From Sedimenticola sp. (GTDB lineage: Bacteria > Pseudomonadota > Gammaproteobacteria > Chromatiales > Chromatiaceae), in contig JALVEB010000038.1 in NCBI GenBank assembly GCA_027008705.1, positions 1 to 41,286 of the forward strand: a DNA stretch of 41,286 nucleotides. The letters are read 5' to 3'. This document shows, piece after piece, positions 1 to 41,286 of the stretch. How positions within the stretch are numbered: the first letter of the stretch is position 1; each line of letters starts with the position of its first letter. A model generated the notes under the pieces. That model was not told the DNA's origin and searched no databases. It worked only from the letters and a program-made list of their open reading frames with translations. Both the position numbers and the translations under genes were made by a program.

Positions 1-1
1 T

Positions 2-103
2 GCCAAGGTGCTGATTCAACGTGGAAAGTCCGGGCGCGGCAAGCTGGTGATCAGCTACTCGTCACTCGACGAGCTGGACGGCATCATCGATCATATCCAT
101 TAG
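2..103 (+). CDS. parB: ParB chromosome-partitioning protein, C-terminal fragment (truncated by window edge)
   Basis: Frame 2 reads AKVLIQRGKSGRGKLVISYSSLDELDGIIDHIH*, a typical ParB C-terminus; located directly upstream of atpI as in many Gammaproteobacteria. Confidence 0.8.
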   Translation, partial: AKVLIQRGKSGRGKLVISYSSLDELDGIIDHIH

Positions 104-252
104 TCGCGTGAGCGGGGGGCGGAATTGGGGTAATCCCTGATGCAAGTTCGATTGATGGCAGTGCTAAAGAAATTTATTTGGCATTGACCCTCCCACGCCT
201 TCCGCCTATACTTCCGCGCCATTGGCCCGGGCCTGTGCGATTGGGGGATCCT

Positions 253-1516
<1,264 letters not shown>

Positions 1517-1571
1517 TTTCCTGTCCTGCGGCAGGCTGCATTCTTCACATCTCAATCAACTCATCTTCTGA

Positions 1572-1814
<243 letters not shown>

Positions 1815-1869
1815 ACTTTGGAACCCCACCACTCATCCCGAGTTTCCATGTGATTGACGGGGAAGCGAT

Positions 1870-2340
1870 ATGAACATCAACCTGACCCTGCTGGGGCAGC
1901 TCATCACCTTTGCGATCTTTGTCTGGTTTACGAAGAAATTCGTCTGGACGCCGATTCTCGCGGCGCTGGAAGAGCGCCAGAAGAAGATCGCCGACGGACT
2001 CGCCGCCGCCGATCGCGGAAAGCACGAGCAGGAACTGGCCGAGCAGCGCGCCGCCGAGCGCCTGCACGAGGCCAAGGCGCAGGCCGCCGAGATCATCTCG
2101 TTGGCGCAGAAGCGCGCCGCCGAGATTGTCGACGAGGCCAAGGAAGACGCGCGCGCCGAGGGTGAGCGCATCCTGACCGCGGCGAGGGCCGAGATCGAGC
2201 AGGAGGCCAACCAGGCGCGCGAGGAGCTGCGCAAGAAGATCGGTTCGCTGGTGATTGCCGGCGCGGAGAAGATCCTGCGCAAGGAGATCAATGCCGACGC
2301 GCACCAGAAAGTCATCGAATCGATAGCCAGCGAGATATAG
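1870..2340 (+). CDS. atpF: F0F1 ATP synthase subunit b
   Basis: [30 protein letters not shown]-terminus followed by long charged helix. Confidence 0.97.
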
Positions 2341-2349
2341 GGCGGAGCC

Positions 2350-2889
2350 ATGGCGGATGAATCAAGCACCCTGGCGCGGCCCTATGCCGAGGCCATCTTC
2401 GAACTTGCCGGCGAAACCGGCAAGTTGACGGAATGGTCCGAGATGCTCGCCTTTCTTGCCGCGGTGATCGAAAACCCGGCGATGGATGGCGTGATCGGCA
2501 ACCCGCGCCTGGATCGTGAGCGCATGACCGAGCTGCTGCTCGATATCGGCGAGGAGCGGCTCGACGAGGAAGGCCGGAATCTGGTCCGTCTGTTGGTGCG
2601 CAACGGGCGCGTTGCGCTGTTGCCGCGCATCGCTGAACAGTTCGAGCAGCGCAAGGCCGATGCCGAGGGCGTGATCGACGTCCATGTCACCAGCGCGTAT
2701 GCGATGAAGCCCGCGCAGCAGAAGATGCTCGCCGGCATGCTGGAGAAGCGCCTGGGCAAGAAGGTCGAGATCCGCAGCGAAAAAGACCCGAGCCTGCTCG
2801 GCGGCGTGGTGATCCGCGCCGCCGACACCGTTATCGACGGTTCGCTCCGTGGCCAGCTACAACGCCTGGCAACCGAATTGGAAATCTAA
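2350..2889 (+). CDS. atpH: F0F1 ATP synthase subunit delta
   Basis: [14 protein letters not shown]-terminus, [26 protein letters not shown]-terminus. Confidence 0.97.
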
Positions 2890-2902
2890 GCGAGAAGCCA
2901 TC

Positions 2903-4444
<1,542 letters not shown>

Positions 4445-4457
4445 GCGGGGCTGAGCC

Positions 4458-5324
4458 ATGGCAGTTGGAAAAGAGATTCGCACGCAGATCGGCAGTATCA
4501 AGAATACGCAGAAGATCACCAGTGCGATGGAGATGGTCGCCGCGAGCAAGATGCGCAAGGCGCAGCAGCGCATGGAGGCGACACGCCCCTATGCCGACAA
4601 GATGCGTCAGGTGATCTCGCACCTGGCCAAGGCGCACCCGGAGTATCGGCATACCTTCATGATCGCGCGCGATGTCAGCCGCGTCGGCTATATCATCATC
4701 TCGTCCGATCGCGGCCTGTGCGGCGGCCTCAACAGCAATCTGTTCCGCAAGCTGGTAAAGGAGATGCAGAAGCAGCGCGAGGCCGGTATCGAGCTGGATT
4801 TCTGCACCATCGGCAGCAAGGCCTCGGCGTTCTTCAAACGCTTCGGTGGTAACGTCGTCGGCAATGCCGAGCACCTTGGCGACAGCCCGCGCATCGAAGA
4901 CCTGATCGGCACCGTCAAGGTCATGCTCGATGCCTACAAAGAGGGTCGGGTCGACCGCATCTGCATCGCCTACAACCGCTTCGTCAACACCATGACCCAG
5001 GAACCGACGATCGAGCAGCTGGCGCCGATCGTCTCCGGGGAGGATGAGCAGAAGCGCCATCCGTGGGATTACATCTACGAGCCCGACGCGAAGGAGGTGC
5101 TCGAAGGTCTGCTGGTGCGCTATATCGAATCGCTGGTCTACCAGGGCGTGGTCGAGAACGCGGCCTGCGAACAGTCGGCGCGGATGATCGCGATGAAGGC
5201 GGCCACCGACAACGCCGGCGAGCTGATCGACGAATTGCAGCTGATCTACAACAAGGCGCGCCAGGCGGCGATCACGCAGGAAATCTCCGAGATCGTCAGC
5301 GGGGCGGCGGCCATCGGTGGTTGA
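4458..5324 (+). CDS. atpG: F0F1 ATP synthase subunit gamma
   Basis: [32 protein letters not shown]. Confidence 0.98.
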
Positions 5325-5359
5325 GACCGTGACCAGACAACCCAATCGAAACACTTTGA

Positions 5360-6781
<1,422 letters not shown>

Positions 6782-6800
6782 CAACGGCGGGAGACGGACA

Positions 6801-7232
6801 ATGGCCATGACAATTCACGTCGATATCGTCAGCGCGGAGGGGGAGATCTTCTCCGGGTTGGCCGAGATGGTGTATGCGCCGGCGGTGATGGGCGAGGTCG
6901 GCATCGCGCCGCGCCATGCCCCGTTGGTTACGCGCATGAAGCCGGGCGAGGTGCGCGTCGACCGGGGCGCGGGCAAGGAGATGCTCGATATCTTCATCTC
7001 CGGCGGCATTCTCGAGGTACAGCCCGATGTCGTGACCATCCTCGCCGATACCGCGATCCGCGCCGAGGATCTCGACGAGGCCGCCGCGCTCGAAGCCAAG
7101 GAGCGCGCCGAGAAGGCGATGAAGGACCGCGCCTCCGATTTCGAGTACGCCAAGGCCAAGTCCGAGCTGGCCGAGGCGATGGCCCAGCTTCAGGCGATTC
7201 AAAAGATCCGCGAGCGTACCTCGAAACACTGA
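6801..7232 (+). CDS. atpC: F0F1 ATP synthase subunit epsilon
   Basis: TIHVDIVSAEGEIFSG...GEVGIAPRHAPLVT; end of operon. Confidence 0.96.
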   Translation: MAMTIHVDIVSAEGEIFSGLAEMVYAPAVMGEVGIAPRHAPLVTRMKPGEVRVDRGAGKEMLDIFISGGILEVQPDVVTILADTAIRAEDLDEAAALEAKERAEKAMKDRASDFEYAKAKSELAEAMAQLQAIQKIRERTSKH

Positions 7233-7254
7233 GCAGGGCGCCGGGGGGCGGCGT

Positions 7255-7380
7255 AGGGCAATCGCGCTTAAATGCCATTGACCCGACAGGGCGTAGGCTC
7301 GATCAAGCGAAGTGGATCGGGCGACAGCGCCAAGCCTTTGAAGTCAGGAAACGTCAAGCGAAATCAAGCGCGATTGCCCT
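7255..7380. repeat. 126-bp MITE/REP-like intergenic element with 15-bp perfect terminal inverted repeats
   Basis: Ends agggcaatcgcgctt (7255-7269) and aagcgcgattgccct (7366-7380) are exact inverted repeats; internal GTAG-headed hairpin gtaggctcgatcaagcgaagtggatcgggc. Confidence 0.7.
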
Positions 7381-7432
7381 GGTGGGTGGCTCAGGAACTG
7401 TGGTCCGGATCGACAATGGAGTATAGAATACA

Positions 7433-7466
7433 GCGGTCCCGGCGCGGTGCGGGGCCGCTTTTTTGT
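7433..7466 (+). terminator. Candidate rho-independent terminator
   Basis: gcggtcccg-gcgcggtg-cggggccgc stem (one G-U) followed by tttttt. Confidence 0.6.
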
Positions 7467-7506
7467 GTGCGTCGAGGCGCATGCGCACCCAGGCAGCGAG
7501 AAATCC

Positions 7507-7992
7507 ATGAGTAAACAACAGGTAACCGAAGGCAAGTATGTGTCGTTGACCTACTCAATCTCCGACGAGAATGGCAACGTCGTCGAGCAGAACGACCTTC
7601 CGGTGGGCTACGTCTTCGGCGGAGATGCCGAGCTGATCGGCGGCATGGACGAGGCCCTGCGCGGCAAGCGTCCCGGCGACAAGGTCGTCGTCGAGGTGCC
7701 GCCCGAAAAGGGCTTCGGCGCGCGCGACCCCGAGCTGACCTTCGTCGATGACATCGCCAATGTGCCCGAGCAATTCCGCTTTGTCGGCGCCGAGGTGACC
7801 ATGGCCAACGAGGCCGGCGAGACCAAGACCTTCCACGTCTCGCGCATCGAGGACGGCAAGGTCACGATCGACGGCAACCACCCGCTCGCCGGCAAGACCT
7901 TGAACGTCGCGGTCAACATCCTCGATGTGCGTGACCCGACCCCGGAAGATCTCGCCACCGCCGGCAAGCCGCCAGGCACCACGTTGAACTGA
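7507..7992 (+). CDS. FKBP-type peptidyl-prolyl cis-trans isomerase, SlyD-like
   Basis: [28 protein letters not shown]...[33 protein letters not shown]; start inside the longer listed ORF. Confidence 0.9.
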
Positions 7993-8015
7993 AACCCGCC
8001 ACCAAGGAATCCCCG

Positions 8016-9383
8016 ATGAGTCTGGCAGTCGTCATCCTTGCCGCGGGCAAGGGCACGCGGATGAAGTCCGCGCTTCCGAAGGTACTGCATCCGCTGGCCG
8101 GCCGGCCATTGTTGCGGCACGTCGTCGATACCGCCCGCCGCCTCGATCCGGCGCGCATCGTCGTGGTCTACGGCCACGGTGGCGAGCAGGTGCGCGCGCG
8201 CATCCGCGGTGACGACATCGAGTGGATCGAGCAGGCCGAGCAGCTCGGCACCGGTCATGCCGTACAGCAGGCGCTGCCCGCGCTTGCCGGCATCCAGCGG
8301 ACCCTGGTGCTCTATGGGGACGTGCCGCTGATCCGCGAGACGACACTGCGGCGGTTTCTCGATGCCGCGGCGACGACCTCGATCGGGCTCATCAGTCAGA
8401 TACTGGACGACGCCAGCGGTTATGGTCGCATCGTGCGTGATGCCAGTGGCCGGGTGCGCGCGATCGTTGAGCACAAGGACGCCACTCCGGAGCAGCTGGC
8501 GATCCGCGAGATCAACACCGGCATCATGACCTTCGACAATCCGCGTCTGGCCGAATGGCTCGGGGGCCTGCGCAACGATAACGCCCAGGGAGAGTACTAT
8601 CTCACCGACCTGGTCGCCGCCGCGGTCGCGACCGGCGAGGAGGTCGCGACCGCCTCGCCGGATCATCCGGCCGAGGTCGCGGGCGTCAACGACCGCGCCC
8701 AGCTCGCCGCGCTCGAGCGCGTCTACCAGGGGTGGCGAGCCGAAGCCTTGATGCGTGATGGCGTCTCATTGGCCGATCCGGCGCGCATCGACGTGCGCGG
8801 CGAGTTGAAGGCAGGGCAGGACGGCTTCATCGACATCAACTGCGTATTCGAGGGGCGGGTGCGTCTCGGCGAGGGTGTGCGCATCGGACCGAACTGCATG
8901 CTACGGGACGCCGAGATCGGAGACGGCGCCGAGATCCTGGCGAACAGCCATATCGACGGCGCGCGGGTCGGCCCCGGCAGCCGGGTCGGTCCGTTCGCGC
9001 GGCTGCGTCCCGGCACCGATCTGGTGGAAGCCGCGCATATCGGCAACTTCGTCGAGTTGAAGAACGCCCATGTCGGTACCGGCAGCAAGATCAATCACCT
9101 GAGCTATGTCGGCGATGCCGAAGTCGGCAGCGGGGTCAACATCGGCGCCGGTGTCATCACCTGCAACTATGACGGCGCCAATAAGCACCGTACCCGGATC
9201 GGCGACAACGCCTTCATCGGTTCCGACGTACAGCTGATCGCGCCGGTCGAGGTAGGCGCCGGCGCGACGATCGGCGCCGGCTCGACCCTTGTCAAGGATG
9301 CGCCGGACGGAGAACTGACGCTGAGTCGGGCGCGCCAGGTCACGGTGGAAGGCTGGAAGCGCCCGGTAAAGAAGACCGACTGA
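8016..9383 (+). CDS. glmU: Bifunctional UDP-N-acetylglucosamine pyrophosphorylase / glucosamine-1-phosphate N-acetyltransferase
   Basis: [22 protein letters not shown] and left-handed beta-helix hexapeptides with [20 protein letters not shown]. Confidence 0.98.
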
Positions 9384-9548
9384 ACTACCGCGAGGAATGG
9401 CCGAATCCCTGTATACTCGTCATCGCAAGGCGTACTCGTCGCCGCTGCCCGATCCGCGGTACATGGTCGGACCTGCGCTTTTGTCGGGCCGATTTGTTAG
9501 CGGTTAGTGAAGTCGTTACATTTATTTGACCGGATTGGATTACAGACT

Positions 9549-11381
9549 ATGTGTGGAATCGTTGGAGGCATCGCGCAGCGTGACGTAGCGCCGATCCTGA
9601 TCGAAGGGTTGCGGCGGCTGGAATATCGCGGCTACGACTCGGCCGGTCTCGCGGTGTTGGACGAGTTGGGTCGCCTGCGCCGCGAGCGTACCCAGGGCAA
9701 GGTCCAGAAGCTGGCCGATGCGCTGGCCGAGAGCGAGCTGCATGGCCGGATCGGCGTCGCCCACACCCGCTGGGCGACCCACGGCGAGCCGGCGGTGCGC
9801 AACGCCCATCCCCATGTCTGCCGCAACGCGGTCGCGGTGGTGCATAACGGCATCATCGAGAACCACGCCGAGTTGCGCCGCCAGCAAGAGAAACAGGCGC
9901 ATGTCTTCACCTCGGACACCGATACCGAGGTCATCGTCCACGCGATCTACGACCATCTGCAACGCGGCGGAGACTTGTTCGACGCGGTGCGCCAGACCGT
10001 GGCCGGGCTGCACGGCGCCTATGCGCTCGGGGTCATCGCGGTCAACGAGCCGGATCGCCTGATCGCCACCCGACACGGCAGCCCGCTGGTGATCGGCGTC
10101 GGCATCGGCGAGAACTTCATCGCCTCCGACGTCTATGCCCTGCTGCCGGTGACCCAGCGCTTCATCTTTCTGGAAGAGGGCGACATCGCCGATATCCGCC
10201 GCGACAGCATCCGCATCGTCGACAAGCATGGCCAGGAGGTCGAGCGCGAGATTAAGGAATCCGCGCTGTCCGGCGACGCCGTCGGGCGTGGCGGTTATCG
10301 CCACTATATGCTCAAGGAGATCCACGAGCAGCCGCGCGCGATCGCCGATACCCTCGAAGGACGGATCGCAGAAGACAGCGTGTTGGCGAATGCCTTCGGT
10401 GCCGCGGCCGAGGCGATCTTCGCCGATACCCATGCGATCCAGATCGTCGCCTGCGGCACCTCTTATCACGCTGGCATGGTCGCGCGCTACTGGTTCGAGG
10501 GCCTGACCGGCCTGCCGTGCCAGGTCGAGGTCGCCAGCGAATTCCGCTACCGCAAGCATGTGGTCGCGCCCGGCACCCTGTTCGTCACCATCTCGCAGTC
10601 CGGCGAGACCGCCGATACCCTCGCCGCGCTGAAGCTCGCCAGGCAACTCGGCTACGCCGCCTCGCTGGCGATCTGCAACGTGCCGGAGAGCTCGTTGGTG
10701 CGGGAGTCCGATCTTGTGCTCTTGACCCGTGCCGGTCCCGAGATCGGTGTCGCCTCGACCAAGGCGTTCACCACCCAGCTCACCGCCTTGCTGTTGTTGG
10801 TGGTTGCGCTTGGCAAGCAGCACGGCCTGCGTCCCGGGCTGGAAGCCGAGCTGGTGGGCGAGCTGCGTCGGCTGCCGGGGATCTGCGAGCAGGTGCTCGA
10901 GCTCGATGCGCCGATCGCCGAGTTGGCCGAAGACTTCAACGACAAACACCATGCCCTGTTTCTCGGTCGCGGCACCCAGTACCCGGTCGCGATGGAGGGC
11001 GCGCTGAAGCTGAAGGAGATCTCCTATATCCACGCCGAGGCCTACCCGGCGGGCGAGCTCAAGCACGGCCCGCTGGCGCTGATTGACGAAGACATGCCGG
11101 TGATCGCGGTGGCGCCGAACAACAGTCTGCTCGAAAAGCTCCAGTCCAACCTCGAGGAGGTACGCGCGCGCGGTGGTCGTCTCTATGTGTTTGCCGACGC
11201 CCGCGTCACGATGGAGTCCAGCGACGAGGTTCGGGTGATCGAGGTCGACAACACCGAGACCGCCATCGCCCCGGTCGTGTTCACCATCCCGTTGCAATTG
11301 CTGTCCTACCATGTCGCGGTGCTGAAGGGCACCGATGTCGACCAGCCGCGCAATCTGGCGAAGTCGGTTACTGTGGAATAG
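9549..11381 (+). CDS. glmS: Glutamine--fructose-6-phosphate aminotransferase
   Basis: [34 protein letters not shown]-terminal NLAKSVTVE. Confidence 0.98.
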
Positions 11382-11425
11382 GGCTTTTCTCCGGCCCTCT
11401 GGTCGTGTATCCTACGCGCTCTCGC

Positions 11426-11501
11426 GGGTCGTTAGCTCAGTCGGTAGAGCAGTGGATTTTTAATCCATTGGTCATAGGTTCGAATCCTATACGACCCACC
11501 A
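11426..11501 (+). tRNA. tRNA-Lys (anticodon TTT), CCA encoded
   Basis: gggtcgttagctcagtcggtagagcagtggatttttaatccattggtcataggttcgaatcctatacgacccacca folds as a canonical cloverleaf with loop TTTTTAA. Confidence 0.97.
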
Positions 11502-11599
11502 TCTCCCCGTTTGCGGCGTACCGGGGCCGCTTCCGATCCGGCTGCTGCGGACTGTTCCCGTTTCTGGCGAGCAAACCCGGGGTGGCGACCGCGGGCCGC

Positions 11600-12397
11600 T
11601 CAGGCCACGCTGTCGATGTCGGCGATCAACTCGTCTTCCAGCCACTGATGAAGAAAGCCGGCCGCGCGCGCGGGAATATGGGCTTCATCGATCCACTCCA
11701 CCAGTCCAGCGCAGACGCTGGAAAAATCCACGCCTTCACGCATCTGGCCCAGGGCCCAGGCCTCGTCAACCGGCAATGACCGGTAGCGGGTTCGTTGGTC
11801 AGCCGAGCGCCAGATCGCCCAGGTTTCCACTTCGGGAAGCGCTTGGGGCGGGATGGGATCGCTTTCGGCTTCGATCGCGCGCCACAGCGCCACCGTGTTC
11901 CAGTGGTGGTGGCGCAGCGCTTGCAGGCTGGGTGCGAAGCGCAGGCGCAGCCCGGCCCACCGCTCGGGCGGGATCCGGCGCAGCGTTTCGCGCTCCAGCG
12001 GGCGGGCATCGGGGGCGTCGAAGGCGCCGCGCAGCGCCCATTCGAAATCCGCCATCTCGGCGAGCAACGGGGTGTCCCGCCAGGGCGGGCGTTCGGCGAG
12101 GAAATGGGCGAGCTGGTCGCCAAACCAGCGGATCGAACGGTAGCTGGACGGATGAGCCTCGAGATAGGCGGCGCCGAGTGCCGCGAAGCCTTCATCGCCG
12201 AGCAGGGTATGAACCGCCGGGTAGGCGTCGCTCAAGGCTTCGATCAGGCGCAGGCGGTAGGCGTCGCTGTAGATACCCAGCCGGGTCTCGATGGGAAAGC
12301 GCGGGGTGCCCACGATCAGTTCGCGCACCTGTTCGTCGCCATTGGTCAGGTGGCGTTGCAGGGCCTCCTGGATGTCTCGCAGGGAGCGTTCAGCCAT
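11600..12397 (-). CDS. DUF2063-type putative DNA-binding/partner protein of bufferin maturation (BufC-like)
   Basis: SLRDIQEALQRHLTNGDEQVRELIVGTPRFPIETRLGIYSDAYRLRLIEALSDAYPAVHTLLGDEGF; overlaps the DUF692 gene. Confidence 0.85.
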   Translation of the reverse strand: MAERSLRDIQEALQRHLTNGDEQVRELIVGTPRFPIETRLGIYSDAYRLRLIEALSDAYPAVHTLLGDEGFAALGAAYLEAHPSSYRSIRWFGDQLAHFLAERPPWRDTPLLAEMADFEWALRGAFDAPDARPLERETLRRIPPERWAGLRLRFAPSLQALRHHHWNTVALWRAIEAESDPIPPQALPEVETWAIWRSADQRTRYRSLPVDEAWALGQMREGVDFSSVCAGLVEWIDEAHIPARAAGFLHQWLEDELIADIDSVA

Positions 12398-13232
12398 TGG
12401 CGGCCTCGGGGTGGATGCGATCCCCGGCGATTCGACGGGCCTGCTCGAGCTCGGCCAGCAGGTCGGCCAGCGGCGGGATGTTGTCGTCGCGTTCGATCAT
12501 CGTCGAGACATTGCCGTAGCGTTCCACGGCTTGTTCGTAGAGACTCCATACCGATGGGATGATCCCGGCATCGTGGGTGTCGATGGCGTAATCGCCGAAA
12601 TCACTGTGTCCGGCGAGATGGAACTGTTGCACCCGTTCGCCGGCAATCCCTTCGAGATAGGCGCGAGGGTCGAAGTCGTGGTTCAGCGCGCTGACATGGA
12701 TGTTGTTGATGTCGAGCAGGATCAGGCAATCGGCGCGCTCGCTGATGGCGTTGAGAAATTCCCATTCGGTGAGTTGCGAATCGGCGTAGCTGATATAGCT
12801 GGAGACGTTCTCCAGCAGGATGCGGCGGCCGAGGTAGTCTTGCACCCGCATCACGCGTTCGACGACATGGGCGATGGCTTCCTCGGTATAGGGGAGTGGC
12901 AGCAGGTCATGCAGGTTGAGGCCGTTGATGCCGGTCCAGCACAGGTGATCGGAGATCCAGCGGGGTTCGATCTCGTCGGCGAGCGCCTTGAGCTGCTTCA
13001 GGTAGTCCTGATCGAGCGGGTCGGTCGAGCCGATCGACAGGGAGACCCCGTGCATCACCAGCGGATAGCGTTCGGCGATGCGCGCGAGAAAGTAGCGCGG
13101 CTTGCCGCCGGGCACCAGATAGTTTTCGCTGAGGATCTCGAACCAATCGATGGCCGGATCGGTATCGAGAATTTCGTGGTAGTGCTCCTTGCGCAGGCCA
13201 AGGCCGTAGCCGAGCGAGGGATATCGGGACAA
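12390..13232 (-). CDS. DUF692 multinuclear non-haem iron oxidative enzyme (MNIO; BufB-like)
   Basis: GYGLGLRKEHYHEILDT..DWFEILSENYL...HGVSLSIGSTDPLD...SDHLCWTG...LLENVSSYI...LLDINNIHVSALNHDFD...HLAGHSDFGDYAIDTHDAGI. Confidence 0.92.
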   Translation of the reverse strand: MSRYPSLGYGLGLRKEHYHEILDTDPAIDWFEILSENYLVPGGKPRYFLARIAERYPLVMHGVSLSIGSTDPLDQDYLKQLKALADEIEPRWISDHLCWTGINGLNLHDLLPLPYTEEAIAHVVERVMRVQDYLGRRILLENVSSYISYADSQLTEWEFLNAISERADCLILLDINNIHVSALNHDFDPRAYLEGIAGERVQQFHLAGHSDFGDYAIDTHDAGIIPSVWSLYEQAVERYGNVSTMIERDDNIPPLADLLAELEQARRIAGDRIHPEAANG

Positions 13233-13295
13233 ATCAGTGGTATCCGGGAGAGCTTTGGAGCAAAACCGGCGGGCATGGTACCCGCCGGAGGTGGG

Positions 13296-13580
13296 TCAGC
13301 TCTTGATTTCGCCGCCCTTGTCGATGCATTCGGATGCGCTCATCGGCAGCCAGCCCAGGCCTTTGCACTTGTTCTGACCCTTGCACTTGTTGCTGGCGGT
13401 GGCGCAGGCGGTGGTGCCCTTGCACGAGTTCACGCCGTAGCAGTGGACCTTGGCCGAGCCGGCCTTGGCGCTGCTTTCCGACATGCCCGACATGCCGGGC
13501 ATGCTGTCACAGCCGGTGAGCAGGAAGGCGGCGGCCGCGCCGGCGAGTGCGACACCACTGGTTTTCTTTACACTATTCAT
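13296..13580 (-). CDS. Bufferin-type RiPP precursor (BufA2-like), Cys-rich with signal peptide
   Basis: 94 aa: hydrophobic leader ending LLTGC, then VHCYGVNSCKGTTACATASNKCKGQNKCKGLGWLPMSASECIDKGG; directly upstream of DUF692-DUF2063. Confidence 0.85.
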   Translation of the reverse strand: MNSVKKTSGVALAGAAAAFLLTGCDSMPGMSGMSESSAKAGSAKVHCYGVNSCKGTTACATASNKCKGQNKCKGLGWLPMSASECIDKGGEIKS

Positions 13581-13744
13581 TCAGATGACTCCTTAAGAGT
13601 GGTTTGTGTTTTGTTCTTGGGCCGCATCCTACAATGAGGGTGGCGTACAGGCCCCTCCAGCCGTCAGGCGAGGCCTGGCGGCATTTTGATAGACCGGCGC
13701 GCAAGCGGTTTTCTTTCCGTTCATGGCTCGGTCGGCGACGAGTA

Positions 13745-13908
13745 TATACTCGTCGCTCATGAATTTTCGGATTTTCGAGAGCGTTCCTCGTGCCCGTGGG
13801 CTAGGCGCGGAAACGAGTCATAGCCCATTCTATGGCGAGTTTCCGCAACAACGCCCACGGGTGCGAGGGGCGGTCGCAGTGGCCGAAAATTCATGGGCGA
13901 CGAGTATA
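13745..13908 (+). repeat. 164-bp foldback MITE-like element, copy A
   Basis: tatactcgtcgctcatgaattttcgg...ccgaaaattcatgggcgacgagtata; about 10 differences by hand count from the copy at 31099-31262. Confidence 0.9.
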
Positions 13909-13968
13909 GAATAGATTCCCGGTCGTGTTACAGGTTTTTTCGCCACGGATTGCCTTTTGGGACATCGG

Positions 13969-15330
13969 CTACATCAGAAAAAGCTTGGCAAGGCCGAGAA
14001 AGGCGAAGAAACCGACGATGTCGGTGACCGTGGTCAGGATCACGCCGCCGGCCAGCGCCGGATCGATGCGCAGGTGGTGCAGAATCAACGGCAGCACCGC
14101 GCCGGCGAGCGCGGCGAGCACCAGGTTGACGGTCATCGCGACGCCGATCAGGCCGGCGATATTGACATCTTTCAGCCAGATGCCGGCGATCGTGGCGACC
14201 ACGGCGGCCCAGATCAGGCTGTTGATCGCGCCGACCGCGAGTTCTTTCAGGATCAGCCAGCGCGAGTTGCTGGCGTTGAGCTGGCCGAGCGCGATGCCGC
14301 GGATCGTCAGCGTCAATGTCTGGCTGCCGGCGATGCCGCCCATGCTGGCGACGATCGGCATCAGCACCGCGAGCGCGACGTATTGTTGCAGTACGTCTTC
14401 GAACAGGCTGATGACCCAGGAGGCGAGAAAGGCGGTGCCGAGGTTGACGCCCAGCCATACCGCGCGGCGCTTGGCGCTGTCGAGCACTGGAGCGAACATG
14501 TCTTCTTCCTCGGAGAGACCGGCCTGCCCCATGAATTGGTGTTCGCCTTCCTCGCGCACCAGGTCGAGGACGTCGTCGACGGTGATGCGGCCGAGCAGGC
14601 GGCCTTCGTCGTCGACCACCGGCGCCGAGAGCAGATCGTGCTGCTCGAAGCGTTCGGCGACCTTGCGCGCTTCCCAGTTCGCCGGGATCGGCTTCAGATC
14701 GAGGCTCATGACCTCGGCCACGGTGTCTTCCGGATCGTGCGTGACCAGCGCTGCAAGACTCAGGGCGCCGAGGTATTTGTCATCGCGGTTGACGACGAAC
14801 AGGGTGTCGGTGGATGGCGGCACGCGTTCGGAGAGCAGGCGCAGGTAGCGCAATACCACGTCCAGGGTGACTTCTGGACGCACCGTTACGGTGTCGGTGT
14901 TCATCAGCCCGCCGGCGGTGTCCTCCGGGTAGGAGAGCACGGCCTTCAGGCGATGCAGATGCTGTGAGTCGAGCGAGGCGATGACCTCGCGCGAGAGGCT
15001 CTCGGGGAGGTCTTGCACCAGGTCGGCGAGGTCGTCGATCGGCAGGTCGGTGACCGCGGCGACGATCTGCTGGCCGTCCATGTCCTGAATCAGGTCATCG
15101 CGCACCTCGTCGCTGAGCTCGACAAGGACCTCGCCTTCCTTGTCGGGAGGGATCAGCTCCCACACCAGCTGGCGCTCGGCCAGCGGCAGGGATTCGAGAA
15201 AGTGCGCGATCTCGGAAGGCGTCAGCGCATTGAGCAGGCGCGCGGTCTGCTGCAGGGTGCCGCTGTCGAAGACGCTCTGCAAGGCCTCCAGGCGGGTTTT
15301 TTTCTGGGCTTGGGGCGCGGTTGCAGGCAT
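13969..15330 (-). CDS. mgtE: Magnesium transporter MgtE (start at 15330, or 15366 with element-derived extension)
   Basis: N-domain, CBS domains (TVTVRPEVTLDVVLRYLR...) and membrane domain with SMGGIAGSQTLTLTIRGIALGQ. Confidence 0.95.
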   Translation of the reverse strand: MPATAPQAQKKTRLEALQSVFDSGTLQQTARLLNALTPSEIAHFLESLPLAERQLVWELIPPDKEGEVLVELSDEVRDDLIQDMDGQQIVAAVTDLPIDDLADLVQDLPESLSREVIASLDSQHLHRLKAVLSYPEDTAGGLMNTDTVTVRPEVTLDVVLRYLRLLSERVPPSTDTLFVVNRDDKYLGALSLAALVTHDPEDTVAEVMSLDLKPIPANWEARKVAERFEQHDLLSAPVVDDEGRLLGRITVDDVLDLVREEGEHQFMGQAGLSEEEDMFAPVLDSAKRRAVWLGVNLGTAFLASWVISLFEDVLQQYVALAVLMPIVASMGGIAGSQTLTLTIRGIALGQLNASNSRWLILKELAVGAINSLIWAAVVATIAGIWLKDVNIAGLIGVAMTVNLVLAALAGAVLPLILHHLRIDPALAGGVILTTVTDIVGFFAFLGLAKLFLM

Positions 15331-15350
15331 GGTTTTTCCATCGAGAATGA

Positions 15351-15429
15351 CATACTTGTCGCCCATGAACTCTCGTTTATCAAGGCGGTTCCTCCGCGGA
15401 GGCCGAAAAATTCATAGGCGACGAGTATA
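15351..15429. repeat. Short (about 79 bp) internally deleted derivative of the foldback element
   Basis: catacttgtcgcccatgaactctcg...ccgaaaaattcataggcgacgagtata retains both diverged ends. Confidence 0.75.
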
Positions 15430-15483
15430 AATTGATTTTATCAGGACGGAGGCGGGGAAGGAACCGGCGCGGGCGCGCCTGCC

Positions 15484-15507
15484 AGGGCAATCGCACTCGA
15501 ATGCCAT
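15484..15507 (+). repeat. Solo end related to the 7255 element
   Basis: agggcaatcgcactcgaatgccat versus agggcaatcgcgcttaaatgccat at 7255-7278. Confidence 0.45.
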
Positions 15508-15534
15508 ATAGGCGGAATCGCTATAAGTCTTCCC

Positions 15535-17274
15535 CTACCCGCACGAGCCATCGAGGTCGTCGAGCACGCCGCGGATGATATCGGCATCGTTGCTCGCGCA
15601 GGCCACGCGCAAGGCGCGGTCGAGCTGTTCGGTATCGGCGTCGAGCACCCGTTGCTTGACCGGCAGCAGGGCCGATGGCTGCATGCTGAAGCGTGTCAGG
15701 CCAAGCCCCAGCAACAGGCGGGTGTATTGGGTCTCGCCGGCCATCTCGCCGCACATCGAGACCGGGGTGCCGGTTTCCGCGCCGGCGCGAAGGATGTTGC
15801 GGATCAGCTGTAACAGCGCTGGATGAGTGGGGTCGTAGAGGTAGGTGACTTCTTCATCCATGCGATCGATCGCGAGGGTGTATTGGATCAGGTCGTTGGT
15901 GCCGATCGACAGGAAATCCAGCTCGCGCGCGAGCGGCTCGCAGATCAGTGCGGCGGCGGGTACCTCGATCATGCCGCCGAGCGGGACTTCGGGGTCGAAG
16001 GCCAGGCCGTCGCGGCGTAGCTGGCGCTGGGTCGAGGCGATCAGCGCGCGCACCTGGCGCACCTCGTCGACCGAGGACAGCATCGGCAACATGATGCGCA
16101 ACGGCCCGAGCGCCGAGGCGCGCAACAAGGCGCGCAGTTGCGGCAGGAACAGCTCGGGTTCGGTCAGGCACAGGCGGATCGCGCGCAGCCCGAGCGCTGG
16201 GTTGCGACAGCCCTGACTGGGCAGGTTCTCGCACCATTTGTCGGCGCCCAGATCGAGCGTTCGGAACACCACCGGCTTGCCATCCAGCTGCTCGAGCACC
16301 CGTTGGTAGACCGCAAAGTGCTCTTCCTCATCCGGGGGGGTGTCGCGGTTCATGTAGAGCCATTCGGTGCGGTACAGGCCGATACCGTCGGCGCCGCTGC
16401 GATGCACCAGCTCGACATCCTCGGGCAGCTCGATATTGGCCATCAGCTCGATCTCGACGCCGTCGCGGGTGATCGCCGGCAGTGTCAACAGGGCGTGCAG
16501 CGCGGCGTCCTCGCCGCGTTCCTCGCGCAGGCGGCGGTGGTACCAGGCGAGAATTCCAGGGTCGGCCTCGGCAAGCACCGTGCCGTTGTCGGCATCGACG
16601 ATCAGCAGTTCCCGGTCGCGCAGCAGGCTGGCGACATGACGCGCGCCGACCACCGCCGGGATGCCGAGGCTGTTGGCGAGGATCGCGGTGTGCGACATCG
16701 GCCCGCCGAGTTCGGTCACCAGCCCGGCGATGCGATGACGTTTCAGCACGAAGATGTCGGCCGGAGAGATATCGTGGGCCACCACGATGCCGCCGTCGAG
16801 CGCATCGTTGTCGTCGAGATCGCGCCGCTGCCCGGTGAGCAGCTTCAGCACTTGGTTGACGAGATGGTTGATATCGTCGCGCCGGGTGCGCAGATAGGGA
16901 TCCTCGACCGCGTCGAAGACCTTCAGCAGGGCCTCGCGACGGAGCTGCAAGGCCCACTCGGCGGCGCAGCCCTCCTCGCGGATCAGGCTTTCGACCACGC
17001 TGCTGAGCGCATCGTCCTGAAGGATCAATAGATGGGTATCGATGAAGGCGACGATGTCGCTCGGCGTGTCTTCCGGGATCTGCTCCCGGATCGCGCGCAG
17101 CTCGCCGCGCGCATCGCGCATCGCGGCGCGGAAGCGTTCCAGCTCGCTGTCGGTTTCGCTGGCGGTGACCCAGCGCGGGGTGATGACGATCTCGCCGCCG
17201 GGCAGCAGCCAGGCCGGGCCGATGGCGACGTGTCTTCGGCTGCCGACGCCGGTGCCCAGGCAGGCGAAGGTCAT
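15535..17274 (-). CDS. ptsI: Phosphoenolpyruvate--protein phosphotransferase (PTS enzyme I)
   Basis: LGGPMSHTAILANSLGIPAVVGA active-site region and GADGIGLYRTEWLYM. Confidence 0.95.
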   Translation of the reverse strand: MTFACLGTGVGSRRHVAIGPAWLLPGGEIVITPRWVTASETDSELERFRAAMRDARGELRAIREQIPEDTPSDIVAFIDTHLLILQDDALSSVVESLIREEGCAAEWALQLRREALLKVFDAVEDPYLRTRRDDINHLVNQVLKLLTGQRRDLDDNDALDGGIVVAHDISPADIFVLKRHRIAGLVTELGGPMSHTAILANSLGIPAVVGARHVASLLRDRELLIVDADNGTVLAEADPGILAWYHRRLREERGEDAALHALLTLPAITRDGVEIELMANIELPEDVELVHRSGADGIGLYRTEWLYMNRDTPPDEEEHFAVYQRVLEQLDGKPVVFRTLDLGADKWCENLPSQGCRNPALGLRAIRLCLTEPELFLPQLRALLRASALGPLRIMLPMLSSVDEVRQVRALIASTQRQLRRDGLAFDPEVPLGGMIEVPAAALICEPLARELDFLSIGTNDLIQYTLAIDRMDEEVTYLYDPTHPALLQLIRNILRAGAETGTPVSMCGEMAGETQYTRLLLGLGLTRFSMQPSALLPVKQRVLDADTEQLDRALRVACASNDADIIRGVLDDLDGSCG

Positions 17275-17540
17275 TGCGCTTCTCCAAAGCGCGCTTCGAC
17301 CAGCTCCTCCAGCGCGGCCAACGCGGCCTCGGCGTCTTCCCCCTCGGCCTCGATTGTGATCTCGCTGCCTTGGCTCGCGGCCAGCAGCATCACTCCCATG
17401 ATGCTTTTGCCGTCGACCTGCTGGCCGTTTCTGGCGATGCGGATCGTCGCGCTGAAATGGCTGGCGCAGGTGACGAATTTGGCTGCGGCGCGCGCGTGCA
17501 GGCCGAGTTTGTTGATGATGGTCAGTTTCTTGCTGGGCAT
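17271..17540 (-). CDS. ptsH: HPr phosphocarrier protein
   Basis: INKLGLHARAAAKFV and KSIMGVMLLAASQGSEI motifs. Confidence 0.96.
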   Translation of the reverse strand: MPSKKLTIINKLGLHARAAAKFVTCASHFSATIRIARNGQQVDGKSIMGVMLLAASQGSEITIEAEGEDAEAALAALEELVEARFGEAQ

Positions 17541-17587
17541 GGGAGCACTCTATACAAAACCAAGGAGCAACCCAAGCGGAGTCGGGC

Positions 17588-17986
17588 TCATTGCCCGTCG
17601 GGCTGGTATTCCATGACGCCGCGGCAGCCTCCAGCGAGCGCTTTGTCGACCAGCGCGTCAAGATCGAGTCGGGCGTAGTTGAAGATCTTGATCAGCATCG
17701 GCAGGTTGACGCCGGCAATGACGCGGACTTGCCCGGGATGGTACAACGAGCAGGCGATATTCGACGGCGTCGAGCCGAACAGGTCGGTCAGCACCAAAGC
17801 GCCGCTGCCCTGGTCGATCTGGCGCAGCACGCCTCGCGCCTGATCGCTGATTTGCTGCGGCTCGCTGTAGGGCGCCACCGACAGGCATTCGGTGTTCAAC
17901 GGGCAGATGCCAAGGATCGAGGTCGCGCTTTCGAGCAGCGCGCTTCCGATCTGACCGTGGGTGATCAGCAACAGTCCGACGCTCAT
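17588..17986 (-). CDS. PTS fructose/mannose-type EIIA component
   Basis: VGLLLITHGQIGSALLESA and LVLTDLFGSTPSNIA; adjacent to rapZ and ptsH. Confidence 0.92.
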   Translation of the reverse strand: MSVGLLLITHGQIGSALLESATSILGICPLNTECLSVAPYSEPQQISDQARGVLRQIDQGSGALVLTDLFGSTPSNIACSLYHPGQVRVIAGVNLPMLIKIFNYARLDLDALVDKALAGGCRGVMEYQPDGQ

Positions 17987-18843
17987 GATCCCAGCTCGCG
18001 GTGGAAGATGGAGATGTCCTTCGCGACCGGCTTCAGCGCGTCGGCGAGACGTTCCGCGACGTACACCGAGCGGTGCTGGCCGCCGGTGCAGCCGATCGCG
18101 ATCGTCAGATAGCTTACGCCTTCCCGCTGAAAGCACGGGATATAGGTACGCAGGTAATCACCGAGGTGTTCGAGCAGGCGTGATGCCTGGCCGGTGGCGT
18201 CGAGGTAGTCGATCACCGCCTGGTCCTTGCCGCTCAGCGCGCGCAGTTCGCTCACCCAATACGGGTTCGGCAGGCAGCGCACGTCGAACACGAAATCGGC
18301 ATCCTGGGGGATGCCGTACTTGAACCCGAACGATTGCAAAAAAACCGAGATCCCCGCCTGGTGCGGCATCAGCAGTTTATTGCGGATCATCGCGCGCAGC
18401 TGATGCAGATTGCTGCGGCTGGTGTCGATGACGAGATCGGCGATCGCGCGGATCGGGCCGAGGATCTCGCGTTCCCGCGCGATGGTCTGGGCCAGGTTGG
18501 CGCGCTCATTGGTCAAAGGATGGGGGCGGCGGGTCTCGTTGAAGCGGCGGATCAGGACCTCGTCGCTGGCGTCGAGAAATAGCACCTTGCAATCGATGCC
18601 GCGATTGCGGATGCCGAGCACGATGGCCGGGATCTGACGCAGACTCTCCGGCTGGATGCGCGCATCCAGCCCGGTTGCGCTCCATTCGTACAATGGGTTG
18701 GGATCCTCGACCAGCTGATCGGTAAAACGCTCCAGCAGGAAGACCGGCAGATTATCGATGCTGTAGTAGCCGGCATCGCTGAGCGAAGCCAGGGCAATGG
18801 ACTTTCCCGAGCCGGACAGGCCGGTGACGATGACGAGGCGCAT
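17983..18843 (-). CDS. rapZ: RNase adapter protein RapZ
   Basis: MRLVIVTGLSGSGKSIAL...CTGGQHRSVYVAERLAD. Confidence 0.97.
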   Translation of the reverse strand: MRLVIVTGLSGSGKSIALASLSDAGYYSIDNLPVFLLERFTDQLVEDPNPLYEWSATGLDARIQPESLRQIPAIVLGIRNRGIDCKVLFLDASDEVLIRRFNETRRPHPLTNERANLAQTIAREREILGPIRAIADLVIDTSRSNLHQLRAMIRNKLLMPHQAGISVFLQSFGFKYGIPQDADFVFDVRCLPNPYWVSELRALSGKDQAVIDYLDATGQASRLLEHLGDYLRTYIPCFQREGVSYLTIAIGCTGGQHRSVYVAERLADALKPVAKDISIFHRELGS

Positions 18844-18928
18844 GGGCGGCGGTTGAACGCAGTGTCAGTGGGCTGAGCTTTCAGTCTGGACCACAAGGCC
18901 GACCGGATCAACCAGCGACCGGCCAGTT

Positions 18929-19021
18929 TCAGTGGAATCGCGAACGCAACTCGCGCAGCACGGCAATAGCCAACAGGCCGATGCCGATCAACAACAGGGA
19001 CGCGGGTTCTGATAAGCTCAT
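18929..19021 (-). pseudogene. PEP-CTERM-like sorting-signal remnant (30 aa, below the ORF-track cutoff)
   Basis: Reverse strand reads ...SSPTPPAQKAGP-MSLSEPASLLLIGIGLLAIAVLRELRSRFH*; EPASLLLIGIGLL plus basic tail fits PEP-CTERM; in-frame stop shortly upstream. Confidence 0.45.
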
Positions 19022-19148
19022 CGGTCCGGCCTTTTGCGCGGGAGGCGTCGGTGATGAATCGAGCAAGAGTCACGCCATCTTTAACGAATGGAGCAGAATC
19101 AATGGTTTGCATTTCTCTCGCGCAGGTCTTCGATCGGGAGTGTAAGAA

Positions 19149-19721
19149 ATGTTGACAAGGCTGCGCGGCTGTCTGCCGGTCTTGGTGCTGGCTCTGTCAG
19201 GAGCCCGGGCGGCCTCGCTCACGCGCCTCGACAATCCCGAAACCGGGCTCAGCCGCTGGCGCCTGGACCTGCCGGTACTGCATCTCGAACTGGCGCAGCG
19301 TCTGCCGGACCAGGTGCGTGGCTTCTTCCTCGCGCGGGGCTTTCCGTCCGCGCTGGCCGATGCCTTCGCGCGCGCTTGCGTGTTTCAGGTGATTGCGCGC
19401 AATGTCGGCGAGCGCGCGCCGCTGGTAATCGACCTTGCGGCGTGGCGGGTGCGCCGAGAGGGAGAGGCGCGACCGCTGCCCGACAAGCAGACCTGGCTGA
19501 ACTCGTGGCGCGCGGCGGGGTTGGCGCCGGCCGCCGCGCTGGCGTTTCGCTGGGCCACCTTCCCCGAGCGTCAGCGCTTTGCGCCGGGCGACTACAATTG
19601 GGGCATGCTCGGTTTCGGACCGGCGCCCGGAGAATCCTTCGATTTGCAACTGGTCTGGCGCGAGGGCGATGAGCCCAAGAGTCGATGGATTCGCAACCTG
19701 CAATGCGCGGAGGACAAATGA
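19149..19721 (+). CDS. Hypothetical secreted protein
   Basis: Signal-peptide-like N-terminus (MLTRLRGCLPVLVLALSGARAA); overlaps downstream TlpA-like start. Confidence 0.65.
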   Translation: MLTRLRGCLPVLVLALSGARAASLTRLDNPETGLSRWRLDLPVLHLELAQRLPDQVRGFFLARGFPSALADAFARACVFQVIARNVGERAPLVIDLAAWRVRREGEARPLPDKQTWLNSWRAAGLAPAAALAFRWATFPERQRFAPGDYNWGMLGFGPAPGESFDLQLVWREGDEPKSRWIRNLQCAEDK

Positions 19722-20239
19722 GACCCATCACCCACCTGATCCTGCTGTTCTGGCTGCTGAGCAGCGCGGCATCGTCGCTCGCGGGCGGCCACCAGACCCT
19801 GACCCCGGTCGACCCGCCGTTGCCGGCGCCGCCCACGCGGTTGACCGATCTCGACGGAAACCCACACAGCCTCGCCGAGCTTCGCGGCAAGCCCGTGATC
19901 GTCAACTTCTGGGCCACCTGGTGTCCACCCTGCCGCGCCGAGATGCCGGCGATGAACCGCGCCTGGGCGCGCATCGGGAAAGAAGGCATCGCGCTGGTTG
20001 CGATCGATGTCGGCGAGGACGAGGACACCGTTTTCGCCTTCACCGGCGAGGTGCCGGTCGATTTCCCGATCTGGCTCGATCGCGACGGCGGGAAGGTCGC
20101 CGCCTGGCCGGTGCGCGGCCTGCCGACCACCTTCGTGCTCGATCCGCAAGGCCGCATCGTCTACCGCGCGATCGGCGGGCGCGACTGGAACGACGACGCG
20201 CTGCTCGACAAGATCCGCGCATTGAGAAAACAGCCATGA
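19718..20239 (+). CDS. TlpA/ResA-like thioredoxin-fold redox protein
   Basis: KPVIVNFWATWCPPCRAEMPAMNRAW with WCPPC active site; signal peptide. Confidence 0.92.
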   Translation: MRPITHLILLFWLLSSAASSLAGGHQTLTPVDPPLPAPPTRLTDLDGNPHSLAELRGKPVIVNFWATWCPPCRAEMPAMNRAWARIGKEGIALVAIDVGEDEDTVFAFTGEVPVDFPIWLDRDGGKVAAWPVRGLPTTFVLDPQGRIVYRAIGGRDWNDDALLDKIRALRKQP

Positions 20240-20640
20240 AGCCCGCCGACCACCATGTCGCGGTATTGGGCGCCAGCCCCAAGCCGGCGCGTTACGCCAA
20301 TCAGGCGGTGCGCTTGTTGAAGGCGCAGGGCTACCCGGTTACGCCGCTGCACCCACGCTTCGAACGGATCGAAGATTTGCCGGTCACGCACGCGCTGGCC
20401 GACATCGAGCGGCCGGTGGATACCCTGACGCTATATGTAGGCCCGGCCGGACTCGAACCCTTGCAGGACGACATCGTCGCGTTGCGCCCCGGGCGCGTGA
20501 TCTTCAACCCCGGCAGCGAGAGCCGCGCGTTGCAACAGCGGCTCGACGCCGCCGGCATCCCGTGGCAGCAGGCTTGTACCCTGGTACTGCTGAAGACCGG
20601 CGTCTTCCTCGCCGACATCCCGCCTCCCGATGCCGGATGA
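20236..20640 (+). CDS. CoA-binding domain protein (YccU-like)
   Basis: HHVAVLGASPKPARYANQAVRLLKAQGYPVTPLHPR...VIFNPGSES. Confidence 0.85.
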   Translation: MKPADHHVAVLGASPKPARYANQAVRLLKAQGYPVTPLHPRFERIEDLPVTHALADIERPVDTLTLYVGPAGLEPLQDDIVALRPGRVIFNPGSESRALQQRLDAAGIPWQQACTLVLLKTGVFLADIPPPDAG

Positions 20641-21131
20641 GCCGCTATCGACCGCCACCGGCGCGCAAATCGCCATACATCACCGCCGTCGGATTCGCCG
20701 TGTTACAAGGCGAATCGCGCTCCCTGTGGAAGCGCCGGCGCGAGGTGGTCGCCGCGCTCTCCGCCGCCGCGGCCGAGGGCGATCGCTCTGAGAACGCCGA
20801 ATACATCTATCGCAAACAACAGCTCCGCGGGCTGGACCGGCGCATCCGCTACCTGGAAAAACGCCTGGGCGAGCTGAACGTGGTCGAGCATCCTCCCGAG
20901 GATCGCGAGCGCGTCTACTTTGGTGCCTGGGTTACGCTGGAAGACGAGAACGGCCAGGAGCAGCGTCTGCGCATCGTCGGGGCTGACGAATTCGATCCGG
21001 AGCGCAACTGGATCAGCATCGATGCCCCCCTCGCGCGCGCCCTGCTGAAACGCGCCCGCGACGACGAGGTAGAGGTACGCACGCCGGTCGGTCCGCGACG
21101 CTACTGGATCGTCACGATCGACTATGAGTAG
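20637..21131 (+). CDS. greB: Transcription elongation factor GreB
   Basis: AAAAEGDRSENAEYIYRKQQLRGLDRRIRYLEKRL...VYFGAWVTLEDENG...RIVGADEFD...SIDAPLARALLKR. Confidence 0.9.
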   Translation: MSRYRPPPARKSPYITAVGFAVLQGESRSLWKRRREVVAALSAAAAEGDRSENAEYIYRKQQLRGLDRRIRYLEKRLGELNVVEHPPEDRERVYFGAWVTLEDENGQEQRLRIVGADEFDPERNWISIDAPLARALLKRARDDEVEVRTPVGPRRYWIVTIDYE

Positions 21132-21249
21132 GATTCCGGGTGACGCCCCGTTCCTTTTGGAAATGTTATGACTGCGGGTGGTAATCATTGTGTTATTGCT
21201 CAAACGTTACGGGTAGTAGAGAACGATAAATGAACGTAGGTGATCGGCT

Positions 21250-22578
21250 ATGCTAAAACGCATAAAGATTATGGGTTATAAGTCCCTGAAGGATATCCAG
21301 GTGGAGCTGGTGCCTCTTTCGGTTCTGTTTGGCCCAAACGGCGCTGGGAAAAGCAATTTTCTGGATGCGTTGCAATTGCTTTCCAAGATCGCGGTCAGCC
21401 GAACCCTGAAAGAAGCTTTTGATCCACCTTACCGGGGCAAGCCCCTGGAGTCGTTCTCATTTCCTCCCAGTGGTTTGGAAGGCTTGTTGGATTCAGAGTC
21501 CAGGCGCTTCAGTATAGAAGTTGATGTCGAGCTTTCGCCAGCTGTTGTCGAGCATGTGAACCGCCAGATTCGTGAGATGAGAGGAGGCATGCCGGGAGAT
21601 GGGCCTTCGGATACTTTGAAAGAGAAATCAAAAAAAATCGCAACAGTCCGAGAAAGAAATCTCCGTTACCGTATCGAGATAGAGATATTGCCGAAGAAGA
21701 GTGGCCTTCTGCGTGTTGCCGATGAATATCTGGTAGCGTTGAATACCAAGGGTGAGCCGACAGGCAAGAGGAGACCCTTTCTAGAGCGGATGGGAGACAA
21801 GATCCATCTGAGAATGGAGGGTCAGGCTCATCCCACTTATCATGAACGATATCTTGATCATAGCATCCTTTCGTTGCCCAATTATCCACCCCATTATCCT
21901 CATTTGGTGGCGATGCGGAGAGAGCTGGAAAGTTGGTTCTTTTTTTATTTCGAGCCCAGGGAGAGGATGCGGTCTCCCAACCCTGTTAAAGAGGTTCGAC
22001 ATGTCGGTCTTATGGGTGAGGAGCTGGCTGCTTTTTTGAATACCTTAAATGCCATTGATCCCCGCCAATTTAAAGCAGTTGAAAAAGCGCTGCATACCAT
22101 CCTGCCTAATGTCGATGGACTGGAAGTCGAAGTAAATAATTTGGGTGAGGTTGAGTTAAAAGTAAAGGAGAATGGAATTCTTGTCCCCGCCCGGGTGCTG
22201 TCCGAAGGAACCTTACGGGTGCTTGGCCTGTTAGCACTGTCTGGCGCCAAGGATCAGCCCTCTCTGGTTGGTTTCGAGGAGCCGGAAAACGGTATCCATC
22301 CCCGCAGGCTCCAGCTTGTAGCAGAGTTGTTCAAAACTCGTGCTGGGATGGGAGAAACCCAGTACATCATTACTACCCACTCTCCGATCCTGCCCGACCT
22401 CATGCCTGATGAATCATTGTTTGTTTGTAAGAAGGTTGGAGGCGAGACTCGTATTGAATCATTCAAAACATGGGGCGCTTTAGGTCGTCGGGCGGATATA
22501 GATCTTTCCTTGATGGAAGAGGATGAAAATGAACTGACGGTTTCCGAGCGGATCCTGCGGGGCGATTTCGATGCATAG
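21250..22578 (+). CDS. AAA (AAA_15/AAA_21, SMC/OLD-like) ATPase
   Basis: GPNGAGKSNFLDAL Walker A; VLSEGTLRVLGLLAL signature; SLVGFEEPENGIHP Walker B; IITTHSPILPD H-loop. Confidence 0.9.
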   Translation: MLKRIKIMGYKSLKDIQVELVPLSVLFGPNGAGKSNFLDALQLLSKIAVSRTLKEAFDPPYRGKPLESFSFPPSGLEGLLDSESRRFSIEVDVELSPAVVEHVNRQIREMRGGMPGDGPSDTLKEKSKKIATVRERNLRYRIEIEILPKKSGLLRVADEYLVALNTKGEPTGKRRPFLERMGDKIHLRMEGQAHPTYHERYLDHSILSLPNYPPHYPHLVAMRRELESWFFFYFEPRERMRSPNPVKEVRHVGLMGEELAAFLNTLNAIDPRQFKAVEKALHTILPNVDGLEVEVNNLGEVELKVKENGILVPARVLSEGTLRVLGLLALSGAKDQPSLVGFEEPENGIHPRRLQLVAELFKTRAGMGETQYIITTHSPILPDLMPDESLFVCKKVGGETRIESFKTWGALGRRADIDLSLMEEDENELTVSERILRGDFDA

Positions 22579-23161
22579 TATCGTGCTTTTCGTGGAAGAT
22601 TATGCGCATAAGGAATTTCTTGCATGCTTGTTGCGGAGGCTGGCAAAAGAGCACGATGTCGATATTGGTGATCTGGTCTGGCTCAATACTCGCAGGGGGC
22701 ATGGGGCTGTAATCAAGGAGTTAAGGCAATTTTTGCGCGACTTGCAACGTGGGCGTGCTGATTCCTACGATCTCATCGTAGTTGCCACGGACGCCAACTG
22801 CAAGGGGTTCAATCATCGTGTAAAGGAGATTATGGATGTGACAAGGAATGTTCCAATCCCGGTTGTCTGCGCTGTGCCCGATCCGCACATTGAACGATGG
22901 TTGCTTCTAGATTCAGCGGCTTTTAAGGAGGTGTTCGGGCGCGGCTGCCATGCCCCAGACCAGAAATGCGAGCGCCATCGCTATAAGAAGGCGTTGATTG
23001 ATGCTATCCGTGATGCCGGCGTGACCCCAAGTCTCGGTGGTGTTGAATTTTCCACCGATCTTGTGGATGTGATGGATCTACAGCGGGCGGCCAGGGTCGA
23101 CGGTTCGTTCCACCGATTGTTGGATAACATTAATGAAGTCTTTTCTGAATGGAAGCGATAA
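22571..23161 (+). CDS. TOPRIM/DUF4276-like protein partnered with the ATPase
   Basis: FVEDYAHKEFL (motif-1 Glu), DLIVVATDANCKG (acidic motif 2), PDPHIERWLLLD; start overlaps ATPase stop by 8 nt. Confidence 0.7.
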   Translation: MHSIVLFVEDYAHKEFLACLLRRLAKEHDVDIGDLVWLNTRRGHGAVIKELRQFLRDLQRGRADSYDLIVVATDANCKGFNHRVKEIMDVTRNVPIPVVCAVPDPHIERWLLLDSAAFKEVFGRGCHAPDQKCERHRYKKALIDAIRDAGVTPSLGGVEFSTDLVDVMDLQRAARVDGSFHRLLDNINEVFSEWKR

Positions 23162-23197
23162 TTCCTTTCGAAGGTCTATCAGGTTTTGATTGGTTTC

Positions 23198-23275
23198 TAT
23201 TGCCCATGAATTTTCGGTTTTCCGAGGCCGTTCCTGGCGTCCTCGAGCGTTTTTCGAAAATTCGTCTTCGTCCCA
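23198..23275. repeat. Degenerate short derivative of the foldback element
   Basis: ttctattgcccatgaattttcggttttccgaggccgttcctggcg...ttttcgaaaattcgtcttcgtccc. Confidence 0.6.
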
Positions 23276-23402
23276 GTTATGTGTCAAGATCCGGCCGGTG
23301 GCGTCAATGCGACAGCGAAGCGGCTTCATTCCGCTGCTGTGGACACTGATCATTTCTGCTGTGCGATGCCAGCAGGGTTCGAAGTATCCCGGTGCGGCGT
23401 GG

Positions 23403-23560
23403 TATACTCGTCGCCCATGGTTTTCCGAGGCCGTTCCTCGCGCCGGTGGGCCAGGCATGGAAACGAGTCATCGCCTTTTCAGACATGGTGAGTTTCCGCA
23501 ATGATGCCCATGGGTGTGAGGGACGGTCGCAGTAGCCGAAAATCATGGGCGACGAGTATA
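23403..23560 (+). repeat. About 158-bp foldback MITE-like element, copy B (diverged)
   Basis: tatactcgtcgcccatggttttccgaggccgttcctcg...gagggacggtcgcagtagccgaaaatcatgggcgacgagtata. Confidence 0.88.
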
Positions 23561-23651
23561 TTAAGGCGGAGTAGAAGCCTGCGGAGGACGGATCTTGGTG
23601 TTCGCCAGCGGGTTCGTTTCCGGTGATTGCAACGTTATAGAGATTCAGAAT

Positions 23652-23840
23652 ATGACCGCCTCCTCAGCGAAGACCCTCGATCAGCGGGAGGTCGAGATCA
23701 CGCGTGACCAGTTGCCGCTGTGTTGTCCGCCGTTGGATGTCGATGTCTACGGTTTGCATCCCCGCGTCTGGCTGGCCTTCGGACGCGACGGCAAGGCGAC
23801 CTGTCCCTACTGCGGGACCGATTACCTGCTGAAGGACTGA
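23652..23840 (+). CDS. Zinc-finger domain protein (zf-CHCC type)
   Basis: 62 aa ending GLHPRVWLAFGRDGKATCPYCGTDYLLKD. Confidence 0.85.
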   Translation: MTASSAKTLDQREVEITRDQLPLCCPPLDVDVYGLHPRVWLAFGRDGKATCPYCGTDYLLKD

Positions 23841-24850
23841 TGTCGCGGGTGCTTGTCGTCGGTCCGTCGTGGGTCGGCGACATGGTGATGGCGCAGAGCT
23901 TGTTCAAGGTGTTGCGCGCGCGTCGTCCGGGGGTGACCATCGATGTGCTTGCGCCGGGCTGGAGCCTGCCGTTGCTCGAGCGCATGCCGGAGGTCGCGCG
24001 CGGGTTGACGATGGCCCTCGGTCATGGCGAGCTTGGGCTGCTTCGGCGCTATCGCCTCGGTCGCTCGTTGCGTGCCGCCGGCTATGAGCAGGCGATCTTG
24101 CTGCCGAACTCGCTGAAATCCGCGCTCGCGCCGTTCTGGGCGCGCATCCCGCGTCGTACCGGTTGGCTTGGCGAGCAGCGTTACGGTCTGCTCAACGATA
24201 TCCGCCGTCTCGATCCGAAACGCCTGACGATGACGGTGCAGCGCTTCGTCGCGCTGGCCGGCGAGCGCGACGACGAACCGCCGGCGGAGATTCCGCCGCC
24301 AGCGCTGCGGGTCGACGCCGAGGCGGTGGCGCGCGCGCGCGCGCGCCATGGTCTGGACGCGGATGGGCCGCTGTTGGCGCTGTGTCCGGGCGCCGAGTAT
24401 GGGCCGGCGAAGCGTTGGCCGGAAGCCCACTATGCGGAGCTGGCGCGCGCTTATCTCGGGCGCGGCTGGCGGGTTGCGGCGTTCGGGTCGAAGAAGGATC
24501 AGGCGGTCGGCGCGGCGATCGCCGCCGCCGCGCCGGGTTGTCTCGATCTGTGTGGCCGTACCACGTTGGCGGAAGCCATCGACCTGCTTTCCATCGCCAG
24601 CGCCGTGGTCAGCAACGATTCCGGCTTGATGCATGTCGCCGCCGCCTTGCAACGCCCGCTGGTCGCGCTCTACGGCTCTTCCGATCCGGCGTTCACGCCG
24701 CCATTGAATCAGGCCCACCGTATTGCCACGTTGGGTTTGCCGTGTAGCCCCTGTTTCCAGCGGGAATGCCCGTTTGGCCATCTCGATTGCCTGGCGAAGC
24801 TGCAACCGGCGCGCGTCGAGGCCTTGCTCGAAGAGCTGCTGGCGGCATGA
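23840..24850 (+). CDS. waaF: ADP-heptose--LPS heptosyltransferase II
   Basis: MSRVLVVGPSWVGDMVMAQSLFKVLRARRP; GAEYGPAKRWPEAHYAELA; NDSGLMHVAAAL. Confidence 0.94.
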   Translation: MSRVLVVGPSWVGDMVMAQSLFKVLRARRPGVTIDVLAPGWSLPLLERMPEVARGLTMALGHGELGLLRRYRLGRSLRAAGYEQAILLPNSLKSALAPFWARIPRRTGWLGEQRYGLLNDIRRLDPKRLTMTVQRFVALAGERDDEPPAEIPPPALRVDAEAVARARARHGLDADGPLLALCPGAEYGPAKRWPEAHYAELARAYLGRGWRVAAFGSKKDQAVGAAIAAAAPGCLDLCGRTTLAEAIDLLSIASAVVSNDSGLMHVAAALQRPLVALYGSSDPAFTPPLNQAHRIATLGLPCSPCFQRECPFGHLDCLAKLQPARVEALLEELLAA

Positions 24851-25875
24851 GGGTGTTGGTGGTCAAAACCTCGTCGCTCGGCGACCTGGTGCATTGCTTT
24901 CCGGCGCTGACCGATGCCGCGCGCGTGATCCCCGGCATCCGTTTCGATTGGGTGGCCGAGCAGGCTTTCGCCGCCTTGCCGCGATTGCATCCGGCGGTCG
25001 AGCGGGTGATCCCGATCGGGTTGCGCCGCTGGCGTGGCGGCTGGTGGCGGGCGTGGCGGCGCGGCGAGATGCAGCGCTTTTGGCAAGCGCTGCGCGCGCG
25101 CGACTATGACCGAGTCATCGACGCGCAGGGGCTGTTTTTCAAGAGCGCCTGGGTGGCGCGCGCCGCGCGCGGCCCCAGCGCCGGTTTCGACGCGCGCTCG
25201 GCGCGCGACCGCTGGGTCGGCTGGAGCTACCAGGATGCCTTCCGCGTCGCGCGGGATCAGCACGCCATCGCGCGCAACCGCCGGTTGTTCGCGGCGGCGC
25301 TCGGTTATCGCCTGGACGGCAGCGCGCCGGATTATGGCCTGCGCGTCGAGGCGCCGCGCCCGGCGCGTCCTTACCTGGTGTTTCTGCACGCCACCACCTG
25401 GCCGAGCAAGCATTACCCGGAGGCCGGCTGGATCGATCTGACGCGGCGCGCGCGCGCCGCCGGGTTGCCGGCGGCGATGCCGTGGCATGCGCCGCTGGAG
25501 CGTTTGCGCGTCGAGCGCATCCGTGAGCAGGGCGGCCAGCCATTGCTGCCTGAGCGCATGGAGCTGCCGGAGCTGGCGCGTTTTCTCGCCGCCGCGAGCG
25601 GGGTGATCGGCGTCGATTCCGGGCTGACCCATCTGGCTGCCGCGTTGGAGCGTCCGACCGTCGGCCTCTATGGACCGACCGCGCCGGGGCTCAGCGGCGT
25701 GATCGGACGCCGGGTGAGCAACCTGCAAGCCGATTTTCCGTGCGCGCCCTGCCTGAAGCGCGAGTGCGATTATCCCGGCGAGAGCGAATCCCGGCCGGCC
25801 TGTTTCACCCGGCTGCCGCCATCGCGGGTGTGGGATACCTTGCGCGAACTCCTCGCCAGGGAGGATGCCGCGTGA
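24847..25875 (+). CDS. waaC: LPS heptosyltransferase I
   Basis: MRVLVVKTSSLGDLVHCFPALTDA; GVDSGLTHLAAALERPTVGLYGPTAP. Confidence 0.94.
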   Translation: MRVLVVKTSSLGDLVHCFPALTDAARVIPGIRFDWVAEQAFAALPRLHPAVERVIPIGLRRWRGGWWRAWRRGEMQRFWQALRARDYDRVIDAQGLFFKSAWVARAARGPSAGFDARSARDRWVGWSYQDAFRVARDQHAIARNRRLFAAALGYRLDGSAPDYGLRVEAPRPARPYLVFLHATTWPSKHYPEAGWIDLTRRARAAGLPAAMPWHAPLERLRVERIREQGGQPLLPERMELPELARFLAAASGVIGVDSGLTHLAAALERPTVGLYGPTAPGLSGVIGRRVSNLQADFPCAPCLKRECDYPGESESRPACFTRLPPSRVWDTLRELLAREDAA

Positions 25876-26792
25876 ACCGCTCCAAGTCCCTGTATGCGCC
25901 GCGTCACTGGCCGACCTGGTTCGCGGTCGGCGGCCTGCGCGCGGCGGTCACCTTGCTGCCGTGGTCGTGGAATCTGGCGCTGGGGCGGGCGCTCGGTCGG
26001 CTCGCCTTTCGCCTCGCCGGCAAGCGCGTGCGGATCGCGCGGCGCAACCTGGAGCGCTGTTTCCCGGAATGCTCGCGGGACGAGCGCGAGGCGCTGTTGC
26101 GGCGCCATTTCGCCTCGCTCGGGATGGCTTTGTTCGAGACCGGACTGGCCTGGTGGACCGGCCCGGCGCGCCTTGCGCGGCATCTCGAGGTGGCTGGGCG
26201 CGAGCATCTCGACGCGGCGCTGGATTCCGAGCAAGGCGTGATCCTGGTGGTGGCGCACGCCACCCTGGTGGAGTTGGGCGGGCGCTTCATCGCCGCGCAG
26301 CTCGGCGACCGGCCGCGCGCATTGATGTACCGGCCGGCCGATGACCCGGTGCTCGAGCGCATGCTGGTCCGCCGGCGCCGCGCGGCCATGGGCGAATTGA
26401 TCGCGCGCGACGATGCGCGTGACATGGTGCGCCGCCTGCGTCGCGGCGAGGTCGTCTGGTATGCCTCGGATCAGAACTACGGCGGGCCGCACAGCGTCTT
26501 CGCGCCGTTCTTCGGCATATTGGCGGCGACCAACCCAGGCATCAGCCGGCTGGCGCGGCTGGGGCGCGCGCGGTTGCTGTTCGCGAACATCCGGCGGGTC
26601 GACGACCGTGGTCGTTACCTGTTGCGCTTCGAGCCGGGGCCGGTGAAGTTTCCGGGCGCATCGCCACGGCAGGATGCCGAGATGATCAACCGCGCGATCG
26701 AGCGTTGGGTGCGCGAGGCGCCGGAGCAATACCTGTGGATTCACCGGCGCTTCAAGACGCGCCCTGAAGGCGAGCCCCCGTTCTATGACTGA
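25872..26792 (+). CDS. Lysophospholipid/lipid A acyltransferase (LpxL/HtrB-like)
   Basis: GTG start; YASDQNYGGPHSVFAPFFGILAATNPGISRLARLG; PEQYLWIHRRFKTRPEGEPPFYD. Confidence 0.9.
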   Translation: MNRSKSLYAPRHWPTWFAVGGLRAAVTLLPWSWNLALGRALGRLAFRLAGKRVRIARRNLERCFPECSRDEREALLRRHFASLGMALFETGLAWWTGPARLARHLEVAGREHLDAALDSEQGVILVVAHATLVELGGRFIAAQLGDRPRALMYRPADDPVLERMLVRRRRAAMGELIARDDARDMVRRLRRGEVVWYASDQNYGGPHSVFAPFFGILAATNPGISRLARLGRARLLFANIRRVDDRGRYLLRFEPGPVKFPGASPRQDAEMINRAIERWVREAPEQYLWIHRRFKTRPEGEPPFYD

Positions 26793-27924
26793 GACGCCCG
26801 ACCTGATCCTTGTGCGTCAGACCTTCACCCCGTTCGGCGGCGCCGAGCGCTTCGTCGGTCGGGCGCTCGACAGCCTGCGCGGGCAGGGCGTCGGCGTTGC
26901 GGTGTTGGCGCGGCGTTGGCGTGGCGAGGCGGCCTATCCGGTGATCCCGTGCAACCCGTTCTCGATCGGTCGCCTGTGGCGCGATGCCGGCTTTGCGCGC
27001 GCCGCCTGCCAGCGGCTGCGAGACTACCCGAACAGCCTGGTGCAATCCCACGAGCGGATTCCCTGTTGCGATCTGTACCGCGCCGGCGACGGCGTGCATC
27101 GCGAATGGCTGCGACAGCGCGCGCGGCTGCGCGGTCGCGCCGATCACTTGGCACGCTTCAGCCCCTATCACCGCTACCAGCTCGCCGCCGAGCGGCGCTT
27201 GTTCGCCAGCCCGCGGCTGCAACGGGTGATCTGCAACTCGCACATGGTGGCCGATGAGCTGCGTCATTGGTATCAGTTGTCCGACGAGCGCATCGCGGTC
27301 ATCCACAGCGGGGTCGATACCGAGCGCTTCCATCCCGCGCGGCGCGCCGGGCTGCGCGAGGCGATGCGCGAGCGGCTCGGGATCCGCCCCCACGAAACCC
27401 TGCTGCTGTTCGTCGGCTCCGGCTACGAGCGCAAGGGGCTGGAAGCCTTGCTGCGCGCGTTGCGCGGCCTGCCGCGCACCACCCGCCTGGCGGTCGTCGG
27501 GCGCGACAGCCACGAGCGCCGCTGGCGACGCTGGGCGCGGCGTCTCGGCGTCACCATGCGTCGCCGGGTGTTGTTCGCCGGTCCCCAGGAGGACGTATTG
27601 CCGTGGTACGCCGCAGCCGATGTGCTGACCTTGCCAACCCTGTATGATCCCTTCCCGAATGTGATCCTGGAGGCCATGGCCTGCGGTCTGCCGGTGGTCA
27701 CCTCGACGAAGAGCGGGGCGCGCGACATCCTGCGCGACGGAGACAACGGCTATGTGCGTGACGCCCTCGATCAGGCCGGCGTGCGCGATGCGATCGAGGC
27801 GCTGAGCGAACCGGGCTGGCGCGAGCGCGTCGGTCGCGCCGCGCGCGCGACGGTCGAGCCGATGACCCTGACGCGCATGGCCGAGGCCTACCGCGCCCTC
27901 TACCAGGAGTTGCTCGCAGACTGA
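26785..27924 (+). CDS. Glycosyltransferase family 4, WaaG-like
   Basis: FTPFGGAERFVGRAL...CNSHMVADEL...IHSGVDTERFHP...LPTLYDPFPNVILEAMACGLPVVTS. Confidence 0.87.
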   Translation: MTETPDLILVRQTFTPFGGAERFVGRALDSLRGQGVGVAVLARRWRGEAAYPVIPCNPFSIGRLWRDAGFARAACQRLRDYPNSLVQSHERIPCCDLYRAGDGVHREWLRQRARLRGRADHLARFSPYHRYQLAAERRLFASPRLQRVICNSHMVADELRHWYQLSDERIAVIHSGVDTERFHPARRAGLREAMRERLGIRPHETLLLFVGSGYERKGLEALLRALRGLPRTTRLAVVGRDSHERRWRRWARRLGVTMRRRVLFAGPQEDVLPWYAAADVLTLPTLYDPFPNVILEAMACGLPVVTSTKSGARDILRDGDNGYVRDALDQAGVRDAIEALSEPGWRERVGRAARATVEPMTLTRMAEAYRALYQELLAD

Positions 27925-29030
27925 TGCACATCGTACACACCGAGGCCTCCCAGGGCTGGGGCGGTCAGGAGATTCGCATCCTCACCGAGGCGCGCGGCCT
28001 GCTCGAACGCGGCCACCGCGTCACCCTGCTGACGCCGCCGGGCGCGCGCATCTTCGAGGCCGCGCGCGGGCAGGGCATCCCGGTCGTGGCGATGCCGTTC
28101 GAGAAGAAGCGCCCGGCCGGGGTGCGCGCCTTGCGTCGCTGGCTGGATGAAGAGCGGCCGGATCTGGTCAATACTCACAGCTCGATCGACAGCTGGCTGA
28201 TGGCCCTGACCCAGCCTTTCGCCCACCGCGTGCCGGTGGTGCGCACGCGCCATATCTCGGCGGCGCTGCCGCGCAGCCCGACCACGCGCTGGTTGTATAC
28301 GCGAGGGGCCGATCATGTCGTCACCACCGGCGAACGTCTGCGTCGTCATATGATCGAACGGCTGCGTGCCGACCCAGAGCGTTTCACCTCGGTACCCACC
28401 GGCATCGATCTGCACCGTTACCATCGCGCCAGCGCCGCGCCCCGGGCGGTCACGCGCGCCGCGCTGGCGATACCGGACGAGGCGCTGGTGATCTGCATCG
28501 CCGCGACCCTGCGCAGCTGGAAAGGCCACGCGGTATTGCTCGATGCCTTCGATCCGCTTGCCGCGATGCGTGCCGATGTTCACCTGCTGATCGTCGGCGA
28601 CGGTCCGGTGCGTGCCGCGACCGAGGCGCGCGCGACAAGTTCGCCGGCATCTGAGCGTATCCATTTCACGGGTCATTCCGAGCAGGTCGAGGATCTGCTC
28701 GCGGCGAGCGACATCTTCGCGCTGCCATCGTGGGCCAACGAGGGTGTGCCGCAGGCCATCATGCAGGCGATGGCGCTGGAGCTGCCGGTGGTGTCGACCC
28801 CGGTGGGCGCGATCGATGAGGCGCTGGTCGACGGCGAGACCGGGTTGATGGTCGCGCCGCGTGATCCGTTGTCGTTGACCGGGGCGCTGCGTCGTCTCGC
28901 GGATGACCCGGATCTGCGCGCTGCCTTTGGCCGCGCCGGGCGCGCGCGCGCCGAGCGGTATTTCTCGGATACCGCGATGACCGACGCGATGGAACGGATC
29001 TTTCAGCGATTGGCCGGAGCGAGCCGATGA
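27924..29030 (+). CDS. Glycosyltransferase family 4
   Basis: MHIVHTEASQGWGGQEIRILTEARGL...VPTGIDLHRY...LPSWANEGVPQAIMQAMALELPVVSTPVGAIDE. Confidence 0.87.
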   Translation: MHIVHTEASQGWGGQEIRILTEARGLLERGHRVTLLTPPGARIFEAARGQGIPVVAMPFEKKRPAGVRALRRWLDEERPDLVNTHSSIDSWLMALTQPFAHRVPVVRTRHISAALPRSPTTRWLYTRGADHVVTTGERLRRHMIERLRADPERFTSVPTGIDLHRYHRASAAPRAVTRAALAIPDEALVICIAATLRSWKGHAVLLDAFDPLAAMRADVHLLIVGDGPVRAATEARATSSPASERIHFTGHSEQVEDLLAASDIFALPSWANEGVPQAIMQAMALELPVVSTPVGAIDEALVDGETGLMVAPRDPLSLTGALRRLADDPDLRAAFGRAGRARAERYFSDTAMTDAMERIFQRLAGASR

Positions 29031-29686
29031 AACCCACCCCAAGCACCACGCCAATGCTGTCCGTCGAGCGGATCGCCTTCCGTCAGCGCGCCGATCGCTC
29101 ACGCTATATCGCCAGCCGTTTCGGTGAATGGCTGGCGCCGTCGCTGCTCGATGTCGGTTGCGACCGCGCGCTGTTGCGCGAGCTGTTGCCGCTGGAGCGC
29201 TATACCGGCGTCGATGTCGGTGGCGCGCCCGATCTGCGCCTGGATCTGGAGCGCGCCGGCGGCCTGCCGTTCGAGGATCGTCAGTTCGCCGCCTGCGTCT
29301 GTTCCGATGTGCTCGAACACCTCGATAACCTGCACGCGATGTTCGCCGAGCTGGCGCGCGTCACCGATCGCTATCTGCTGGTCTCGCTGCCGAACAACTG
29401 GGCGAATGCGCGGCGGCCGATCGAGCGCGGGCGTGGACGCCTGGCGCACTACGGCCTGCCGCTCGATCCGCCGCCGGACCGGCACAAGTGGTTCTTCGGT
29501 TTCGACGAAGCGCGGGATTTCCTGGTCGCGCAATGCGAACGTCAGCCGTTGCGCCTGCTGGCGCTGGTCGCCAATGACAAGCCCCGCCATCCGCTGGTGC
29601 GTGGCGCGCGGCGGCTGCGTTACCCGGGGATGCGTTACCTGAACCGCTACGCCCACACCCTGTGGGCGCTTTATGAGCGCGACTGA
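29027..29686 (+). CDS. Class I SAM-dependent methyltransferase
   Basis: LLDVGCDRALLRELLP...GLPFEDRQFAACVCSDVLEHLDN. Confidence 0.85.
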   Translation: MKPTPSTTPMLSVERIAFRQRADRSRYIASRFGEWLAPSLLDVGCDRALLRELLPLERYTGVDVGGAPDLRLDLERAGGLPFEDRQFAACVCSDVLEHLDNLHAMFAELARVTDRYLLVSLPNNWANARRPIERGRGRLAHYGLPLDPPPDRHKWFFGFDEARDFLVAQCERQPLRLLALVANDKPRHPLVRGARRLRYPGMRYLNRYAHTLWALYERD

Positions 29687-29702
29687 GCTCGGGGCGGGTT
29701 CT

Positions 29703-30518
29703 TCAGGCCGGATCCAGACCACGCTGCATGTTGCGACCGTAGAAGATCTCCAGCATCTCGCGGCGCAGCTCGCGCGTGATGCGCCTGACCTCGCGCGCCG
29801 GCAGATCGGCGCTGGAGACGTTGAACAGGTAGTCGTCGAGGTCGAACGCCTTCAGCATCATCTTGGTATGGAACAGGTTTTCCTGGTAGACGTTGACATC
29901 GATCGCGGTGAAGCGCTGCTGGGTGTCGTCGGCGAGGAAGTTCTGGATCGAGTTGATACGGTGGTCGATGAAATGCTTCTTGCCACGCGTGTCGCGGGTG
30001 AAGCCGCGCACCCGGTAGTCCATCGTCACGATGTCGGATTCGAACGAGTGGATCAGGTAGTTCAACGCCTTCAGCGGCGAGATGCGCCCGCAGGTCGAGA
30101 CATCGATATCGGCGCGGAAGGTGCTGATGCCGATCTCCGGGTGGCTCTCCGGATAGGTATGGACGGTGATGTGGCTCTTGTCGAGGTGGGCGACGACGCT
30201 CTCCGGCAGCGGACCGGGCGCCTCGGTATTCTCGATGCCGCTCGGCAAGCCGCTCTCCTCCGAGATCAGCATCGTCACGCTGGCGCCCTGGGGCTCGTAA
30301 TCCTGGCGCGCGACGTTGAGGATGTTGGCGCCGATGATTTCGGCGACATCGGTCAGGATCTGGGTCAGGCGCGCGGCGTTGTAGGCCTCGTCGATATAGG
30401 CGATGTAACTGGCGACATCGTCGCGCGTGACCGCGTAGCAGACATCGTAGATGTTGAAGCTCAGCGTCTTGGTCAGGTTGTTGAAGCCGTGCAGCTTGAT
30501 CTTCTTGGCGTGGGGCAT
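29703..30518 (-). CDS. speD: S-adenosylmethionine decarboxylase proenzyme, E. coli type
   Basis: [71 protein letters not shown]. Confidence 0.94.
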
Positions 30519-30525
30519 GACAGGG

Positions 30526-31068
30526 CTACCCGGAAGGCTGACCGGATGACTGGGTCTCGACGACTTGCTTGAGTTTGCGCAGCCCGCTTTCGAAGGCGGC
30601 GCCGACCGATTTGCCGGCGAGGATCGCGAGATAGCCGCCGAGCACCGGCAGGTCGATGCGCCCGCGCATGCGCCAGGTGACGCGGGTGGCGTCTCCGGCG
30701 GGCTGGTAATGGATCCCGGCCCTGGCCTGGTCGGCGTGGTCGCCGAGGCGCAGTTCGTAGTCCAGCCCCTGCTGCGGCGACGAGCGCAGGATCGTCAGCT
30801 TGCCGCTGCCGCCCTGATCGGTCCAGCTCAGCGAGGCGCCGGGGCCGGACGAAGGCCGGCTGATCGTGATCCGGACCGAATCGCCGTCCAGCCTCCATGG
30901 TGTCCAATCCTTCCAGCGCGTAAGGTCGCCGACCTCGTGGTGGATCGCCGCCGGCGGCGCGGCGATCACGATCTCGCGCGAGGCCTCGAAATCGCGCGGC
31001 AGGAACAGGCCGACGGCAAGCAGCAGCGCGGTCAGTATCAACAGGGCTTTGAGGATTTTCTTCGACAT
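30526..31068 (-). CDS. SRPBCC family (polyketide-cyclase-like) protein with N-terminal TM segment
   Basis: [58 protein letters not shown]. Confidence 0.8.
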
Positions 31069-31098
31069 GGTGGCGATCCGGGGCAAAGGACGCCATTA

Positions 31099-31262
31099 TA
31101 TACTCGGCGTCCATGAATTTTCGGCCACTGCGACCGTCCCTCGCACCCGTGGGCGTCGTTGCGGAAACTCGCCATGGAATGGGCTATGACTCGTTTCCGC
31201 GCCTGGCCCACGGGCGCGAGGAACGGTCTCGAAAAACCGAAAATTCATGGGCGACGAGTATA
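31099..31262 (-). repeat. 164-bp foldback MITE-like element, copy C (opposite orientation to A)
   Basis: tatactcggcgtccatgaattttcgg...ccgaaaattcatgggcgacgagtata; reverse complement aligns without gaps to 13745-13908. Confidence 0.9.
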
Positions 31263-31412
31263 TAGTCTCCGTCGGCCAAGCGGCGGATTCTGGCATGCTT
31301 GCGGGAATACCCGGCTTGATTGGCGGAGACGGGACCCGTCGCCCGGGATTTTCGGCCATCGTGGCTGCCCCGGGCAAGGAACGAATCAATAGGCATCTCC
31401 TTAGAAGTTACC

Positions 31413-31703
31413 ATGAAATCATTGGATTTTCTCGATACGCTCGCCGCCGGGCGCTGCCCCGAGACGCTGCCAGCGCCGCTATGCGCGCTGTGGCACGCGC
31501 ATAACGAGGACTGGGAGCGCGCGCACCGCATCGTCCAGGCGCTGGACGATCCGCTGGCCGCGCGCATCCATGCCTATCTGCATCGCGTCGAGGGAGACGA
31601 GGCCAACGCGCGTTACTGGTACGCCCGCGCCGGGGTCCGCTTTCCGGCCGGCCGGACACTGGACGAGGAGTGGCGCGCGCTGGTCGCGCTGGCGAGTGAT
31701 TAG
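31413..31703 (+). CDS. Small conserved-looking hypothetical protein
   Basis: MKSLDFLDTLAAGRCPETLPAPLCALWHAHNEDWERAHRIVQ...; immediately followed by the next ORF. Confidence 0.65.
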   Translation: MKSLDFLDTLAAGRCPETLPAPLCALWHAHNEDWERAHRIVQALDDPLAARIHAYLHRVEGDEANARYWYARAGVRFPAGRTLDEEWRALVALASD

Positions 31704-32261
31704 ATGCTGCGCTTTCTCCCCGGTATCCTGCTGGCCCAGGCGGCGTTGCTCGGCGTCTACTGGCTGCTCTCGCGCGCGACGATCGACAGCGCCCAACGCT
31801 GGTCGATCGTCGTCTTGTTCGCGCTGGTGATCGCCTTGCTGGTGGCGTTCTGGTTCGGCGCGTTGGCGCGTCACATGAACCAGGCGCGGCTCGATGCGCT
31901 GCGCGAGGCCCACGCACGCGAGCGCGAGAAGCTCAAGGTCAATGCCGAGCGCGCCAAGGCGCGGGTGATGCGCGAGAGCCAGAAGCGCATCGACAAGGAG
32001 ACCAGCCGCGCGCATGCGCGCGCGGGCTTCAAGGTTGGCGCGGTGCTCGCCGGCGCGGCCGGTTTCGGGGTGTTGATGATGTTCACTCAGTTCGTCACCG
32101 TCGGTCTGCTGGCGCTGAGCACCGCGGGCGGCGGCCTGGCCGGCTATCTCGCGCGGCTGCGTCAGGAACGCCTGGCGCGCGCGCGTCAGGAGCTGTTGCC
32201 GCGCGAGGCCCGGCCGGTGCCCGGGCGGCGGATCGGGCATGAGCCGGAGACGAAGCCCTGA
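31704..32261 (+). CDS. Hypothetical membrane protein with basic coiled region
   Basis: Two N-terminal TM segments, charged helix, two further TM segments; stop overlaps murB start. Confidence 0.65.
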   Translation: MLRFLPGILLAQAALLGVYWLLSRATIDSAQRWSIVVLFALVIALLVAFWFGALARHMNQARLDALREAHAREREKLKVNAERAKARVMRESQKRIDKETSRAHARAGFKVGAVLAGAAGFGVLMMFTQFVTVGLLALSTAGGGLAGYLARLRQERLARARQELLPREARPVPGRRIGHEPETKP

Positions 32262-33271
32262 TGCGGCTCGTCGCCGACGCCGATCTGCGCCCATTGAACA
32301 GTTTCCGGGTCGCGGCGCGGGCGCGTTGGCTCCTCGAGCTGCACGCGCCCGGCGAGTTCTCGCGGCTGCGGGACGAGGCGCGTCTCGCCGGCCTGCCGTG
32401 GCTGGTTGTCGGTGGTGGCAGCAACCTGCTGTTCGTCGACGATTATCCCGGGGTGGTCGTGCGGCCGCTGTTTCGCGGCCGGGAATGGCATGAGGACGGC
32501 GATGCCTGGCGGCTGCGCGTGGGCGCCGGCGAATCCTGGCACGAGACCGTGCGCTTCTGTGTCGAGGCGGGTCGTGGCGGCCTCGAGAACCTGTCGTTGA
32601 TCCCGGGCACGGTCGGCGCCGCGCCGGTGCAGAACATCGGCGCCTACGGCGTCGAGCTGAGCGATCTCCTGCATGCGGTCGAGGCGCTGGAGATGAAGAG
32701 CGGCAAGCGCCATCGCTTCGCCGTCGATGCCTGCGGCTTTGCTTATCGCCACAGTCGCTTCAAGGCGGAGCCGGGGCGCTGGTTGATCCTTGCCGTCGAA
32801 TTGCGCCTGCCGAAACGTTGGCGACCGCGCCTCGATTACCCCGGGGTGGCCGAGGCGCTGGCCGGCGCCGAGCCGACGCCGCGCGCGGTCAGCGATGCGA
32901 TCTGCGCGATCCGCCGGCGCAAGCTGCCGGATCCGGCCGCGCTCGGCAACGCCGGCAGCTTCTTCCAGAACCCGCTGGTCACGGCGGCGGATTATGCCCG
33001 TCTGCGCGCGGCGCATCCCGGCATGCCGGGCTATCCCGCCGGGGCGGGACGGGTCAAGCTGTCGGCGGCCTGGCTGATCGAGCGCTGCGGCTGGCGCGGT
33101 CGGCGCGAGGGAGATGCCGGCGTCAGCGCGGAACATGCGCTGGTGCTGGTCAATCACGGCCGCGCCAGCGGCGCCGGGTTGTGGGCGCTGGCGCGGCGCA
33201 TTCGCGATTCGGTGGCGGCGCGCTTTGGCGTGGAGTTGGAACCGGAGCCGCGCGTGATCCCCGATCAGTGA
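32261..33271 (+). CDS. murB: UDP-N-acetylmuramate dehydrogenase (type I MurB)
   Basis: VVGGGSNLLF...LENLSLIPGTVGAAPVQNIGAYGVEL...FAYRHSRFK...GNAGSFFQNPLV. Confidence 0.96.
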   Translation: MRLVADADLRPLNSFRVAARARWLLELHAPGEFSRLRDEARLAGLPWLVVGGGSNLLFVDDYPGVVVRPLFRGREWHEDGDAWRLRVGAGESWHETVRFCVEAGRGGLENLSLIPGTVGAAPVQNIGAYGVELSDLLHAVEALEMKSGKRHRFAVDACGFAYRHSRFKAEPGRWLILAVELRLPKRWRPRLDYPGVAEALAGAEPTPRAVSDAICAIRRRKLPDPAALGNAGSFFQNPLVTAADYARLRAAHPGMPGYPAGAGRVKLSAAWLIERCGWRGRREGDAGVSAEHALVLVNHGRASGAGLWALARRIRDSVAARFGVELEPEPRVIPDQ

Positions 33272-33702
33272 ACCCGGTAGGCGGCATGGCAGGCGACGCA
33301 GGCGGCGGTGATCCCGCCGAGCGCGCGGTAGCTGGCGGCGGCGTCACCCTCTTGCGCGGTCAGCGCGAAGTGGCTCGCGGCGCGATGCATGCGCATCCCG
33401 GCGCGGCGCATGCCGGCGGGCAGAAAAGGCGCCAGCCGGTGGGCGCCGTGACGCGCCAGCGAGCTGACGCCGAGGCGGGTTTCGGCGATCCCGGCGGCGC
33501 GGTCGGGATCGTCATCGGCGAGACAGCGCAGGATCTGGTCGATCGCGGCGAGGTGGTCGCGCATGTTCGCCAACAGGTGCTGGCGCATCGGCCCGGGCAG
33601 CTTCACCGGGGTGCGCGGGTCCGGCTCGTCGGCGCGTGCGCCGATGCCGATGAGCGGCAGCACGAGCGCAAGCGCGGCGAGGCGGAGCTTGAGCCGGGGC
33701 AT
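33265..33702 (-). CDS. Cytochrome c'-like (class II) haem protein
   Basis: Signal peptide and C-terminal CVACHAAYRVH haem-binding motif. Confidence 0.75.
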   Translation of the reverse strand: MPRLKLRLAALALVLPLIGIGARADEPDPRTPVKLPGPMRQHLLANMRDHLAAIDQILRCLADDDPDRAAGIAETRLGVSSLARHGAHRLAPFLPAGMRRAGMRMHRAASHFALTAQEGDAAASYRALGGITAACVACHAAYRVH

Positions 33703-33704
33703 GC

Positions 33705-33998
33705 TCAGATCTCCTCGCATGGGCACAGGTAGCTATAATCGTTGCGCACATCGCGTATCAGGCGCTTCAGTTCGTCGCGGTCGCCGGAGAAGATCGCCAC
33801 CTCGGGCGCATTGCGATCGAACAGCGCGTCGATGGCTTCATCGGCGCGCGTCAGCACCTCCTCGCCGACTTGTTTGTCGGCATAACCCCGGCATACCGGG
33901 CATTCCTCCAGCACCTGCGTGCTGGCCGCGATCGTCGTTGCAATGCGACGTTTCTCGGCTTCGCGTCCGAACAGGCGGTCGAACAGTCGTTTCCACAT
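33705..33998 (-). CDS. 97-aa hypothetical protein with two CxxC/CxC pairs
   Basis: MWKRLFDRLFGREAEKRRIATTIAASTQVLEECPVCRGYADKQVG...YSYLCPCEEI; sits between degS-like and cytochrome c'-like genes. Confidence 0.65.
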   Translation of the reverse strand: MWKRLFDRLFGREAEKRRIATTIAASTQVLEECPVCRGYADKQVGEEVLTRADEAIDALFDRNAPEVAIFSGDRDELKRLIRDVRNDYSYLCPCEEI

Positions 33999-34009
33999 GG
34001 TGAGGGCTC

Positions 34010-35158
<1,149 letters not shown>

Positions 35159-35205
35159 AGTGCAGGTCCGCGTGGGCCAGTCGGAGACTATCACAGGGGG
35201 AGCGG

Positions 35206-35958
35206 ATGATCGAGTTGAGCGAGCTGGCGGCCTGGTGCGACGAACTGCTGGCGGTCGACACCTTCCAGGACTATTGCCCTAACGGCTTGCAAGTGGAAGC
35301 GGGGCGCGAGGTGCGCCGCCTGGTCAGTGGCGTGACCGCCTCGCAGGCGTTGGTCGACGCCGCGGTCGCGGCCGGCGCCGATGCGTTGCTGGTGCATCAC
35401 GGCTATTTCTGGCGCGGCGAGGCCGAGCCGCTGACCGGGATCAAGGGGCGGCGCATCGCCACGCTGTTGCGTAACGGCGTCAGTCTGCTGGCCTACCATC
35501 TGCCGCTCGATGCCCATCCGGAGCTCGGCAACAACCGCCAGCTCGGCGAGCGTCTGGGCATCTCGCCCGGGGCCGCGCCATGGCGCGTCGGCTCGTTGCT
35601 GTGGCAAGGACGGCTGGAGGCGCCGCTGTCACCGTCCGGGTTCGCCGCGCGCATCGCCCGCGCGCTCGGGCGGGAGCCGTTGCACATCGCCGTCGGGGAC
35701 GATCCGATCGAGCGCATCGCATGGTGCAGCGGCGGCGCCCAGGGCGCGATCGAAGAGGCCGCGCGGGCGGGCGCGCAAGCCTATGTCAGCGGCGAGATCT
35801 CCGAGCAGACCACGCACCTCGCGCGGGAGCTCGGCATCCATTACTTCGCCGCCGGTCATCACGCCACCGAGCGCTATGGCGTGCAGGCGCTGGGCGCCCG
35901 GCTGGCCGCGCGCTTCGGCATCGGCCATCGTTATATCGAGATCCCGAATCCGGCCTGA
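35206..35958 (+). CDS. Nif3-like dinuclear metal centre hexameric protein (YbgI family)
   Basis: CDELLAVDTFQDYCPNGLQVEA...LLVHHGYFWRGE...LAYHLPLDAHPELGNN...FAAGHHATERYGVQALG. Confidence 0.93.
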   Translation: MIELSELAAWCDELLAVDTFQDYCPNGLQVEAGREVRRLVSGVTASQALVDAAVAAGADALLVHHGYFWRGEAEPLTGIKGRRIATLLRNGVSLLAYHLPLDAHPELGNNRQLGERLGISPGAAPWRVGSLLWQGRLEAPLSPSGFAARIARALGREPLHIAVGDDPIERIAWCSGGAQGAIEEAARAGAQAYVSGEISEQTTHLARELGIHYFAAGHHATERYGVQALGARLAARFGIGHRYIEIPNPA

Positions 35959-36152
35959 CCCAGGTCAAGGGACCTGGAATATTAACCTGGGTAAACCCTT
36001 GGATTGCTTGACCTTGGCGTGGTTTTTGTACGACAATGGCGCGCCATATTAGAGTATTACCTATCGGTGTTTTTTTCGGCTGACGCGGGTCCGGGCATGA
36101 TGGTTCGGGTCACCGGTGTCGTCGGCCATCCAGCCTTGGGGAGTAAAAACCA

Positions 36153-36746
36153 ATGAGCGCAGAAGGCGTTGATTTGAAGAAACGCCGCATGCTGGTCGCA
36201 GCGACATCCGTCGTCGGTGCGGTCGGAGCTGTGTATGTCGCGGTACCGTTCGTGGCATCGATGCAACCCAGCGCCAAGGCAAAGGCGTTGGGCGCACCAG
36301 CGGAAGCGGATATCAGTAAGCTCGAGCCCGGACAGCTGATGCGCGTCAAATGGCGCGGAAAGCCGGTCTGGATCGTTCATCGCACCAAACAGAACCTCGC
36401 CGATCTGCCGACCCTGGACGACGGATTGCGCGATCCCGATTCGGAGGTGCCGCAACAGCCCCCGTACTGCAAGAACAAATACCGCTCGATCAAGCCCGAA
36501 TACCTCGTCGCGGTCGGTATCTGCACCCATCTGGGCTGCTCGCCGACCTACCGCCCGGACATCGCGCCGGCCGATCTGGGCCCGGACTGGAAGGGCGGCT
36601 TCTTCTGTCCCTGCCACGGTTCCCGCTTCGACCTCGCCGCGCGCGTCTTCAAGGGCGTGCCGGCGCCGATCAACCTGGAAGTGCCGAAGCACCAGTACCT
36701 CAATGACACGACGATCCTGATTGGCGATGATGGAGGGAAATCCTGA
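36153..36746 (+). CDS. petA: Ubiquinol-cytochrome c reductase Rieske iron-sulfur subunit
   Basis: [10 protein letters not shown] and [21 protein letters not shown] cluster ligands. Confidence 0.97.
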
Positions 36747-37978
36747 TGAGCATGCTGACGAACCTGGTCGGCTGGATCGATGAGCGTTTCCCCCTGACCA
36801 AGGTCTGGAACGAGCATCTGGCCCAATACTACGCGCCGAAGAACTTCAACTTCTGGTACTACTTCGGCTCGCTCGCGATACTGGTGCTGGTCAACCAGCT
36901 GCTCACCGGTATCTTCCTGACGATGAACTACAAGCCAGACGCCACCCTGGCCTTCGGTTCCGTCGAATACATCATGCGCGACGTGAACTGGGGCTGGCTG
37001 ATCCGCTACATGCACTCGGTCGGCGCCTCGGCGTTCTTCATCGTCGTTTACCTGCACATGTTCCGCGGCCTGCTCTATGGCTCGTACCGCAAGCCGCGCG
37101 AACTGGTGTGGATCTTCGGCATGCTGATCTACGTCGCCTTGATGGCCGAGGCCTTCATGGGCTACCTGCTGCCTTGGGGGCAGATGTCCTACTGGGGCGC
37201 GCAGGTCATCATCTCGCTCTTCGGCGCGATTCCGGTGATCGGCGATGACCTGTCGTTGTGGATTCGGGGCGATTATGTGGTCTCCGACGCCACGCTGAAC
37301 CGTTTCTTCGCCTTCCACGTCATTGCGGTCCCGCTGATCCTGGTGATGCTGGTGTTCCTGCACATCGTCGCGCTGCACAAGGTGGGGTCGAACAACCCGG
37401 ATGGCATCGAAATCAAGAAGGGACCCAAAGGCAACCGCTGGAGCGATACCGCGCCGGCCGACGGCATCCCGTTCCATCCGTACTACTCGGTCAAGGACAT
37501 CGTCGGCGTCGGCGTGTTCCTGATCCTCTTCGCGGCGATCATCTTCTGGCTGCCGGGATTCGGCGGCTGGTTCCTGGAGCCGGACAATTTCACTCCGGCC
37601 AATCCGCTGAAGACGCCGGAGCACATCGTGCCGTTGTGGTACTTCACGCCGTTCTACGCGATCCTGCGCGCGGTGCCGGACAAGTTCCTCGGCGTCGTCG
37701 CCATGGGCGCGGCGATCGTGATGTTGTTCCTGCTGCCGTGGCTGGACCGCAGTCCAGTGAAATCGATCCGCTACAAGGGGCCGATCTTCAAGACCTGGCT
37801 GGTGATCTTCGTCATCTCGTTCATCGCGCTCGGTTACCTCGGCACCCAGCCGGCGACGCCGGGACGCACGATGATGGCGCAGTTCTTCGGTGTGTTGTAT
37901 TTCCTGTTCTTCCTGCTCATGCCCATCTATAGCAAGATGGACAAGACCAAGCCCGTGCCAGAGAGGGTAACCAAATGA
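36746..37978 (+). CDS. petB: Cytochrome b of bc1 complex
   Basis: [19 protein letters not shown]; multiple TM helices; haem ligand His residues. Confidence 0.97.
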
Positions 37979-38718
37979 AAAAGCTGATCGGTATATTGCT
38001 TTTGTTGGCGGTCCCGCTGGCGGGGGTGGCGAGCGGCCATGCGCACCTCGACAGCGCCAACATCGACCTGAACAACAAGGAGGCCTTGCACAAGGGCGCG
38101 AAGTATTTCGTCAACTACTGCATGGGTTGTCATTCGTTGCAGTACGAGCGCTGGGAGCGCATGGCGAAGGATATCGGCCTGACCAAGGAGCAGGTGATGG
38201 ATAACCTGGTGTTTACCGGCGCCAAGTTCGGCGAGACCATGAAGAACGCGATGCCGGCCGAGGACGCCGCCAAGTGGTTCGGTACCGCGCCGCCCGATTT
38301 GAGCCTGATCGTGCGCTCGAAGAAAGGCGGCCCGGACTGGCTGTACACCTATCTGCGCAGCTTCTACCTGGATCCGTCGCGCCCGTTCGGGGTCAACAAC
38401 CACGTCTTCAAGGATGTCGGCATGCCGCATGTGCTATGGGAGCTGCAAGGTTTGCAGAAAGCCAGGTTCCGCACGGAGAAGGATGCCGAGGGGCACGAGC
38501 ACGAGGTGTTCGAGGGCTTTGAACTCGTCCAGCCGGGCAGCATGTCGCCGGAAGAGTACGACGCCATGGTGCGTGATCTGACCACCTTCCTGGCCTATGT
38601 CTCGGAGCCGGTCAAGCTCAAGCGCCAGCATCTGGGCGTCTGGGTCATCCTGTTCCTGGTCGTGTTCACCGTGCTCGCCTACTTGATGAAGAAGGAATAC
38701 TGGAAAGACGTGCACTGA
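37975..38718 (+). CDS. petC: Cytochrome c1
   Basis: [15 protein letters not shown]-terminal TM anchor. Confidence 0.96.
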
Positions 38719-38805
38719 GCGCGCCGGATTCCAGTGAGCGGGGGGTGCCTGACCCGGGTTCCGTGGTCGGCGCCCCCTTTGTGTTTTTCGTGGTGGAGTG
38801 AACCC

Positions 38806-39429
38806 ATGTCCGTTGTCTCGAACAAGCGATCCGTCATGACGCTGTATTCAGACCCTCAAAGCATCGATTGCCATCGTGTCCGCTTCGTTCTGGCGGAGAA
38901 GAACGTCACGGTGGATATCGTCGATGTCGATCCGCTCGCCTTGCCAGAGGACGTGATGGATCTGAACCCCTACGGCACCTTGCCGACCTTTGCCGACCGG
39001 GATCTGAGTGTCTATGACGCGATGATCGCCATGGAATACCTCGACGAGCGTTTTCCGCATCCGCCACTGTTGCCGGTCGATCCGGTTTCCCGTACCGCCA
39101 GCCGTCTTTTGCAATATCGCGTGAATCGAGACTGGTACAGCCTTGTCGGGCGCATCCTGGGTGGTGGTAAGGATGCGACCAAGGCGCGCAAGGAACTGCG
39201 TGAAAGCCTGTTGTCGACGGCACCGGTGTTCGCCGCGAAGCCCTTCTTCATGAGCGAGGATTTTTCGCTGGTGGATTGCAGCGTTGCGCCCTTGCTGTGG
39301 CGCCTGCCCAGCCTTGGCGTCGATCTCGGACCGAAGGGCAAGGCGGTCAATGAGTATGCCGAGCGGCTGTTCGCGCGACCGGGATTTCAGCACAGCCTGA
39401 CCGAGCTCGAACGCGAGATGCGACGCTGA
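38806..39429 (+). CDS. sspA: Stringent starvation protein A (GST-like)
   Basis: MTLYSDPQSIDCHRVRFVLAEKNVTVDIVDV...; followed by sspB. Confidence 0.93.
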   Translation: MSVVSNKRSVMTLYSDPQSIDCHRVRFVLAEKNVTVDIVDVDPLALPEDVMDLNPYGTLPTFADRDLSVYDAMIAMEYLDERFPHPPLLPVDPVSRTASRLLQYRVNRDWYSLVGRILGGGKDATKARKELRESLLSTAPVFAAKPFFMSEDFSLVDCSVAPLLWRLPSLGVDLGPKGKAVNEYAERLFARPGFQHSLTELEREMRR

Positions 39430-39452
39430 TCGTCATTTTCGGATAGGTCGAC

Positions 39453-39851
39453 ATGACTCCAAAACGTCCCTACCTGCTGCGCGCCATCCACGAATGGCTG
39501 GTCGATAACCACCTGACGCCCCATCTGCTGGTGGACGCCGGGCGTGATGGCGTACAGGTTCCCGAGGCTTATGTCCGTGATGGGCAGATCGTACTGAACA
39601 TCGCGCCGGGCGCGGTGCGAGACCTCGAGCTTGCCAATGACCTGGTGTCCTTCAGCGCGCGTTTCGGCGGCGTGCCCATGCAGGTGCGGGTGCCGCCGGA
39701 AGCGGTGCTGGGCATCTACGCCCGTGAGAACGGTCACGGTATGATGTTTCTCGACGAACCGGAAGCGGAAACGCCACCCGACGGAGACGACAGCGGTCCG
39801 TCCGGATCGTCCGGCGGTTCGCGGCGCCCCTCGCTGAAGGTGGTCAAGTAG
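39453..39851 (+). CDS. sspB: ClpXP specificity-enhancing factor SspB
   Basis: KRPYLLRAIHEWLVDNHLTPHLLVDA...ISFSARFGG-like core; C-terminal basic tail SLKVVK. Confidence 0.93.
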   Translation: MTPKRPYLLRAIHEWLVDNHLTPHLLVDAGRDGVQVPEAYVRDGQIVLNIAPGAVRDLELANDLVSFSARFGGVPMQVRVPPEAVLGIYARENGHGMMFLDEPEAETPPDGDDSGPSGSSGGSRRPSLKVVK

Positions 39852-39854
39852 TCG

Positions 39855-40781
39855 TCAATCGATTACCAGTTCCACTTTCAACTCAATGCCCCAATCGGCG
39901 CGAAAATCGCCCTCGCGATACAACGCGAGTTGCGGCGCGATCTCTCCGAACAGCTTTTTTCTCCACAGTGGGCGCCGGTAGCGCAGGCGCAGGCGCGACT
40001 CGTCGAGTTGTCCTGCGACGCCGCTTTTGAAGGCGTTGTTCCATTCGTAGCGCAATACCTCGCCGCTGCGCAGCTTCTGGTCGATTCCAAGATCCAGGGA
40101 ATAGGCGTAGCCGTTTTCGGCCTCTTCCAGCCAGAGCCCGCGCAGTCGCACGCGCAACAAACGGCGCTCGCCGAGCAAATGCTCGAAGCCGAGTTGGGTA
40201 TCGGATTGCCAGCCGTCATCGCCATGCCACAACAGTTCCTCGCTGAAATGTCCGAGCCAGCGGCCGGCCTCGAAGGTATGCCGGTAGCGTGGGCCGAGGA
40301 ATATCCGTGGCGCGAGCCGCTGTAATTTCAGGCCGCCGCGCAGGCTGATAGTCGTCTGTTCTTTCTCGCGAAGGAAGTATTGCAGGCCCAGGTTCGAGCT
40401 TTTGTCGAGGCTGCTGCGCGGGCCGAAGAAATCGCTGCTGTCGCCGAGGTCGCTGTCGTTGCCGCTGTCTCCGCTGAAGAACAGGTGCAAGCGATGCGCG
40501 AAGCGCGGCAGGCGAAGCTTGAAGCGCAGCGCGTAGTCCAGTGCGTTGTCGCCGCGTTGTTGAAGCAGCCCTTTGACACCGAGAATCATGCGACTGTTGG
40601 CTTGTTCGAGCAGCAGGCGCTTGTCGCCGAAATGGGCATCGAGCGCGCGCGCATAGTGATCCAGCCGCAAGGCGATCGCGGATAGCGTATGCTCCACCCG
40701 TCGGCCGCTGGCGGCGTCCGCCAACGAAGAGGCGCAAAAAAGTGCGACGAGAAGCCAGGGACGGACGGAAGCGACGGGCAT
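39855..40781 (-). CDS. Putative outer-membrane/beta-barrel-like secreted protein of unknown function
   Basis: Signal peptide (MPVASVRPWLLVALFCASSLADA) then alternating amphipathic segments. Confidence 0.6.
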   Translation of the reverse strand: MPVASVRPWLLVALFCASSLADAASGRRVEHTLSAIALRLDHYARALDAHFGDKRLLLEQANSRMILGVKGLLQQRGDNALDYALRFKLRLPRFAHRLHLFFSGDSGNDSDLGDSSDFFGPRSSLDKSSNLGLQYFLREKEQTTISLRGGLKLQRLAPRIFLGPRYRHTFEAGRWLGHFSEELLWHGDDGWQSDTQLGFEHLLGERRLLRVRLRGLWLEEAENGYAYSLDLGIDQKLRSGEVLRYEWNNAFKSGVAGQLDESRLRLRYRRPLWRKKLFGEIAPQLALYREGDFRADWGIELKVELVID

Positions 40782-40971
40782 GCGGCATGGTAGCAGACCG
40801 CCGCGTTCGGCGTAATCCGTCGCGGCGGCGGGAAAGCGGCCGTTTTTCTGTCGGGGGGGGATTACCCTGATAAGGGTGCGAGAAATCACCCGGGACGGTT
40901 GATCTGGGTTAATCAGAGTTCGCTTATGCATCCAAGATGGCGGCAGCATTCAAGGAAAAAGTCAGGCAAAC

Positions 40972-40985
40972 ATGATCTGGATCAA
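40972..40985. promoter_or_regulatory. FNR/DNR-family-like site ATGATctggATCAA; related imperfect site TTGATctggGTTAA at 40899-40912
   Basis: 9/10 match to TTGAT-N4-ATCAA upstream of a multiheme cytochrome gene. Confidence 0.45.
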
Positions 40986-41101
40986 GGTTTTGATGGGCGT
41001 CGCGGCGTTCTACTTGCCGTCGAGGGGATCCGCGGTGACGGGTCGAGCCGAAAGATCAAGGCGAAAGCCGACAATAGATGAACACCGAGAGGAGGAATAC
41101 C

Positions 41102-41286
41102 ATGCGGAGTGTCGTTCTCTGTATCAGCTTGCTGCTGTTCAGCAGTATCTCCATGGCGTCCGTGAAGGCGCCGCCGAAGACCATGTCCGACACCACCAAG
41201 GAATGCGTGAAGTGTCACAAAAAGCACAGCCCGGGAATCGTTCAGCAATGGGGCGCGAGCAAGCACTACCGCGCCAATGTCGGCTG
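41102..41286 (+). CDS. Multiheme c-type cytochrome, hydroxylamine-oxidoreductase-like N-terminus (truncated by window)
   Basis: MRSVVLCISLLLFSSISMASVKAPPKTMSDTTKECVKCHKKHSPGIVQQWGASKHYRANVGC; signal peptide and CVKCH. Confidence 0.7.
   Translation, partial: MRSVVLCISLLLFSSISMASVKAPPKTMSDTTKECVKCHKKHSPGIVQQWGASKHYRANVG

Follow-up and report, generated by a model that had tools for sequence, protein, structure and literature searches.

The Correia or NEMIS elements of Neisseria are about 105-158 bp long, occur in high copy number between genes, carry inverted ends of 24-26 bp with a terminal TA, duplicate their target and give a foldback transcript (PMC2229807, PMC10969869). In enterobacteria, ERIC (IRU) is an imperfect palindrome of 127 bp with TA ends, which is dispersed in the bacterial family and forms an RNA hairpin (PMC2229807, PMC2267715). 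RUP of Streptococcus pneumoniae is small and non-autonomous, with TA ends and target duplication, and IS630-Spn1 has been proposed as its mobiliser (PMC2229807). Coxiella burnetii contains two palindromic MITEs, QMITE1 and QMITE2, both of which yield small RNAs; QMITE2 measures 150-190 bp and has relatives outside the genus (PMC5896051). MITEs with TATA ends and a large hairpin are found also in the sulfur-oxidising gammaproteobacterium Candidatus Thiomargarita nelsonii, where no parental IS was found (PMC4853749).

The element described here lies in a stretch of 41,286 nucleotides from Sedimenticola sp., referred to as the window. In architecture, which alone was compared, it is like Correia/NEMIS in size, TA-terminal inverted ends, target duplication, copy number and intergenic position. 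It differs in its host group and in having a strand-specific, covarying core that recurs in differently ended elements, a feature absent from PMC2229807 and PMC10969869. With ERIC it shares the imperfect palindrome, the TA ends and the family-wide dispersal; with RUP it shares the small non-autonomous form and the TA ends with duplication, whereas no IS630 partner was found for the window element. Compared by description, QMITE2 differs in its direct repeats of 7-11 bp and its GTAG REP (PMC5896051), and the Thiomargarita nelsonii MITEs differ in their TATAG ends and in one copy located within a group I intron. As for kinship with ERIC or BIME, blastn of the window element against 5,426 E. coli genomes gave no match at E<=0.1. 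Repeats of the REPIN kind are mobilised by a RAYT (Y1) transposase, carry a GTAG-type tag and do not duplicate TA, and the TA duplication of the present element argues against its belonging to them.

Bacterial MITEs are usually viewed as transposon ends with filler, their hairpins being by-products. In contrast, the interior loop of this element is better conserved than most of its ends, its stems covary as the fold of a single strand and its core is present in elements with other ends. It is likely that the element represents a family of MITEs that relies for its spread on a strand-specific hairpin core, repackaged between transposon ends, and a biochemical function may be inferred for this core. 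A long-standing question is thereby made testable, namely whether selection acts on the RNA hairpins of bacterial MITEs, and to the benefit of which party, element or host; pairs of filled and empty sites, together with covariance models, are direct material for tests of this kind.

Copies in the window and in the host genome

An earlier, sequence-only reading of the window had listed three copies, at 13745-13908, 23403-23560 and 31099-31262. All three are present at these positions, and three shorter pieces had been overlooked, at 15351-15429, 23201-23248 and 13730-13746. The features are the following.

13745-13908, plus strand: full-length copy A, 164 bp; by analogy with the empty sites of relatives, the element proper would be 13747-13906 (TAC...GTA), with a TA duplication on either side
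13745-13770, plus strand: left terminal inverted repeat of copy A, with one mismatch to the right repeat (pair 96%)
13883-13908, minus strand: right terminal inverted repeat of copy A
13779-13875, plus strand: conserved core of copy A, comprising helices 2 and 3, the internal loop TAGGC/AACAAC and the apical loop; it is the part covered by model R2, under which it scores 97.1 bits
23403-23560, plus strand: copy B, 158 bp, left end partly missing
31099-31262, minus strand: full-length copy C, 164 bp, inverted, 94% identical to A over all 164 positions
15351-15429, plus strand: short version of 79 bp with both ends present and most of the core deleted
23201-23248, plus strand: truncated left-arm remnant
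13730-13746, minus strand: end fragment of another copy, with 3 mismatches in 17 and a TA in common with copy A

Copy B reaches only 158 bp because most of AATTTTCGG is lost from its left end. The earlier hand count of about 10 differences between A and C in 164 positions fits their identity. The common 26-bp ends are also real, apart from the mismatch in the left end of copy A and the partial loss in copy B, and those of the element are 96-100% complementary. Folding back of nearly the whole element is confirmed by calculation, copy A forming one hairpin of -113.2 kcal/mol where its shuffles average -54.8 (z = -14.3). A 17-base end finds 9 matches in the window at up to 3 mismatches, where 0.12 are expected. 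The end fragment at 13730-13746 may be a sign that copy A inserted into an older copy or right beside it. A gene for an AAA_21 ATPase (21250-22578) and a DUF4276 gene (22571-23161) stand in succession in the window; they correspond in PADLOC-DB to HEC-01A and HEC-01B, a candidate anti-phage defence, and element remnants and copy B lie directly downstream of them.

The host genome (G000, Sedimenticola sp.) consists of 2.9 Mb in 244 contigs. The expected dispersed family with further copies is found there: when up to 2 mismatches are allowed the 17-base end is matched 300 times and its reversed control never, about 42 near full-length copies are hit by DNA search, and an HMM run over 1.70 Mb yields 167 non-overlapping stretches, 86 of full length, which merge to 159 elements. 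Because this 1.70 Mb contains 240 of the 300 end matches, the genome-wide total is estimated at about 200 elements. Only 3 of the 159 elements interrupt an open reading frame, and coding sequence holds 74% of the TA sites according to our own, rough gene calls. Intervals between convergent genes hold 16.7% of the elements, with 17.2% expected and thus no preference, and orientation is weakly biased (46 to 28, p = 0.047); a terminator role is not indicated.

Presence of the element is patchy among sister species. A congener MAG (Sedimenticola sp.) also carries copies; in the other genome of the genus that was searched, blastn found none and the covariance model gave one weak match (E 0.005). 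A stretch of about 1.36 kb that includes an element (L060 / C231:1202-2559) is 96% identical between the host genome and the congener G001, other common stretches being 66-83% identical, and reflects either recent transfer or assembly cross-contamination.

Insertion at TA and the search for a transposase

Among relatives from a different genus of the family, one orthologous site is filled in three genomes (G123, G185, G093) and empty in three others (G025, G173, G205). The empty site reads gagaaTAtcggc (TG in G205) and the filled site gagaaTA[TACCGAG...CTCGGTA]TAtcggc, the downstream flank being the same one and reading tctgc or tcgcc in filled species; G159 has at this site a copy with an internal deletion. 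From the comparison of filled and empty sites it follows that the element inserts at TA, duplicates TA, starts with TAC and ends with GTA. The target duplication formerly suggested by the TA ends is therefore supported by clean pairs of sites in relatives, and its extension to the window copies is by analogy. In the copies of the host genome, the outer two positions are conserved at 0.81 (T) and 0.84 (A), compared with 0.80-0.97 at the next eight, and this drift of the outer TA is as expected of a target duplication. Nested or tandem copies with a common TA occur at C224:32590-32915 and beside copy A.

The element thus shows the general characters of a MITE: it is 164 bp long (below 500), has inverted ends and target duplication, is dispersed and mostly intergenic, and contains no transposase reading frame, as had been noted before. 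These data support its classification as a non-autonomous DNA transposon (MITE) with TA duplication, and the former reading of a foldback MITE family is upheld, both many copies and orthologous empty TA sites having been found.

In the 1.70 Mb of the host genome, pairs of ends lying 400-6000 bp apart enclose only ordinary genes and no transposase. A looser search with 8-base ends gave no convincing autonomous partner, and the multi-copy proteins of the searched host sequence revealed no transposon family. Transposon-spaced end pairs are absent also among the listed end positions of three g24 genomes (G159, G209, G025) and of G077. Since an autonomous partner with matching ends is often missing for bacterial MITEs (PMC2229807), its absence does not disqualify the element as one. 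In G077 the elements come in two lengths, 164 bp and about 206 bp; their ends are nearly identical, the longer ones often being TTTCC-ended and not TTTCG-ended.

Derivation from IS630/Tc1-mariner, also proposed in the sequence-only reading, remains conjectural: the TA duplication fits it, but the ends do not. Pfam DDE_3 (IS630) detects two genes in the host genome, of which one is intact and the other broken, and the intact copy has ends around TTGATTATGCGACAT, unlike those of the element. Element ends are absent from all 31 IS630 loci checked across the bacterial family, so that no full-length IS630-type element with the same terminal inverted repeats was found among the loci inspected. Among 194 genomes, IS630 is present in 27 of the 51 carriers of the element and in 99 of the 194 overall (p = 0.87), and the two are not associated. 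An IS630 partner may have been present in the past and then lost. ISAzo13 was considered as a partner and rejected, PF07592 being absent from G000 and G001 and the ISAzo13 ends in relatives being different. At L091, on host contig C194, a separate hairpin repeat CAGGCTGTTGAAAAACGCAG...CAACATCCTG adjoins the intact IS630 and is likely another small mobile element.

Conservation of the fold and of its strand

The first distant relative (L061), from another genus, was obtained by plain blastn at 67% identity. With a covariance model (R1) built from 16 copies, full-length relatives were recovered from 51 of 194 genomes; these belong to 24 of the 61 genera sampled from the bacterial family. In the aligned cores of 24 elements both sides have changed in 31 of 38 pairs; doubly changed cells number 162, compared with 52 in shuffled and at most 56 in slid alignments, and the covariation score is 0.535 against 0.185 and at most 0.170, respectively, counts that are inflated by common ancestry and come from relatives mostly collected with a model rewarding pairing. 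Within the host genome, compensatory double changes amount to 44 versus 20.9 +/- 4.3 in shuffled data (maximum 33 of 300), and copies fold at a median of -102.7 versus -89.4 in a simulation of neutral decay, two differences that subfamilies can inflate. Covariation across copies had been suggested as a check of the sequence-only reading. Pair counts were used for this purpose because RNAalifold gave a poor structure on all 91 copies, probably due to pairs broken in decayed copies. Rfam covariance models give only a tRNA in the window and one chance match (E 0.1) in the relatives. Between TATA-type genera, identity reaches 94% in the internal loop AAGGC, which is as well conserved as the terminal TATA (85-89%); it is 71-74% over the remainder of the ends and 61-72% in both main stems.

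Helix 2 contains 111 G-T cells and 3 A-C cells, at 20 and 2 of 23 positions, respectively, and the ends of TATA-type elements contain 45 and 6 when out-of-register rows are left out. As G-U is used and A-C almost never, it is the fold of a single strand that is conserved. No such preference is expected of an ordinary double-stranded palindrome. In all the strand pairs folded but one, the G-T strand is the more stable by 13-42 kcal/mol, with values of -107.8 versus -65.9 for L061, -116.7 versus -79.6 for L194 and -91.7 versus -72.6 for L249, a relative found by blastn. The host genome shows no mutational strand bias, with per-site values of 0.0475 for C>T and 0.0493 for G>A, and single changes in helix 2 of its copies are symmetric, 80 leading to G-T and 75 to A-C. 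Selection presumably acts mainly on the lineage of transposing copies and not on each resident copy. The strand-specific fold would most simply act as RNA; single-stranded DNA shows the same preference.

Under the reading of a family that spreads by means of its hairpin core, a putative transposase acting in trans would move the element, insert it at TA and duplicate this TA. The long hairpin between the TAC(T/C)CG... ends, with its fold kept for one strand, would be copied into RNA by read-through transcription from neighbouring genes and would form a single rigid hairpin containing a conserved internal loop. Lineages keeping the fold would then spread or persist better, for example if the transcript hairpin lessened the harm of insertion or were bound by a protein helping the element.

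Other explanations have been weighed. The element could be a plain TA-specific MITE, in which the palindrome is a by-product of foldback origin, the fold is unselected and paired changes arise by template switching (quasipalindrome correction). All the evidence of mobility fits, and the strand-symmetric changes of helix 2 in the host genome are as expected under neutral decay. However, arm-to-arm correction yields Watson-Crick pairs and leaves the 111 G-T against 3 A-C cells unexplained, as well as the conserved unpaired loops and the core common to different ends, so that this account appears quite improbable. The active form could instead be single-stranded DNA, extruded for example on the lagging strand and recognised by a transposase or a host protein. 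The plus strand indeed folds better as DNA too (-48.4 versus -34.9 for L061), and the G-T asymmetry extends to the ends, where a transposase-bound DNA structure would explain it. TA duplication with inverted-repeat ends is, on the other hand, typical of double-strand insertion of the DDE type and not of the single-strand HUH route, and a DNA hairpin is regarded as unlikely.

An element domesticated by the host as a bidirectional terminator or mRNA-stability hairpin, and kept for host benefit, would agree with the intergenic position, the very stable hairpin and the folding of resident copies beyond that of simulated neutral decay. Yet convergent-gene sites are not enriched, the orientation bias is only weak and sister species differ in carrying it, all of which make such a role very improbable.

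The core in elements with other ends

The conserved core, GGCAAGGCGCG...CGCAACGC-GCC, is found inside elements with different ends. Ends of the TTAGGG... type surround it at L209, L212, L215, L217 and L219 and on a Desulfosarcina plasmid (L249), and ends of the TCAGAGG... type at L210, L213 and L216 and on an Azotobacter plasmid (L291). These relatives keep the core in full, L291 in part. An HMM of TATA-type cores that takes no account of pairing returns nearly all the other-ended cores as top matches, in the right place and strand, with E values from 2e-5 to 0.45 in 41 kb and at best 2.3 for the reversed control; L216 and L291 are not recovered. The direct repeats beside the other-ended elements read as TTA and TCA, not TA.

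At E<=1e-4 the core model R2 has matches in 110 of 370 gammaproteobacterial genomes; in 78 of these E falls below 1e-8, and copies are often numerous. This breadth is one measured by model scores. On 570 kb of the host genome every R2 match above 40 bits belongs to the family of the window element, and 50 kb of E. coli gives none. Searches of IMG/VR, plasmids and phages with the window element found no match, and those with other relatives found one on the Desulfosarcina and one on the Azotobacter plasmid. A search of viral contigs for the core pattern gave a single match inside a phage gene, which was judged to be due to chance. No description of the core was found among open-licence papers, and the end and core strings gave no relevant literature match.

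Tentatively, the core could be a conserved, strand-specific RNA (or single-stranded DNA) domain, common to Gammaproteobacteria and a minimum of one plasmid of the Desulfobacterota, which has spread between unrelated transposon ends (TATAC..., TTAGGG..., TCAGAGG...) with differing apparent target repeats (TA, TTA, TCA). It would then be a structured cargo common to MITEs of different transposases.

The next-best R2 matches in the 570 kb belong mainly to a second palindromic family of the host genome (L117:11006-11100, L096:1876-1970, L107:8379-8473, L118:13736-13830), which does not occur in the window; its ends are like GCATTTCTCACCA / TGGTGAGAAATGC and its body matches R2 weakly, at 22-37 bits. 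At G536:C120:692-893 and G104:C1:523379-523579, two core copies separated by about 8 bp are arranged facing one another, as a head-to-head or tail-to-tail dimer.

Follow-up and report, generated by a model that had tools for sequence, protein, structure and literature searches.

A two-gene cassette, made up of an OLD/ABC-type ATPase gene and a gene for a DUF4276 protein, is carried by a 41,286-nucleotide stretch of Sedimenticola sp. DNA (contig JALVEB010000038.1, forward strand; hereafter the window). With a probability of roughly 60%, we take this pair to be a stand-alone, horizontally acquired candidate defence cassette resembling HEC-01, in which the ATPase would act as a sensor and its partner as a nuclease effector. 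The defence reading is based on the matches of the two proteins to the HEC-01A and HEC-01B models, their fixed adjacency, the company of Hma genes, a patchy distribution, the mixing of phyla on the tree, a low GC content, the structural comparisons and the literature. Several points speak against it, namely a modest TOPRIM match, an active site with DxN and His, the location of most copies outside defence islands, a fixed chromosomal place in some clades and the lack of relatives in phages, plasmids and viral contigs. The pair represents a broad, well-conserved subfamily of a candidate defence pair that has been little explored by experiment, and its proposed role is directly testable.

Layout and composition of the gene pair

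In the window, the pair lies between greB on one side and a zf-CHCC/heptosyltransferase (waaF) block on the other, the gene order given by an earlier sequence-only reading. Its elements are as follows.

21250..22578, + strand: OLD/ABC-type ATPase gene, 442 aa, HEC-01A-like, AAA_21/AAA_15 (ORF call and profile matches)
22571..23161, + strand: DUF4276 TOPRIM-like putative nuclease gene, 196 aa, HEC-01B-like (ORF call and profile matches)
22571..22578, + strand: 8-nt overlap ATGCATAG joining the ATPase and partner genes (putative translational coupling)

The overlap of 8 nt and the AT-rich character of the pair, both noticed in that reading, are borne out. Indeed, the GC content of the pair is 49.9% vs. 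about 67.2% (66-70%) in the flanks, and the third-position GC is 51-55% in the pair vs. 79-80% in greB and waaF.

About 85,000 species genomes were scanned, which yielded 137 relatives of the partner; 80 loci were kept for analysis, and conserved residues were counted on 66 homologues. An ATPase relative, mostly 50-72% identical to the window ATPase, is located upstream of the partner in all 80 retained loci, and the 8-nt overlap (from the ATG or GTG of the partner to the stop codon of the ATPase) is found again in 66 of them, with 16 phylum-level groups represented overall. Such a pairing is not due to chance. Moreover, the constancy of the pair and of its overlap across phyla argues for coupled translation and for a complex between the two proteins, which we infer from the sequences. 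An exception to the overlap is seen at L059:4803-5899, where a transposase-like ORF (DDE type by eye) is inserted between the ATPase and the partner. A search of Rfam with positions 20600-24000 of the window gave no match, and scans for promoters and terminators gave no excess over shuffled sequences.

A MITE-like element of 158-165 bp, bounded by near-perfect terminal inverted repeats (TATACTCGTCGCCCATG...CATGGGCGACGAGTATA), is present in the window at 23403-23560, 13745-13908 and 31091-31262. About 40 copies, 78-85% identical, are spread across the genome, and the element has no Rfam match. The idea that the pair is cargo of the nearby repeat was rejected because this repeat is dispersed across the genome and its nearby copy lies entirely downstream of the pair.

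The ATPase

The motifs of the ATPase, described as complete in the sequence-only reading, are all present and nearly invariant in the 66 homologues.

21331..21357, + strand: Walker A GPNGAGKSN, residues 28-36
22198..22212, + strand: ABC signature LSEGT, residues 317-321
22264..22281, + strand: Walker B LVGFEE, residues 339-344 (VGFEEPE)
22372..22383, + strand: H-loop TTHS, residues 375-378

A C-terminal tail, SERxLRGDFDA, is also strongly conserved in these homologues. The protein matches the Pfam families AAA_21 (E 2.5e-30) and AAA_15, its best PDB match by sequence is the OLD nuclease 6p74 (E 6.9e-16), and it carries no fused TOPRIM domain. Its structural model (pLDDT 87) resembles the heads of SMC/Rad50 proteins (Z up to 23) and PtuA. 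All the features of an OLD/ABC ATPase are therefore found: Walker A, LSxG signature, Walker B with its Glu, H-loop and ABC head fold. The earlier label of AAA ATPase thus holds as far as an ATPase with all its motifs is concerned, but the protein is of the OLD/SMC-type ABC class and not an AAA+ protein in the strict sense.

Family, predicted fold and putative active site of the partner

The partner reaches the Pfam DUF4276 family (PF14103) exactly at the gathering cut-off (30.2 bits vs. 30.2, residues 8-187), and comparison of its profile with that of canonical DUF4276 members using hhalign gives a probability of 97.7% (E 1.9e-12). Its proposed likeness to DUF4276 proteins is thus confirmed. 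The segments FVEDYAHKEFL, VVATDANCKG and DPHIERWLLLD, already singled out by eye, are among the most conserved of the family.

In the TOPRIM layout, a Glu follows strand 1 and a DxD motif follows strand 3. The model of the partner (pLDDT 95) shows the order beta-alpha-beta-alpha-beta-alpha-beta, strand 1 being followed by E9 and strand 3 by D74. VIA matches the model to PH0156 (Z 10.8). For the C-terminal region of OLD (6nk8), the VIA Z is 8.1 with an rmsd of 4.1 over 154 aligned residues, a value on a par with that of lumazine synthases (Z 7.9). The TOPRIM-like beta/alpha fold is deduced from the topology, the positions of the motifs and a modest similarity to the Toprim region of OLD; because of this tie, it has support but falls short of proof. 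The earlier assignment of a TOPRIM partner is thus qualified: these three points are its basis, and one acid of the DxD is an Asn. A Foldseek search of the PDB returned nothing below E 0.001; the likeness to lumazine synthase, which appeared there among weak Rossmann-like matches, was set aside as evidence. Profile searches of PDB sequences (profiles A2 and A5) gave designed or unrelated proteins only. AriB is not on the VIA list, which was not counted against a relation.

The putative active site comprises three conserved segments.

22595..22600, + strand: E9-D10 after strand 1 (TOPRIM Glu position), invariant (66/66)
22790..22801, + strand: D74-A-N76-C77 after strand 3 (DxD position), first residue Asp in 66/66, second Asn in 65/66
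22886..22894, + strand: H106-I-E108 (ExE in canonical DUF4276 proteins), H106 and E108 each in 66/66

D10, R109, W110, D114 and K139 are invariant as well in the 66 sequences. The catalytic Glu of TOPRIM domains is therefore represented by E9, but the place of the DxD is occupied by D74-x-N76. Since a short gap interrupts the hhalign path at this very place, the second Asp may have been deleted rather than substituted. L121 and three of the four copies of genome G085 lack both Cys77 and Cys133, which all other sequences keep; as three of the four losses are in one genome, at least two events are involved.

With DxN and a His in place of a canonical Glu, catalysis is not assured. The partner could then be a pseudo-enzyme, a TOPRIM-like protein that regulates or binds a substrate without catalysis. 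The near-fixation of N76 and H106 agrees with this idea, all the more as the canonical DUF4276 proteins compared here mostly have E, DxD and ExE. However, the invariance of E9, D10, D74 and E108 and the conservation of H106, N76 and C77, which show no drift, suggest that the site is altered yet kept under selection; another DUF4276 protein (L132) also varies around the DxD place. We regard a non-catalytic partner as quite unlikely. The fixed variation of the active site sets the subfamily apart from AriB-type and canonical DUF4276 effectors. A more speculative proposal, to which we give little weight, goes further: the partner would define a distinct subclass of TOPRIM effectors whose active site is rebuilt (E-D / D-x-N-C / H-x-E, with joint loss of Cys77 and Cys133 in the four sequences where either is missing) and whose chemistry or target differs from that of AriB or OLD, the ATPase-effector pair would be an autonomous sensor in many little-studied phyla, and tandem arrays such as that of G085 would diversify its specificity.

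Distribution and mobility

The 80 loci are distributed among Pseudomonadota, Thermodesulfobacteriota, Chloroflexota, Poribacteria, Latescibacterota, Acidobacteriota, Planctomycetota and other phyla; cultured carriers include Desulfobulbus elongatus and Azospirillum halopraeferens. Closer to the window, the partner is rare, with 2 carriers among 55 relatives and 2 among 369 genomes of the class, the window's own genome being counted each time. The other carrier among the 55 relatives (G023) has an internal stop codon in the partner gene, and this copy looks degenerate. A congener with a 99% complete genome (G002) has no partner. It keeps the left flank (a rapZ-like gene, a tlpA-like gene, a CoA-binding gene and greB), and a selD-like gene then follows greB instead. 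Stable vertical inheritance in all relatives, which would have spoken against a mobile module, is thus not seen at this locus, even if some other clades keep the pair at its position. No relatives of the partner were detected in the collections of phages, plasmids and viral contigs.

In a tree built from the concatenated pair, the phylum label has to change 23 times (minimum 15; mean after shuffling 40). Mixed-phylum groups on starred branches include Desulfobulbus with Tepidimonas and a proteobacterium, as well as Gemmatimonadota with Latescibacterota, and the pair moves laterally between phyla. Poribacteria and Caldilineaceae form their own clades, with recurring chromosomal neighbours. Taken together, the mixed groups and the clades with a fixed place show that transfer and long retention both occur. 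The GC content of the pair is below that of its flanks in 73 of 79 loci (mean -5 points), and the difference of -17 points in the window exceeds all of them. Fixed pairing, GC contrast and phylum mixing uphold the view of a mobile two-gene candidate module made up of an ATPase and a DUF4276 protein.

A housekeeping or chromosome-maintenance function, with a role in repair or in the cell cycle of the kind reported for the archaeal OLD-family ATPase Cran1, has to be weighed here. The synteny-stable retention in Caldilineaceae and Poribacteria and the similarity of the ATPase fold to Rad50/SMC heads would fit such a function, and roles outside defence are possible for OLD-family ATPases (PMC12796447). 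In contrast, the very patchy distribution, the phylum mixing, the tandem and degenerate copies, the AT-rich composition and the occurrence inside restriction-like operons do not favour it, and we hold this explanation to be very unlikely.

Tandem copies were also observed. In a poribacterial contig (L092:2634-6600), two copies of the pair follow each other, with partners 43% and 51% identical to that of the window. In G085 (L040:7620-13947 and L041:1-2470), an array of at least four ATPase-partner pairs is found beside an HNH gene and a C5-MTase-like gene. The ATPase copies of this array are about 95% identical at the N-terminus and 18-45% identical in a segment in the middle; mosaic structure is seen in copies 1 and 3 (90-100% identity over part), and the partners are mutually 43-53% identical. 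Judged from these alignments, the array has a homogenised core and a diversified segment.

Association with Hma and BREX-related loci

Hma-type helicase and/or methylase genes are located within 6 kb of the pair in 9 of the 80 loci. The Hma name was given by PADLOC (PMC8565338), and the system is the one that Rakesh and Krishnan 2026 (PMC12839542) describe as BREX-related and centred on DUF499. The best preserved Hma locus containing the pair is that of Tepidimonas (L051), where the genes for helicase, ATPase, partner and DUF1156 methylase overlap one another head to tail, followed by that of a DUF499 ATPase; PADLOC scores there are 650, 430 and 422 bits for HmaA, HmaB and HmaC, respectively. 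Short fragments similar to an Hma helicase (62%; L047:4558-4701) and to an Hma methylase (81%; L055:4347-4563), directly upstream of pairs that otherwise stand alone, suggest that an Hma operon once surrounding these pairs has decayed. In a set of 80 proteins encoded immediately beside the pair, HmaA and HmaB (5 each, raw count) are the sole recurrent defence families. Restriction-modification genes occur there in ones and twos (MjaI restriction enzyme, N6 MTase), the remainder belonging to diverse metabolism, and a visible defence island is missing around most copies, that of the window included. Thus, one type of pair exists both within Hma operons and alone. An Hma locus shared with the pair (L054:10012-11831) also contains a further ATPase (PDC-M07A-like, 233 bits) and a 187-aa partner, for which no PADLOC or NCBIfam model match was found.

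These observations raise the possibility that the pair is an accessory effector orphaned from an Hma/BREX-related system, working solely as a backup layer that would monitor that system, the window copy being a remnant or keeping a residual function. The nine loci with nearby Hma genes, the fragments at L047 and L055 and the internal stop codon of the G023 copy are consistent with this explanation, as is the published model in which BREX and DUF499-centred (Hma) systems are backed up by TOPRIM-linked OLD-ABC pairs as effectors (PMC12839542). However, most of the 80 loci have no nearby Hma genes, and their pairs are intact and strongly conserved all the same. Furthermore, no Hma remnant was detected beside the window pair, where tblastn matches were at chance level only. 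This explanation appears rather unlikely.

Proposed mechanism

If the pair is the stand-alone defence cassette that we favour, the two proteins would form a complex in which the ATPase is present as a head-domain dimer. The ATPase would sense an infection cue and hold or position the partner. Sensing and the ATP cycle would then release or activate the partner, by analogy with PARIS. The partner may be a Mg/Mn-dependent nuclease centred on E9, D74, H106 and E108, cutting host or phage nucleic acid, with tRNA as a plausible target, as for AriB of PARIS. Phage growth would be stopped, possibly by abortive infection. We infer the sensor role of the ATPase and the nuclease-effector role of the partner by analogy with such systems.

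Comparison with known systems

The closest counterpart is HEC-01 (Hma-embedded candidate 1). The HEC series of PADLOC consists of Hma-embedded candidates, several of which have demonstrated antiviral activity (PMC12988326); our literature search found nothing stated on HEC-01 itself, the matches to "HEC-01" being unrelated, and the DUF4276 name had no match. The two-gene architecture is the same, the window proteins match both models, and relatives are found inside Hma operons. The ATPase matches the HEC-01A model PDLC04184 (E 3.3e-56, 189 bits) and the partner weakly matches the HEC-01B model PDLC04196 (E 1.1e-7, 192 of 196 residues); another HEC-01B model, PDLC04194, is matched by 53 of 66 partner homologues at E<=0.001. 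Differences are that the window partner scores 30 bits vs. 96 for a clear HEC-01B protein of its own genome, that it has DxN where DxD is expected and that the window copy stands alone. Embedding in Hma operons is thus true for the family (9 of 80 loci, with complete HmaA/B/C in L051) but not for this copy. The second ATPase + DUF4276 pair of the same genome (L162:5851-7629, contig 3 of G000) scores 309 and 96 bits with the HEC-01 models, and its partner has an acidic DED motif at the DxD place.

Gene pairs of this class, located in operons of the same type (DUF499, N6-MTase and SNF2 helicase), are described as TOPRIM-linked OLD-ABC backup effectors of BREX and related systems (PMC12839542), but the DUF4276 name is not used there and the window copy is outside such an operon. 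The MAD3-MAD4 pair of the methylation-associated defence system (MADS) is made up of a homologous ATPase and partner. The window ATPase matches MADS3 with an E of 2e-42, and this model is matched by 66 of 66 ATPases, the mad4 model by 8 of 66 partners. However, the window proteins score far below the NCBIfam equivalog cut-offs (145.9 bits for a cut-off of 420, and 15.1 for a cut-off of 160), and the surroundings of the pair show no visible MADS context. The ATPase fold is shared with PtuA of Septu and retrons (VIA Z about 20), whose profile matches 66 of 66 ATPases, but the partner of PtuA is PtuB and not a DUF4276 protein. In Gabija, GajA is an ATPase-TOPRIM fusion accompanied by the helicase GajB, whereas the window genes are separate and have no adjoining helicase.

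PARIS (AriA and AriB; "class 4 OLD") has, like the window, separate genes for an OLD/ABC ATPase and for a TOPRIM-type effector, the TOPRIM nature of the window partner being a prediction from its model. In PARIS, AriA senses and an AriB dimer, a TOPRIM tRNA nuclease, is released and cuts tRNA (PMC12409363); the sensor-effector logic is probably the same in the window pair. The window partner, however, matches no AriB model, and the ATPase resembles AriA at the AAA_21 level only. At E<=1, the partner has matches to seven PADLOC families, and AriB, RloB and AbiLii are not among them, in line with the earlier judgement that it is neither AriB nor RloB. The analogy with PARIS is hence a likeness of mechanism, not membership. 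Of the parallel with ATPase-TOPRIM defence pairs drawn in the sequence-only reading, the PARIS-like two-gene logic stands, but the architecture is already present in PADLOC as HEC-01. The window pair is not AriB, RloB or Gabija and does not represent a system of a new type; we place it in the catalogued candidate HEC-01, as a divergent and stand-alone member.
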